From Thermoplasmata archaeon (GTDB lineage: Archaea; Thermoplasmatota; Thermoplasmata; Thermoplasmatales; Thermoplasmataceae): a stretch of DNA of 52,238 nucleotides. Location of the stretch: the NCBI GenBank assembly GCA_021797735.1, contig JAJZZE010000004.1, positions 1 through 52,238 on the forward strand, written 5' to 3'. The position numbers and the translations under genes were made by a program. A model generated the notes under the pieces. That model searched no databases and was not told the DNA's origin. It saw nothing but the letters and a program-made list of their open reading frames with translations. Of this stretch, positions 1 to 52,238 are shown one piece after another (the stretch's first letter is position 1; every line of letters starts with the position of its first letter).

Positions 1-66
1 ATAACAGATCTATTTGGTGATTTCATCAAGAGATATGAGGATAAAACATTGAATTTGAGGTGGTAA
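1..66 (+). CDS. C-terminal end of an unidentified protein, possibly a transposase (partial)
   Basis: An open frame enters from the left edge and ends at TAA (64-66); the last 21 residues finish in TLNLRW. Nothing in this piece identifies a domain. The bases around the stop (GAGGTGGTAATAAT and the A-rich stretch after it) recur in diverged form near 35809-35835, where a frame also ends in TLRW and stop next to an IS-end-like sequence. A recurring gene end of this kind suggests an insertion-sequence transposase, but that is inference. The rest of the gene lies outside the window. Confidence 0.4.
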   Translation: MTDLFGDFIKRYEDKTLNLRW

Positions 67-213
67 TAATGTAAAAAAGTAAATTGGCAAATCGCACTAT
101 GGCACATTCATTTGGCGAAGTCAAGTTTTACCACCAGTTTCTGAAGCATTTTAACAGAGATTATTTATGGAACTATAATTTTACAATGCTCCTACTCGTT
201 TTATACCCTGAAA

Positions 214-253
214 TGTTAGTATGCTGTTTATTATTTTATCTGGCATACTAACA
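214..253. repeat. Perfect 11-bp inverted repeat, stem-loop
   Basis: TGTTAGTATGC at 214-224 is the exact reverse complement of 243-253, with an 18-base AT-rich loop. It lies about 40 bases beyond the stop codon of the leftward exporter gene. It could form a hairpin at the end of that transcript, but no T-run follows on that strand, so a terminator role is only possible. Confidence 0.5.
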
Positions 254-295
254 GGATGTATAATTTATCCGGTAAAAACTATTTCAGAAAGTAGA

Positions 296-1717
296 TTAGT
301 TTTTAACCGTAGTTTCAACAGTTTTTCTTTCATCATTCCCTCTGGAAAACGATAGAAAAGCACCTATCATTATTATTGCCATTGAAACATATAATGAATA
401 ATGTATTCCTACCATAAAAGATGCTGAAACACCACCAAGAAGTTTACCAACACCGGCAAATACCTCAAAGGCAACACTTCTCGGTACGCTTAAACTTGCT
501 ATTGATATTGAGATAACAAAGCCGCCTAACATGCCTATATTTGCCAGGGCTCTCAGGAATCCAGAGGTTGCACCATAAAGCTCCTTAGGTGAATTTGCCA
601 TTACAGCACTGTTGTTAGCAGGATAGAACATGGATGAACCAGTACCGGTAATTGCGGAGGCAAGTAATATTATGTAAAGTGAAGAGTTTACGGTTAATGT
701 TGTATATACCAGTATGGCCCCAGCCATCATTAAAAGTCCCACGGTTGCAGGTATTCTTGCTCCTATCCTGTCTGAAAGTTTGCCAAAATACGGTCCAAGC
801 ATGCTGCCTATTAAATACCCAGGAAATAATAGCAATGCACTATCAAATGGGGTTAATCCCCGTATACCCTGTAAATACATTATAATGATAAAAACAACAG
901 CAAGAAAGCCAAGGCTCTGGAAAAATGATGCAAGTAACGAGTAGGATAGAACCCTGATTTTAAATATTTTTAATGGCAGCAATGGTTTTTTAACTATTCT
1001 TTCAATATATACAAACACTATGATAAGAATGGAGCCCGTACCAAGAAGCAGGATATCCAGTGTATTCATTCCATATGATGATATATATACCGCCGCATAT
1101 GATATAGATATTAGTGAGGAACCGAGAACCGCCATTCCAGAAATGTCAAGTTTATTCCTTACCGGTGTACTCCTGTTAATGTATTTAGCTCCATAATAAA
1201 CAGCAAATATTCCAATAGGCACATTTATATAAAATATATATCTCCACCCTATGAAGGTTGTAATTATTCCGCCCAGAACTATTCCCAGCATTGCACCTGC
1301 ATTGTAACCAACGGATGTATACCCAAAAATTCTCCCCCTCTTATCAGGCACGAAATTATCAGCTATAATTGCACCACTGTTTGACTGTATCATTGCAGTT
1401 CCAGCGCCCTGTATAACCCTGAAAGAAATTAATTCAGCAATATCTGCCGATGCACCGCATAATGCAGAACCTACAGTAAATATAGCTATTCCAGCAATAA
1501 AAATTTTTTTGCGTGCAACAATGTCACCAAGCCTTCCAAGCTGTGTTGTTCCAACCGCAATGACAAGTAAATATATCAGTATAATCCATATTGATGATGA
1601 TAATTGAGTATTAAGTTTGTCGGTTATTGTTGGCAGTGCCAGAAGTACAATTGTAGAATCAACCGCACCCATAAGAACTGCCAGCAGCAATGAAATTATT
1701 AACCTTGAACTGTCCAT
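296..1717 (-). CDS. MFS drug-efflux transporter, DHA2 type
   Basis: A 473-residue integral membrane protein of the major facilitator superfamily, probably exporting small lipophilic compounds in exchange for protons. The N-terminus (MDSSRLIISLLLAVLMGAVD) starts in the first membrane helix, and the helix 2-3 loop carries the MFS motif LGRLGDIVARKK. The length and number of hydrophobic segments suit the 14-helix DHA2 group (EmrB/QacA-like). An upstream in-frame ATG at 1762 would add 15 residues. I chose the ATG at 1717 because it puts the protein directly into helix 1 and leaves an AT-rich promoter-like stretch before it. The gene stands alone, so the substrate is unknown. Confidence 0.8.
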   Translation of the reverse strand: MDSSRLIISLLLAVLMGAVDSTIVLLALPTITDKLNTQLSSSIWIILIYLLVIAVGTTQLGRLGDIVARKKIFIAGIAIFTVGSALCGASADIAELISFRVIQGAGTAMIQSNSGAIIADNFVPDKRGRIFGYTSVGYNAGAMLGIVLGGIITTFIGWRYIFYINVPIGIFAVYYGAKYINRSTPVRNKLDISGMAVLGSSLISISYAAVYISSYGMNTLDILLLGTGSILIIVFVYIERIVKKPLLPLKIFKIRVLSYSLLASFFQSLGFLAVVFIIIMYLQGIRGLTPFDSALLLFPGYLIGSMLGPYFGKLSDRIGARIPATVGLLMMAGAILVYTTLTVNSSLYIILLASAITGTGSSMFYPANNSAVMANSPKELYGATSGFLRALANIGMLGGFVISISIASLSVPRSVAFEVFAGVGKLLGGVSASFMVGIHYSLYVSMAIIMIGAFLSFSRGNDERKTVETTVKN

Positions 1718-1928
1718 AATTAAAAAATATATTAAAGTATTAAAATGTTTATTAATAAACAAAACTGGTCATTCTAAAGACGTCAAAAAGCACACACATT
1801 AGCAATAATGTAAATGAAAACTATTGATGTGGTTCCAAAATATTGCAACAGTACAGGCAATCTTACAGACCACAAATATTAGTCTGGCATATCACGTTGT
1901 TTACCATTAGCCATAAATATTTACAAAT

Positions 1929-2222
1929 TTATAATTTTTTAAATTCCATTAATCTGCCATCGCCATAAGTTCTGTAATAATATTTGAACTCTTTATCTCC
2001 GGATTTTGCCATGCATATTCTTCCTTTACTGTAATTTCCATTCAATTCTAAATAATCTATTTTATTCCATCCCGTTTCCTTTTTAACTGTTTTAACCATG
2101 TTTTCAAATATATCCGCACATATGTTGCAGCAGAAAAACGTTTTCTCTCCCTCTATTTCCCGGTAATATTCTCCCCATGTTGCATCGCACAGTGCACAGC
2201 CTTCAGTATTGTTTGTTTTCAA
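1929..2222 (-). CDS. Small zinc-binding protein, Ta0938-like
   Basis: A 97-residue soluble protein with two cysteine pairs: CALC near residues 9-12 and a CCNIC cluster near 31-35, enough to bind one zinc ion. It resembles the Ta0938 family described from Thermoplasma acidophilum, whose function is not known to me. The start is TTG at 2222, supported by a strong GGGGTGAG ribosome binding site 5-8 bases upstream (complement of about 2227-2234). Its first 20 bases overlap the end of the preceding gene, so the two are almost certainly co-translated and may work together. Confidence 0.6.
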   Translation of the reverse strand: MKTNNTEGCALCDATWGEYYREIEGEKTFFCCNICADIFENMVKTVKKETGWNKIDYLELNGNYSKGRICMAKSGDKEFKYYYRTYGDGRLMEFKKL

Positions 2223-3099
2223 TCATCTCACCCCTTTCTATTCTTGCCTCAAGGTAGTTATAAAAAACATATGTTGAGGCCAAATATGTATCCTGTATAT
2301 CCTGAACATTATAATTCTTGCTATATTTTTCTATGAGCTCGAGAGCCGCCATTGAATGAGCCTCATCACTTCTATATCCCTCCATCAAAAATGCCCTGAC
2401 ACCATCCGGTACGTTTCTGCTGTCAAATGCATCATAATTAAAATAATCATATCTGGCACCATATGGCCTTAATGCCCTGTTTGCTATAAGTTCAAGGGAA
2501 TGCATTGCGGCCATGATTTCAATCCACTGATTCTTTTCTGCTATTTCCCTCCATCTCTTTATTGCATTCTCCGTATTTTTTAATGGGGTTGTTTTCATTA
2601 TTTTGTTTCTATCAATACCATATCCCTCTGCCATTTCCAGCAATAGTTCTATATGTGCCTTTTTATTTTTTCCAAAGTATTCAGTAATCATATTTTCCAT
2701 TTCATAGTTCTGGATATCTGCATAATCGGTCTTTGAAATTATTGCAGAACAGGATCTTACCCACTGTTTTAAAAAGAAATAATGTTCAACGGCATAGCCC
2801 TCCATTATATACGGGTTATACTCCTGCATTTTTATTATAAATGGATGTGGATTTTCACCCCTGTAGTCCTTTATGAATCGATTAATTATCCACAATTTTA
2901 ATCCTGCTGTATTTAAATCATAGAAGTTTTTAAATGCTAATCCAAGTTTGCTTTTATCGACCTTTGTTTTTGTTATATTCCTATTTAACCACATAACATG
3001 TAATGGTTCACTGGAATTAGCCTTATCTATAAAATGTTCAGACAGGGATGTAAAATCATTATTATCAAATTTTATATTGCATATTGGGCATATTGCCAT
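2203..3099 (-). CDS. Zinc-finger plus haem-oxygenase-like (TenA/PqqC-type) protein
   Basis: A 298-residue protein in two parts. The first 40 residues form a C2H2-like zinc site (C4, C7, H22, H34). Residues about 90-290 are helical, with patterns typical of the TenA/PqqC haem-oxygenase-like fold: an aromatic EGYAVEHYFFLKQW helix, an Asn-Lys-Lys-Ala-His-Ile-Glu-Leu helix ending in GYGI, MHSLELIANR, and SDEAHSMAALELI. The Glu and His residues on these helices could bind iron, as in the diiron oxidases of this fold, but the exact ligand set of known members is not evident. It is the first gene of an overlapping pair with the Ta0938-like gene. I cannot assign a reaction; a redox or oxygenase role is an inference. 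Confidence 0.5.
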   Translation of the reverse strand: MAICPICNIKFDNNDFTSLSEHFIDKANSSEPLHVMWLNRNITKTKVDKSKLGLAFKNFYDLNTAGLKLWIINRFIKDYRGENPHPFIIKMQEYNPYIMEGYAVEHYFFLKQWVRSCSAIISKTDYADIQNYEMENMITEYFGKNKKAHIELLLEMAEGYGIDRNKIMKTTPLKNTENAIKRWREIAEKNQWIEIMAAMHSLELIANRALRPYGARYDYFNYDAFDSRNVPDGVRAFLMEGYRSDEAHSMAALELIEKYSKNYNVQDIQDTYLASTYVFYNYLEARIERGEMIENKQY

Positions 3100-3177
3100 G
3101 AATAACTATACACATAAAATATTTAATTTTTTGTTTGCGAAATTAGATAACAAACTGTTAATAATACATAATAAATT

Positions 3178-3870
3178 TTATAATTTTAATAATTTCCCAA
3201 ATTCTATTTTTTCATCCGTGGTTATTCCATTCAATCTTAACGTTGATGATATAATCGCCTCTCCATGGTTTAATTTTGCCCTATACATATCACTGTATTC
3301 TGATTTTTCCTTATTTTTATAATAATTTAGATAATACAGTGATGTTTCTTTATTTATCTTTGATATTGATAGCATAAGCAAATTCAATGATGATTCTGTA
3401 TAATTATTCATCAGCTCGTATACGGACTCAATGCCATATTTTGAAATATAATACAGTGCCAATTCCGTATCGGACGCATCATATTTATAATTTAATTTTA
3501 TTTTTAATTTATCCTCGGATACTAATCCATTATGTGCCATAAAAATAACGTTCTCACCGTAATTATCCATGAATGGGTGTGAATATACTACACCAATATG
3601 CTTTTTACCGGAAGCCTTTCTTGCCAGAAAAATTGCATAAATGTCCCCCTTAATTTCAGGCAATTTAACATTTTCCTCATAAATTGGTTTTTCCGACCTA
3701 TAATAACATATATCACTTTTATTATATATAACATATCCAAAGCCATCAGGATGGTTGCCATATCCAAATTTACTTCCTATAGCATCATTTCTTGCCGATT
3801 CTATTAATGCCTTATATAATTTATTTAATTCATCCATTGAATTGCCCTTATAAGCAAACATTCTACACAT
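3178..3870 (-). CDS. Class II glutamine amidotransferase domain protein (YafJ-like)
   Basis: A 230-residue protein starting MCRMFAYKG. Cys2 becomes the N-terminal nucleophile of a class II (Ntn) glutamine amidohydrolase once Met1 is removed. Further family marks are HPDGFGYVIYN near 41-51, YSHPFMDNYGENVIFMAHNG near 96-115 and DASDTELALYYI near 131-142. The domain releases ammonia from glutamine. There is no fused synthase domain and no obvious partner gene, so it belongs with the stand-alone YafJ/DUG3-like group, some of which act on gamma-glutamyl compounds. It is transcribed leftward about 80 bases upstream of the zinc-finger gene, probably from its own promoter. Confidence 0.75.
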   Translation of the reverse strand: MCRMFAYKGNSMDELNKLYKALIESARNDAIGSKFGYGNHPDGFGYVIYNKSDICYYRSEKPIYEENVKLPEIKGDIYAIFLARKASGKKHIGVVYSHPFMDNYGENVIFMAHNGLVSEDKLKIKLNYKYDASDTELALYYISKYGIESVYELMNNYTESSLNLLMLSISKINKETSLYYLNYYKNKEKSEYSDMYRAKLNHGEAIISSTLRLNGITTDEKIEFGKLLKL

Positions 3871-4343
3871 TTTTATGGATATTTTTATTAAATATATAAT
3901 TTATGATAAATTGTAACCGGGGCAGCCCGATGCGCAATCATTCTTTCAGTACAGAATGCCGGAGGCATGTTAACCAATAGCATTTCTATTTTATTTACAT
4001 CCTGATATAGCCGTATGGTTAGAATAGCCATAAAATAGTATATTTGTCGTGCACAGTTACTAAATATAATAAATGGTGGGTATTATTTAATATCTCTCAA
4101 TATGGAGGCGGGTACACACCAGTGTTAAAATCGTTTCAACATACAGAATGAATATTAACACATTTTCATGATTTTATGTACCTATATAATTCAGGCTAGC
4201 ACTCTTTGCAATACTGTGTATATACACTTAAGCTGAAAGCTATTGCAACTTCTGCTGTACCCCCGCATACTATAACAGTAAGCTTATTCAGCAGTACCCG
4301 AATAAAGGAAATCTCCAAAGTTTCTGTAAGGTTATGTGTGAAA
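3871..4343. other. Intergenic stretch without a recognised gene
   Basis: About 470 bases between the glutamine amidotransferase gene and the end of the acyl-CoA synthetase gene. No frame of useful length or recognisable protein is present. There is an imperfect repeat of CTGCTG/CAGCAG (about 4251-4298), each followed by TACCC, that might fold. It is more GC-rich in patches than a normal spacer, so decayed mobile DNA is possible, but I could not match it to anything. Confidence 0.4.
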
Positions 4344-6269
4344 TTACTTCTCCCTTGACTCCTCTATAGCGGATCTAACGGATTCAATGGATGCCGGGTT
4401 TTCCAGGCCAGTGGCATCGCCACGTGTATTGCCATACACAAAGATATCCCTCAGAAATCTTCGCAGGATTTTTCCACTTGGTGTTTTAGGCATTTCTTTG
4501 ACTGCTATGACCGCATCTGGATTAGCTATCTTCCCTATATCCTTCACTATTGTATTTCTTATGTCCTCATCTATGGATTCATCATAAGCATACCCAAACC
4601 TGAGGCTATAGAAGATCACCGGGACAATACCTTTCACTGTATCAGGTACGCCTATTGCTGCACATTCTGCTACCCTTCTATCACCCATCACGGCACTTTC
4701 CATTTCCATTGTGCTGAGGCGATGTCCTGCGACATTTATGACATCATCATTTCTGCCCAGTACCCAGAAATGTCCATCACCATCCATGACAGCAACATCG
4801 TAGGTAAAATAATAACCCTTTACGGGGCCAAAATACTCTCTCAGGTATCTATCGTGGTCGTGCCATATATCCCTTACCATCATGGGAATGGGGTGTTTAA
4901 TCACAAGGTTGCCCGGCCTGTTTATTCCAACACTGTTTCCATTCTCATCAACTATTTCGCATTTGACACCGTAAAATTCAATCCCACTGGAGCCAGGTTT
5001 CATGGATGTGTGAAATGCTATGCCTGATAGGGGTGTGCCTGCAGTCTCCGTCTGGCCCCAGGTATTATTTATGTAAACCTTAGGAAAATTATTCCTCATC
5101 CAGTGCCACGCCTCTGGATTTAAAGGTTCACCGACCAGGCCTATCAGCCTCACGCTCTTTACCAGGTCTCTCTTTGAATCTTTATTTTCAGATCTCATAA
5201 GCATCCTTATAACAGTTGGGGCAACAAACAGCTTTGTTACCTGATACCTTTCTATGACCCTGTAAAAATTTTCAATGGATGGGTAATCAAGTGCTCCCTC
5301 GTAGAAAATCGTAGTTATACCGTTTGAGAGTGCGCCTATGATGCCCCAGATATGCATTGTTAGCCATCCGATATCTGCTGTACACCAGAGAACATCACCT
5401 GCTTTCAGGGCAAGTTGATGCTTCGCATAAAACTTATCGTTTACAAGAAAGGCAATACCTGAATGAACTATTCCCTTTGGTTTTCCGGTTGTTCCGGATG
5501 TGTAGAAAACCAGGCCCGTTTCATTCGCCTCGAGCTTTTCGTCCTCTATAAGCTCATCGGAATTCTCAATCAGGTCTTCGAAGGACAGATCATCTCTATG
5601 TATTTCTATATCAATTCCTATGTTTCTAACAACAATGGTTTTATGAGGGCGTGAATACAGCATCTGATCCACCTTTTCCTTGAGGTTTACCACAGCTGAT
5701 CGCCTGTATGTGCCATCAGCAGTAATTATAATATCAGGTTCGAAATCGTCTATTCTGTCCTTAAGCGCCTTGGAAGAGAAACCTGAAAATATGGTATTGA
5801 AGATATAACCACCCTTATAGCAGGCAAGTATACTTATGAGTGTTTCAGGTATGTTTGGCATAAATATAGCAATGCGTGAGCCTTTCTTCATGCCCAGATT
5901 TTTCAGAGCCCTGGCCAGTTTATTAACATTCCGTGCAAGCATGGAATATGTGTAGAATGATCTATTCCCTGTTTCGCTTTCAAATATCAGTGCTGCCCTG
6001 TTGCCGGATCCACTTTCTACGTGTATTCCCACCAGGTTTTTGTAAACGTTTGAAATTCCTCCTGTGTAGAACTTGAAATCTGGAAAGTCCCCCTCCAGTA
6101 CCCTGTCAAACTTTCTGTACCAGTAAATATTATTGCCAACCCTTTCCCAGAACTTTTCACGGTCGTTTTTTGATTCCTCAATAAGATCTGCATCCTCACT
6201 AAAATATTCCGGGCTGACCAGCTCATACTTCTTAGAGTTAACTACGAAGTCGGGTATCTTTTCCTCCAC
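4344..6269 (-). CDS. Acetyl-CoA synthetase-like acyl-CoA ligase (AMP-forming)
   Basis: A 641-residue ANL-superfamily enzyme that activates acetate, or a related short acid, with ATP and CoA through an acyl-AMP. The N-terminal ACS region includes EKFWERVGNNIYWYRKF (39-55). The phosphate loop YTSGTTGKPKG spans about 256-266, and the C-terminal motif PKTPSGKILRR contains the adenylation lysine near 600. The length (640-660 is usual for acetyl-CoA synthetase) and the N-terminal domain favour acetate or propionate over medium-chain acids. The start is GTG at 6269; an overlapping ATG is out of frame. It stands alone, with a TATA-rich region upstream. Confidence 0.85.
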   Translation of the reverse strand: MEEKIPDFVVNSKKYELVSPEYFSEDADLIEESKNDREKFWERVGNNIYWYRKFDRVLEGDFPDFKFYTGGISNVYKNLVGIHVESGSGNRAALIFESETGNRSFYTYSMLARNVNKLARALKNLGMKKGSRIAIFMPNIPETLISILACYKGGYIFNTIFSGFSSKALKDRIDDFEPDIIITADGTYRRSAVVNLKEKVDQMLYSRPHKTIVVRNIGIDIEIHRDDLSFEDLIENSDELIEDEKLEANETGLVFYTSGTTGKPKGIVHSGIAFLVNDKFYAKHQLALKAGDVLWCTADIGWLTMHIWGIIGALSNGITTIFYEGALDYPSIENFYRVIERYQVTKLFVAPTVIRMLMRSENKDSKRDLVKSVRLIGLVGEPLNPEAWHWMRNNFPKVYINNTWGQTETAGTPLSGIAFHTSMKPGSSGIEFYGVKCEIVDENGNSVGINRPGNLVIKHPIPMMVRDIWHDHDRYLREYFGPVKGYYFTYDVAVMDGDGHFWVLGRNDDVINVAGHRLSTMEMESAVMGDRRVAECAAIGVPDTVKGIVPVIFYSLRFGYAYDESIDEDIRNTIVKDIGKIANPDAVIAVKEMPKTPSGKILRRFLRDIFVYGNTRGDATGLENPASIESVRSAIEESREK

Positions 6270-6506
6270 ATAATCACTATATAATTAATGTTATTTTATA
6301 TTTATATTTTTTTAAATTAACATAAAACTATACTATTCCGTAAATATTTCCTATATATACCAGGTAGAAATATAATAAAGGAATAATAGGATATCACAAA
6401 GAGCATTTTTTATAAAAATATTTAAATAATAGAATAAAAAGGAAAAATTTTATACTTAATTTTTGAAATAAAAATAAGTATAAATATGTATTTGTCTTTT
6501 TAAATA

Positions 6507-7967
6507 ATGAAGAATTTATTACTGGAATTAGATAATAATAAAAACAGAAACTCACAAATTTTTATGTTGGTTCTTCTGGCAACACTTGGCGGTTTTTTAT
6601 ATGGTTATGACCAATCAGATATAGGTTCCGTTTTACTGTTTATTCCATATTATAAAAATGCATCTGTTTTTGTTGTAGGTTATATAGCTTCAGGTGCATT
6701 ATTAGGTGCTGCCCTTGGAGCCTTTTCAGCAGCTTTATTATTAGACAGATATGGAAGAAAATCCTTTCTAATTGCTGATATTGCTATTTATGCAGTAGGA
6801 ATTATTCTATCAGTTGCGACCATAAATGTTGTCATGTTAATGGTTGCAAGAACAGTTGTTGGCTTTGCCATAGGTGCAGATTCTGCTGTTGCAACAGCAT
6901 ATATAAGTGAATTTACACCAAAATCAAGGAGAGGCAGGTCTGGAGCCATGCAGCAGTATATGATTATACTTGGTATATTCTTATCATTTTTAGTCGCAAT
7001 GGTGACCTTTCTTATTATACCAAAATTTGCATATACTATAGATTGGAGAATAATACTTGGTTTGGCAATCATACCCGCCATTATTGCCTTAATTATAAGG
7101 GTAAAAATGCCGGAATCACCAAGGTGGCTAATTCTTAAGAAAAATTATGAAAAAACAAAAAAAGCACTAAAAAAATTTGGTATAGATGCAAAGGACGAGG
7201 ATATAGATTATACTTACAACGTAATAATAAAAGATGAAAACGTTGCAGGAAAATTTGATAACGGCAGCAAAAGAGCGCTTTTGATAGCCGGACTTTTTAT
7301 GATATTTTATATTGCGAATGGTGTAAATATACCATTAATCTACGGTCCTTATATAATTTCAAGCCTTCATATATTTCCGTCTGTGTCAAATTCTGCCATT
7401 TCGAATGCATATTCAATTGGCGCAACAGCGATATTAGTGGCGATAATGCTTATAGCAACTTATTATGGAATGATCAGTATTGACAAATATGGAAGAAGGA
7501 AACTGGCATTAATTGGCTTTGCAGGAATGGGCATAAGCGATTTAATTGGTGGTATTTTATATTTAGTGAACATAGATATTGGCTTATTATTAGGGCTTGC
7601 AGGTTATTTAATTTTCTTTGGTATTGGTGGTGGTGTGGTCGCATGGTTAATTCAGGGGGAATATTTCCCAACTGTTTCCAGGGGGTTATTTTCGGCAATT
7701 ACGGCTCTGATTGACTGGACCACAAGTTTTGTTGTAGATGAAATATTCCCCGATATGAAAACTGTCCTGGGTCTTGGGAATTCAGTCATTGCATTTGCCA
7801 TTGTTTCTTTCATAGCTCTTATTACATTATACTATATAATGCCAGAAACATTAGGTTTATCGGTTGAAGAAATATCAAAAATGTTTAAAAATAATAAATT
7901 ACTGAATTTAAGGTATTATCACGATGTCAATATTACTGAGGAAAAGTATACGGCATCAAAGAAATAA
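6507..7967 (+). CDS. Sugar-porter type MFS transporter
   Basis: A 486-residue, 12-helix carrier of the sugar-porter family. Signature loops are visible: GGFLYGYDQSDIGS in helix 1 (about 28-41), DRYGRKS near 80, PESPRWLILKK after helix 6 (about 201-211), DKYGRRKL after helix 8, and PETLGLSVEEI near the C-terminus (about 447-457). These indicate import of a sugar or related polyol by proton symport. The substrate cannot be read from sequence; in Thermoplasmatales such carriers also take other organic solutes. The ATG follows a TATA-rich promoter (AAGTATAAATATG near 6476-6489) almost directly, so the mRNA is probably leaderless. A T-run follows the stop. Confidence 0.85.
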   Translation: MKNLLLELDNNKNRNSQIFMLVLLATLGGFLYGYDQSDIGSVLLFIPYYKNASVFVVGYIASGALLGAALGAFSAALLLDRYGRKSFLIADIAIYAVGIILSVATINVVMLMVARTVVGFAIGADSAVATAYISEFTPKSRRGRSGAMQQYMIILGIFLSFLVAMVTFLIIPKFAYTIDWRIILGLAIIPAIIALIIRVKMPESPRWLILKKNYEKTKKALKKFGIDAKDEDIDYTYNVIIKDENVAGKFDNGSKRALLIAGLFMIFYIANGVNIPLIYGPYIISSLHIFPSVSNSAISNAYSIGATAILVAIMLIATYYGMISIDKYGRRKLALIGFAGMGISDLIGGILYLVNIDIGLLLGLAGYLIFFGIGGGVVAWLIQGEYFPTVSRGLFSAITALIDWTTSFVVDEIFPDMKTVLGLGNSVIAFAIVSFIALITLYYIMPETLGLSVEEISKMFKNNKLLNLRYYHDVNITEEKYTASKK

Positions 7968-7973
7968 TTAATC

Positions 7974-7980
7974 TTTTTTT
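7974..7980 (+). terminator. T-tract terminator after the sugar transporter
   Basis: Seven T in a row begin six bases beyond the stop codon of the MFS gene, followed by a further T-rich stretch. Archaeal RNA polymerase commonly stops at such tracts without a hairpin. Confidence 0.5.
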
Positions 7981-8119
7981 AATTTTGAGAATAAGGAAAA
8001 TTATTAAAACAATAAATTTATATTTCATTGTATATATTTAGTTTATATAGTGTATTAATGCAGTAAGCCCAATAAGACCCTATACAAACTTAATTTACCT
8101 CCATAACTACTATAGTTAA

Positions 8120-9289
8120 TTATTTAACAATATTTTTTTCCCTAAAATTTTTTATCTCTATATCACTATATCCAAGATTTTTTAATATGCTATGGGTATC
8201 CTCGCCCAGCTTTGGTGGCAATTTCCTTATATTTCCTGGTGTTTCTGACATTCTAATGGGAGAATTCAGCAGTGTTAGCCCGTCAAAGTTTTTAAACATA
8301 TCCCTGAAATTAATCTGACCATCGTTAATAACATCACTGATCTTATTTACCCTAGAGCATGGAACACCATAATTATTCAGTATATCGATTAAATCCTGAA
8401 CACCTGTTTTTGATAGTTGATTATTAAGTATATCTATTAATTCATCCCTGTTTTTTAGCCTATTTCCATTATCCCTAAATTTTTCATTGTTTATTAAGTC
8501 CTCTCTATGTATGGCTGTGCAGAATAACGACCACAACTTCTCTGTACCCACAGCTATGGCAATATAATCATCACTGGCCTTAAAAACCTGATACGGTACA
8601 ATACTTGGGTGTTTGGATCCCTCTCTCCCGGGATTATTCCCTGTTGCAATATAGTTCATAAACTGGTTTACAAGCAAAAAAGCATTAATATCAAGCATTG
8701 ACAGGTCTATATACTGCCCCCTGCCAGTTTTTTCCCTGTAATAAATGGCCGAAAGTATAGATATTGAAGCAAAAAGGCCACTTGTTATATCTGTTATTGG
8801 AACACCAAATTTTACAGGTTCACCATTTTTTTCCCCGGTTATGCTCATTAAGCCTGATCTGGCAAGTGCAATTAAATCATAGGCAGGTTTATCCTTATCA
8901 GGGCCGGTTTGCCCGAATCCAGAAATGCTGCAGTAAATAATTTTATCATTATATTTTTTTAGTGTTTCATAATCAATATTTAATTTTTTGGCTATGCCGG
9001 GCCTGAAATTTTCTATTATTATATCTGCACTGCCTGCCAGTTTTTTAATTATTTCAATCGATTCCGGGCTCTTGAGGTCTATGCATATATCATTTTTATT
9101 CCGGTTAAGTGCGGAAAAATATGCAGATTCATTATTTATAAATGGTGGAGCCCATTTTCTTGATTGCTCTCCTGTAAATGGCTCTATTTTAATTACCTCA
9201 GCCCCTAAATCTCCAAAAATCATTGTTGCTACTGGCCCTGCCATTGCCTGGGTAAAGTCTATTACCTTAATTCCACTTAAAGATGACAT
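8120..9289 (-). CDS. Class III CoA-transferase (CaiB/BaiF family)
   Basis: A 389-residue enzyme that moves CoA between carboxylic acids. The start MSSLSGIKVIDFTQAMAGPV is typical of the family. The catalytic aspartate is D167 in FGVPITDITSG, matching the Asp of formyl-CoA transferase. DLKSPESIEIIKKLAGSADI and the ENFRPG motif (94-99) are also present. The upstream ATG at 9310 would add seven atypical residues, so I use the ATG at 9289. It is divergent from an isovaleryl-type acyl-CoA dehydrogenase, suggesting the pair handles one organic acid: activation by CoA transfer, then oxidation. The acids cannot be named from sequence. Confidence 0.85.
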   Translation of the reverse strand: MSSLSGIKVIDFTQAMAGPVATMIFGDLGAEVIKIEPFTGEQSRKWAPPFINNESAYFSALNRNKNDICIDLKSPESIEIIKKLAGSADIIIENFRPGIAKKLNIDYETLKKYNDKIIYCSISGFGQTGPDKDKPAYDLIALARSGLMSITGEKNGEPVKFGVPITDITSGLFASISILSAIYYREKTGRGQYIDLSMLDINAFLLVNQFMNYIATGNNPGREGSKHPSIVPYQVFKASDDYIAIAVGTEKLWSLFCTAIHREDLINNEKFRDNGNRLKNRDELIDILNNQLSKTGVQDLIDILNNYGVPCSRVNKISDVINDGQINFRDMFKNFDGLTLLNSPIRMSETPGNIRKLPPKLGEDTHSILKNLGYSDIEIKNFREKNIVK

Positions 9290-9421
9290 GGTATGTAAAT
9301 TTATAAACATATTAAAAAGTATGCAAGTTATAACTTACCGGTTTTTATATATTAATATTTATAATTTTTAAAATAAATTTCCAATCAATGCTGTTTATAT
9401 ACGTTTAAAATATACTTAAAT

Positions 9422-9427
9422 GGTGAT
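9422..9427 (+). promoter_or_regulatory. Ribosome binding site GGTGAT deciding a TTG start
   Basis: GGTGAT ends three bases before the TTG at 9431. The next in-frame ATG is 20 codons later, which would cut off the first helix of the dehydrogenase. The site therefore supports TTG as the true start. Confidence 0.6.
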
Positions 9428-9430
9428 ACA

Positions 9431-10564
9431 TTGGATGAGGAATATGATATCCTGAGGGAAAATGTAAAATTATTTTCGGAAAAGGAAATAATGCCACTGT
9501 CGAGGAAAATAGACGAGAATAATTACTTTCCTATAGATTTATTTAAAAAAATGGGCAAAATGGGTTATCTGGGTATAACTGTACCTGAGGAATATGGTGG
9601 TTCGGGTTCAGATTATATTTCACAGGCTATTATAGAGGAGGAAATAAGTTATGCTTCAGGGTCTCTGGGTTTATCATATGGTGCCCACAGCAATTTATGC
9701 CTGGATAATTTATACAGGAATGGGTTAGAATATATCAGGAAAAGTTATGTGGAAAAACTATGTTCTGGAGAATTTATCGGTTCTTTAGGCATGACAGAGC
9801 CCTCCGCAGGGTCCGATGCATTATCATTAAAAACACGGGCTACAAAACATGATGAAACTTTCATCATAAATGGCAGTAAAACATTTATAACAAATGCACC
9901 GTATTCCGATGTGTTCCTGGTCTATGCAAGAACGGACAACGGCATTACAGCATTTGCAATAGAATCAAAGGATGATGGTTTCTCACGTGGAAAAGAATTC
10001 AATAAATTGGGCATGCGTGGCTCACCTACGGGAGAAATCTATTTTGACAGTATTAAGATAAATAAAAACAGGATTATTGGTGAATATAACAGGGGAAAGG
10101 ATGTAATGCTGGGTGGATTAAATATGGAAAGGTCTGTACTGGCCTTTAATTCAATAGGCATAGCAAGGCGGGCACTGGATTTAGCAGTAGAATATTCCAT
10201 GGAAAGAAAACAGTTTAATAAGCCTATACACGAATTTGAGTTAATACAGGAAAAACTTGCATATATGTATACAAAATTTGAATCCTCCCGGCTATTTGCC
10301 CTTGAGGCGTTAAAGAGGGTAAATGATAATAAAATGGATGCACTGGATGCAGCATCATCAATATTATATGCCTCAGAATCCTCAGAGTATATTGCAAGGG
10401 AGGCGTTGCAGATATTTGGTGGATATGGATATATTAAGGATTTTGATATAGAAAGGGTATTCAGGGATTCAATATTGTTGACAATAGGTGCAGGAACAAA
10501 TGAGATAAGGAAAAGGGTTATAGCCGAATCATTAATTAAAAAATATAAAAATGGTGGATTATAA
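9431..10564 (+). CDS. Acyl-CoA dehydrogenase, isovaleryl-CoA type
   Basis: A 377-residue flavoprotein that oxidises a short acyl-CoA to the 2-enoyl-CoA and passes electrons to an electron-transfer flavoprotein. Family marks are GSLGMTEPSAGSDA (117-130) for FAD and substrate binding, and QIFGGYGYIKDFDIERVFRD near the C-terminus. The C-terminal segment reads TIGAGTNEIRKR, with Ala where short- and medium-chain enzymes have the catalytic Glu of YEGT. Isovaleryl-CoA dehydrogenase shows the same arrangement and uses a Glu in helix G instead. Here E233 in GLNMERSVLA occupies that place. This points to a leucine-type or similar branched substrate, though it is an inference. The start is TTG. Confidence 0.85.
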   Translation: MDEEYDILRENVKLFSEKEIMPLSRKIDENNYFPIDLFKKMGKMGYLGITVPEEYGGSGSDYISQAIIEEEISYASGSLGLSYGAHSNLCLDNLYRNGLEYIRKSYVEKLCSGEFIGSLGMTEPSAGSDALSLKTRATKHDETFIINGSKTFITNAPYSDVFLVYARTDNGITAFAIESKDDGFSRGKEFNKLGMRGSPTGEIYFDSIKINKNRIIGEYNRGKDVMLGGLNMERSVLAFNSIGIARRALDLAVEYSMERKQFNKPIHEFELIQEKLAYMYTKFESSRLFALEALKRVNDNKMDALDAASSILYASESSEYIAREALQIFGGYGYIKDFDIERVFRDSILLTIGAGTNEIRKRVIAESLIKKYKNGGL

Positions 10565-10679
10565 CAGGAGAAGTTTATACGGTATCCAGGCTTACCACAA
10601 TTTAAAAAATATAGCCATGAAAATGATTCTGGTTAAATGCTGAAAACTCTCCTGGTTGTGCATCATCCGAAATTTTTTA

Positions 10680-11696
10680 TTATAGGGGTGGTTCAAAACC
10701 CTCATTAATTTTATCGTCCATATCAATTACATATTTAGAAAATTTTGTTATATAGCATCCCCTATCCAGGGTTAATATTTCAGGTATTATTGCATTATAG
10801 CCATTTAATTTTATTTCATTTAAAACCTTTCCCCTAAAAACCGTATCTATTGAACTTAAAAATTTAATTTCCCTGTTTACTTCCAGTTTTTTATTAAAAT
10901 ATAAATATGCAAGATGTGCAGAACTACTGGTTCCAGAAGGAGACCTGTCAAGGATTAGCCTGTCCCTGGAGCCGAAGAATAATATTCCATACATTGAATT
11001 CCTATCAATTATTGATTGAAATCTAACACCATATAAGCCATTAATATTGCTATTTAGGGGATGCACTATATTTTTGCTATACAGTTTTTCCATTACCTGC
11101 AATGCAATTTTATGTAATTCTGGCAGTATGTCCTTTGAATATTTTAAATTTAAATCATCTAAATCAATAACTGCATAGAAGTCACCACCAAAAGCAACTG
11201 TTACCTCAATATTTTTTCCATTCAATGGTATGCTGTAAACAGAATGAATAAATGATGGGACGTTTTTAAGGGATGCATTTTTTACAGTGCCGTTTAGTGA
11301 ACTTACATTTACCACAACTCTTCCGGCCGGTGCATCTATTTTAACCTCTGTAATGCCATTATCACTGGAATTTATAAGTTTTTTCTTGACCAGATAACTG
11401 CCTAAAAACAGTGTTGCATGGCCACACATATCATGCCATCCAGATATATCAAAATATATTGCGGATACATCACCATCTTCCGATGATTTTGAGGTTACTA
11501 TTACACCGTAGGAATTTGAAGCTGATCTGGGTTCATAGGTTAAAAGCTTTCGTATATAATCAAGGTTTTTTATGCAATAATCTTTTTTATCGTTTATATT
11601 CTTTCCGGGGATATCAGGCAAAAAGACTAATTTAACTGGCATTCCAGCATTATGCCCCTCAATGGCCTCGACACTTTTAATAAAATTATTCTCCAT
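10680..11696 (-). CDS. Proline racemase family enzyme, probably trans-3-hydroxyproline dehydratase type
   Basis: A 338-residue protein of the proline racemase/hydroxyproline epimerase fold. The first catalytic position is cysteine (C91 in DMCGHATLFLG). The second motif, normally DRSPCGT, reads DRSPSGTSSSAH with S254. True racemases and epimerases use two cysteines. A Cys plus Thr or Ser pair is the pattern of trans-3-hydroxy-L-proline dehydratases, which eliminate water to give pyrroline-2-carboxylate. I therefore favour a dehydratase over a racemase. It lies beside a YtcJ-type amidohydrolase gene, on the opposite strand, in an amino-acid use region. No reductase for the product is visible nearby. 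Confidence 0.75.
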   Translation of the reverse strand: MENNFIKSVEAIEGHNAGMPVKLVFLPDIPGKNINDKKDYCIKNLDYIRKLLTYEPRSASNSYGVIVTSKSSEDGDVSAIYFDISGWHDMCGHATLFLGSYLVKKKLINSSDNGITEVKIDAPAGRVVVNVSSLNGTVKNASLKNVPSFIHSVYSIPLNGKNIEVTVAFGGDFYAVIDLDDLNLKYSKDILPELHKIALQVMEKLYSKNIVHPLNSNINGLYGVRFQSIIDRNSMYGILFFGSRDRLILDRSPSGTSSSAHLAYLYFNKKLEVNREIKFLSSIDTVFRGKVLNEIKLNGYNAIIPEILTLDRGCYITKFSKYVIDMDDKINEGFEPPL

Positions 11697-11931
11697 ATTT
11701 TCATATAAATGTATAATAATTAAAGATTTTTATGAATACCATACCTGTTGGATCAGTAACAACATCCGGTTATAAGTTTTATACACGGTCAAAAAAATCT
11801 GCACACCCAAATCACTGAAGTGCAGTATATGTTATGTTTCCACATGCTGCGATTATTGCAGTGCTACAAAAATCCGGAAAAATAGATACTCCTAAATACA
11901 ATAATCCTATTTTCACGGAGAAAAAACAGGG

Positions 11932-13545
11932 ATGGTAAATATGATACAGAATTTAATTACAGACAGTTTTTTTGATGGCGTACATATACACAATCAATGT
12001 ACTGTAATAGAGGTGGAGAATGGAAGAATACTGAATGTAAAAACTTCAGAACCCGGAAGTGTTAATGAGCTGCTGAAACATGGCAATACATTTGATTTCA
12101 GGGGAAAATTTCTATCTCCTGGGTTAATAGATTCACATAACCATTTCACACTGACGTCCCTGAAAATGGCATACCAGGTGAATTTTGGCAGTTCAGTGTC
12201 ATTTAGTGAACTTAAGGAAATACTACGCAAAAATATGGGAAATATAATTCATGGCTGGATCCAGGGATACGGGTTAAATGAGTACATAATGAATGAAAGA
12301 AAACTTCCAGACAGGCATGTTGTAGACAGTGTTATAAATGATATACCGGTATTTATTACGCATGTTACAGAACACTATGCCCTGTGTAATAGCAGGGCAC
12401 TGGATATTGCCGGCATAACCAGTGGAACGGATGATCCACCAAATGGCAGGCTGGGCAGGGATCTTAATGGTAACCCCAATGGAATACTGTATGAGGCAGG
12501 TGCAATGGATCTTGTCAAAAAATTCATACCGGAATATAACGTTGATGATTATGAGGACGCAATCATATATGGATCTGAAATGTATATGAAATCAGGTTTA
12601 ACTGCAGTAAAGGATACTGGCGGTACAGGAGCTGATATCAATGAGGAAACCAGGATCATGGCATTCAATAATTTATCAATCGGGAAAAGAATTGATTTAA
12701 GGTTAATGATTGCGCTGCCAGTATATTCCATAGAGGATGTTGATAACAGGATATCAATGTCCAGAAAAATTAAGGAAAATGCCCTTCTAAAATTCGCTGG
12801 ATTTAAGGTTTTTCTGGATGGTTCTATTATGTCCAGGACAGCGTGGATGAAGAATCCATATAAAAAAATGAAAGAGTCTGATAAAACCGGAAATGGCATG
12901 CCACTCTGGAATACTGACAGTTTCCGTGAGGCGATACACCGGCTTGCAAAAACAGGCAATCATATAAGCATACATGTAATTGGCGATAGGGCCATAGAGG
13001 AGGCCTTAAATACAATTGAGTATGTACAGTCAGAAGGAGTGAAATCATCATTTGCCCTTGTCCATGCATACAAGCTAAACGATGGTCTTATAAAAAGGAT
13101 AGAAAAACTTTCAACTGACATTGAAACCCAGACAGCATTTATCTATTTCATAGGTGATGCACTGCAACAGAATCTTGAAGATAGTGAGAGCAGGTGCATG
13201 TTTCCCGTAAAAACCCTTATGGAAAAGGGAATCAATATTTCAGATGGGTCAGATAGCCCGGTTACTCCATATTCTCCTGTATATGGCATATTCTCATCCA
13301 TTTACCGGATAGTTAAAAGTGGTAGGAAAGAATCGGTATTCAGCAATAATGAGAATATTACACCTGAAGATGCACTCAAAATCTATACATCTATGAGTTC
13401 TGCCGTCACCGGATGGAATGATATCGGTTCTATAAAGCCCGGATCCTGTGCTGATTTTTCCATCTGGAGCATTAACCCCCAGAAACTTGATGCAGATATA
13501 GGAAAATGGCTGAATATAAAATTATATGCACTTGTTTTCAGGTGA
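11932..13545 (+). CDS. Metal-dependent amidohydrolase, YtcJ type
   Basis: A 537-residue amidohydrolase-superfamily protein of the amidohydro_3 (YtcJ-like) group. The metal motif is SHNHF, with H69 and H71. FKVFLDGSIMSRTAWM is the mid-barrel strand with the GS...RTAWM pattern, HVIGDRAIEEAL provides a further histidine, and DGSDSPVTPYSP the C-terminal aspartate. These enzymes hydrolyse amide or imide bonds in small molecules, and most have no known substrate. Two in-frame ATGs lie nine bases apart (11932 and 11941). I kept the first, although the GGTAAAT between them is a weak site for the second. It is divergent from the proline racemase-family gene. Confidence 0.8.
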   Translation: MVNMIQNLITDSFFDGVHIHNQCTVIEVENGRILNVKTSEPGSVNELLKHGNTFDFRGKFLSPGLIDSHNHFTLTSLKMAYQVNFGSSVSFSELKEILRKNMGNIIHGWIQGYGLNEYIMNERKLPDRHVVDSVINDIPVFITHVTEHYALCNSRALDIAGITSGTDDPPNGRLGRDLNGNPNGILYEAGAMDLVKKFIPEYNVDDYEDAIIYGSEMYMKSGLTAVKDTGGTGADINEETRIMAFNNLSIGKRIDLRLMIALPVYSIEDVDNRISMSRKIKENALLKFAGFKVFLDGSIMSRTAWMKNPYKKMKESDKTGNGMPLWNTDSFREAIHRLAKTGNHISIHVIGDRAIEEALNTIEYVQSEGVKSSFALVHAYKLNDGLIKRIEKLSTDIETQTAFIYFIGDALQQNLEDSESRCMFPVKTLMEKGINISDGSDSPVTPYSPVYGIFSSIYRIVKSGRKESVFSNNENITPEDALKIYTSMSSAVTGWNDIGSIKPGSCADFSIWSINPQKLDADIGKWLNIKLYALVFR

Positions 13546-13723
13546 TATTATTCCACAGTAATGCTTTCAGATATACACATAAATTTTCCATTTTGCCTCA
13601 AAAATTATATATATGGCATCTATTAGAGTGTTCTCCTCTATATATTACATTTATACTGCCATAGCAGGATTGAATACTATTTTTAAATGTTTGAAAAATA
13701 TTGAAATAAAAATATATGTAGTT

Positions 13724-15151
13724 TTAATTCTCTACCTCCTCATTTTTATCTATGCTTTCCATTTTTGTTTTGCCTATAGTTTCCATGTCGTCACTGGATT
13801 TTCTAATGTATACTGCAACTGTTAATAAAACCCCTGCAACAACAACCGCTATTATTGCCCACGCACCATATGCATATGCCCCTGATGGAAATGGAACAAA
13901 TTCACCGTATATTGCAAATGCATATACTACTGTTGCTGCCAGAGGGCCAAGTGCAAGTGGTATAAGGTTTTTCATTTTATATTTCAATGTTTTCTTTCCA
14001 TATACTGGCAGTGAGAAATTAGCCAGTATATGAACAATATACAGGGAAACTCCATTAACAGCGGTTATAAGGGTGGCACCTAAAATTGGGCCAAATTCTA
14101 ATCCACCCGCCAGGGTTAATGCAACTATTACTATCCATTCCACAATTATTATCTTATGGGGAGAATGATACTTATCATGCACCACCGCCATACTCTTTGG
14201 AAATAATATATTATCACGGGCAAGTGCGAATCCTTCCCTGCTAAAAGCATTTCCCTCAGCTATGCCGTTTGATAAAAAGCTATTTAATGTAATTAATATA
14301 AACGCAATCATCACAACAGGCCCAAAATATCTATCTACAAGGACAAATCCAGGATTGGTTGTTGTGTTGAATGACCCTATTTTTGTTATTCCCCAGCCAA
14401 CAACAAAGGAATATGAAATAAGTAAATAAACTGCACCCGTTATTCCCATAGCTATAAATATGGATTTTTTTACATTCTTTTTAGGCTCTTTCAGTTCTTC
14501 AGAAAGTGTTATAACGGATCCAACTCCAACAAATCCCAGTATTGAAAATATTGTTGCAAGCCCAAGATTGCCAAGGCTGTTACCATCCGGTGTAAACGGT
14601 ACAACTGTATTTGAGGGTCCGGCCCTGATTATCAGTAATATTGATATTACTGCCAGAAAGGCTATTTCAACGCTTGCACCTATTATAGTATATAATAATG
14701 AGGGGTGTAAACCGCGGTATAATAACACAAGAATTAGGGTTAACGGTATAAATGCTAACGGGATCCAGCCATATGAATTTGATGCCAATTGAGGTATCAA
14801 TGGCCATAGGACTCCAGCAAAGAATAGAACTGCAAAGCCACTTAAAGCACCAAGTACATTAATGAAATATAACCATCCAGAGAATACGCCAAATTTTGGG
14901 CCCAGGCCTGCAGCAACGTATGCATAGTAACCACCTGCATGTGCTATCCGTCCGGCAAAAACATAGTTCATATACATTGCAGAGCTTACACCTATAATGG
15001 CAAATAAGAATACAAAAGGTGCAGAAGCACCAACATAACCAGTCTCAACAACTAGAAATGATGCTGCTACTGCCGCCGGTGCAATAAACGCAATGGACTG
15101 GAATGTACCCGCCCATAATCCTCCAACGTTTTTTTTCAGTTCATCTGCCAT
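13724..15151 (-). CDS. APC family amino acid permease
   Basis: A 475-residue, 12-helix amino acid/polyamine/organocation permease. The start MADELKKNVGGLWAGTFQSI leads into helix 1, followed by GGYYAYVAAGLGPKFG in the helix 2-3 area, a conserved APC feature. The ATG at 15151 is set by the ribosome binding site GAGGTGA five bases before it (complement of 15157-15163). A GTG at 15160 would lie inside that site. The gene overlaps the end of the aminotransferase gene by 11 bases, so the two form an operon: uptake of an amino acid or amine followed by its transamination. Confidence 0.85.
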   Translation of the reverse strand: MADELKKNVGGLWAGTFQSIAFIAPAAVAASFLVVETGYVGASAPFVFLFAIIGVSSAMYMNYVFAGRIAHAGGYYAYVAAGLGPKFGVFSGWLYFINVLGALSGFAVLFFAGVLWPLIPQLASNSYGWIPLAFIPLTLILVLLYRGLHPSLLYTIIGASVEIAFLAVISILLIIRAGPSNTVVPFTPDGNSLGNLGLATIFSILGFVGVGSVITLSEELKEPKKNVKKSIFIAMGITGAVYLLISYSFVVGWGITKIGSFNTTTNPGFVLVDRYFGPVVMIAFILITLNSFLSNGIAEGNAFSREGFALARDNILFPKSMAVVHDKYHSPHKIIIVEWIVIVALTLAGGLEFGPILGATLITAVNGVSLYIVHILANFSLPVYGKKTLKYKMKNLIPLALGPLAATVVYAFAIYGEFVPFPSGAYAYGAWAIIAVVVAGVLLTVAVYIRKSSDDMETIGKTKMESIDKNEEVEN

Positions 15152-16466
15152 ATGATTCACCTCTTAAAACTTCATCAAAAATATTAATTCCGCTATCTAT
15201 TAATTCCTCCTGCATATTTAAAGCACCCATAAACCGGAAAACATTATTAAAATGGCCACATGTATGCATTAACAATCCATTTTCCAGCAACCTGTGCTTT
15301 ATCTGCATTACCTTTTCTGCATCCATAGGCCTACTGTTTTCTATTAATTCTATGCCTATCATATAACCTCTCCCCCGAACTTCACCTATTAAATCCGAAT
15401 CAATTTTCCTGAATTTATTTATCATATCATTACCATTTTTAACTACCCTGTCTAAATATCCTGGTACTTCATTAATAACTGTTATTCCTGCAGCCAGTGC
15501 CAGTGGATTGGCCCTGTATGTACCCATATGGAATGGCTTCGGCAGTTTCTTATCATAATCATCCCTGTAATAAACAAGGGATAGCGGCAATCCACCACCG
15601 ATACTTTTGCTTACGCATACTATATCTGGTGTAATATTTTCATATTCAAAGGCCCACATTTTACCTGATCTGCCAACACCACTCTGTACCTCATCCACAA
15701 TCATGGTTAAATCATAATCATCACAGAATTCCCTGATTGCTCTTAAAAATCCATCCGGGGGAACTATATATCCTCCCTCACCCTGAATGGGCTCAACTAT
15801 TACAGAGTCGGGTTTTTCATATCCCGATTCATCATCATCCATTATTTTTTTCATCATCGATATTATATCCGGGGTATCATAGCCATACCATAATTTATAT
15901 GGATACGGCACCCTTATGATTTTAAACCCATCGCTATATACTGCATTCCTGTATTTACTCCCCGCAGTTGCCGATATTATTCCTCCAGATATGCCATGAT
16001 AGGCACCTTCAAAAGCTATTGTGGGAGCATTTTTATTTCTTACTGCGTGTGCAATATTTATTGCTGTTTCACATGCATCTGCACCGCTTATCCCAAATAT
16101 TGTTTTATAATTTCTCATGTTTGCCGGAAAACTCTTCCTTAAGGTTTCAAGGAAATTTATTCTTGTCTCTGTTGGTATCTCCAGTGCATGCCATATATTA
16201 TCAAGCTGATCCTTAACTGCATTCCTTATATTACTGTTATATCCAAGATTCAGAACACCTATCCCAGAAACCCAGTCAATAAAAATATTTCCATCAAGAT
16301 CCTCTATTAAGGAATTTTCCGCCCTTTTTATGGCTATCGGGAAACTATCAGGATATATTACCGTCTTTGATTCCATATCTTTCTGTTTCTGTAGTAATAA
16401 TTTACTTTTTGGTCCTGGTATTCCTGTAATAATTTTTGGTAAATTTTTATATTCATTTAATTCCAT
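15141..16466 (-). CDS. Class III aminotransferase (PLP-dependent, GABA/ornithine type)
   Basis: A 441-residue class III pyridoxal-phosphate aminotransferase, moving an omega- or alpha-amino group to a keto acid. Visible motifs are GISGADACETAINIA for phosphate binding, EGAYHGISGG with the aromatic/His pair that stacks on the cofactor, MIVDEVQSGVGRSG with the Asp that holds the pyridine nitrogen, and VCVSKSIGGGLPLS with the Schiff-base lysine. The sequence looks closest to 4-aminobutyrate-type enzymes, but substrate choice in this class cannot be read reliably. It is first in an operon with an APC permease and divergent from an Lrp-type regulator, which probably controls it. Confidence 0.85.
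   Translation of the reverse strand: MELNEYKNLPKIITGIPGPKSKLLLQKQKDMESKTVIYPDSFPIAIKRAENSLIEDLDGNIFIDWVSGIGVLNLGYNSNIRNAVKDQLDNIWHALEIPTETRINFLETLRKSFPANMRNYKTIFGISGADACETAINIAHAVRNKNAPTIAFEGAYHGISGGIISATAGSKYRNAVYSDGFKIIRVPYPYKLWYGYDTPDIISMMKKIMDDDESGYEKPDSVIVEPIQGEGGYIVPPDGFLRAIREFCDDYDLTMIVDEVQSGVGRSGKMWAFEYENITPDIVCVSKSIGGGLPLSLVYYRDDYDKKLPKPFHMGTYRANPLALAAGITVINEVPGYLDRVVKNGNDMINKFRKIDSDLIGEVRGRGYMIGIELIENSRPMDAEKVMQIKHRLLENGLLMHTCGHFNNVFRFMGALNMQEELIDSGINIFDEVLRGESYGR
15157..15163 (-). promoter_or_regulatory. Ribosome binding site GAGGTGA for the APC permease
   Basis: GAGGTGA on the minus strand lies five bases before the ATG at 15151 and inside the last codons of the aminotransferase gene, showing translational coupling within the operon. 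Confidence 0.6.
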
Positions 16467-16563
16467 AACAAATGTAAGATTTTAAATAATATAATCATTT
16501 CTATAATTCTTCTATACTGCAAATTTAAAGAAAAATATTCTTGTAGTTTTATATTTAGCAATA

Positions 16564-16577
16564 TTTATAGCTATAAA
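16564..16577. promoter_or_regulatory. Perfect 14-bp palindrome, candidate Lrp operator
   Basis: TTTATAGCTATAAA is a perfect palindrome midway between the aminotransferase and Lrp-regulator genes. Lrp/AsnC proteins bind as dimers to AT-rich palindromes of about this size. It sits about 50 bases before the regulator start, a position suited to autoregulation. AT-rich DNA gives such palindromes by chance fairly often, so this is suggestive only. Confidence 0.4.
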
Positions 16578-16625
16578 ATAGACAATTAAAAGAAAAATAT
16601 TTATATAAAATTTATATATTTATTC

Positions 16626-17078
16626 ATGGACAACTTTGATATAAGAATTTTAAAGGAAATTTCAAAAAACTCAAGAAAGCCATTAAGGGATATAGGAAAA
16701 TCTATAGGAATATTCTCTCCATCAGCAATAAGCCGGAGAATACGGGAAATGCAGGAAAACAGTATAATAAAAGGTTTTAAGGCAGAGATAGATTTCAAGA
16801 AACTGGGTTACAATTTTATTACAGTAACCTTTGTAAGGGCAAAATATGGAACCCAGTACCACGATGTTGTTGCAGAAAAAATAATGAAAATAAGGGGTGT
16901 AATAGATATTTTTTTCCTTCTTGGTGATATTGACTTTTATTTATTCTGTGCGACCAGGGATAAAGATGATTATGTAAATATACTAAACGAACTGGAAAAA
17001 ATAACCGAAATAGAAAGAACTGATACACATACAGTTTTGAACATGTATAAATATCACGATATTTCTAACATTTTTTGA
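16626..17078 (+). CDS. Lrp/AsnC family transcriptional regulator
   Basis: A 150-residue DNA-binding protein. Residues 1-60 are the winged helix-turn-helix (MDNFDIRILKEISKNSRKPL..., with SPSAISRRIREMQE as recognition helix). Residues about 65-145 form the RAM effector domain (VTFVRAKYGTQYHDVVAEKI, GDIDFYLFCATRDKDDYVNI). Such proteins sense amino acids and switch neighbouring genes. The divergent aminotransferase-permease operon is the obvious target. The ATG follows a TATA-like stretch (TTATATAAAATTTATATA near 16600-16617) closely, so the mRNA has a very short leader at most. Confidence 0.9.
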   Translation: MDNFDIRILKEISKNSRKPLRDIGKSIGIFSPSAISRRIREMQENSIIKGFKAEIDFKKLGYNFITVTFVRAKYGTQYHDVVAEKIMKIRGVIDIFFLLGDIDFYLFCATRDKDDYVNILNELEKITEIERTDTHTVLNMYKYHDISNIF

Positions 17079-17083
17079 CCTAA

Positions 17084-17190
17084 CCGTGGAGGCTCTCCTC
17101 AGTAAGGGAATTAAACCATGTGAATGCTATACAGGCAAACGTTGAAGCAGGAAGCAAGTTTAATTTATATGTTACCCTATGTGCATAATT
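17084..17190 (+). pseudogene. Likely 3' remnant of an IS200/IS605-family tnpB gene
   Basis: From 17086 one frame reads VEALLSKGIKPCECY; after a one-base shift the next frame reads YRQTLKQEASLIYM. Together they resemble the variable tail of archaeal TnpB proteins (VEAL...KPCE...KQEAS). The body of the gene is missing and the two parts are in different frames, so it cannot make TnpB. In intact elements the guide-RNA scaffold overlaps this region. The match is from memory of the family, and no catalytic motif is present. Confidence 0.35.
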
Positions 17191-17317
17191 ATAATAATTG
17201 CTGCTATGGTAATATGAAATATTACAATGGATTTAAGTATTTTTTCATAGTAGATGCTATTATCTTGCTGTCCATATATTCCCTGCGTTTCAACAGCCTT
17301 TACGGCCTTGATACATG

Positions 17318-17364
17318 TTGAATTACAGGGCTTTCATTATTGTAATCTTCTGCATGTAATTCAA
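17318..17364. repeat. Inverted repeat over the stop codon of the GPH transporter
   Basis: TTGAATTACA at 17318-17327 is the exact reverse complement of 17355-17364, with a 27-base loop. The right arm covers the stop codon of the leftward transporter gene, so a hairpin could form at the end of its mRNA. Confidence 0.4.
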
Positions 17365-18659
17365 ATACCTTTCTTGGGTAGGGGAACCCTAAAAAATAAT
17401 AGAGCCGTTATTAGCAATGTAATGCCACTTATAACCCCCAGTAATCCTATAAAGACTTCCGAACGGTGTGGCAGGTATACATAGGTGATCCAGTATCCTA
17501 ATGCCAGCCCCGCCATCGAGGATGGAATCCTTTCCATAAGCCCCTGGACGCTAAAATACATTGCTTCCCTCCGGTATCCTGTAATCTCTTCGTCCCTATC
17601 AATGACCTCTCCTAAAATGGCATTGGGAAGAATAAAGTATGATGTAAGGCCCATGCCGGCTACCGCCATTATTAGGATTGTTGCAAAAATTCTATAGTCC
17701 AGTGGAATAAAAATCAGTAAAAAAGTTGACAGAAAAGAAATGCCAAGGATGGAGGTAAAGACTATAAATGCCTTCTTCTCCCCATATTTATCCGAATACT
17801 TTATCATGGCAGGGCTAAAGCCCATGGCAAAAAGGATTGCAATTAGGGTAAATATGCCAACATAACTTTCAAAATGAGGGTTCCCAGGAAATACCAGATC
17901 TTCTGTTATGTAACCCAGTGAAGAAAGAAGAAAATAGAAACCGAACTGGAAGGCTAAATATGCAACAATAAATCTGTTGAACATGGAATTCTTGAAAGTC
18001 TGTAAGAAAGCCTGCTTAAAAGTATACTCTACTGGTGCTTTGGTGGAAACTACACTCTCACTTGTGAAGAAAAAAACAAGCAAAAATGAAAGTAAAATGA
18101 AAAATCCCATGGCAAGGCCTACAATTTGAATACTGAGTCCCAGTCCAAGAAACAGTACAGGCATAGCAGATGCCAGTATAATCCCTATAATGGAAAAATA
18201 TGCCATGATGGTTGTAAGGCGCACCCTTTCATTTGGTGTGCTGGCAATTTCCGGGATCAGGGAAAGGTACGGAGCCACAACATATGCAAAAAAGAAGTTA
18301 TATGCAACAAAAACAAGGGAAAGTATAACAGCACCATGTATTCCAGTTTCAAAAGGAAACCAGAGAAGAATAAAAAAAATGACAAAGGGTATGATACCGC
18401 TAATTATAAAGAATCTCCTCCTTCCGAATCTGGACCGGGATTTATCGCTAAGGTTCCCAACAAAGGGATTTGCAATTGCCTGAACAAGGGTTCCCAGAAA
18501 GAAAGATATTCCCACTAAAAAGCTAGGAATTATTATTCTGCCAGATGTGGGAGCATAAAAAATAAACAAATAGGTCTGGGTAAAGAAGCCCGGAAGCGTG
18601 TATCCAAGGTTTCCGGTGGAATATAGTATCCTCCTCCTGCTACCCAGTGTATATGTCAT
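17361..18659 (-). CDS. GPH-type MFS sugar/glycoside:cation symporter
   Basis: A 432-residue, 12-helix transporter. GNLGYTLPGFFTQTYLFIFY at the start, NPFVGNLSDKSRSRFGRRRFFI after helix 2 (about 62-83) and the later DKYGEKKAF loop match the glycoside-pentoside-hexuronide:cation symporter family. These import sugars, glycosides or hexuronides. It sits at the edge of an amino-sugar degradation block and could bring in N-acetylglucosamine or a chitobiose-like sugar. An intact IS630 element now begins 30 bases before its start codon, so the original promoter has probably been displaced. Confidence 0.75.
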   Translation of the reverse strand: MTYTLGSRRRILYSTGNLGYTLPGFFTQTYLFIFYAPTSGRIIIPSFLVGISFFLGTLVQAIANPFVGNLSDKSRSRFGRRRFFIISGIIPFVIFFILLWFPFETGIHGAVILSLVFVAYNFFFAYVVAPYLSLIPEIASTPNERVRLTTIMAYFSIIGIILASAMPVLFLGLGLSIQIVGLAMGFFILLSFLLVFFFTSESVVSTKAPVEYTFKQAFLQTFKNSMFNRFIVAYLAFQFGFYFLLSSLGYITEDLVFPGNPHFESYVGIFTLIAILFAMGFSPAMIKYSDKYGEKKAFIVFTSILGISFLSTFLLIFIPLDYRIFATILIMAVAGMGLTSYFILPNAILGEVIDRDEEITGYRREAMYFSVQGLMERIPSSMAGLALGYWITYVYLPHRSEVFIGLLGVISGITLLITALLFFRVPLPKKGI

Positions 18660-18687
18660 AATTATTTACCTGCTTAATTATACCTAT

Positions 18688-18707
18688 TATAACGTTTCCT
18701 AATTAAC
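18688..18707 (+). repeat. Left terminal inverted repeat of the IS630 element
   Basis: TATAACGTTTCCTAATTAAC, exact reverse complement of the right end. The first TA is the likely duplicated target. Confidence 0.85.
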
Positions 18708-19905
18708 ATAGCAATTATTTTATATTTTAATGCAATATAATGTTATGGTGTTCGAAAAAGTAAAACCGCATATTATTTTAAAGCCTGAAGAAAAGGAGGA
18801 ACTGGAGAAGATTGTAAACTCCAGGAAGTCCTCAGTAATGGAGAATGAGAGGGCAAGGATTATGCTAATGGATGCAGATAAAAATGCCATAAATGCCATA
18901 GCAAAGGAATTAAAAACAAACAGGACAAGGGTATACCTTACCATTAACAAGGCACTATCATTTGGAATAGAACACGCATTAAAGGATCTTCCAGGAAGGG
19001 GAAGGCACAGGACAATAGATGATGAGGCAAGGGCATATATAATAAAAACAGCATGCACAAAGCCAAAGGATCTGGGTTACCCATATGAACTATGGACAAA
19101 CAGATCATTAACAGAATACATAAGGAAGAATGCACCCGGGGAATATAAACTCATGAAATTATCAAACGGTACAGTATCAAAGATACTATCATCAGGTGGC
19201 ATACATCCAGACAGGATAAAATACTATATGGAGAAAACAGACCATGAACATGAAAGAAAACAGGCAGAGGTACTGCATGTATATAAGGAGGTAAAAATAC
19301 TGAGGGAAAATAACAGCAGTTTTCTTGCTGCATTTCTTTCATATGATGAGAAACCCAGTATACAGGCAACAGGAAATATATATCCAGACAGGCAGCCAGA
19401 TTCTAACCATGGTGAGGTATACAGAAACCATGATTACATCAGGTATGGCACACTATCACTCCTTGCAGGCATAGACCTGATCAACGGGCATATAATACCA
19501 TATATAGAGGACCGGCACAGGAGTATGGAATTTATAAACTGGTTAAAGCTTGTTGATCAATATTATCCTGATGATTATATAATTAATATAATACTGGACA
19601 ACCATTCCATACATTCCTCAAAGGAAACAATGAGATATGTATCATCAAGGCCATGGAGGTTTCATTTTATATTCACGCCAACACATGCATCATGGCTTAA
19701 TATAATAGAGATGTTCTTCAGCAAGATGGCAAGGTCAATGCTTAGGGGAATAAGGGTAGATTCAAAGGAAGAACTGAAGAAAAGGATGCTTGATTATATA
19801 GAGGGTGTGAACAACGAACCTGTTGTATTCACATGGAAATGGAAGATGGATGAAATGCCAGGGAAAATTGATATATAGTATTGCAAGGTTAATTAGGAAA
19901 CGTTA
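18690..19905. mobile_element. Complete IS630-family insertion sequence
   Basis: A 1,216-base element with matching terminal inverted repeats: TATAACGTTTCCTAATTAAC (18688-18707) and its exact complement (19888-19907), the outermost TA on each side being the probable TA target duplication typical of IS630/Tc1 elements. Between them lies one full-length transposase gene. Identical 20-base ends and an unbroken gene indicate a recent, possibly active copy. It separates the GPH transporter from the nitrilase-like gene. Confidence 0.85.
18730..19878 (+). CDS. IS630-family transposase
   Basis: A 382-residue DDE transposase. The N-terminal 130 residues hold helix-turn-helix segments for end binding (AINAIAKELKTNRTRVYLTI near 53-72). 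The catalytic triad is D206 (SYDEKPS), D290 (IILDNHSIHSSKE) and E327 (ASWLNIIEMFFSKM), with the NxxE arrangement of this family. The gene is uninterrupted and fills the element between its inverted repeats. A related copy, decayed and about 90 percent identical over its best 89 bases, lies near 37.2 kb on the other strand. Confidence 0.9.
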   Translation: MQYNVMVFEKVKPHIILKPEEKEELEKIVNSRKSSVMENERARIMLMDADKNAINAIAKELKTNRTRVYLTINKALSFGIEHALKDLPGRGRHRTIDDEARAYIIKTACTKPKDLGYPYELWTNRSLTEYIRKNAPGEYKLMKLSNGTVSKILSSGGIHPDRIKYYMEKTDHEHERKQAEVLHVYKEVKILRENNSSFLAAFLSYDEKPSIQATGNIYPDRQPDSNHGEVYRNHDYIRYGTLSLLAGIDLINGHIIPYIEDRHRSMEFINWLKLVDQYYPDDYIINIILDNHSIHSSKETMRYVSSRPWRFHFIFTPTHASWLNIIEMFFSKMARSMLRGIRVDSKEELKKRMLDYIEGVNNEPVVFTWKWKMDEMPGKIDI

Positions 19906-19907
19906 TA
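19888..19907 (-). repeat. Right terminal inverted repeat of the IS630 element
   Basis: GTTAATTAGGAAACGTTATA, exact reverse complement of the left end, ending in the TA of the probable target duplication. It starts nine bases beyond the transposase stop codon. Confidence 0.85.
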
Positions 19908-20223
19908 CTATGATAATAATAAATATTTTGCCCGAGACATATTTAAAAGAATTAAAAGATAAATTAATCATTCATATTATAATGGTAAACACTGGCACCG
20001 TTACCGGTTGAAACTTCTGTCTCAAGTTTCTAAAACATGGAATGGAACTTTTACTCTATCAGAATAAAAACAGGGGTACGTGGACAGATGCAATGCGTAT
20101 CATTTTCTGGTAGGCAGGGATAGAATAGCCATGTTATAAACGGTATAATGGTAAAATGAAAAATTCATTTTTTGAAAACCGATTAGGAAACACTTATATT
20201 GATATATCCATTCTAAATATATT
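19908..20223. other. Intergenic flank of the IS with a small hairpin and an IS-end-like site
   Basis: No convincing gene. GAAACTT (20010-20016) and AAGTTTC (20024-20030) form a seven-base stem. At about 20183-20194 the sequence GATTAGGAAACA resembles the inner part of the IS630 inverted repeat (ATTAGGAAACG) and lies 30-40 bases before the nitrilase-like gene, beside a TATA-like CTTATATTGATATA. It may be a solitary IS end used as promoter DNA, or chance. Confidence 0.35.
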
Positions 20224-21210
20224 ATGAATATCCATGCTGTTCAGTTTGTGCTGCAATCACGGGATGCAATAGGGTATGGCTTTTCAAGGCATGTGGAGGA
20301 ATTTTACAAAAAAACATTGCCCGGTGATGTCATTATATTTCCAGAAGAGATTGGCCTTATGAGTCTTGTCCAGAGGTTTAGTTCAACAAATTTAGAAGAC
20401 ATTCTGGAAAAGGTTGTACAGATGCCCCAGTCAAATTATGGGGATAGTGGGGGAAAAACAGTATATGATAGATCAGTGGTTTCATATTTTGCTGAATATA
20501 CTTTCTCACATTTCCATGAACTGTTCTCACATCTCTCGAATAAGTATAGTGTATATACAGTTTCCTGCAATAACGACAGTAATTTGCCTTTCAGCAAATC
20601 CATATTGCCTTCTGGCCAGGATAAAGTCTATAACGTAGCCTATGTATTTAGCCCAGAGGGTGCCCGGATATTTAAACAGACAAAAGTAAATCTAACAGGT
20701 ACGGAAAAAACAATTGGACTGGCGGCAGGGAGTTATAACGATATAAAGCTGCTGAAAATAAACAATATAAAACTTGGGATAGCTATAAGTCTGGATGCCT
20801 TTGTTCCCCAGTACATTTCAAGGCTTGAAGGTGCTGATATCATAATTCAGCCAGATGCCAATAACGAAAACTGGCTCTCCTATCTTGGAAATGGCAGGTG
20901 GCAGCCAGATGAATGGATGGATTCTGCCTACTATATTGCCCAGAGGCTCTCAGGTGTTAAGTATGTTTTTAACCCAATGCTGAATGCAGATCTGGGAACC
21001 CTGAGATTTGAGGGACAGTCTGCAATCACAAAAAAAGGTGGTTCCGATGATGAGAAGAAATCATACCTGGGCAATTTGCCGGTTGTGGGATTTGCAGAAC
21101 TTTCAGAAGCTTTCTCATATGACCCGCAAAACCTGGTAAGTAGGGACGAACTCGCTGGAAAAAAGCTGGAGATTAAAGAGAAACTTTTATCTCTGGAAAT
21201 CAAAGATTAA
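20224..21210 (+). CDS. Nitrilase-superfamily protein with Ser in place of the catalytic Cys
   Basis: A 328-residue protein of the carbon-nitrogen hydrolase fold. The expected Glu is in DVIIFPEEIG (E41/E42), and the Lys in FKQTKVNLTGTE (K154). The nucleophile motif, normally G-x-x-I-C-x-D, reads LGIAISLDAFVPQY, so S189 replaces the cysteine. GADIIIQPDANNENW afterwards fits the fold. It may be a non-catalytic or altered-specificity member. The gene converges on and overlaps by 11 bases the PIG-L deacetylase gene, inside an amino-sugar block, so an amide-related role there is possible. Its reaction, if any, is unknown. Confidence 0.7.
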   Translation: MNIHAVQFVLQSRDAIGYGFSRHVEEFYKKTLPGDVIIFPEEIGLMSLVQRFSSTNLEDILEKVVQMPQSNYGDSGGKTVYDRSVVSYFAEYTFSHFHELFSHLSNKYSVYTVSCNNDSNLPFSKSILPSGQDKVYNVAYVFSPEGARIFKQTKVNLTGTEKTIGLAAGSYNDIKLLKINNIKLGIAISLDAFVPQYISRLEGADIIIQPDANNENWLSYLGNGRWQPDEWMDSAYYIAQRLSGVKYVFNPMLNADLGTLRFEGQSAITKKGGSDDEKKSYLGNLPVVGFAELSEAFSYDPQNLVSRDELAGKKLEIKEKLLSLEIKD

Positions 21211-21976
21211 TTACTGTATTTAGATGCAGCTCATTGGAATATAATAGCCGGAAAGGCTCCCCATGATCACTCCCTATCAGTTTTCCATATGCATTCTCCA
21301 GTGTGTTGATGGCTTTAAAAATATAATCTGTAGATTCAAACTGTGAAATATGGCATTTGATGGCAGCCTCCTTATCACCGAAATATTTCTCTATATCCAC
21401 AATTATGTTGGGATATGCAGTACCGGCCAGAAGCAAATCAGGGCGTTTTCCACCGGCATACCCCTTCTCTATGCCCCCATGTTCAAAAAAGAGGACACTT
21501 TCCATTACAGCCTTTCCTGTGTTTACGTGATCCAGATGTGACTCATAGGGTAGAAAAGGATCTACCGTAATTACCAGGTCTGGAGCTAATTCTCTTATGA
21601 GAGGAAGAATCTTTTTCCTCAGTATGCGTGGGCATGGAACTTCACTATCCACATATTCCAGAAAATGAACCTTTTTTAATCCCAGTACCTTTGCCGCCTG
21701 AAGCTGTTCATCCCTCCGTATATCAATAAGCGTTTCCTCATCCATATATCCCAGTGACCCCTTTCTGCCATCACTTACAACAATTAAATCAACATCCCTG
21801 CTGTTGGATGTGTAAAGTTTCATTAGTCCACCGGCAAGGAGTTCCATATCATCTGGGTGTGGGGATACTGCCACTATTTTCTTATAATGATACACTCTAT
21901 CCTGTTTTTCACCGTCCATGTTTACATTGGAAATAAATTTATTAAGCTGTTCCCGGGAAATCATCAGCATCTCCAT
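21200..21976 (-). CDS. PIG-L/LmbE family deacetylase (probable N-acetylglucosamine-type)
   Basis: A 258-residue zinc-dependent deacetylase. The metal motif SPHPDDMELLAGG spans 38-50 (H40, D43), and the later SHLDHVNTGKAV gives the second histidine pair. In Thermococcus the related enzyme Dac removes acetyl groups from diacetylchitobiose during chitin use. Next to a BadF-type kinase and a GlmD-like SIS protein, the same role on N-acetylglucosamine compounds is likely here. Three in-frame ATGs sit within five codons. The GGAG just before the last (M5) could make that the real start. Confidence 0.8.
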   Translation of the reverse strand: MEMLMISREQLNKFISNVNMDGEKQDRVYHYKKIVAVSPHPDDMELLAGGLMKLYTSNSRDVDLIVVSDGRKGSLGYMDEETLIDIRRDEQLQAAKVLGLKKVHFLEYVDSEVPCPRILRKKILPLIRELAPDLVITVDPFLPYESHLDHVNTGKAVMESVLFFEHGGIEKGYAGGKRPDLLLAGTAYPNIIVDIEKYFGDKEAAIKCHISQFESTDYIFKAINTLENAYGKLIGSDHGEPFRLLYSNELHLNTVINL

Positions 21977-22120
21977 CCTATCAACAGATAAAATATTATC
22001 GGCTCCATATATATATATATATTGGTTAATTTTTATTCTATATAACTCAGGTTTACAAACGTATGTACTGTTAAAAATGTAAAGAAATGAAATGTTATCA
22101 GAACAAAAAGCAAATCCTAC

Positions 22121-23107
22121 TTATTTATAAATGCCCAGATAGTTTTTTAACGTTTCCGGATCCTGGTCTTCAAGCATCCCGTCTATATCTTTTATCATGC
22201 TGTCACGTAATTTTTCTGTGAAGTTATATCCAAGTTCCTTATAGAGAATAGCTATACCGCCTATGCAAACATCATATCCATAATATGAACTGACCCTCTG
22301 CCCTACATTCTTCCTTACCACATCCAGCAAGATATTTCCAGCCCTTACAGTTCCACCCACAATAGAGGCCTTTACGGGATTTTTAAACCTGTTGAGCATT
22401 GAATTCAATGCAGCTGCATCATAGGTTCCCGCCTCCATTAAAATTGACATGGCAGAACCATCTCCCTGCCTGGCAAGTTCTGATACCAGTGGTGCCATCA
22501 TGGCAACCTCCCTCTTTGGATGGTTACTTTCTAACTGGTTTATTGCCTCCTTAAATGTGTTTCTGTAATATTCCTCAACTAATTTTATTAAAGAACTGCC
22601 ATCTGCTATGCCGTCATATTGATTTTCAGCCAGCGTGATAGCACGTTTCGCAATCCACGATGCAGATCCATCATCACCTGCAAACCATCCCCACCCGCCT
22701 ATTCTTTTAAGTATGCCATTTTCCTGGTATATGCCTATACTGCCCGTTCCCGGGGCAAAAATAGCACCATCTGAAAAAAGGTTAGCCATTCTGTATGCAA
22801 ACGTACCATCATTTTCAAGCCTGAAGTCTTTGCCCTTCATAATTCCATTTACCATTTCTGTGCCGATGCTATCCGCAGTTTGTGAGTCACCGTAACCCGC
22901 TATGCCAAAAATTACATCCAGGTTCTCGATTTTACCTGATCCCAGTGCCTTCTTTATTGCATCATTAATATTATTGCTGGCAACCGGGACAGGCACAGAG
23001 AAATAATTTGATGGTCCGGATATCCCAATGCCCCCTATTTCCCCTGTCCTATCATTAAACAGCGTTGCAAAAGTTTTTGTTGCACCCCCATCTACAGATA
23101 GTATCAT
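22121..23107 (-). CDS. BadF/BcrA-type sugar kinase, probable (N-acetyl)glucosamine kinase
   Basis: A 328-residue protein of the ASKHA ATPase fold. Phosphate 1 motif SVDGGATKTFA lies at 4-14, the adenosine-side motifs include FAPGTGSIG and GGWGWFAGDDGSASWIAKRA (the N-acetylglucosamine kinase signature region), and SIVGGTVRAGN appears later. It would phosphorylate glucosamine or N-acetylglucosamine at C6. Its start overlaps the stop of the SIS gene as ATGA (23104-23107), so they are translationally coupled: phosphorylation and deamination or isomerisation of the same sugar. Confidence 0.8.
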   Translation of the reverse strand: MILSVDGGATKTFATLFNDRTGEIGGIGISGPSNYFSVPVPVASNNINDAIKKALGSGKIENLDVIFGIAGYGDSQTADSIGTEMVNGIMKGKDFRLENDGTFAYRMANLFSDGAIFAPGTGSIGIYQENGILKRIGGWGWFAGDDGSASWIAKRAITLAENQYDGIADGSSLIKLVEEYYRNTFKEAINQLESNHPKREVAMMAPLVSELARQGDGSAMSILMEAGTYDAAALNSMLNRFKNPVKASIVGGTVRAGNILLDVVRKNVGQRVSSYYGYDVCIGGIAILYKELGYNFTEKLRDSMIKDIDGMLEDQDPETLKNYLGIYK

Positions 23108-24054
23108 TGCTTAACCACCTTATGCAGTTTTTCTGGCTTATCTGGATCCAATCCGTGGGATCCAGCATAATAAAGTGATATTAACTGCAATGGAACAATA
23201 TGGAGAACTGGATCCAGTATGCCTGAAACACTTTTAACATTCATTACATCATTTCTTATTTTTATTATATTGCCTGTATATTTTTTAATTTCACCGGGAG
23301 GTTCATCATTTATACAGATCACGGAGGTTTCGTTATCCAGTGTCTGAATATATCCGTGCAGGTATTCCCTGAATGGGAAGCCCTCAGCATACAAGCTATC
23401 AGTTTCCCTTAGCTTCAGGGCACCTTCAAGGGCTATGGGGTACATACCATCACTGCCAAGCACTATAGTTTTTCTGTTAATGCGTGCTGCAATGTCTATT
23501 ATTTCTTTATTCTTAAGTATGCTATATATGCCCTCACTTAATATTCCGGTGTTAGTTTTATTTCCCGTTACTGCATCATATATTGCAACAGATGCCATCA
23601 TGGCAGCTGTAAATGATTTTGTGGCCGTTACTGCCATCTCTTTGCCAGCACCAGTAACAATAGATATATCCGCTTCTCTGCTAAGTTTTGAATTGCCAGA
23701 ATTTGTTATTCCAATTACCTTAAAGTTGTTTTCAGAGGCAATTTTAATGGCGTTTAATGCATCAATACTTTCACCGGACTGGCTGAATGCTACCAGCACT
23801 CCCCCCTGTTTTTCATAATTTTTAAGTATTCCCGAAATCTGTGATGACTGGACACTTCTGGCATTTATGCCCAGCAGGTCTAGGATATAATTAAGATACA
23901 TGGCAGAATGGTAACTTGTTCCGCTGCCTGTGATAAAAATATTTCTCCCATTACTTATGATGTCCTTTGCGGTATTTGCCATTTCAACTGAGTTTTCATA
24001 TGCAACCTTTACAGACTCCGGCTGTTCCATTATCTCATTTTCCATATTTGACAT
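23104..24054 (-). CDS. SIS-domain protein, GlmD-like glucosamine-6-phosphate deaminase
   Basis: A 316-residue protein made of two SIS domains, as in the isomerase half of GlmS but without the glutaminase half. Sugar-phosphate binding motifs are ITGSGTSYHSAMY (41-53) and FSQSGESIDAL (90-100). LEGALKLRET (209-218) and YAEGFPFREYLHG (222-234) contain the catalytic-side glutamates and the histidine region. The archaeal enzyme GlmD of Thermococcus has this architecture and converts glucosamine-6-phosphate to fructose-6-phosphate and ammonia. With a kinase and a deacetylase downstream, that is the best call. It is first of a three-gene leftward group. Confidence 0.75.
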   Translation of the reverse strand: MSNMENEIMEQPESVKVAYENSVEMANTAKDIISNGRNIFITGSGTSYHSAMYLNYILDLLGINARSVQSSQISGILKNYEKQGGVLVAFSQSGESIDALNAIKIASENNFKVIGITNSGNSKLSREADISIVTGAGKEMAVTATKSFTAAMMASVAIYDAVTGNKTNTGILSEGIYSILKNKEIIDIAARINRKTIVLGSDGMYPIALEGALKLRETDSLYAEGFPFREYLHGYIQTLDNETSVICINDEPPGEIKKYTGNIIKIRNDVMNVKSVSGILDPVLHIVPLQLISLYYAGSHGLDPDKPEKLHKVVKQ

Positions 24055-24352
24055 TATATGTCATTAATATGTTATTATTTAATTATTTTTTGAATTGGTC
24101 AATTTTTAACCATCACAAATATTACTGTAAATTATTGTACATGGCACTAAATTAGCCTCTCCGGAATTAAGGCAGGGTGTTATGCAATGCCTGTAATACA
24201 GTTTCTGCCCACAGCAGTTTCATATGCGACATGGCAGTATAATGCATTGCAGGAAAAATATGTATAATTTTTATCATTAGTAGGTGGTGGGGGATTTTTC
24301 GTTCACGCTGTTAAAATAATAAAATTATTATAAATTAAGTTTATTGACATAT

Positions 24353-25774
24353 ATGGCAATTCTAAAATTTCCTGAAAATTTTGCATGGGGGACTGCTATT
24401 TCTGCATTCCAGACAGAAATGGGAAATTCCAAAGATAGAAATCCAAAAACAGATTGGGATGTGTGGGCTAATTCTGGAGATATAATCTCTAAAAAACTCG
24501 TGAGTGGTGATAATCCCGAGGATGGAGATGGCTTCTGGGATATGTATAAAACTGATCTGGACAACGCAAAAAAAATTGGATTGAACTCCTTTAGAATGAG
24601 TATAGAGTGGGCACGCATTTTTCCCGATGCAACGTTTGACATTCCTGCAAACATTAAAAAAAATGAGAATAATACCATAACTGCCATAGACCTAAATGAT
24701 AAGAGCCTTTTGCAGATGGGTAAAATTGCAGATAAGGATTCCGTGAATCATTATATTGATATATTTAACTATGCAAGATCCCTCGGCATGAATGTATTAT
24801 TAACTTTATACCACTGGCCTTTGCCATTATGGCTGCATGATCCTGTAAATTGTCATCTTAATATTCAGAATACGGATAAAAATGGTTGGCTAAATGACCA
24901 GACATTAATTGAATTTGGCAAATATACTTTATACGCTTCAAAGGTATTCTCAAAATATGTAGATATATGGGAAACCATAAATGAGCCCGAAGTTATTTCA
25001 TTTAATGGTTATTTCTACGGAGATGAATCGGGGTTTTTACCCGGTCTGAATAATCTGGAACTTGCCGTTCAGGTTCTTCATAATCTTGCCCTTGCACACA
25101 ACATTGCCTATAAAAATATTAAAAAATTTACCAGTGTCCCGGTCGGATTCGGAATTGCCCCCCAGTACCGTGAGGCAGGCAATAGCAAACCTGAGACAAT
25201 TGAATACGTGAAATTTATGAATTATATGGGCAGTGACTGGTTTATCAATGCAGCTGTGAATGGATATTTTGATAATGACATTGATATGGTAATTGATAAA
25301 AAGGAAAACGATATTGGCAATACAGATTATATAGGCATTGATTACTATTCCAGGGAAACCTATGTTTATGATGATAATTCAGCAAACAATATAGTAAAGC
25401 TTCCCTGCAAAAACTGCACAGATTTTGACTGGGACATATATCCACCGGGAATAAGATCCGTTTTAAACTGGATTTATGAAAAATACAGGTTTCCCTTGTA
25501 CATACTTGAAAATGGCATAGCCGATTCTTCAGATTCAAAAAGGAAAGAATACATTAAGGAACACATAAAAGAACTATGGAATGCAATTAATATAGATAAA
25601 ATACCTGTTAAAGGTTATTATCACTGGTCATTAATTGATAATTTTGAGTGGGCAAAAGGATACGGTATGCGCTTTGGGCTTTTCGAGGTTGATTACCAGA
25701 ATAAAAAAAGAAAAATTAGGCCATCAGCCTATGTATATAAGGAAATATGTGAAAGCAATGGGTTAAAATTATAA
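24353..25774 (+). CDS. GH1 beta-glycosidase
   Basis: A 473-residue retaining beta-glycosidase of family GH1, similar in size to Sulfolobus LacS. FPENFAWGTAISAFQTEMG opens the barrel, the acid/base is E211 in ETINEPEV, and the nucleophile is E386 in YILENGIAD. It lacks a signal peptide, so it acts in the cytoplasm on imported disaccharides or glycosides (beta-glucosides, beta-galactosides). A TTG nine bases upstream is in frame, but the ATG at 24353 lies about 24 bases from a TATA-like box (AAATTATTATAAATTAA near 24321-24337), which fits a leaderless mRNA. A T-run follows the gene. Confidence 0.9.
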   Translation: MAILKFPENFAWGTAISAFQTEMGNSKDRNPKTDWDVWANSGDIISKKLVSGDNPEDGDGFWDMYKTDLDNAKKIGLNSFRMSIEWARIFPDATFDIPANIKKNENNTITAIDLNDKSLLQMGKIADKDSVNHYIDIFNYARSLGMNVLLTLYHWPLPLWLHDPVNCHLNIQNTDKNGWLNDQTLIEFGKYTLYASKVFSKYVDIWETINEPEVISFNGYFYGDESGFLPGLNNLELAVQVLHNLALAHNIAYKNIKKFTSVPVGFGIAPQYREAGNSKPETIEYVKFMNYMGSDWFINAAVNGYFDNDIDMVIDKKENDIGNTDYIGIDYYSRETYVYDDNSANNIVKLPCKNCTDFDWDIYPPGIRSVLNWIYEKYRFPLYILENGIADSSDSKRKEYIKEHIKELWNAINIDKIPVKGYYHWSLIDNFEWAKGYGMRFGLFEVDYQNKKRKIRPSAYVYKEICESNGLKL

Positions 25775-25785
25775 ATTATATTACC

Positions 25786-25792
25786 TTTTTTT
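25786..25792 (+). terminator. T-tract terminator after the GH1 gene
   Basis: Seven T in a row, about 12 bases beyond the stop codon of the GH1 gene and before the convergent GH4 gene end at 25822. Confidence 0.5.
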
Positions 25793-25821
25793 ATAGTAAG
25801 GCTTAGAAACGGAATAATAAA

Positions 25822-27243
25822 TTATCTGTAAAGATTTCTTGATGTAACGTTCTCTGGTATGGATAGGACCTTTTCAAGTGTTGATTCTGCCTGCTCATTT
25901 GACCTTGTCCTTGGGTCTCTATACAGAGCATCCAGAAGTACTGACTTATCTCCTGTTTCATAGGCGGAAATTGCCATTTCCAGATTTACCCATCTTGGAA
26001 CCAGGACATCCTTGTTTACCCTATCGTTTAATCCCAAGACCTTTTCAGGATGAATGCCATTTTTATCAACGTTAACCGGAATTTCAACTGCTGCATATTC
26101 TGGTAAATACTTTACATTAGTATCTCCATGAAATATATTTTTAACATCAAAAAACGCTTTGATTTTACGGTCCAGCAGTATGCCCTCAATAAACGGTATT
26201 ACCGGGTCATCTCCAGGCTCTGGTGGAATAATTGAAAGCAACGTACCCTTATCAACATTATATAAATTACTCATATACTGACTGATCATATCTAAGGCTG
26301 CCAGATATCTACCCCAACCGATTTCCGAGTCAAAACCACCATATGGGCCATACCATTTTTTCTTGGTTTGTAAATTATAGTGGTATTTCCATGTTCCGCT
26401 CCTGACTGTATCACCAACGGGAAAAAGTCCATAGCTTTTATACATATCTATTGCAGCTCTACTAAACTGCACATTTTCTGATATAATACGAATGTCAATT
26501 TCATTATCGAATGTATTATAAAAAGAATTGTTTTTCCAGTGTTTTTCCGAGTCTTTATCTATCCAGTTATTTAGTTTTTCATAAAATTCCAGTTCATTTT
26601 GATTTGATCTGGTAATCCATATATTATGATTTATACCTGCGACATTGATATTGTGGCCGTCAAGATTAAAGTTTTTTATTATCTGGTTTAAATGTAGTGT
26701 ACCATCACAGTAGCTTACGGATTTGATCTTATTTTCCTTATCTCTGTTAATTAATGTTTGGAGCTCAAACATTGGATTTGATACGCTTAATAACCACGCA
26801 TCTGGAGAAATATCATGGATGTTAATTGTGAGATTTTTAATATAATTATACTGATCTACTGCAGAATACATTGTTGCGTAATCTGAAATCATGTTAAATT
26901 CCCTGCTTTCTATACCCCTGTAATATCCCATTTCTTCTGTTACTTTTCTTACTTTTTCCTGCAAAATGTGTCCGGCCCCGGCAAGAACGCTATTTATTAT
27001 AAAATCAGCGTCTTTCAGGGCATCTTTCATTGATGCTGTTCCTGTTATCTTCAGTTTTCCCCCAATTACTTCATTGTATCTTTTTGCCAGTCTCATAATC
27101 TCTGTAAGCTTTTCCTCATTAATATCCACAAATACAATTTCTGAACTTTTTAGCTCATCGGTTACACACAAATCTCTTACAATTTTTAAAGCCCAGGCTG
27201 CACTTCCTGCACCTATATAAACTATTTTTATTTTTTCGTTCAT
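25822..27243 (-). CDS. GH4 family NAD-dependent glycosidase
   Basis: A 473-residue glycosidase of family GH4, which uses NAD and a divalent metal to cleave glycosides by an oxidation-elimination mechanism. The Rossmann start is IKIVYIGAGSAAWALKIVRD (5-24), then FVDINEEKL. Metal ligands by family comparison are C179 (SVSYCDGT) and H206 (GINHNIW). SNPMFE (155-160) is the TNP-like loop. Members hydrolyse alpha-glucosides, alpha-galactosides, glucuronides or phosphorylated sugars, and this one cannot be placed further. It overlaps the upstream APC permease gene by ATGA, so its substrate probably enters through that permease, which is unusual for a sugar enzyme. Confidence 0.85.
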   Translation of the reverse strand: MNEKIKIVYIGAGSAAWALKIVRDLCVTDELKSSEIVFVDINEEKLTEIMRLAKRYNEVIGGKLKITGTASMKDALKDADFIINSVLAGAGHILQEKVRKVTEEMGYYRGIESREFNMISDYATMYSAVDQYNYIKNLTINIHDISPDAWLLSVSNPMFELQTLINRDKENKIKSVSYCDGTLHLNQIIKNFNLDGHNINVAGINHNIWITRSNQNELEFYEKLNNWIDKDSEKHWKNNSFYNTFDNEIDIRIISENVQFSRAAIDMYKSYGLFPVGDTVRSGTWKYHYNLQTKKKWYGPYGGFDSEIGWGRYLAALDMISQYMSNLYNVDKGTLLSIIPPEPGDDPVIPFIEGILLDRKIKAFFDVKNIFHGDTNVKYLPEYAAVEIPVNVDKNGIHPEKVLGLNDRVNKDVLVPRWVNLEMAISAYETGDKSVLLDALYRDPRTRSNEQAESTLEKVLSIPENVTSRNLYR

Positions 27244-28715
27244 TTTTTGCCTCCTGATTTACTGGCATTCATGCCTCTCATTCTTGCTATTTCCTGATCA
27301 TTTAATTCAGCGTTGATGGATGATTCTCCTATAGTATCTGTAAAGTACCGGTAAAGTACCCATATTAATAAAATTAGTATAATAATTCCTGCAAGTATAA
27401 TACCTGCAAAATATGGCTCTACTGCATCAGATATTATGCTGACATACATTGAAAACGAGATAACTATAACTGTAATTGCAGGTGTAATTACGCTTACCGT
27501 AAAGTTCCTGATATTGGTTATTCTGATCTTATTTTTCCTGTAAAATGATGCCAGTGACAGGTCAGGAATCAGGTGGTGGAAATACCAGAATACTGTTGAT
27601 ATTACCGCAGGAATGTATGAAAGGTAAAATATGGAATCAAAATAACCATATACAGGTATAAATATGGTACCCATCACCAGGAAACTTATTACTACTATGA
27701 TAAAATTTAATATCATATTATTCATTGGAACCTGATTTTTATTAAGTTTTCCTACCCATTTGTGCTTTATAAAATTGTCCCTTGTTAACGCATATATAAT
27801 CCTGCCCTGTGCCCCCACACCGGAAGCAAAGGAAAAAACCACAAGGATTATTATTATACCGGTAACCGCAAGTTCTCCATATATACCCAGATATTTGACA
27901 TACAGAAGCAACCCTGGCTGTGGAAATTCTACTGCCTTTAGTATATTTGAAGGACCAATAACTGCGTCAATAAAATATGCCACCAGTCCTGAAATAAATG
28001 TTGCAACACTTAATGCTATTATTGCAGCCTTCCACGTATTTTTATATGGTGCTTTGCCCTCTTCCGAATAAAATAAAAGAAATCCGTATCCAGCATATGT
28101 AAAAAACCCATAAACAACCAGGCTGAAAAATGCACCATCAATCCCTCCCCGTGCAAATGATGGGTTAAACTGGTTAAGGCTGAAGTAATGTGCGTGGGGT
28201 ATTAAAACTGCCAGTGCAACAACATTGAGGGCAATGCCTATGAATGTTGCTGCTATCACAATTTTTGAGATTTTTTTAACACTGGTCATAGAGCTTAAAA
28301 GTGGAACAATAAGTGCAAGGATCCCGACCGCAAAATATGAGTATGCAGGAGGGTAGGTACCATAACCTGCAAAATAACCTACTGCAAAAACAGATGCCAC
28401 AAAAGATGCATTCGCTAATTGCCAGCCTATATAAAATACATAATTGGTAAGTGCAACAAACTTGCCTACAGTTTTTCCAAAGCCGAGTTCTGCTGCACCA
28501 TAATACCCACCTGAGAATTTAGCCAGCCTCGTATATTCAAGTATGGGCACGGAAATAAGTATAACAAGGCCAAGTGTAAGAATAAAGACAAATGGAGATG
28601 CATAACCGCCTGTTGCTATTAAACTTCCAAGCAAGGCACCAATAGGCAATATACCTGCTATTGCCCAAACAATCTGACCGGTAAAAGAAACAGAATTGGG
28701 TTTTAAAGTATCCAT
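27240..28715 (-). CDS. APC family permease co-expressed with the GH4 enzyme
   Basis: A 491-residue, 12-helix permease of the amino acid/polyamine/organocation superfamily. VSFTGQIVWAIAGILPIGAL forms helix 1, followed by FSGGYYGAAELGFGKTVGKF in the helix 2-3 region with the Gly-rich APC pattern. It is first in a two-gene operon with the GH4 glycosidase, joined by a four-base overlap. APC carriers normally move amino acids, amines or nucleobases. Coupling with a glycosidase hints at an amino-sugar or amino-glycoside substrate, which is inference. The ATG follows an AT-rich stretch typical of a short-leader promoter. Confidence 0.8.
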   Translation of the reverse strand: MDTLKPNSVSFTGQIVWAIAGILPIGALLGSLIATGGYASPFVFILTLGLVILISVPILEYTRLAKFSGGYYGAAELGFGKTVGKFVALTNYVFYIGWQLANASFVASVFAVGYFAGYGTYPPAYSYFAVGILALIVPLLSSMTSVKKISKIVIAATFIGIALNVVALAVLIPHAHYFSLNQFNPSFARGGIDGAFFSLVVYGFFTYAGYGFLLFYSEEGKAPYKNTWKAAIIALSVATFISGLVAYFIDAVIGPSNILKAVEFPQPGLLLYVKYLGIYGELAVTGIIIILVVFSFASGVGAQGRIIYALTRDNFIKHKWVGKLNKNQVPMNNMILNFIIVVISFLVMGTIFIPVYGYFDSIFYLSYIPAVISTVFWYFHHLIPDLSLASFYRKNKIRITNIRNFTVSVITPAITVIVISFSMYVSIISDAVEPYFAGIILAGIIILILLIWVLYRYFTDTIGESSINAELNDQEIARMRGMNASKSGGKK

Positions 28716-28971
28716 AAAATACCAATGTATGAATATATTTAAATTTATTTTTCTCTACATTTGTCTTTCACTTATATATCCTTAAGAATTACCCATTCCT
28801 ATGATTTGCCAGGGATATAGTACCATCATAAATATTTATATCATACGTGTAGTAACCGGAAAGCATGATGAAAATGGCAGGTTAGGATATAAATAAATGG
28901 CGTATTATTTTATTTTTTAAAAATATTTTTCAGTATACAGAATATATCCGTATGCTATCCAGAACGGAGAA

Positions 28972-29868
28972 TCATCTGCTGTTAACCCTGTCTTTATTAT
29001 TTTTCTCAAGTTCCAGCAGAAATTTCTTTTTATTCTCTCCAAGGGCATACCCACCCATTGCCCCATTTTTCCTGATAACCCTGTGGCACGGTATAATTAA
29101 TGGCACAGGGTTAGATCCACAGGCATTGGCCACAGCACGATAGGCTTTTGGCATTCCTATATCCTCTGCGATATCGCTGTAAGATCTTGTCTGTCCATAT
29201 GGTATTGTCCTTATTGCTGTCCAGACCCTTAACTGGAATTCCGTACCATGGAGAGCCACAGGCATATTGAGATTGCCACCGTTAAGATATCCCAGTATTG
29301 CATCAACCCTTCCCCTTAAATCGCTGGATTCTATTAAAATAGCGGATGGGTATTCATCATGCAGTGATTTTAATAATATTTCGCTGTTATCGGCAACATT
29401 AAGGCTGCATATTCCCATATCGGTTTCTGCCACAAGAAGCATACCAATATTTGATGGAGATATCATGTATTTTATTGTAATGCCCTTACCACCATTACGG
29501 TATTCCCTTGTGCCCATCCCGAGTTTTGATGAAGTTGAAGTTGAAAGCCAGCTCTGTGAATTCTGTCCAGTCATATACACTGCTTTTGGTACCGGCATTC
29601 CCATTTTAAGGTTATTTTTTAGAAGAACTATACGGCATTCCTCCACATATTTCTTCGGTGTAATTCCCATAATTTCCTTAAAGGTTTTCTGAATCTGATA
29701 CCTGCTTATTTTAAACCGGTCTTCAAGTGCATCCAGTGATAGGTCCGCATCTGGATTTAACCTGATAAAATCACATATGGATGATACAAGTTTCATCTTA
29801 TTTCCGGATTTATCATTATTATTGCCATAATGTTTTTTATTAACCGTGCCTGAAGTCTGGTCTTTCAT
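28972..29868 (-). CDS. AraC-type HTH plus O6-methylguanine-DNA methyltransferase (Ada-like)
   Basis: A 298-residue fusion. Residues about 25-105 are an AraC-type helix-turn-helix (LSLDALEDRFKISRYQIQKT, MGITPKKYVEECRI). Residues about 130-290 are the suicide methyltransferase that removes alkyl groups from O6-guanine. Its acceptor motif is IIPCHRVIRKNGAMGGYALG, preceded by RTIPYGQTRSYSDIAEDIG. The N-terminal metal-binding domain that lets bacterial Ada sense methylphosphotriesters is missing. Lysogenic-type signalling is therefore not expected, and regulation by alkylated DNA would have to go through the acceptor cysteine. The arrangement is common in bacteria, so the gene was probably acquired by transfer. 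Confidence 0.85.
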   Translation of the reverse strand: MKDQTSGTVNKKHYGNNNDKSGNKMKLVSSICDFIRLNPDADLSLDALEDRFKISRYQIQKTFKEIMGITPKKYVEECRIVLLKNNLKMGMPVPKAVYMTGQNSQSWLSTSTSSKLGMGTREYRNGGKGITIKYMISPSNIGMLLVAETDMGICSLNVADNSEILLKSLHDEYPSAILIESSDLRGRVDAILGYLNGGNLNMPVALHGTEFQLRVWTAIRTIPYGQTRSYSDIAEDIGMPKAYRAVANACGSNPVPLIIPCHRVIRKNGAMGGYALGENKKKFLLELEKNNKDRVNSR

Positions 29869-30014
29869 TAAAATTAATTGTGTACTAACTTATAATCATT
29901 TTGCCGGATTCTTGCTTTTTTAATTTTTATCTAATAGAGCCGGATCTATCAACACAGTTATAAATTTGCAAGATTCAGACAAAATTGTTAATAGATCACC
30001 GCTAATGTTTGCAT

Positions 30015-31190
30015 ATGTCTATCAGAATAAAATTGATAATCATGTGGCTATTGCTATGTATTTTAATGATCGGGGCAAATATACCGGCACCGTTATATGA
30101 GATGTATTCTATACATTTTCATTTCGGTACATTTCTGGAAACTCTTGTATTTTCCATGTATGTAATAACATTAATTCCTTCCATGCTATTTTCCGGCAGA
30201 TGGTCAGATAAACATGGAAAACGCAGTATCATAATATCAGGAATGGTTCTTGCAATTTCTGGGTCGTTATTATTCATGTTTGCGGAAAACATTACATCAT
30301 TATTTCTGGCAAGAAGCATCCAGGGAATTGCAGCAGGAATGGTGGCAGGTCCGGCAACGGCATTTATTGGAGAATTAACAGAAAGCAACCACACAGCACT
30401 GATCGGTGCATCGGCAACCAGCAGTGGAACAGCAATAGGGCCATTAATGGGTGGAATTATTTTCCAGTATTTACCGTATAAATTCCATCTTGTGTATATA
30501 ATTTACCTCATTATAATAATCTCTATAAGCATTGTATTCACAGGTATAGGGGAAAATATACACAATGTTAACAGTAAGGATTTTCACAGTATGCATTATA
30601 GTATCCCGAAAAAAATAAGGCCTGTGTTTGTTATAGCATCCACGGGTGCATTTATTGTATGGTCTATAACTGCATTCTATATGTCCTTAGCATCAACATT
30701 TATTTATCAGTTATTACATATTACGGATGTTTCAATAACCGGTGGCATAGTATTTTTAATGCTTATAATCTCATTTATTACGCAGATGTTATCAAGGAAT
30801 TTCAATTCCAGAAAAATGTTAATTTCAGGGCTAATTATCTCGGTAATGGCATTATTATTTATTGTATGTTCGGGAATATATAATAATGTTATATTATTTC
30901 TGATTGCCACAGTTATGGCAGGCACAGGGCAGGGTCTTGCATTCCTCGGCAGTATGGGATTAATTACCAGAAGTGTTTCACCCTCAAACAGGGGGTATAT
31001 AATTTCCATGTTTTACATTACCATATATCTCGGTGTTGGAATTCCCATTGTGGTTATCGGCTTATTCTCTGAATTAACCGGAATAATAAATTCCATGATT
31101 ATATATTTTATATTTATACTAATATTATCGGTTTCGGTAATTATTATGATAGGTATGGAAAGAAGAAGGGGAGGGATTACGGCAATATAA
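30015..31190 (+). CDS. MFS transporter, DHA1-like exporter
   Basis: A 391-residue, 12-helix major facilitator. The helix 2-3 loop GRWSDKHGKRSIIISG (motif A) lies about 58-73, followed by RSIQGIAAGMVAGPATAFIGE in helix 4-5 (motif B/C area, proline-rich as in exporters). It most likely exports a toxic small molecule or metabolite. A TTG at 30009 is in frame, but the ATG at 30015 is preferred. It is divergent from the Ada-like gene with a 146-base gap. The substrate is unknown. Confidence 0.8.
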   Translation: MSIRIKLIIMWLLLCILMIGANIPAPLYEMYSIHFHFGTFLETLVFSMYVITLIPSMLFSGRWSDKHGKRSIIISGMVLAISGSLLFMFAENITSLFLARSIQGIAAGMVAGPATAFIGELTESNHTALIGASATSSGTAIGPLMGGIIFQYLPYKFHLVYIIYLIIIISISIVFTGIGENIHNVNSKDFHSMHYSIPKKIRPVFVIASTGAFIVWSITAFYMSLASTFIYQLLHITDVSITGGIVFLMLIISFITQMLSRNFNSRKMLISGLIISVMALLFIVCSGIYNNVILFLIATVMAGTGQGLAFLGSMGLITRSVSPSNRGYIISMFYITIYLGVGIPIVVIGLFSELTGIINSMIIYFIFILILSVSVIIMIGMERRRGGITAI

Positions 31191-31320
31191 CATTGATTAA
31201 TAAATTTCTATTGTTTTCCTGAAACGAGGGAATCACGTTAATTTATATTTATTATATCTGACTAAATATATAGCCAAAATTTTATTCCAGAAATATTTTG
31301 TAAGAATAATACATCTACCT

Positions 31321-31957
31321 ATGAAATCTATCATGGATAATTCTAATAGACATATAGCAAAATCTTCACTGAAGGAACGTGGATAGACAGAATCAATGAT
31401 TAATTATTTTTTGAAAAATGCGGATGATATTAAGGTCAATCCTTTTTTGAGTCCGCTGCCCCAGTGAAATTATACCTGATTAATAGGGTAAATGGGATTG
31501 AGAAAACGGAGGAATTCAGGATCAGGAAGGAAAAACAGAGCATAGATCCCCGGTGATGAAAAACATAGCATAGAATAAGGTGAAAGACCTACTTAAACAG
31601 ATAGACAGTATAAACTTTAATGTTAAACTGGTTGAGAGTAGTTTATTATACAAAAATGCCATAAGATCTTATAACGACTTTCACAGCCTGGTATCATTAA
31701 ATTATGATAAATTTGATTTTAAATATGCATCCAGTAATTCTGATAGGAAATTCCCTGAAATAATAGCTGTTAATTATATAAAGCATAACCTGACAGAATA
31801 AGATAGGGCGCTTGAAAATATAGTTGGAAAAATAGGTATAAGTGATGCCCGGATTAAGATAAAAATAAGAATTATTGATGCAATATCTGATACATATTCA
31901 TACCTTGCCAGTGCGTGTAATAAACAGAAAAATAGATTATATTATGGCATTCCATAG
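31321..31957 (+). pseudogene. Decayed gene of unknown family
   Basis: Coding-like pieces follow each other on one strand in several frames: 31321-31386 (MKSIMDNSNRHIAKSSLKERG, stop), 31387-31467 (TESMINYFLKNADDI...), 31464-31556 (KLYLINRVNGIEKTEEFRI...), then 31580-31801 (KDLLKQIDSINFNVKLVES...). The last continues in the same frame beyond a single TAA for 51 more codons (DRALENIVGKIGISDARIK...) to TAG at 31955-31957. Such continuation through a stop suggests a once intact gene broken by frameshifts and stops. The protein family is not recognised. The 73-residue open piece alone is unlikely to be functional. Confidence 0.45.
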
Positions 31958-32050
31958 CATAATTGCCCCGGTGATTTTTGTATTTCTGTTCGTACCAGTT
32001 TTATAAGAAATACCGGTTTTGCTATGAATTCTGGATTATTTATAATCACA

Positions 32051-32800
32051 TCACTTTAATGCCATTATTATCATATTATTAAGGTATTTCCATGGAATAT
32101 CTATTATCTGAAAGCCCGAATCCCTTAAAAGTGTTATGTGTTTTTCCAGGCTTACACGCTGGTCGTGATTTCCACTATTGAACCGTTTACCTCTTTCATC
32201 GAATAATTCATTCATCATGCCCGTTTTCCTTAAATTATTCCACCATTCATCCCAGTTCATTGCACTGCTTTTACTGCTGGTGGTATGTTCATCCTCCTTA
32301 ATTTTATTATACAATCCAGTTATTTTCTGATCTGTTTCACTGGAATTGAAATGGTCTCCGTTCATCAATATACCCCCGTCACGCAATAACCTGTATGATT
32401 TTTGATATACAGAAGCTAAGTATTTCTCTGGAAGCCAGTGAAGTGCGGTGGTGGTAAAAATTACATCATAGTCTGCCTCTTTAATGCCCGTATGCCATTC
32501 TACATTCCGGAGGTCACGGCTAAGTATTGTTATATTATCATTATTAATGGTATTTCTGAATATTTCAAGTGTGACAGGATCATAATCAATAGCAGTAACA
32601 TGCCCTCCGGGAAATTTATCAAGGAATCTTTTACTTAGTGATCCTGGTCCACATCCAAGATCAAGTGCATTAGGATTGGCTTTTCCCTGATTTTCAATAA
32701 GCTTTAACATTACATTAAATCGTTCTTCACGCATCTCTATAAGTGCATTTTGCTGTTTTTCCCACTGATTATACCAGTAATTCATTTTGTTATTTTCCAT
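32051..32800 (-). CDS. SAM-dependent methyltransferase (class I)
   Basis: A 249-residue Rossmann-fold methyltransferase. Motif I is NALDLGCGPGSLSKRF (44-59), then the acidic end of strand 2 in HVTAIDYDP and motif IV-like DVIFTTTALHWLPE. It resembles trans-aconitate/ubiquinone-type small-molecule methyltransferases. No neighbour indicates a substrate. The gene stands alone, with decayed DNA on both sides. Confidence 0.8.
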   Translation of the reverse strand: MENNKMNYWYNQWEKQQNALIEMREERFNVMLKLIENQGKANPNALDLGCGPGSLSKRFLDKFPGGHVTAIDYDPVTLEIFRNTINNDNITILSRDLRNVEWHTGIKEADYDVIFTTTALHWLPEKYLASVYQKSYRLLRDGGILMNGDHFNSSETDQKITGLYNKIKEDEHTTSSKSSAMNWDEWWNNLRKTGMMNELFDERGKRFNSGNHDQRVSLEKHITLLRDSGFQIIDIPWKYLNNMIIMALK

Positions 32801-32895
32801 ATTTATACACCACAGTTAATTTTTTTTAACATTTTATATTTCTGCAAAATAAATAATGCACGGTACCTAATTATATTTTTTATTATAAAAATAAT

Positions 32896-33165
32896 TTAAA
32901 AGGGCATATTGCCAACACTACCCGAACTGTTTTTATTCGTTTTCAATGCCCCATGAATCATATTATTATCAATACCCGGCAAAATGTTTCTGCCATTTAT
33001 AAAATCAGGCAGTATTAATTTGAATATGTTTGTATATAATTCCTGCAACTTCAAAAATCGGGGTGTAGAAATCTATGTAAATAACATCACCAATATCCCC
33101 AATCCCTGATTCAATGATCCCAGTTCCCTTACGGATTGGGGGGCATCCAGCCATTTTTTAAACCA
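32896..33165 (-). pseudogene. Transposase-like remnant with an in-frame stop
   Basis: On the minus strand a 90-codon frame runs from 33165 (WFKKWLDAPQSVRELGSLNQ...) to TAA at 32896-32898 (...GNMPF), broken by one TAG at 33073-33075. The later part contains LILPDFINGRNILPGIDNNM, where D-N-N followed by a downstream K resembles the third catalytic region (T-N-N-x-x-E) of several transposase families. No start codon and no IS ends are visible. I read it as the 3' end of a decayed insertion sequence, but the family is uncertain. Confidence 0.35.
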
Positions 33166-33266
33166 CTAAACATGCTAAATTATTAATTCTGTCTGTATAA
33201 AAGTTTTAAAAATTTTTTATAAAATTATCCGCATTATTACTGTGGTATTTATGATATATTTTTTAT

Positions 33267-34019
33267 TTATGTATCTTCAATTTCTGAAGATACGGTTTCT
33301 ATAATCTGGGCTATATCCGGAATCCTGTCCATAACTATATTCTTTAACTCTGTGCTAAAAGTTTTATGCTGTTTTTCTATTTCATTTAAAAATGAGTTTT
33401 TTTGAAATTCAATATTATAATATTCTAATTTTTGATTTATCAAACCCCTATTGAATTTAACGTTTTTATACGTTATTAGAAAATATATATCGTAAATATC
33501 CCTAGCCTTTTTGCGGGTATAAATAGCCCTTACCTTTTCCGCAAGAACCTCCTCTAAATTCATGCCTGATAATATCCGTACCGGTAAATTATATTCCGGG
33601 AAATCGAACTTCAATGGAATTTTTTCCATAATTACCTTTTCCCTTTTACTTATTTCCACATGAACAGGAGCCCTATCAAGTACTCCTGTATTTAAAGGTC
33701 CATTTGAGATTATCCTGAATGACAAGGTTACATTGTTGTTTCTTATAATTTTAAACTGATTGTTTATGCCAATTAATGCAAGGTTCCGGGAAACGGTTTC
33801 AGCTAAATTATTATCCGGTGGAGAACCTGCTGTAAAATCCAGATCCACAGAAAATCGCCTTAGTCCGTGGAAAAGCCATAAATATGTACCGCCCTTAAAT
33901 ACAACATCCTCATTATACAGCGAATTAAGTATTAAAACCTGCATATATCTGAGTTCCTCCTGCCATGGACGTATACCATGTAATTTTGATAGCCCGATTA
34001 TTTCCTCCCTGCTTATCAT
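33267..34019 (-). CDS. AbiEii-type nucleotidyltransferase toxin
   Basis: A 250-residue protein of the AbiEii/AbiGii family. The nucleotidyltransferase core reads FKGGTYLWLFHGLRRFSVDLDF, giving the GG(T)...S-x-D-x-D signature with S57, D59 and D61. RILSGMNLEEVLAEKVRAIYTRKKARDIYDIYFL supplies the conserved EK and RD-x-YD region. Well-studied AbiE toxins transfer nucleotides to RNA acceptors and stop growth. The gene overlaps the antitoxin gene by ATGA at 34016-34019, giving coupled translation. The pair may defend against viruses or stabilise the region. Confidence 0.85.
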   Translation of the reverse strand: MISREEIIGLSKLHGIRPWQEELRYMQVLILNSLYNEDVVFKGGTYLWLFHGLRRFSVDLDFTAGSPPDNNLAETVSRNLALIGINNQFKIIRNNNVTLSFRIISNGPLNTGVLDRAPVHVEISKREKVIMEKIPLKFDFPEYNLPVRILSGMNLEEVLAEKVRAIYTRKKARDIYDIYFLITYKNVKFNRGLINQKLEYYNIEFQKNSFLNEIEKQHKTFSTELKNIVMDRIPDIAQIIETVSSEIEDT

Positions 34020-34597
34020 GACAATGCCCCCACTATACCAGAAATTCTTTTATCATGCAGCATGCTTAAATTACCGATTAAACCGGAAAAATCTATTTTT
34101 TCCTTAAATTCCCTTACATCATCCATGGAAAATATTCCATAATACAGACCATCAAATACGGCCTTTTCAGGGTCTGCAACAAAGATATAACTTCCATTCT
34201 TTGCATATCTTTTATAACCAAAGAACAGTCTGGGTTTTATTTTATGGTATATTATTCCCAGATCATAATAATTCATTGAATTAATTGTTGTAATACACTC
34301 CACATATCTTGCAACCTGTTCGGTCATGTTATGGAATAATAATGCAGAGTTCATAGATATATACGATGGAAAAATCATCTGTGATGCTATAATAAAATCA
34401 TCATCAATAAATGAAATTCTGCCATTGAAAAGTTTAATTGCCAGGCCATTATGAACCATCCGGTTCATATAAACCCTTGATATATTTTTATCCCTGTTAA
34501 TTAGATTTGAAAATTGCTGCACATTATATACATATATTCCCGAATTCAGAGCCAGATCCCTGATTTTATATAATGACAGTCTTTTTATCATTTCCAT
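34016..34597 (-). CDS. AbiEi-type antitoxin / transcriptional repressor
   Basis: A 193-residue protein with an N-terminal winged-helix segment (IRDLALNSGIYVYNVQQFSN, then KNISRVYMNRMVHNGLAIKL) and a C-terminal domain typical of type IV antitoxins (YISMNSALLFHNMTEQ, ADPEKAVFDGLYYG). In known AbiE systems this protein binds inverted repeats in its own promoter and counteracts the toxin. Here a perfect 18-base palindrome starts on the A of the first ATG. A second ATG (M3 at 34591) is possible. It is followed by the toxin gene with a four-base overlap. Confidence 0.8.
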   Translation of the reverse strand: MEMIKRLSLYKIRDLALNSGIYVYNVQQFSNLINRDKNISRVYMNRMVHNGLAIKLFNGRISFIDDDFIIASQMIFPSYISMNSALLFHNMTEQVARYVECITTINSMNYYDLGIIYHKIKPRLFFGYKRYAKNGSYIFVADPEKAVFDGLYYGIFSMDDVREFKEKIDFSGLIGNLSMLHDKRISGIVGALS

Positions 34598-34614
34598 ATA
34601 ACAATATTGTTATA
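34597..34614. promoter_or_regulatory. Perfect 18-bp palindrome, candidate AbiEi operator
   Basis: TATAACAATATTGTTATA is a perfect palindrome whose inner end touches the start codon of the antitoxin gene. AbiEi-type antitoxins repress their own promoters through inverted repeats, so this is a natural operator. Occupancy here would also block translation initiation if the mRNA is leaderless. Confidence 0.6.
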
Positions 34615-34705
34615 CCCACATGATATATAAAATATTACTTTTTAAAATTCTACTGCTTTAAGATTTATATATACTCTTTTGCAAATAAAAAATATATGAC
34701 TATAG

Positions 34706-34830
34706 TATTTACTGTAATTTATCCTTTTACTGGATATGCCGTACCATTCAATGCCTGGGATATAGTTATATACCCATGACCCCATATTGATCAGAAGAAT
34801 ACTGGGGCATCGTGATTTATACAGTAAATA
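34706..34830. repeat. 125-base sequence with 11-bp terminal inverted repeats, MITE-like
   Basis: TATTTACTGTA (34706-34716) and TACAGTAAATA (34820-34830) are exact inverted repeats that begin and end with TA, as expected for a non-coding element moved by an IS630-type transposase at TA targets. Inside, CCCCATATT (about 34780-34788) can pair with AATACTGGGG (34799-34808) apart from one bulge. No other copy was noticed in this window, so the reading as a MITE is tentative. Confidence 0.3.
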
Positions 34831-34858
34831 TTTTTTATTAAGAATTATAAATAGATAA

Positions 34859-35557
34859 TCATTCTGATTTTTCAGATTTTTCTACACGTGATGCACCGAT
34901 ATAAATAAAAATTGGGGCAAGCATATCTACAAAAGGTATTATGTAAAAGATTGCTCCAATCTCTCCTATACTTTGATTATGCATTTCAGAAAATCTGAAT
35001 AATCCTATAATTAGATATATGACGCCAATTAGGGACATTATGCTAAGAATCATGACTATAATCGCCAGTACAAGCATAGCAATAACAGCACCAATGTTGA
35101 AGCCAGTAACTGGAGGGGCAACTGTTATACGAAATACACCAGAACTATTTAAAAGCAGGAAAAACATAGCTATTATTATAATAAATAAAAATATAATAAT
35201 ATACTTAGAAAATGAATATGGCCCGGAGAATCGTTTATCAACCGCCATCATATCCCTGAAACCCCTTCTATAATTTATTATGCTCATAATATACAGTATA
35301 AATGCTAACAGTGTGAATATTATGAATATATCATATATGATGAATGCATTAGCCGGCAATTTTACCGGATAAAAACTCGCATCTATTATTCCCGTTATAT
35401 CATGTATATATATAAGATCAATAAAATATAGCGGTATACCTACTATTATGCTTATAATACCCAGAAACGCACCTCTCTTTATGCTAGAAATGCCACGACC
35501 ACCTACCTTTGAACCACTCCTCATACCGGAATTGTTGCTGTCTGTGTTTTCATCCAT
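34859..35557 (-). CDS. DUF973-like membrane protein
   Basis: A 232-residue protein with a hydrophilic N-terminus (about 25 residues) and four to five membrane segments. The ending GLFRFSEMHNQSIGEIGAIFYIIPFVDMLAPIFIYIGASR matches the tail of the archaeal DUF973 family, whose function is unknown. The gene stands alone between the AbiE promoter and a stretch of IS debris. Confidence 0.6.
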   Translation of the reverse strand: MDENTDSNNSGMRSGSKVGGRGISSIKRGAFLGIISIIVGIPLYFIDLIYIHDITGIIDASFYPVKLPANAFIIYDIFIIFTLLAFILYIMSIINYRRGFRDMMAVDKRFSGPYSFSKYIIIFLFIIIIAMFFLLLNSSGVFRITVAPPVTGFNIGAVIAMLVLAIIVMILSIMSLIGVIYLIIGLFRFSEMHNQSIGEIGAIFYIIPFVDMLAPIFIYIGASRVEKSEKSE

Positions 35558-35766
35558 ATTATTTTATAAAACTACTCTATTTAAATATTTGTGTTTTTAC
35601 CTTTAAGTTTTCCTAAAAACCCCTCTTTGGTTCTTTTTGGTCAGATATCCCTTTATGTTTCTGTACACATGTTTGATCCGTAAATATATGAATTCCTGCC
35701 TCTACAGTATGAACCTTTATTCGTGCCATGGCAATCAAATTCCCTAATCACATCAGAAAATGGAGT

Positions 35767-35880
35767 TATTAGGAAACGTCCTTTAAATTATTAGTTGATG
35801 TAACATTGAGGTGGTAATAATATAAAAAAAGTTACATCCCAAATAGCAGTACAGTAAGCTCATTTTTGGGAGAGCCATAA
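35767..35880 (+). repeat. IS debris: IS630-like end next to a copy of the gene end seen at base 1-110
   Basis: GTTATTAGGAAACGT (35765-35779) resembles the IS630 inverted repeat (GTTAATTAGGAAACGT). It is followed by a short frame ending TLRW and TAA, with GAGGTGGTAATAAT (35809-35822) and an A-run, the same arrangement as at 54-80. CCCAAAT (35840-35846) and ATTTTTGGG (35862-35870) can pair imperfectly. This looks like fragments of one or two insertion sequences. Confidence 0.4.
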
Positions 35881-35911
35881 AATTAAATATTAAAAACATT
35901 ATTGAAGATCT

Positions 35912-37069
35912 ATGGAATCGGATAAAACGGTATATATAATTGATGCAAAACGAACACCTATTGGAAAACGCAACGGATCATTAAAGGATGTTCACCCCGT
36001 TGACCTTTTAGGCAATTTAATAAAAGAAACTGTAAAAATGAATAGCATTAATCCTGAGAACATAGACGATGTTATTGCAGGATGTGTGGACCAGATCGGC
36101 AACCAGGCCATAAATATAGCAAGAAATGCATGGCTATCGGCGGGATTTCCTGAATCGGTGCCTGGAGTTACGGTGGACAGGCAGTGTGGTTCTAGCCTGC
36201 AGTCACTTCAATTTGCAGCAAATGGAATTGTAGCAAAAGATTATGGCATGGCAATTGCATGTGGTGTGGAATCCATGACAAGAGTGCCCATGTTCAGCAC
36301 AATAAATGAATATACACCGATTACTGACTCACTGCGCAGCAGGTACGGGCTTTCGGACGAATGGTTCAGCCAGGCAAAGGGAGCAGAAATTATAGCAAAA
36401 AAATATAATATATCCCGGCAGGATATGGACCTGCTGAGCTATAATAGCCATACCAGGGCGAACAGAGCCAGGGAAATATTTGCCAGGGAAATTATTCCAG
36501 TTAAAAGCGATGAAAAGATAATACTAAAGGAGGATGAGGGCGTAAGGCAAAACCCTGATTTAGAGAAAATGAATTCTCTGGCATCACCATTTCCGGGTAT
36601 AACTATGATTACTGCAGGCAATTCCAGCCAGATATCCGATGGTGCCAGCATGGCAATACTGGCAGGCCAGGAGGCGGTGGATAAATTTTATTTAAAGCCA
36701 CGGGCAAAAATAATAGCTACGGGTGCTGTGGCTGTTGATCCCGTAGCCATGCTTGAGGGTCCCATACCGGTGACAGAGAAACTGTTAAAGCGTTCGGGCA
36801 GGGATATAGGAGACATAGATGTTTTTGAGGTAAATGAGGCCTTTGCATCAGTGGTCCTTGCATGGGAAAAAGAATTGAAAGTATCGCCAGAAAAGGTAAA
36901 TATTAACGGAGGTGCCATAGCACTTGGACACCCCCTTGGTGCTACTGGCACACGTATTATTTCCACAATGCTGAACATTCTTGAAACTGAGAAAATGAAA
37001 ACCGGGCTCATAGCAATATGCGAGGGCGGGGGGATGGCCAATGGAGCTATAATTGAGCGACTTGAATAA
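35912..37069 (+). CDS. Acetyl-CoA C-acyltransferase (thiolase)
   Basis: A 385-residue thiolase that cleaves 3-ketoacyl-CoA with CoA, or condenses two acetyl-CoA. C92 in DRQCGSSLQS is the acylated cysteine. NEAFASVVLAW, the GGAIALGHPLGATGTR histidine motif and CEGGGMANG with the second cysteine are all intact. It has the bacterial/eukaryotic type motifs, and no DUF35 or HMG-CoA synthase gene lies beside it, unlike the archaeal mevalonate thiolase. A degradative role, together with the enoyl-CoA hydratase 0.6 kb further on, is more likely. Some substrate breadth is expected. Confidence 0.9.
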   Translation: MESDKTVYIIDAKRTPIGKRNGSLKDVHPVDLLGNLIKETVKMNSINPENIDDVIAGCVDQIGNQAINIARNAWLSAGFPESVPGVTVDRQCGSSLQSLQFAANGIVAKDYGMAIACGVESMTRVPMFSTINEYTPITDSLRSRYGLSDEWFSQAKGAEIIAKKYNISRQDMDLLSYNSHTRANRAREIFAREIIPVKSDEKIILKEDEGVRQNPDLEKMNSLASPFPGITMITAGNSSQISDGASMAILAGQEAVDKFYLKPRAKIIATGAVAVDPVAMLEGPIPVTEKLLKRSGRDIGDIDVFEVNEAFASVVLAWEKELKVSPEKVNINGGAIALGHPLGATGTRIISTMLNILETEKMKTGLIAICEGGGMANGAIIERLE

Positions 37070-37198
37070 AATTAACAATGCTTTTGCGTTTATTCTGAAA
37101 ATAACCCAATTTTATAGTTTTTGTTAGGAAAAATCCTATTCATTGCCCCTGAACATTCTTCTACTGTCCTCAAAATTTTTCCAGAGAAATGAAGTGAA

Positions 37199-37350
37199 TC
37201 ATTTAGCACAGGTGACAGTAGAGTATTCCGTATCTGTTTTCTCCATATAGTATTTTATTCTACCAGGATGTATGCCACCTGATGATAATATCTCTAACAC
37301 TGTACCGTTTGATAATTTCCTGAGGTATTTATTTTTTATCTGGGTATATT
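37199..37350 (-). pseudogene. Fragment of an IS630-family transposase gene
   Basis: On the minus strand the frame reads YLRKLSNGTVLEILSSGGIH followed by PGRIKYYMEKT, nearly identical to residues about 142-170 of the intact IS630 transposase at 18.7 kb. The DNA matches it at about nine bases in ten over 37230-37322. The frame stops at 37199. Neither catalytic region nor ends remain attached. The bases further left on the plus strand (37130-37190) may come from the transposase's later part, joined by an internal deletion. The 69-codon frame at 37329-37538 partly overlaps this debris and is not counted as a gene. Confidence 0.7.
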
Positions 37351-37651
37351 GTTACATTATTATATAACTCCTTTAAAATACTAAATAAATATATGTAACC
37401 AGGTGTAACCAGCAATTGGTAACGACCTATAGCATTTAAATACAAAATCTTACTGTATCCTATGTACTCTGGGTTGACTGTAATACATTTCAGCAGTTGC
37501 CGGGTTAATTCATTCTCCCGAACCTCTCCAGAGTACATTTTCCATATTAAATAATAAATTCTTAGACCCTATATTCTGCACATAATAAACCTAATAGCGT
37601 GGCACAGAATTATTATTCACGGGTAGGCACAGATTAAGTGGAGAAACGGAT

Positions 37652-38386
37652 TTATTTTTTATTCATAAACATTTTCTCTCTCTCTTTTGCTGATGGTGTC
37701 GTGACCATAAAAGAGAGTTCTGTAATGGCTTTTTCCAGTAGTCTTTTATCCTTTCTGGTCCATGATTTGATAGATTTTATGGATTCTGGAGCAATTTTAT
37801 CTATGGAAGATATCACCTCATTGAGTTTATCATTAAGTTTTTCTTTAGGTGAAATATAATCCACTATTCCTATTTCCTTTGCCTCATTTGCATTTATTTC
37901 CTCACCGGTTAATAATAATCTCATAATCTTTCTACCAAGTGTTTTATAACCTATTGTTACTGCCATCGGCGGTATTAGTCCGAGTTTTCCCTCGGGAATT
38001 GAAAATTTTGCATCACTTGAAGCTATGACTATGTCTGATAAAAGCAGAATCTCACAGCCACCACCATAGGCTAAGCCATTAACCAGGGAAATAAGTGGCT
38101 TTTTTAAATCTATCATCGCCTCTACTGCATTAGATATGCTATTAAAAAACTTTTCACTCTGCTGGACTCCATCGATACCGTACATTGCATTGATATCATC
38201 ACCGGTGGAAAATGCCCGGCCACTCCCGGTTAAAACTATGATTTTTGTTCCATCATTATCTGCCCTTATCAATAAATTATATAACTGATTCCACGAGTCA
38301 TAATCCAGTGCATTTAACTTATTTGCCCGGTTTAATATTATCCATGATATATAACCATCATTTTTATAAATCACTTTATCTTCCAT
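37652..38386 (-). CDS. Enoyl-CoA hydratase/isomerase family protein
   Basis: A 244-residue crotonase-fold enzyme adding water to 2-enoyl-CoA, or a related isomerase. FNSISNAVEAMIDLKKPLIS leads to the oxyanion strand GLAYGGGCEILLLSD with the first glutamate, and KFSIPEGKLGLIPPMAVT carries the second, so the hydratase pair is kept. I start at the ATG at 38386 (MEDKVIYKN), preceded by GAGGGCTT; the upstream ATG would add nine residues that do not fit the family. It faces the thiolase gene across IS debris and could act with it in short-chain acyl-CoA oxidation. Confidence 0.85.
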   Translation of the reverse strand: MEDKVIYKNDGYISWIILNRANKLNALDYDSWNQLYNLLIRADNDGTKIIVLTGSGRAFSTGDDINAMYGIDGVQQSEKFFNSISNAVEAMIDLKKPLISLVNGLAYGGGCEILLLSDIVIASSDAKFSIPEGKLGLIPPMAVTIGYKTLGRKIMRLLLTGEEINANEAKEIGIVDYISPKEKLNDKLNEVISSIDKIAPESIKSIKSWTRKDKRLLEKAITELSFMVTTPSAKEREKMFMNKK

Positions 38387-38528
38387 AAGCCCTCTATGAT
38401 CATGAGATAACACAACATATAATTTTTTTGATTCTTGGAATATCTACTTTATAGAATAATTAAAAAATAATTCTGGATAATTGGTATGGAACACATAGAA
38501 AAATATTTACGGTGTAATTAAATGTATA

Positions 38529-39821
38529 ATGGATAAACTAATGGTTAAAGATTTACTTATTCTTACAGTTCTTACGGGTTTAACGTTGATATCATTTATT
38601 TACTATATATTAAATGTCTATTATTCTACAAATTATAAACAGGTAAAAAATTCAAATAATATTAATTTAAACAATACAATGATCCTTATTCCTGTATATA
38701 AGGAGGATGTAGAAACATTTGAAAATGTTATAAGGGCAGTAAAATATCAGGGTGTCAGGTTTATTGTTGTTGGTGATGGTATCGACAGCAATGAACCATA
38801 CAGGTCAATAACAGAAAAGTATGGTGGCAAATTCATTTTAAAGGATCATGGTGGTAAGAGAAAAGCACTTGCAGAGGGTATGAAATATGTGGATACAGAT
38901 TATGTAATGTTTGTTGACAGTGATACAGTGATACCTACCAATGCAATGAAGGATATGCTAACAAACTTTAAGGATAATGTGGCAGGTGTGGGTGTCAATA
39001 TAAAAATGAAGAATGATAATACAGTAATTTCATACGCATCTGAATTTATAGAAAGAACCAAGGAAGTTATATTCAGGGCAATGTCATATCATGGAAGCAT
39101 TATTGTTGTGGATGGGAGATGTGCATTATACAGAACTGATGTGGTAAAAAATTATATACTGTCTCCGGCTTTTAAAGATAAGCAGGTTTTAGGCAAAACT
39201 ACAATTTCTGGTGATGATAGGGATTTAACAGGCTATTTAATCAAAAACGGATACAGGGTGGTTGAGGATTATAACATCTCTGTTGAAACTGATGCACAGA
39301 AGGATTTAAAAAAGTTTATGCACCAGCAGATTAGATGGGCAAGAAATGGCTGGTATTATTTCTTTAAAAACATGTTAAATGGCACATCAAAAAAGGCAGG
39401 GTGGTTTTATAACTTTGATATGCTTTATATGTATGTGATGCCGTTTCTTGGATTTTCGTTTTTATTATTCAGGTTATTTTTAATACTTAACCATTTCAGC
39501 CATTTTGATGGGGCATCATTTACAGAGCTTGAACATTACCTTATATTTAATATACTGCCCATGGGTGATAATCTGCCAAGGCTTGGCAGTTCCATACACA
39601 GTTTAGGAAAATTTTTGCTTTTTGTATTCATGGATAGATTAGCAACCTATTTAATGGGTATAGTAGGCAATTCAATATTTATATTAACGATAATGATTAA
39701 GGTACGGAAACAGAGATTAAAAACTTTAGGATACGGTGCTCTGGGCTTATTGATTATGTTCATAGCAAATATATATGGTTTTTTCACATTCTGGAAACAA
39801 TCAAAATGGATGAGTAGATAG
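38529..39821 (+). CDS. Membrane glycosyltransferase family 2 (hyaluronan/chitin synthase-like)
   Basis: A 430-residue processive-type glycosyltransferase. One membrane helix (about 8-30) precedes the GT-A domain with VVGDGIDS (80-87), MFVDSDTV (D130 and D132, the DxD-like pair), GDDRDLTGYL and QQIRWARNGW (the Q-x-x-R-W motif of processive enzymes). Three to four membrane helices follow. It would polymerise an activated sugar and move it across the membrane, for example as an exopolysaccharide. No other polysaccharide genes are nearby. The ATG follows a short AT-rich promoter. Confidence 0.85.
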   Translation: MDKLMVKDLLILTVLTGLTLISFIYYILNVYYSTNYKQVKNSNNINLNNTMILIPVYKEDVETFENVIRAVKYQGVRFIVVGDGIDSNEPYRSITEKYGGKFILKDHGGKRKALAEGMKYVDTDYVMFVDSDTVIPTNAMKDMLTNFKDNVAGVGVNIKMKNDNTVISYASEFIERTKEVIFRAMSYHGSIIVVDGRCALYRTDVVKNYILSPAFKDKQVLGKTTISGDDRDLTGYLIKNGYRVVEDYNISVETDAQKDLKKFMHQQIRWARNGWYYFFKNMLNGTSKKAGWFYNFDMLYMYVMPFLGFSFLLFRLFLILNHFSHFDGASFTELEHYLIFNILPMGDNLPRLGSSIHSLGKFLLFVFMDRLATYLMGIVGNSIFILTIMIKVRKQRLKTLGYGALGLLIMFIANIYGFFTFWKQSKWMSR

Positions 39822-39926
39822 AAATTCAATAATAATGTAATTTATGCCTTTATTAGCCATGTAAGGATATGAGTATTTAGGAAAATACATTTTTATATAC
39901 CGGCATAAGTTACTGATAAGTATTAT

Positions 39927-39983
39927 ATTAGTAAACTTGACCCAACTAAAAAGTAAAATATTAGTAAACTATACCTTACTAAT
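39927..39983. promoter_or_regulatory. Repeated ATTAGTAA sites before the first ATPase gene
   Basis: ATTAGTAA at 39960-39967 and TTACTAAT at 39976-39983 form an exact inverted repeat ending directly at the ATG at 39984. A third copy, ATTAGTAAACTTGACC, begins at 39927, 33 bases upstream in direct orientation. This spacing and placement look like an operator overlapping promoter and start. Confidence 0.5.
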
Positions 39984-41270
39984 ATGTTAATTGATAATAT
40001 TATTCAGTATAATACGTGGTGGGAAACTGGAAACATTGGCAATGACACGCCGATTGACCATAAAAGGAAATTATTTTATGATGTTATAAATTATATTAAA
40101 GACCGGCAGATACTTGTCATTTACGGTTTAAGAAGAACGGGGAAAACTACATTAATGTACCATATTATTGATTATTTATTGAAAAACGGCATTAACAAAT
40201 ATAATATACTGTATTTCTCGTTTGATTACCATAATGAAGAGTTAAAAAACATTATAGGTGAATATGAAAAATATATATTGAAAAATACTCTAATGATGGA
40301 AAATAGCAAAATATACATATTTCTTGATGAAATTCAGAAACTGGAAGACTGGCAAAACAAAATTAAAATTTATTATGACACATATAAAAATATAAAATTC
40401 ATAATCTCCGGCTCAGCATCAATTAATATAGAAAGAAATTCAAACGAAAGCCTTGCAGGAAGGATGTATGATTTTCTATTAAATCCCATGAATTTTCAGG
40501 AATTTCTGAACCTGAAAAACATAAAGTATGAGATGGACAACATTGTGCTATATAAGGATATGTTAGGTAAAGTATTTAATGATTATTTATTGAAAGGGGG
40601 GTTTCCAGAACTTATAGATGAAAACGATGATAAAAAAATAAAAAGATATATAAAAACAATTATAAACAGCATAGTGTTAATTGACATACCGGAAGAATTT
40701 CAAATAAAAAATATAGAATTATTAAAAAACATATTAAATATTATCGGCGATCAACCAGGCTTTATATTAAATTATGATTTACTGTCAAGGTCGTTTAATG
40801 TTTCAAAGGAGACATTAATTAATTATTTTTATTATCTTGACTATTCATTGATAATTCAACCGGTATTGAATATTAGAAAATCCTTTATTGCAACCTCCAG
40901 GAAAATGAAAAAAATATATTTTTATAATTCATCATTTTTATATAATTATAAGGCCATTATGGATTCCAATTATTATGGAAAACTAATAGAAAATTTTGTA
41001 ATGCAGCATTTAAATGCGAAATATTATTACAGGGAAAAAACCGACGAAATTGATTTTATCCTAAAGGATGATATTATAATACCTGTAGAGGTCAGATACA
41101 GGAAAAATATAAACACACAGAACTTTGTAAAAATATTGAAAAAACTAAATTTAAATTATGGGGTAATTATAAGCAATGATTTGTTTAAGGACGAAATTAT
41201 TGATGACATTAAAGTTAAAATTATACCTGTTTGGTATATGGCACTTATATCCCCTAAAGATTTAAAATAA
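39984..41270 (+). CDS. AAA ATPase with DUF4143-type C-terminal domain
   Basis: A 428-residue P-loop protein. Walker A YGLRRTGKTT lies at 47-56, Walker B IYIFLDEIQKL near 109-119, and sensor region FIISGSASINIERNS near 140. A winged-helix linker follows (about 245-290), then the C-terminal domain with YREKTDEIDFILKD...PVEVRYRK, where E-x-D...E-V-R retains most of a PD-(D/E)xK nuclease-like pattern. The family spreads in archaeal genomes, has no settled function, and is often linked to mobile regions. It is the first of three diverged paralogues within 8 kb. Confidence 0.8.
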   Translation: MLIDNIIQYNTWWETGNIGNDTPIDHKRKLFYDVINYIKDRQILVIYGLRRTGKTTLMYHIIDYLLKNGINKYNILYFSFDYHNEELKNIIGEYEKYILKNTLMMENSKIYIFLDEIQKLEDWQNKIKIYYDTYKNIKFIISGSASINIERNSNESLAGRMYDFLLNPMNFQEFLNLKNIKYEMDNIVLYKDMLGKVFNDYLLKGGFPELIDENDDKKIKRYIKTIINSIVLIDIPEEFQIKNIELLKNILNIIGDQPGFILNYDLLSRSFNVSKETLINYFYYLDYSLIIQPVLNIRKSFIATSRKMKKIYFYNSSFLYNYKAIMDSNYYGKLIENFVMQHLNAKYYYREKTDEIDFILKDDIIIPVEVRYRKNINTQNFVKILKKLNLNYGVIISNDLFKDEIIDDIKVKIIPVWYMALISPKDLK

Positions 41271-41272
41271 AT

Positions 41273-41443
41273 TGCCTTATTCGGGAAGTTGTTTCATCAT
41301 TCCCTGACCAAGCTCCAGCGATGAAGCTCTTCTATTTTAAATCTGTGGAGTTCAATTTAAGGTATATATTCAGGAAGATGAATAGTTACTTTAAATGCAG
41401 GGGCGGCATAGGGGAAATATTTACTGAGAAGTACATTTTATAA
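41273..41443 (+). pseudogene. C-terminal fragment of a mutator-type (IS256-like) transposase
   Basis: One frame reads IREVVSSFPDQAPAMKLFYF, then KSVEFNLRYIFRKMNSYFKC and ends EIFTEKYIL with TAA at 41441. Pro-Asp-x-Ala-x-Ala-Met-Lys-Leu-Phe-Tyr and the closing E-K-Y resemble the last 60 residues of archaeal mutator-family transposases. The catalytic part and the ends are missing. It lies directly after the first ATPase gene, showing that mobile DNA has inserted between the two ATPase paralogues. Confidence 0.55.
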
Positions 41444-41652
41444 ATACACAAAATTATGTACATGATCAATGTTGACCCAGTATAACACCTATAGATACAA
41501 AGGTTTTAAAATGGGGGATGTTATAGATGAGCTGTTGTTTGATAAGACCAGTGGAATTTTAACCGGTAACTTTTAATTTTTTGATGCTGATTTCTCAATC
41601 TCATCTCGTTTTGTAACATAGTATTTTTCAGTAAATCCAATAAAATATTATG

Positions 41653-41677
41653 AAATCACCCTACAGTAGGATGATTT
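41653..41677. promoter_or_regulatory. Near-perfect 25-base palindrome before the second ATPase gene
   Basis: The arms AAATCACCCTAC and GTAGGATGATTT pair at 11 of 12 positions around a single central base. A related half, AAATCACCCTGAATGGGAACG, starts at 41685. The two sites lie 57-80 and 30-50 bases before the ATG at 41734, around the expected promoter, and look like operators for a dimeric repressor. Confidence 0.5.
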
Positions 41678-41733
41678 TATATGTAAATCACCCTGAATGG
41701 GAACGATTATATATTTATTATAAATAATCACAT

Positions 41734-43050
41734 ATGAAGAGGCTTGAGGATTTTAAATTTGTAATAAGCAACTGGATGACATATAAAATACCGTATGTTA
41801 TGGATAGGTATATAACATTGCCAACAGATACATCAATGATAGTTGCAGTAACAGGCCCAAGAAGGGCGGGAAAAACCTTTTTATTATACGGTACAATATT
41901 AAAACTTGAAAAATTCATACCAGTGGAAAATATACTATATATAAATTTTGAGCATGAAAGGCTCAGGAATCTGGATGCAAATGATTTAAGTGACATAATT
42001 GTAGCTTATTATGAGATATCCAGAAACAACAAGGAGTTTCCCATATACCTGTTCCTTGATGAAATACAGACTGTTAAGGACTGGCACAAATGGATAAATA
42101 GAATATACGAATCTAAAAATTTCAGGATATATATTTCAGGCTCATCGTCAAAATTACTCTCCCTGGAACTTTCAACGGAACTGCGTGGCAGGAGTGTAGA
42201 CTATTTATTGCTCCCATTGAGCTTCCAGGAGTTTTTAATTTTTAATAAAATTCAGGTAGATATTGAGAATATTAATTTTTTAATTTACAGTGAAAAACAC
42301 GGCGAGTTAAATAAAATTTTAATGGAATATATTAAATATGGAGGTTTTCCTGAAGTTATACTGAACCCAGATTTAATGGATAAAATATTAATTTCGTATA
42401 TCCAAACAATAATTATAAAAGACGTGGGTGAAAGATTTAAAGTTGAACCCTCTGTATTATCAAATTTTTTTGATTATGCAATAAATTTATATTCAAAATA
42501 CATAAGTGGTGGAAAAATATATAATTACTTAAAAACGCTTAATTATAAAATTTCAAAGGAATTCCCATTAAATCTGATAGAATATTTTAAAGAAGTTTTT
42601 GCACTTTTTGAGGTTGAAATTGAGTCAAGGTCATTTAAAAATGCAAAACAATCCCCAAGAAAACTATACATAGTTGACAATGGAATAGTATATATGAAAA
42701 ATTTAAAGCCCGAGTATGGTAGGTTAATGGAAAACTGTGTATTTCTGGAATTATATAGAAGATCCGTGGCAATAACCAGATTCAAAATTAATTACTGGAA
42801 AGAATATGGGAAATCCGATGGGAAGGAGGTTGATTTCGTTCTGAAATATACTGATGGTTCCCGGGAATTAATAAATGTCACATACGCAATGTCACATGAT
42901 GATATAAAATCACGCGAAATAGATTCTTTATTCAGGGCAGAAAAGGATTTCGGTATTTCCCGGTTAACTATTATAACATGGGATTATTTTGAAAGGGGCA
43001 AAATAAATTTTATACCTTTATGGTACTGGCTTATTAATTATAAATATTAA
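41734..43050 (+). CDS. AAA ATPase, DUF4143-type paralogue
   Basis: A 438-residue P-loop ATPase. Walker A VTGPRRAGKTFLLY spans 39-52, Walker B FPIYLFLDEIQTVKDW lies near 98-113, and IYISGSSSKLLSLELSTELRGR is the sensor and arginine-finger region. The C-terminal domain has KEVDFVLKYTDGSRELINVTY: the nuclease-like ExK position is replaced by N-V-T, so cleavage activity is unlikely. A TATA-like box (TATATTTATTATAAATAA near 41709-41726) is close to the ATG. It follows a mutator-transposase fragment and is followed by a GNAT gene. Confidence 0.8.
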   Translation: MKRLEDFKFVISNWMTYKIPYVMDRYITLPTDTSMIVAVTGPRRAGKTFLLYGTILKLEKFIPVENILYINFEHERLRNLDANDLSDIIVAYYEISRNNKEFPIYLFLDEIQTVKDWHKWINRIYESKNFRIYISGSSSKLLSLELSTELRGRSVDYLLLPLSFQEFLIFNKIQVDIENINFLIYSEKHGELNKILMEYIKYGGFPEVILNPDLMDKILISYIQTIIIKDVGERFKVEPSVLSNFFDYAINLYSKYISGGKIYNYLKTLNYKISKEFPLNLIEYFKEVFALFEVEIESRSFKNAKQSPRKLYIVDNGIVYMKNLKPEYGRLMENCVFLELYRRSVAITRFKINYWKEYGKSDGKEVDFVLKYTDGSRELINVTYAMSHDDIKSREIDSLFRAEKDFGISRLTIITWDYFERGKINFIPLWYWLINYKY

Positions 43051-43224
43051 ATAAAATGCCCCACATTTCATAAAAATCTCTGCAGATAACCAGAACACAT
43101 ACGGTCAAATAAACATAACACAACGTATAATTATGGATAAAGCCATATATTGATTACAATAACATCCGAATTTGCCTGTATCTATGTAAACATCCGTGCA
43201 ATTCTATTTATATGCTGTGTGGTA

Positions 43225-43722
43225 ATGTCAACTTTAATGGTAATGTCTGTGAGGAAACTGAATGAATCAGAAGCGCATGCTGTGTCGGATATATCATCTT
43301 CCTCCTGGCACTCAACTTACAGGGAAATATACAGTAATGATTATATAGAAAGGTGGTTGGCTGATCACTACAGTGAAGAGGCAGTAAAAAAAGAAATAGA
43401 AAAATCCCTGCATGATGAGAAGCTGCTTTTTCTGGGAGCATTTGAGGATTCTATCTGTGTGGGTTTTATTGAATGTAATATATCCGGGAAAGGTGCCCAT
43501 TTACTTAGATTATACCTGAAACCAGATAAAATTGGACAGGGATATGGAAAAGGCCTTCTTCAAAATTTAGAAAAGCATTTTAAAAAATTTATGGTTAGAG
43601 AGTGCTTCCTTGAAGTGAATAGACTCAATTTACATGCAATATCATTTTATAAGCAGTTCGGATTTATAATCACCAATGATAGTGGAGAGGATTACATCAT
43701 GGTTAAGGACTACCGGCGATAA
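43225..43722 (+). CDS. GNAT family N-acetyltransferase
   Basis: A protein of about 160-165 residues that transfers acetyl from acetyl-CoA to an amine or protein N-terminus. The acetyl-CoA loop is LYLKPDKIGQGYGKGLLQNL (GQGYGKG), followed by ECFLEVNRLNLHAISFYKQFGF, the typical GNAT strand-helix end. A longer frame opens at 43150, but its first 25 residues do not fit the fold. ATGs at 43225 and 43243 both precede SVRKLNESEA. A TATA-like TATTTATATG near 43205-43214 favours a start in this range with little leader. The substrate is unknown. Confidence 0.75.
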   Translation: MSTLMVMSVRKLNESEAHAVSDISSSSWHSTYREIYSNDYIERWLADHYSEEAVKKEIEKSLHDEKLLFLGAFEDSICVGFIECNISGKGAHLLRLYLKPDKIGQGYGKGLLQNLEKHFKKFMVRECFLEVNRLNLHAISFYKQFGFIITNDSGEDYIMVKDYRR

Positions 43723-44024
43723 TTTTTTAATAACACAGATATTCAATTTAAGTCTACCTTCATTATTTTATTTATGCTGTATAGTTTTAAGGAATACTGA
43801 ATCACCACTGGAGTGGATAAATGCACATCAATTTCACCAGGTTTATTCCCACCGTCATGCCCGTCATTTAACAGGCAATTATACTGGCAACAGGAGTTTT
43901 ATGAATATACATAACTCCACGACGTTCCTCGACTAATATTAACATTTAGTTCATTTTTAATTATATACAGTTATTTTTATGTTTATAGCGTAAGACTTTT
44001 ATTTAATCAATTATTATAAGTAAT
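43723..44024. other. Intergenic stretch without a recognised gene
   Basis: About 300 bases between the GNAT and pRiA4b-type genes. Short open frames continue from the GNAT frame but contain no recognisable domain. The last 80 bases are AT-rich and act as a plausible promoter for the downstream gene (TATAGCG...TTATAAGTAATATG). Confidence 0.4.
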
Positions 44025-44642
44025 ATGGGAATACCAGCAGTAAGTAAATCCGGTAAAAAAGAAGAAAAGCAAAATGATATAAAAGTTTTTTCTATTAAAA
44101 TCAGCCTGAAGGGCATAAGACCAACAATATGGAGGCGGGTCGAGGTTCCATATGATTTCACACTGCACGAACTTCATCTGGTAATACAGGCTGCAATGGG
44201 ATGGGAAAATTACCACCTTTACAACTTCACTATTGGAAGGACGCGCTTCTCTGTTCCGTCAGATGAATGGCCCAGTGAGGATGAAAATTCAGAAAAGACC
44301 TATATCAATAAACTTGTTTTTATGGATAAAAGTGCCACAATGATATATGAATATGATTTTGGCGACGACTGGATACACACTGTAAAAATTGATAAAATCC
44401 TCCCCGCAAATAGAGATGTTGACTATCCAAGGTGTGTGTCGGGAAAAGGAGCCTGTCCACCAGAAGATTCAGGAGGCCCATATGGTTATTTAGGTATGCT
44501 CAATATCCTGGAGGACCCAAAAAATGATGAATATGATAGTATAAAGGACTGGATAGGTGAGGAGTTTGACCCCGAATATTTCAACCTTGAAGAAGCAAAC
44601 TACAGAGTGAATAATTATCTTGATATGGATTACGGTTTTTAG
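44025..44642 (+). CDS. Plasmid pRiA4b ORF-3 family protein
   Basis: A 205-residue protein of the IS1096-TnpR/pRiA4b ORF-3-like family. Diagnostic segments are KISLKGIRPTIWRRVEVPYD (24-43 region), LHLVIQAAMGWENYHLYNF, the YEYDFGDDWIHTVKID strand and the GKGACPPEDSGGPYGYLGML cysteine/Gly region. The family is frequent on plasmids and in mobile regions, and its biochemical role is unknown. Its presence between ATPase paralogues fits an accessory island. Confidence 0.85.
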   Translation: MGIPAVSKSGKKEEKQNDIKVFSIKISLKGIRPTIWRRVEVPYDFTLHELHLVIQAAMGWENYHLYNFTIGRTRFSVPSDEWPSEDENSEKTYINKLVFMDKSATMIYEYDFGDDWIHTVKIDKILPANRDVDYPRCVSGKGACPPEDSGGPYGYLGMLNILEDPKNDEYDSIKDWIGEEFDPEYFNLEEANYRVNNYLDMDYGF

Positions 44643-44907
44643 GCCAGAATACAGTGTATTCCGTTACATCCATTGACAACTTGTTTATCCAGTTAAACCT
44701 GTTTGATTTACACTGTCTGTGCATTAAAAATGCCCATACCATGTCCACTATAACGTATCTGGCTTACCATAATCTGTTTTGATGTTTTAGTTATACCGGG
44801 AAGAGATTATAGGGGAAACAGTAATTATGTACGCTGGGCAAATAATAAATATTCAAACCGGATAGAAGATCAGTGCCTGTTTAGTTTGTGTGTATTAGAA
44901 TATAGGC

Positions 44908-45261
44908 ATGCAGGTGGCAATATTGAGTATTAGCAGACGTGATATTGAAATATCCGCAGCAGTTGTGATGGGCACAGCTGCATACGTTCATTACCTACAG
45001 TTATTTATTTTGAAGGATACGTTACCGACACTAATTGCTGGCATAATATTTGGAACAATCTATCTTTTCATAGCTGCTGGATTGTCAAAAGGCTTTAAAA
45101 TATTTTACCTGTTAGGCATAATATTTCCATTTCTGGGTGCTTCACTTGCGGTTGTACGGCTTCATGTTTACGGGTTTGAAGTTTTCTCGGTTATAAATAT
45201 AGGATTTGATGTATTTGTTGTTCCGGCATGTATATATCTGTTATTAAAAAGCAGGAGGTAA
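44908..45261 (+). CDS. Small membrane protein of unknown function
   Basis: A 117-residue protein with four predicted membrane segments (about 12-34, 38-56, 62-85, 92-112) and a basic C-terminus (LLLKSRR), consistent with the positive-inside rule. No motif is recognised. The ATG is preceded by a weak promoter-like region. Amino acid composition is normal for a membrane protein, which supports it as a real gene, but it has no partner in an operon. Confidence 0.5.
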   Translation: MQVAILSISRRDIEISAAVVMGTAAYVHYLQLFILKDTLPTLIAGIIFGTIYLFIAAGLSKGFKIFYLLGIIFPFLGASLAVVRLHVYGFEVFSVINIGFDVFVVPACIYLLLKSRR

Positions 45262-45442
45262 AAAATTATGTTTCTCGATACCCGATACGGTAGCACAATT
45301 TTACTGCTCCTGTTAATACTTTGCTAAAACAGGCTGTTGATGTTTACCGGTAACTCTAATTTTAGACCAACCCTGTCTTATTTCCTGCCCTTACAGCCCG
45401 TATATCTATGATCTCTGATATGGTTATAAAAATATTTCAATT

Positions 45443-46450
45443 TTAATTTCTTATCTGTCTTTCTAACCGGTTCAATCTCAATGTGTTATTCTTTGCCCTT
45501 CTATCCATATATCTGTAATACCTGGACTCTGTCATCATTGTGGCTGGTGGAATTTTAGCCTCTATGTCCAGTAAGGATTTTAAGCTATCATAATCCTCCG
45601 TTTTTTTAATTACAAGGATATCTGTACTAATATTATACTTAAGCACCATTTGTAATATTATCTTTGGAGAAAGGAATACAAGGACTACTGCAAGAAATAA
45701 CAGCGCAAGCATGGCAAGATTAAGCAAAGTGCCCGGAGAGGAATTCATGGAAAGCACATATGAAATCATTAATATATACACCACCAGTGTAAAATATCCA
45801 TAAATACCTGTAAGAAGTTTTCTCGCTCCCTCTGACTCCTTTGAAAAATATTTTTCCAGCAGTAATGTATCCATTTCCGCGTCTGTAAGCTGTACCATGG
45901 CAGATTGGTTTACAAGAATTCTCCATGGATCTTTCCCGCTTATACTGGCCAGGCCAAATCTATAATCGGATTCGGATGTATACACTTCAGGCCCCTGTTT
46001 TCCTATCAGGCTGGAAAGCCTTTCCGTAAGTTCCTGATTCAATTCTCCATGGCTGGAAAAATCCTTTTTCCCAAAACCTGTAAGGCTCAGTGCTGGAACA
46101 CTAAATATTGCAAATGTAGCAGGTATTAGTAGAAGAAGGGAGATATATGTATGTATTACAATCATAGCCATAACGGACTCTATTCCAGCATAAAAGGCAA
46201 TAACCAGGAATGCAAATACTTTTAATGCAAATATCCGGTTGCGTGGATTTTTTTTAATTGATTTTTTAACCGCCAGGAATGTAGCAATTCCGAATAAAAG
46301 TGTAGCCAGTGCCGGAAATATAGCTATTCCAATGAAGCCAACCAGTCCCGGTCTAAATGATAAGGTAAAGAATACAAATGTAAAGACAATCGCAGACGGA
46401 ATAATATTTATGGCTATATATTTTCTTTTGCTCAGGAATTTCCTCTCCAT
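45443..46450 (-). CDS. Membrane protein resembling M48 peptidases but without the zinc motif
   Basis: A 335-residue protein with three to four N-terminal membrane segments (about 12-125), a soluble domain (about 130-215), two more membrane segments (about 215-265) and a basic tail. The soluble part follows the M48/HtpX pattern: VYTSESDYRFGLASISG, ILVNQSAMVQLTDAEMDTLLLEKYF, which lines up with the strand and helix leading to HExxH. At that place the sequence is LEKYF (198-202): the Glu is kept but both histidines are gone. It is therefore probably a non-catalytic relative. The M48 link is my inference from pattern alone. Confidence 0.45.
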   Translation of the reverse strand: MERKFLSKRKYIAINIIPSAIVFTFVFFTLSFRPGLVGFIGIAIFPALATLLFGIATFLAVKKSIKKNPRNRIFALKVFAFLVIAFYAGIESVMAMIVIHTYISLLLLIPATFAIFSVPALSLTGFGKKDFSSHGELNQELTERLSSLIGKQGPEVYTSESDYRFGLASISGKDPWRILVNQSAMVQLTDAEMDTLLLEKYFSKESEGARKLLTGIYGYFTLVVYILMISYVLSMNSSPGTLLNLAMLALLFLAVVLVFLSPKIILQMVLKYNISTDILVIKKTEDYDSLKSLLDIEAKIPPATMMTESRYYRYMDRRAKNNTLRLNRLERQIRN

Positions 46451-46486
46451 GAAATGTTTATACCCTGAGTATATTTAATTATTGCT

Positions 46487-46702
46487 ATGTACAGACTATA
46501 TGAAGTTGCCAGAAAAGGGCTGTTTTTTGGTATAACAGGTATTACGTGGCTGGTTTCTATTCCCATACTAAACACATTTTTCCTGCCACAGGGATTTTAC
46601 TTCCTGCAGGGTTTTATGATATTAATATGGCTAGCAGGAAGTATTTCATGGGCAATTATATTGTTATTATACGTTGTTAGAAGCAGAATGCATGGTGATT
46701 AA
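46487..46702 (+). CDS. Two-helix small membrane protein
   Basis: A 71-residue protein with two membrane segments (about 12-30 and 38-62) and a basic tail (VVRSRMHGD). It is divergent from the M48-like gene with only 36 bases between starts. A TATA-like GTTTATACC near 46457-46465 lies about 26 bases before the ATG, allowing a leaderless mRNA. The function is unknown; a partner role with the neighbouring membrane protein is conceivable. Confidence 0.45.
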   Translation: MYRLYEVARKGLFFGITGITWLVSIPILNTFFLPQGFYFLQGFMILIWLAGSISWAIILLLYVVRSRMHGD

Positions 46703-46903
46703 AAAATCTGAATAAACACTTGCATTTCCAGACTGAAAGGTATCAAAGAAACTAATTTTGACCATAAAGCACTCGTATTACAGGGCAAGGAAGCCGGAAG
46801 CCCTTGAAGAAGTTGGCAAATTTACATTATAATTATTTTTAATAAATGCAATATCCTGAAGCCGGTTACCGTATAAATCCCATGTTATATGCTCAGTTTT
46901 CCC

Positions 46904-48181
46904 CTATGCAATACTGTTGCCTGATAAAAGCCATCTCCATAGAGATATATAGATTATTTTATGGTTTTTAAACATCAACTTATCATCAAAATCCCAGGTT
47001 ATTATTATCAGATTATTGCAGTTAAGCTGTTCAGATGCCTTTACCAGTGCTGCTGCTTCCCCTGCAGGCATCTCATTATTCGTGGTTGAATAGGTAACCT
47101 GAATCAGTGAGGTAATTTCTATCCCCTTTTTAACAACAAAATCAACTTCGTGGCCATTATAATCCTGCCAGTAATAGATGTTAAAATTGTTTTCAACACT
47201 TCTTCTTTTAAGTTCTATGGCAACAGCATTTTCCATAGATCTGCCAGAATCGGCACTGGATTTATCAAGGATTGATATTAGGCCTGTATCCATCAAATAT
47301 ATTTTCTTTACAGAGTTCTCTATTTCGGCGGATTTATGTGAGTATTTGTCCAGGGTAAAAACCAGAAATGATTCTTCAAGATAGTATATATAATTTCTAG
47401 CCGTATGGACACTTCCAATGCCAAAAACATTTTTTATTTTATTATAGCTGATATATCCGGAATAGTTATTCAATATGGCCTGTGACATATCAATAAACGT
47501 TTTGACAAATGTAATTTTATGCCTGATTATTATATCCTTCTCGATGATATCTGTGTATAGCTGTTTAAGATACAGGAATCTGTCCTCTTTACCAATCAGT
47601 ATATCCGGAAAACCTCCCATCTCGATATAATGGGAAAGGTTATTCCGTAAAATTGGGGGGTCTAAATATCCCTCATTAAGCACACCCTTATATTCCATAT
47701 ATTCCTTAAAACTTAATGGAAATAAATTAATTTGCAGGTGCCTGCCCGTTAAATGTGATGATAACTCACTGCTCAAAAGTTTTGAATTTGATCCGGTAAT
47801 AAAAACATTGAAATTTTTCTGCAGGTTATTTACAAATAGCTCCCAGTTGTCTAAATTTTGAATTTCATCAATAAAAATATATTTAACATTTCCATACAGC
47901 TCAATGAAATTATTAAAGAGGTCATTAAAATCTATGCCATATAGATTTATATCGTCCAGATTTATATAACCGTAATCAAGGCCGTGCATTAATAAATATA
48001 TCAGTGTTGATTTGCCCGACCTCCTTATGCCAGTAACTATTTTGGCAAGATTGCTATCGGCCATTTTGCTTAACTGCTGCATCACATCCCTGTCTGCTAA
48101 AGTTTTTTTATCCATAGCCTTTTCCAGTTCATATTTCTGCTTCATAAGCACATCTTTTATATTCATTAATTGATAATGCAT
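46904..48181 (-). CDS. AAA ATPase, DUF4143-type paralogue
   Basis: A 425-residue P-loop ATPase. Walker A VTGIRRSGKSTL spans 49-60, Walker B KYIFIDEIQNLDNWE near 100-114, and NVFITGSNSKLLSSELSSHL near 125-145. The C-terminal domain contains HEVDFVVKKGIEITSLIQVTY, again with the ExK position changed (Q-V-T), as in the paralogue at 41.7 kb and unlike the one at 40.0 kb. A second ATG at 48166 (MNIKDVLMKQ) is possible. It closes the accessory region and is transcribed opposite to the other two. Confidence 0.8.
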   Translation of the reverse strand: MHYQLMNIKDVLMKQKYELEKAMDKKTLADRDVMQQLSKMADSNLAKIVTGIRRSGKSTLIYLLMHGLDYGYINLDDINLYGIDFNDLFNNFIELYGNVKYIFIDEIQNLDNWELFVNNLQKNFNVFITGSNSKLLSSELSSHLTGRHLQINLFPLSFKEYMEYKGVLNEGYLDPPILRNNLSHYIEMGGFPDILIGKEDRFLYLKQLYTDIIEKDIIIRHKITFVKTFIDMSQAILNNYSGYISYNKIKNVFGIGSVHTARNYIYYLEESFLVFTLDKYSHKSAEIENSVKKIYLMDTGLISILDKSSADSGRSMENAVAIELKRRSVENNFNIYYWQDYNGHEVDFVVKKGIEITSLIQVTYSTTNNEMPAGEAAALVKASEQLNCNNLIIITWDFDDKLMFKNHKIIYISLWRWLLSGNSIA

Positions 48182-48620
48182 ATATTTATTAAAAAGTTTG
48201 CATTCTCATTTTTTTAAGTGCAGATTTTACATGGCAATCTGTAACAGATACTTATGTTTGCGAACTTTAAACGTTGTAATTTTAATCCTGTTAGAAATGC
48301 AATCTTAAAGGAATTGATACTATCAGAAAAGCCCAAGGTAGGCTGCAAGTTATGTGAGTTATGAATATATCCTAAAGGAATTATACCGGAGTAAAATTTT
48401 ATCACGGAAATTTGATATAAAGATCTGTTTCTGATTTATCCTCCCATCAACTTTGGGTTTACTGTTAAGAATTATGTTATTCCCTGAGTTATCTTTACTT
48501 CATTTCCCTTTGCGATCTCTCACGAATATGTGTACCCATTCATGGAGTAACTACACTGGCAATCTATCTATTGATTTCCAAACGCAGTATAAAGTATGCC
48601 ATTATAATAGCACAGAAGAT
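48182..48620. other. Intergenic stretch with short coding-like pieces
   Basis: About 440 bases. On the plus strand one frame (48245-48364) reads MFANFKRCNFNPVRNAILKE and ends VGCKLCEL at TGA, then continues for nine codons (IYPKGIIPE) to the next stop. A zinc-type C-x-x-C and the continuation beyond a stop suggest a decayed gene end, but the evidence is thin. Nothing else is recognised. Confidence 0.3.
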
Positions 48621-49871
48621 TTATTTTTCTGCATCAAGATTTTTAACCGTGCCAAGCAGAACCTGCACACCTTTCTCAATATAACTGAAATCTGTCCATT
48701 CCAGTGGTGTATGGCTAAGCCCTAAATGGCTGGGCACAAATATCATTCCTGCCTCAGAAATTTTTGAAATAGGTATTGCATCATGGCCTGCACCACTTGG
48801 CATTTTCATACTTGAAAAACTCAGGTCAGATAAAGATTTTTCTATAGCGTTTATTACATCATCCGACATGATAGATGGTTCTACATCAGTTATTATTGAA
48901 AACTGCACAGGAGCCTTAAACGTTTTCAGGTAACTGATCACAATATCTTTCATGTAATGCAGGCTATCGCTCGCTTCACTCCTGAGGTCAATTTTCATAC
49001 ATACATGGCCTGGAATTACATTGAACCTGTTTGGTTCAACATTTAATTCACCAACAGTGCCCACGCTGTGGTTGTTAAATTTTTTTGATGTTTCCATTGC
49101 AGTGGAATTCACATTTTTTATAATAGCAGCCGCCTTCACCAGTGCATCATCCCTCATGTCCATAGGTGTTGTGCCGGAATGTCCCTGTATACCCTTAATA
49201 TTTACCCTAATAACACACTGGCCAGTTATGGAGGTAACAATTCCAATGCCCATATTCATTTTTTCAAGCATAGGCCCCTGCTCAATGTGGTATTCAATAT
49301 AATACCCGGGCTTTCCTGTAAATTCTGATGTGCCGAGGTATCCAATATCCTGCATTGCCGATTTAAAATCTTTTCCATCCCTGTTTTTTAGCTTCCATAA
49401 ATCATCTTTACTGATTAATCCTGCATATCCATGGCTGCCAAGCATCGGCTGGTGGAATGCTGATCCCTCTTCACCTGTAAATGCTGCAGCAACAATGGTT
49501 TTCCTGTTTTTATATTTCTCCTCCCTTAAGCGGATGAGCACTTCCAGGGCACTGAATACACCCATGGCACCGTCAAACATCCCACCATCAATAACAGAAT
49601 CGAGGTGTGACCCCATCATTATTATGTCACTCTCCTTCCCGGGGAGTGTTATAAAGATATTTCCATAAATATCTATAAATGGCTCAAAACCATTCTTCCT
49701 GCATAAACTTACGAAATAATCCCTGGTCTTTTTATCATTCTCTGTTCCGGCTGGCCTTGTTACACCATCTGATTCAGTTAATAGATCAGGTGATTCTATT
49801 CTTCTGCCATTTTTTCTGCCTATGGATCCCTGTTCCATTAATATATTATACAATCTATCCTGTTCATTCAT
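48621..49871 (-). CDS. M20-family N-carbamoyl-L-amino-acid hydrolase / allantoate amidohydrolase
   Basis: A 416-residue zinc amidohydrolase that removes carbamoyl groups from N-carbamoyl amino acids or related ureido acids. Metal and catalytic positions are H89 (GSHLDSV), D100 (GGMFDGAMGV), E134/E135 (FTGEEGSAF), the histidine of YHIEQGP and GAGHDA near the end. The ribosome binding site GAGGTGAT lies inside the end of the hydantoinase gene, and the two overlap by eight bases, so they form one operon. Hydantoinase opens the ring and this enzyme frees the amino acid. Which ureido acid is natural here cannot be told. Confidence 0.85.
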   Translation of the reverse strand: MNEQDRLYNILMEQGSIGRKNGRRIESPDLLTESDGVTRPAGTENDKKTRDYFVSLCRKNGFEPFIDIYGNIFITLPGKESDIIMMGSHLDSVIDGGMFDGAMGVFSALEVLIRLREEKYKNRKTIVAAAFTGEEGSAFHQPMLGSHGYAGLISKDDLWKLKNRDGKDFKSAMQDIGYLGTSEFTGKPGYYIEYHIEQGPMLEKMNMGIGIVTSITGQCVIRVNIKGIQGHSGTTPMDMRDDALVKAAAIIKNVNSTAMETSKKFNNHSVGTVGELNVEPNRFNVIPGHVCMKIDLRSEASDSLHYMKDIVISYLKTFKAPVQFSIITDVEPSIMSDDVINAIEKSLSDLSFSSMKMPSGAGHDAIPISKISEAGMIFVPSHLGLSHTPLEWTDFSYIEKGVQVLLGTVKNLDAEK

Positions 49872-51240
49872 TTATATCACCTCTTCCGAGAAATTTTCCC
49901 CTTCTTCCTGTTTCAGTAAATACATCATTTTCAGCCACAATTTTCCCTCCAGCCAGTGTGAGTACAGGCCATCCCCTGGTTTTCATATGGCCATAAAGGG
50001 AGATATCTGTTCCCATATGCAGATCCTCTGCCCTTAAGCCATGTTCCATTTCTGTATCTATAACAGCAATATCCGCATCGCTGCCTATATCAATAGCCCC
50101 CTTCCGTGGATAAATGCCAAATATTCTTGCAGGTCCACTGCTTATGAGATCAACAAATCTCTGAAGCGTAATCCTCCCTTTCTGAACGCCCTCAGAGAAT
50201 AGCAGTGGCAACCTTGTCTCAATACCGGGCACACCGTTTGGAACCTTATTAAATGGTATTCCCGGTTTTTTCTGTTCACGCAAAAACGGTACATGGTCTG
50301 ATCCAACTGCATGTATTTTTCCACTGGCCAGTGCATTCCACATGGCATCAATGTCAGATTTTTTCCTCAGTGGCGGGCTGCATATATACTCATTTCCCCT
50401 ATCGCCATTAAGGTATTCCTCATCCAGAATAAGGTACTGTGGACAGGTCTCACCATAAATATCAGTCCCATTTTTCCTGGCCATGTCAATGATCTCCGGC
50501 GAGTTTTTTGTTGACAGATGTACACAGTATACCTTTGATCCTGATTCCTTTGCCGCAATTGCAGCATCAGCCACAGCAATATCCTCACTTATATCCGGCT
50601 TGCTCCTTGCATGGTAAACTGGACCTGTTTTGCCTGCCCTTAAAAGAGCATCCATATTCCCCTCAATGAAATCATTATTTTCAGCATGTATCTGCACCAT
50701 TATGCCGTGTTTTCTGGCTATCTGCATTGCCATTAAAATCTGGTAATTGTTGGCATACCTCCCAAGGTTCTTATATGTTGTAAACAGCTTTACTGCCATG
50801 ATTCCAGATTTCTGGAGCCCCATAAAGATGCCCTCAAGTTTTTCCTCAGATTCAAAATCCGCTGTTACCATCATGGGTTTTACTGTAAAATCCAGTGGGC
50901 TCTGTTCCGAAAATCGTTTTATCTTTGATTCCGCTGCCCTGACAGTATCCTCATTTTCAGTAGCCTGTGAAAAGTCAAGTACTGTGGTGGTACCACCAAT
51001 GGCTGCACCGGTAGTGCCGTTTTTAATGGTGCCGGCAGAAGAATACCCCTCAATATGTGTATGCGGGTCAACACCACCCGGGATCACAAGTTTTCCATGG
51101 AGGTTTATGGTATTATTCCCGCCAATTTCTTCAATGCTTCCAATAGCTGTTATAATTCCATCCTTTATGCCTATGGATGTTCTGTGCAGTCCTCCTCCAT
51201 AGAATACATTGCCATCCCTCAGAATAATATCAAAGGCCAT
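49864..51240 (-). CDS. Hydantoinase / dihydropyrimidinase
   Basis: A 458-residue cyclic-amide hydrolase of the amidohydrolase superfamily. VDPHTHIEG gives H60 and H62. K151 in MAVKLFTTYKN is the carbamylated lysine. VQIHAENND and YCVHLSTKNS supply the next histidines and GSDHVPF the aspartate. All metal ligands are present, so it should be active on hydantoins or dihydropyrimidines. I start at the ATG at 51240 (MAFDIILRDG); an ATG at 51261 would add seven residues. It is followed with overlap by the carbamoyl-amino-acid hydrolase gene and is divergent from hutH. Confidence 0.9.
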   Translation of the reverse strand: MAFDIILRDGNVFYGGGLHRTSIGIKDGIITAIGSIEEIGGNNTINLHGKLVIPGGVDPHTHIEGYSSAGTIKNGTTGAAIGGTTTVLDFSQATENEDTVRAAESKIKRFSEQSPLDFTVKPMMVTADFESEEKLEGIFMGLQKSGIMAVKLFTTYKNLGRYANNYQILMAMQIARKHGIMVQIHAENNDFIEGNMDALLRAGKTGPVYHARSKPDISEDIAVADAAIAAKESGSKVYCVHLSTKNSPEIIDMARKNGTDIYGETCPQYLILDEEYLNGDRGNEYICSPPLRKKSDIDAMWNALASGKIHAVGSDHVPFLREQKKPGIPFNKVPNGVPGIETRLPLLFSEGVQKGRITLQRFVDLISSGPARIFGIYPRKGAIDIGSDADIAVIDTEMEHGLRAEDLHMGTDISLYGHMKTRGWPVLTLAGGKIVAENDVFTETGRRGKFLGRGDINE

Positions 51241-51425
51241 AATTGTTATATATCTCTTCAATATTTAAATTTAGGCATGGCAATTATTTGCCGTTATAAA
51301 ACAGTAGATGTATTCCATGTATTTTCCGCATTTTCTCTGCACTTTTTCTGGAATTATAGCCATATATAACTGTCCATTTTATGACCACTAATAATCGCCA
51401 TAGCATAATGAACAATAAAAAACCA

Positions 51426-51440
51426 GTGCATTTTTTGCAC
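51426..51440. promoter_or_regulatory. Small palindrome in the hydantoinase-hutH intergenic region
   Basis: GTGCA and TGCAC flank five T at 51426-51440, about 60 bases before hutH. It could be a repressor site serving the divergent genes. It is short, so chance is possible. The hutH promoter itself shows TTAATATAT at 51471-51479, 20-28 bases before the ATG. Confidence 0.3.
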
Positions 51441-51498
51441 GGAATGGTTAATTTTCAGCTCTGGCATAGATTAATATATCAATAACAATTATATAATC

Positions 51499-52238
51499 AT
51501 GATTTATATTGATGGCAATACGCTAACAATAGATGATGTTGTGGCGGTTGCAGTTAACCATGAGTGGATCGCCATAGACAAAAATGCCCTGAAACAGATT
51601 GAAAATTCCCGGGAGTCCCTGATTAAAATACTTAAAACTGGAAAACCGGTATATGGTGTAAACACTGGTTTTGGTTCACTGTTAAATACCGCTGTTCCGG
51701 ATGGATTAATGGAAAAGCTTCAGGTTAACCTTATACGCAGCCATTCCTCTGGCATCGGTGAACCACTTGATGAGAATACAGTACGTGCAATAATGGTGGT
51801 GCGTGCAAATACACTGGCAAAGGGGTATTCTGGCGTTTCCACGGAATTAATAGATTTTCTTTTATTCATGCTGAACCACAATATAATTCCGGCTGTACCT
51901 AAATATGGATCCGTGGGATCGAGTGGGGACCTGGCACCTCTGGCACACGTTGGCCTGGCAATTATTGGGGAGGGTGATGTATTTTATAACGGGAGAAAAG
52001 AAAATGCTGCAGGGGTATTTAGGGAACTGGGTGCAGTTCCATATCATTACAGGGAGAAAGAGGGTGTTGCACTGATTAATGGTACATCTGCCATGTGTGG
52101 CATACTTGCACTTGAGTTAAAAAATGCTGAAAAGCTTATTAACAGTGCAATGGGATCGTTTATTATGTCCTTTGAGGCACTGTCAGGCACATCTAAAGCA
52201 TTTACAGAATGGGCACTTGCAGCCAGGCCACATCCCGG
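51499..52238 (+). CDS. hutH: Histidine ammonia-lyase (3' end outside the window)
   Basis: The first 246 codons of an aromatic amino acid lyase of the HutH type, which turns histidine into urocanate and ammonia. Y52 in VYGVNTGFGSL is the catalytic tyrosine, and QVNLIRSHSSGIGEP and the NGTSAMCG strand are intact. The prosthetic group normally forms from Ala-Ser-Gly. Here the motif is GSVGSSGDLAPLAH, so the triad is S141-S142-G143. The central Ser is kept. Whether the ring still forms, or specificity shifts, is open. A TATA-like box about 24 bases before the ATG indicates a leaderless mRNA. No other hut genes are in the window. Confidence 0.85.
   Translation, partial: MIYIDGNTLTIDDVVAVAVNHEWIAIDKNALKQIENSRESLIKILKTGKPVYGVNTGFGSLLNTAVPDGLMEKLQVNLIRSHSSGIGEPLDENTVRAIMVVRANTLAKGYSGVSTELIDFLLFMLNHNIIPAVPKYGSVGSSGDLAPLAHVGLAIIGEGDVFYNGRKENAAGVFRELGAVPYHYREKEGVALINGTSAMCGILALELKNAEKLINSAMGSFIMSFEALSGTSKAFTEWALAARPHP

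Follow-up and report, generated by a model that had tools for sequence, protein, structure and literature searches.

Gene content of the locus and assignment of the nitrilase fold

The window, which denotes the whole analysed stretch of 52,238 nucleotides of Thermoplasmata DNA, contains an unbroken open reading frame with an ATG start codon that specifies a nitrilase-like protein of 328 amino acids (Table 1). The gene is located in an amino-sugar block that had been recognized in the first-pass annotation, and this neighbourhood proved to be real and to be conserved at the orthologous loci. The PIG-L/LmbE-type deacetylase encoded next to it was assigned to its family by a score of 99 bits with PF02585 and by the presence of the invariant metal motifs PHPDD (residues 39-43), H147, D149 and H150.

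Table 1. Positions of genes and selected codons in the window
Feature	Position	Strand	Evidence
GPH/MFS_2-type sugar transporter	17361..18659	-	PF13347, E=9e-44; orthologue in 11 neighbourhoods
IS630 transposase, between transporter and nitrilase gene	18730..19878	+	NF033545, 174 bits (cut-off 100)
Ser-type nitrilase-like protein, 328 aa	20224..21210	+	Open reading frame, profile alignment, AlphaFold2, Foldseek, tree
E41 codon, Glu serving as general base in the nitrilase triad	20344..20346	+	FPE-E; kept in all covering family members except L026
C115 codon, sole cysteine of the protein	20566..20568	+	Kept in archaeal and some bacterial members, 14/30
K154 codon, catalytic Lys	20683..20685	+	Ser clade 30/30, Cys relatives 31/31
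E161 codon, likely equivalent to the fourth Glu of amidases, which positions the substrate	20704..20706	+	Invariant in alignment A2 and HMM alignment
S189 codon AGT, nucleophile position, Ser replacing Cys	20788..20790	+	Read directly (AISLDAF / GIAISLDAF)
D211 codon GAT, QPDAN motif	20854..20856	+	Ser in all Cys relatives
PIG-L/LmbE-type deacetylase, convergent with nitrilase gene, 3' ends overlapping	21200..21976	-	PF02585, E=3.7e-28
BadF/BcrAD-type sugar kinase, N-acetylglucosamine kinase-like	22121..23107	-	PF01869, E=4e-40; NF046058, E=4.5e-26, below cut-off
SIS-domain glucosamine-6-phosphate deaminase/GlmS-like	23104..24054	-	PF01380; NF046059 and NF041128 below cut-off; orthologue in 8 neighbourhoods
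GH1 beta-glycosidase	24344..25774	+	PF00232, E=3e-75; orthologue in 9 neighbourhoods
GH4 glycosidase (AglA-like)	25822..27243	-	PF02056/PF11975; orthologue in 5 neighbourhoods

Profile searches were needed to place the protein, as a search of the PDB with the single sequence yielded only a chance match to FabG. With the Pfam model CN_hydrolase (PF00795) the window protein scored 18.5 bits and thus remained under the cut-off of 23.2 bits, which the five other Ser members tested exceeded with 25.1 to 45.5 bits. None of the NCBIfam nitrilase/amidase equivalogs (NF040852, TIGR03381, NF043013 and lnt) reached its cut-off, the scores being 17-29 bits compared with 133-500 bits, nor did any of the known sub-family models fit, the top NCBIfam match reaching 22.8 bits where 500 are required. 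The AlphaFold2 model calculated with 17 homologues had a mean pLDDT of 86.4 and a pTM of 0.87, and the best 50 matches of this model in a Foldseek search of the PDB all belong to the nitrilase superfamily (E-values of about 1e-12 to 1e-13, TM-scores of about 0.5). The protein accordingly adopts the alpha-beta-beta-alpha fold of nitrilases, in line with the original impression that the fold is normal.

The profile alignment with solved nitrilases matched S189 to the motif Cys (GICYD/MICFD) in YLR351C (1f89; GICYD), mouse Nit2 (2w1v) and PH0642 (1j31; MICFD), so that the proposed replacement of the nucleophilic Cys by Ser at this position was confirmed. In the model, S189 is found at the strand-helix turn formed by strand 182-186 and helix 189-193, while E41, K154 and D211 directly follow strands 36-38, 148-153 and 206-208, respectively. 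The catalytic Glu had been read as E41/E42; E41 is in place and conserved, whereas the adjacent column varies between E, D, H, N and M, and E42 was therefore rejected as catalytic residue. The E41 region is missing from the bacterial Ser member L026, the open reading frame of which is short at the N-terminus. The catalytic Lys, K154, is present as stated and occurs in 61/61 sequences of the Ser clade and its Cys relatives. The conserved E161 is located seven residues past K154, and its column slips by one in the tree alignment because of bacterial members with an insertion.

The window protein thus represents a CN-hydrolase (nitrilase) fold with Ser on the nucleophile column. It shares with the PF00795 nitrilases, including yeast YLR351C/Nit2, mouse Nit2 and the PH0642 amidase, the fold, the Glu, the Lys, the Glu past the Lys, the strand-helix nucleophile turn and the PxA loop, but differs from them by Ser instead of Cys, by Asp instead of Ser, Gly or Ala at position 211 and by an identity of less than 20%. 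Since the catalytic Cys is replaced by Ser in all 30 members of the clade described below, the designation nitrilase-like refers to shared fold and ancestry and not to a Cys-Glu-Lys enzyme.

Distribution and phylogeny of the Ser clade

The search of 117 genomes from the order detected homologues of full or nearly full length in members of three families, and wider sampling of the phylum returned matches inside the order only. Genome scans additionally detected relatives in a Chloroflexota group, in Deinococcota, in a phylum labelled Neomarinimicrobiota and in HRbin19-like and 'Deltaproteobacteria' MAGs. The contig scan relied on the motifs IAISLDAF and WQP[ED]EWM and is therefore biased toward Ser members; the profile searches of genomes are independent of these motifs, but the profile itself was made from Ser members. 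One homologue (L036) with the sequences VAISLDAF and WQAEEW was not selected by the scan motif, and one Ser homologue reads IS-M-D at the nucleophile motif.

All archaeal homologues with coverage of this site retain Ser189, and so do bacterial homologues from several phyla. Altogether, Ser occupies this column in 30/30 sequences of the clade down to an identity of about 25%, which puts the change beyond chance. A single-strain mutation or a sequencing error was therefore rejected, as was the prospect of orthologues with Cys at this position, and the intact reading frame along with the conserved Ser supports the earlier statement that the gene is not simply decayed. The 30 Ser sequences grouped without exception on one branch of the maximum-likelihood tree, which was calculated from 78 rows (support values 95/93), and a single change was obtained in 96% of the bootstrap trees. 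Cys relatives from Deinococcota and Chloroflexota (ICLD...QPSAN; L065-L067 and L072-L099) adjoin this branch, with the ordinary nitrilases located outside. According to profile and tree, these Cys relatives belong to the same sub-family; Q209, A212, N213, W217, W231, M252 and G264 occur in both groups, and no archaeal members of the Cys type were found.

A comparison of the 30 Ser sequences with the 31 Cys relatives, using thresholds of 95% and 90% for fixed columns, revealed only two columns that are fixed differently, namely 189 (Ser in 30/30, Cys in 31/31) and 211 (Asp in 30/30, Ser in 31/31). No mixed state was present in these two sets; about 60 further Deinococcota matches lie outside the comparison, and a rare mixed state may occur there. 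The 13 outgroup nitrilases combine Cys with Ser, Ala or Gly at position 211, and Asp was found in none of them. The residues K154, S189, D191, Q209, D211 and W217 are invariant in all 30 Ser members, and K154, D191, Q209 and W217 are also invariant in the Cys relatives. These sequence data suggest that the nucleophile was exchanged from Cys to Ser once and anciently, that this exchange was coupled to the replacement of Ser211 by Asp and that both were then held. Owing to the single origin of the clade, the coupling of both positions counts as one event, the strength of which lies in retention over deep divergence and not in repetition.

The relative in Deinococcota was present in 90 of 111 genomes, with the Cys type in most members read, and is named only CN hydrolase in the libraries; it is a core uncharacterised gene of that phylum. 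The loci of the bacterial Ser members have no common neighbours in the comparison. Lipoprotein-like N-termini were read directly in two bacterial Ser members (L022, LLLLIFLSC-AKK; L024, LLLLITFC-GKK), and a third (L025) contains a signal-like N-terminus and a C-terminal transmembrane segment. In L026:5266-10852, genes for a sodium symporter, a NamZ exo-muramidase, an ATG22-like MFS protein and the Ser-nitrilase are arranged in a row, a block that possibly serves peptidoglycan recycling and that constitutes a single case of an amide-bearing amino-sugar context. Moreover, two Chloroflexota loci (L069:220-1141 and L070:220-1141) contain a second nitrilase-like open reading frame adjoining an intact Cys-type one (ICMD). 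Its product carries Gly at the nucleophile position (IGSD/IGGD) and Gln in the Lys column and is, as judged from these residues, likely a pseudoenzyme partner.

The archaeal gene cluster and its co-occurring genes

Clustering of the open reading frames around 35 loci yielded a conserved archaeal gene set comprising a GPH-type transporter (11 loci), a GH125-like protein (10), a GH1 protein (9), a CehA/McbA-type PHP hydrolase (9), a PIG-L deacetylase (8), a SIS-type glucosamine-6-phosphate deaminase (8), a GH4 protein (5) and a BadF-type kinase (2). Conserved neighbours are present at all archaeal Ser-nitrilase loci with flanking sequence. The Thermoplasmatales Ser-nitrilase gene is thus part of a glycan-catabolism cluster. 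At seven loci the start of the GH125-like gene overlaps the nitrilase stop codon or follows it directly, suggesting that both genes are translationally coupled. The PHP metallohydrolase gene (L014:17780-18712 and orthologues) occurs strictly within the archaeal cluster, and a gene with a weak C45/Ntn-hydrolase-like match (L014:18862-20136 and orthologues in L013 and L015) was observed near the cluster at three loci.

In the 117 genomes, 10 of the 11 with the nitrilase gene also encode the GH125-like protein (Fisher p=1.3e-12), and likewise 10 of 11 encode a PIG-L-type deacetylase (p=3.4e-11); the p-values assume independent genomes and are overstated because several carriers, which cover three families, are close relatives. 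The GH125-like partner is assigned to GH125 with 55-59 bits for PF06824 (cut-off 23.4) and E-values of 6e-19 to 4e-18 for 3qt3, 2nvp and 5m7i. In G108, when compared with its sister genome G109 (L137 versus L116), one deletion removed the 3' half of the nitrilase gene, the whole GH125-like gene and the transporter gene and truncated the PHP hydrolase gene, with the kinase and SIS deaminase genes retained downstream. The window genome itself contains the nitrilase gene but lacks the GH125-like gene, and nine genus-mates are devoid of the nitrilase, GH125-like and deacetylase genes. Together with the nearby IS630 element, these observations fit a horizontal gain of the block that was followed by the loss of one part in the window genome.

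Two known systems resemble the cluster. The N-glycan locus of S. pneumoniae (SpGH125, ROK kinase, GH20) has a similar outline, with a GH125 alpha-1,6-mannosidase encoded beside amino-sugar genes and a transporter, but it contains no nitrilase and operates by ABC transport and an endoglycosidase route (PMC5215778); moreover, the similarity of the archaeal GH125-like protein to the solved GH125 enzymes is only remote (E-value 6e-19 by profile). The chitin pathway of Thermococcales, composed of the diacetylchitobiose deacetylase Dac and the glucosaminidase GlmA, likewise combines a PIG-L/LmbE deacetylase with a glycosidase that frees glucosamine (PMC6566704, PMC4101496), whereas the archaeal cluster contains GH1, GH4 and GH125-like genes instead of GH35 GlmA, and additionally the Ser-nitrilase.

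Putative function of the Ser-type nitrilase-like proteins

We propose, with somewhat better than even confidence, that the window protein represents a monophyletic nitrilase sub-family defined by one exchange of Cys for Ser along with that of Ser211 for Asp, and that it is an active Ser hydrolase which in Thermoplasmatales cleaves an amide or ester in glycan fragments. According to nitrilase chemistry, Glu41 would act as general base for the attack of Ser189 on the carbonyl group, the oxyanion would be held by Lys154 and the backbone NH after Ser189, and substrate and water would be ordered by Glu161. Asp211 may help to position the Ser, a weaker nucleophile than Cys, or to activate it, or may bind a cationic group of the substrate; a role in the pocket is plausible, since D211 is positioned in the PxA loop past the strand neighbouring the nucleophile strand. 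The resulting acyl-Ser ester would then be resolved by water. In Thermoplasmatales the protein probably acts inside the cell, beside the sugar transporter, the GH125-like alpha-mannosidase, the PIG-L deacetylase and the glucosamine-6-phosphate deaminase, and would hydrolyse an amide (or ester) group in imported mannose/glucosamine glycan fragments, which might be the GlcNAc-Asn link or another acyl group. This idea of the substrate is based on the archaea alone because the bacterial members have no common neighbourhood.

Related enzymes and glycans provide some background. The GH125 enzymes of S. pneumoniae are N-glycan alpha-1,6-mannosidases (PMC5215778), archaeal PIG-L/LmbE deacetylases act on diacetylchitobiose (PMC4101496, PMC6566704), and Sulfolobus, which occupies similar hot acidic habitats, carries chitobiose-linked surface N-glycans with mannose (PMC2948927). 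Activity as a GlcNAc-Asn amidase would be one specific possibility, albeit of low probability. Genes of the asparaginase/aspartylglucosaminidase family PF01112 occur in 8/11 carrier archaea, so that there is no obvious gap for such an amidase to fill; the Ser-nitrilase as a replacement of aspartylglucosaminidase is accordingly unsupported, and, as this family consists mostly of asparaginases, it is not refuted either. A wider reading is put forward tentatively: the clade would be an ancient group of active Ser-Glu-Lys hydrolases, enabled by the compensating exchange of Ser211 for Asp. It would have spread over several phyla of bacteria and have been passed on to Thermoplasmatales, to serve there in a so far unrecognised pathway for glycans of mannose and glucosamine, possibly by cleavage of the GlcNAc-Asn amide.

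In characterised members of the nitrilase superfamily, an exchange of Cys for Ser usually abolishes or cripples turnover. The protein might hence be a dead nitrilase fold kept for ligand binding or regulation, in which Ser blocks turnover of the acyl-enzyme while an amide or amino sugar is still bound in the pocket with the aid of Asp211. Engineered nitrilases of this type are standard ligand-trapping mutants (PDB 4hgd, 5nz5 and 5h8k are among the Foldseek matches), and pseudoenzyme-like proteins adjoining intact nitrilases occur in L069 and L070. A natural precedent is the mycobacterial apolipoprotein N-acyltransferase BCG_2279c, in which the corresponding catalytic residue, C387, is replaced by Ser and for which no Lnt activity was detected; it differs from the Ser clade in that it belongs to the Lnt branch with a membrane domain, is considered inactive as Lnt and is not described as a broad clade (PMC3850990). 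A literature search with partial coverage returned only Lnt cases as natural Ser variants of the superfamily, which is weak evidence of absence. On the other hand, the C387S variant of Lnt forms the acyl-enzyme (PMC3850990) and keeps low activity (PMC10313180), indicating that Ser in a nitrilase fold can perform the acyl step at a low rate. Dead sites usually also lose the Lys or Glu, as did the paralogue in L069 and L070, whereas Glu, Lys and Ser are all invariant over a very deep divergence in the Ser clade and no member carries Ala, Gly or Thr at position 189. A dead fold is the main rival reading, though less probable than an active enzyme. The first-pass annotation had offered both a regulatory or binding protein and a serine-using amidase. 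The invariant Glu, Lys and Ser along with the coupled Asp211 favour a serine-using hydrolase as far as can be judged from conservation, and an active enzyme with Ser189 as the putative catalytic residue is favoured as about twice as probable as a pseudoenzyme.

Alternatively, Ser might be an oxidation-proof or acid-proof nucleophile that acts on an unchanged substrate in a hot, acidic and aerobic habitat or after export to an oxidising exterior. This assumption would suit the archaeal carriers, all of which are Thermoplasmatales, and the lipoprotein-like or exported appearance of L022, L024 and L025. It is nevertheless improbable, since a signal peptide is not obvious in the members from Chloroflexota and archaea, the archaeal members retain the cysteine C115, and ordinary Cys nitrilases are encoded in the same genome (e.g. 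L011, ICYD). There is a similarly small chance that the window gene is decaying after loss of the GH125-like partner and the nearby IS630 insertion, as could be assumed from its long terminal branch (1.14), the missing partner gene, a Pfam score below those of all other Ser members tested and the truncated copy in G108. The open frame, however, is intact with all catalytic positions kept, and merely 5 of the 73 columns that are invariant in the other archaea are altered, so that the window protein still looks constrained. It is very improbable that the thiol was relocated to C115 on a neighbouring strand, although the window protein contains no further Cys and the column is Cys in all archaeal members, because 16/30 members of the clade contain Gly, Thr or Ser at this column, the clade has no second conserved Cys and the model places C115 in the middle of strand 111-119 instead of at a strand end; a different cysteine as nucleophile, which had been named as a possible objection to the Ser assignment, was accordingly rejected for the clade.

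The established view of the nitrilase superfamily is that of an obligate Cys-Glu-Lys family, the Cys-to-Ser mutants of which serve as inactive traps. The new observation is that this exchange defines a clade across bacteria and archaea, that it is accompanied by the change from Ser211 to Asp and that the archaeal members are tied to a GH125-like glycosidase. A deep Ser clade with intact Glu and Lys and one other fixed difference from its Cys relatives makes the question of Cys versus Ser nucleophiles testable by means of two residues and in either direction. Moreover, the named set of co-inherited genes in acidophilic archaea looks like an uncharacterised route for mannose and glucosamine glycans, a type exemplified by the surface N-glycans of Sulfolobus with their chitobiose core (PMC2948927).
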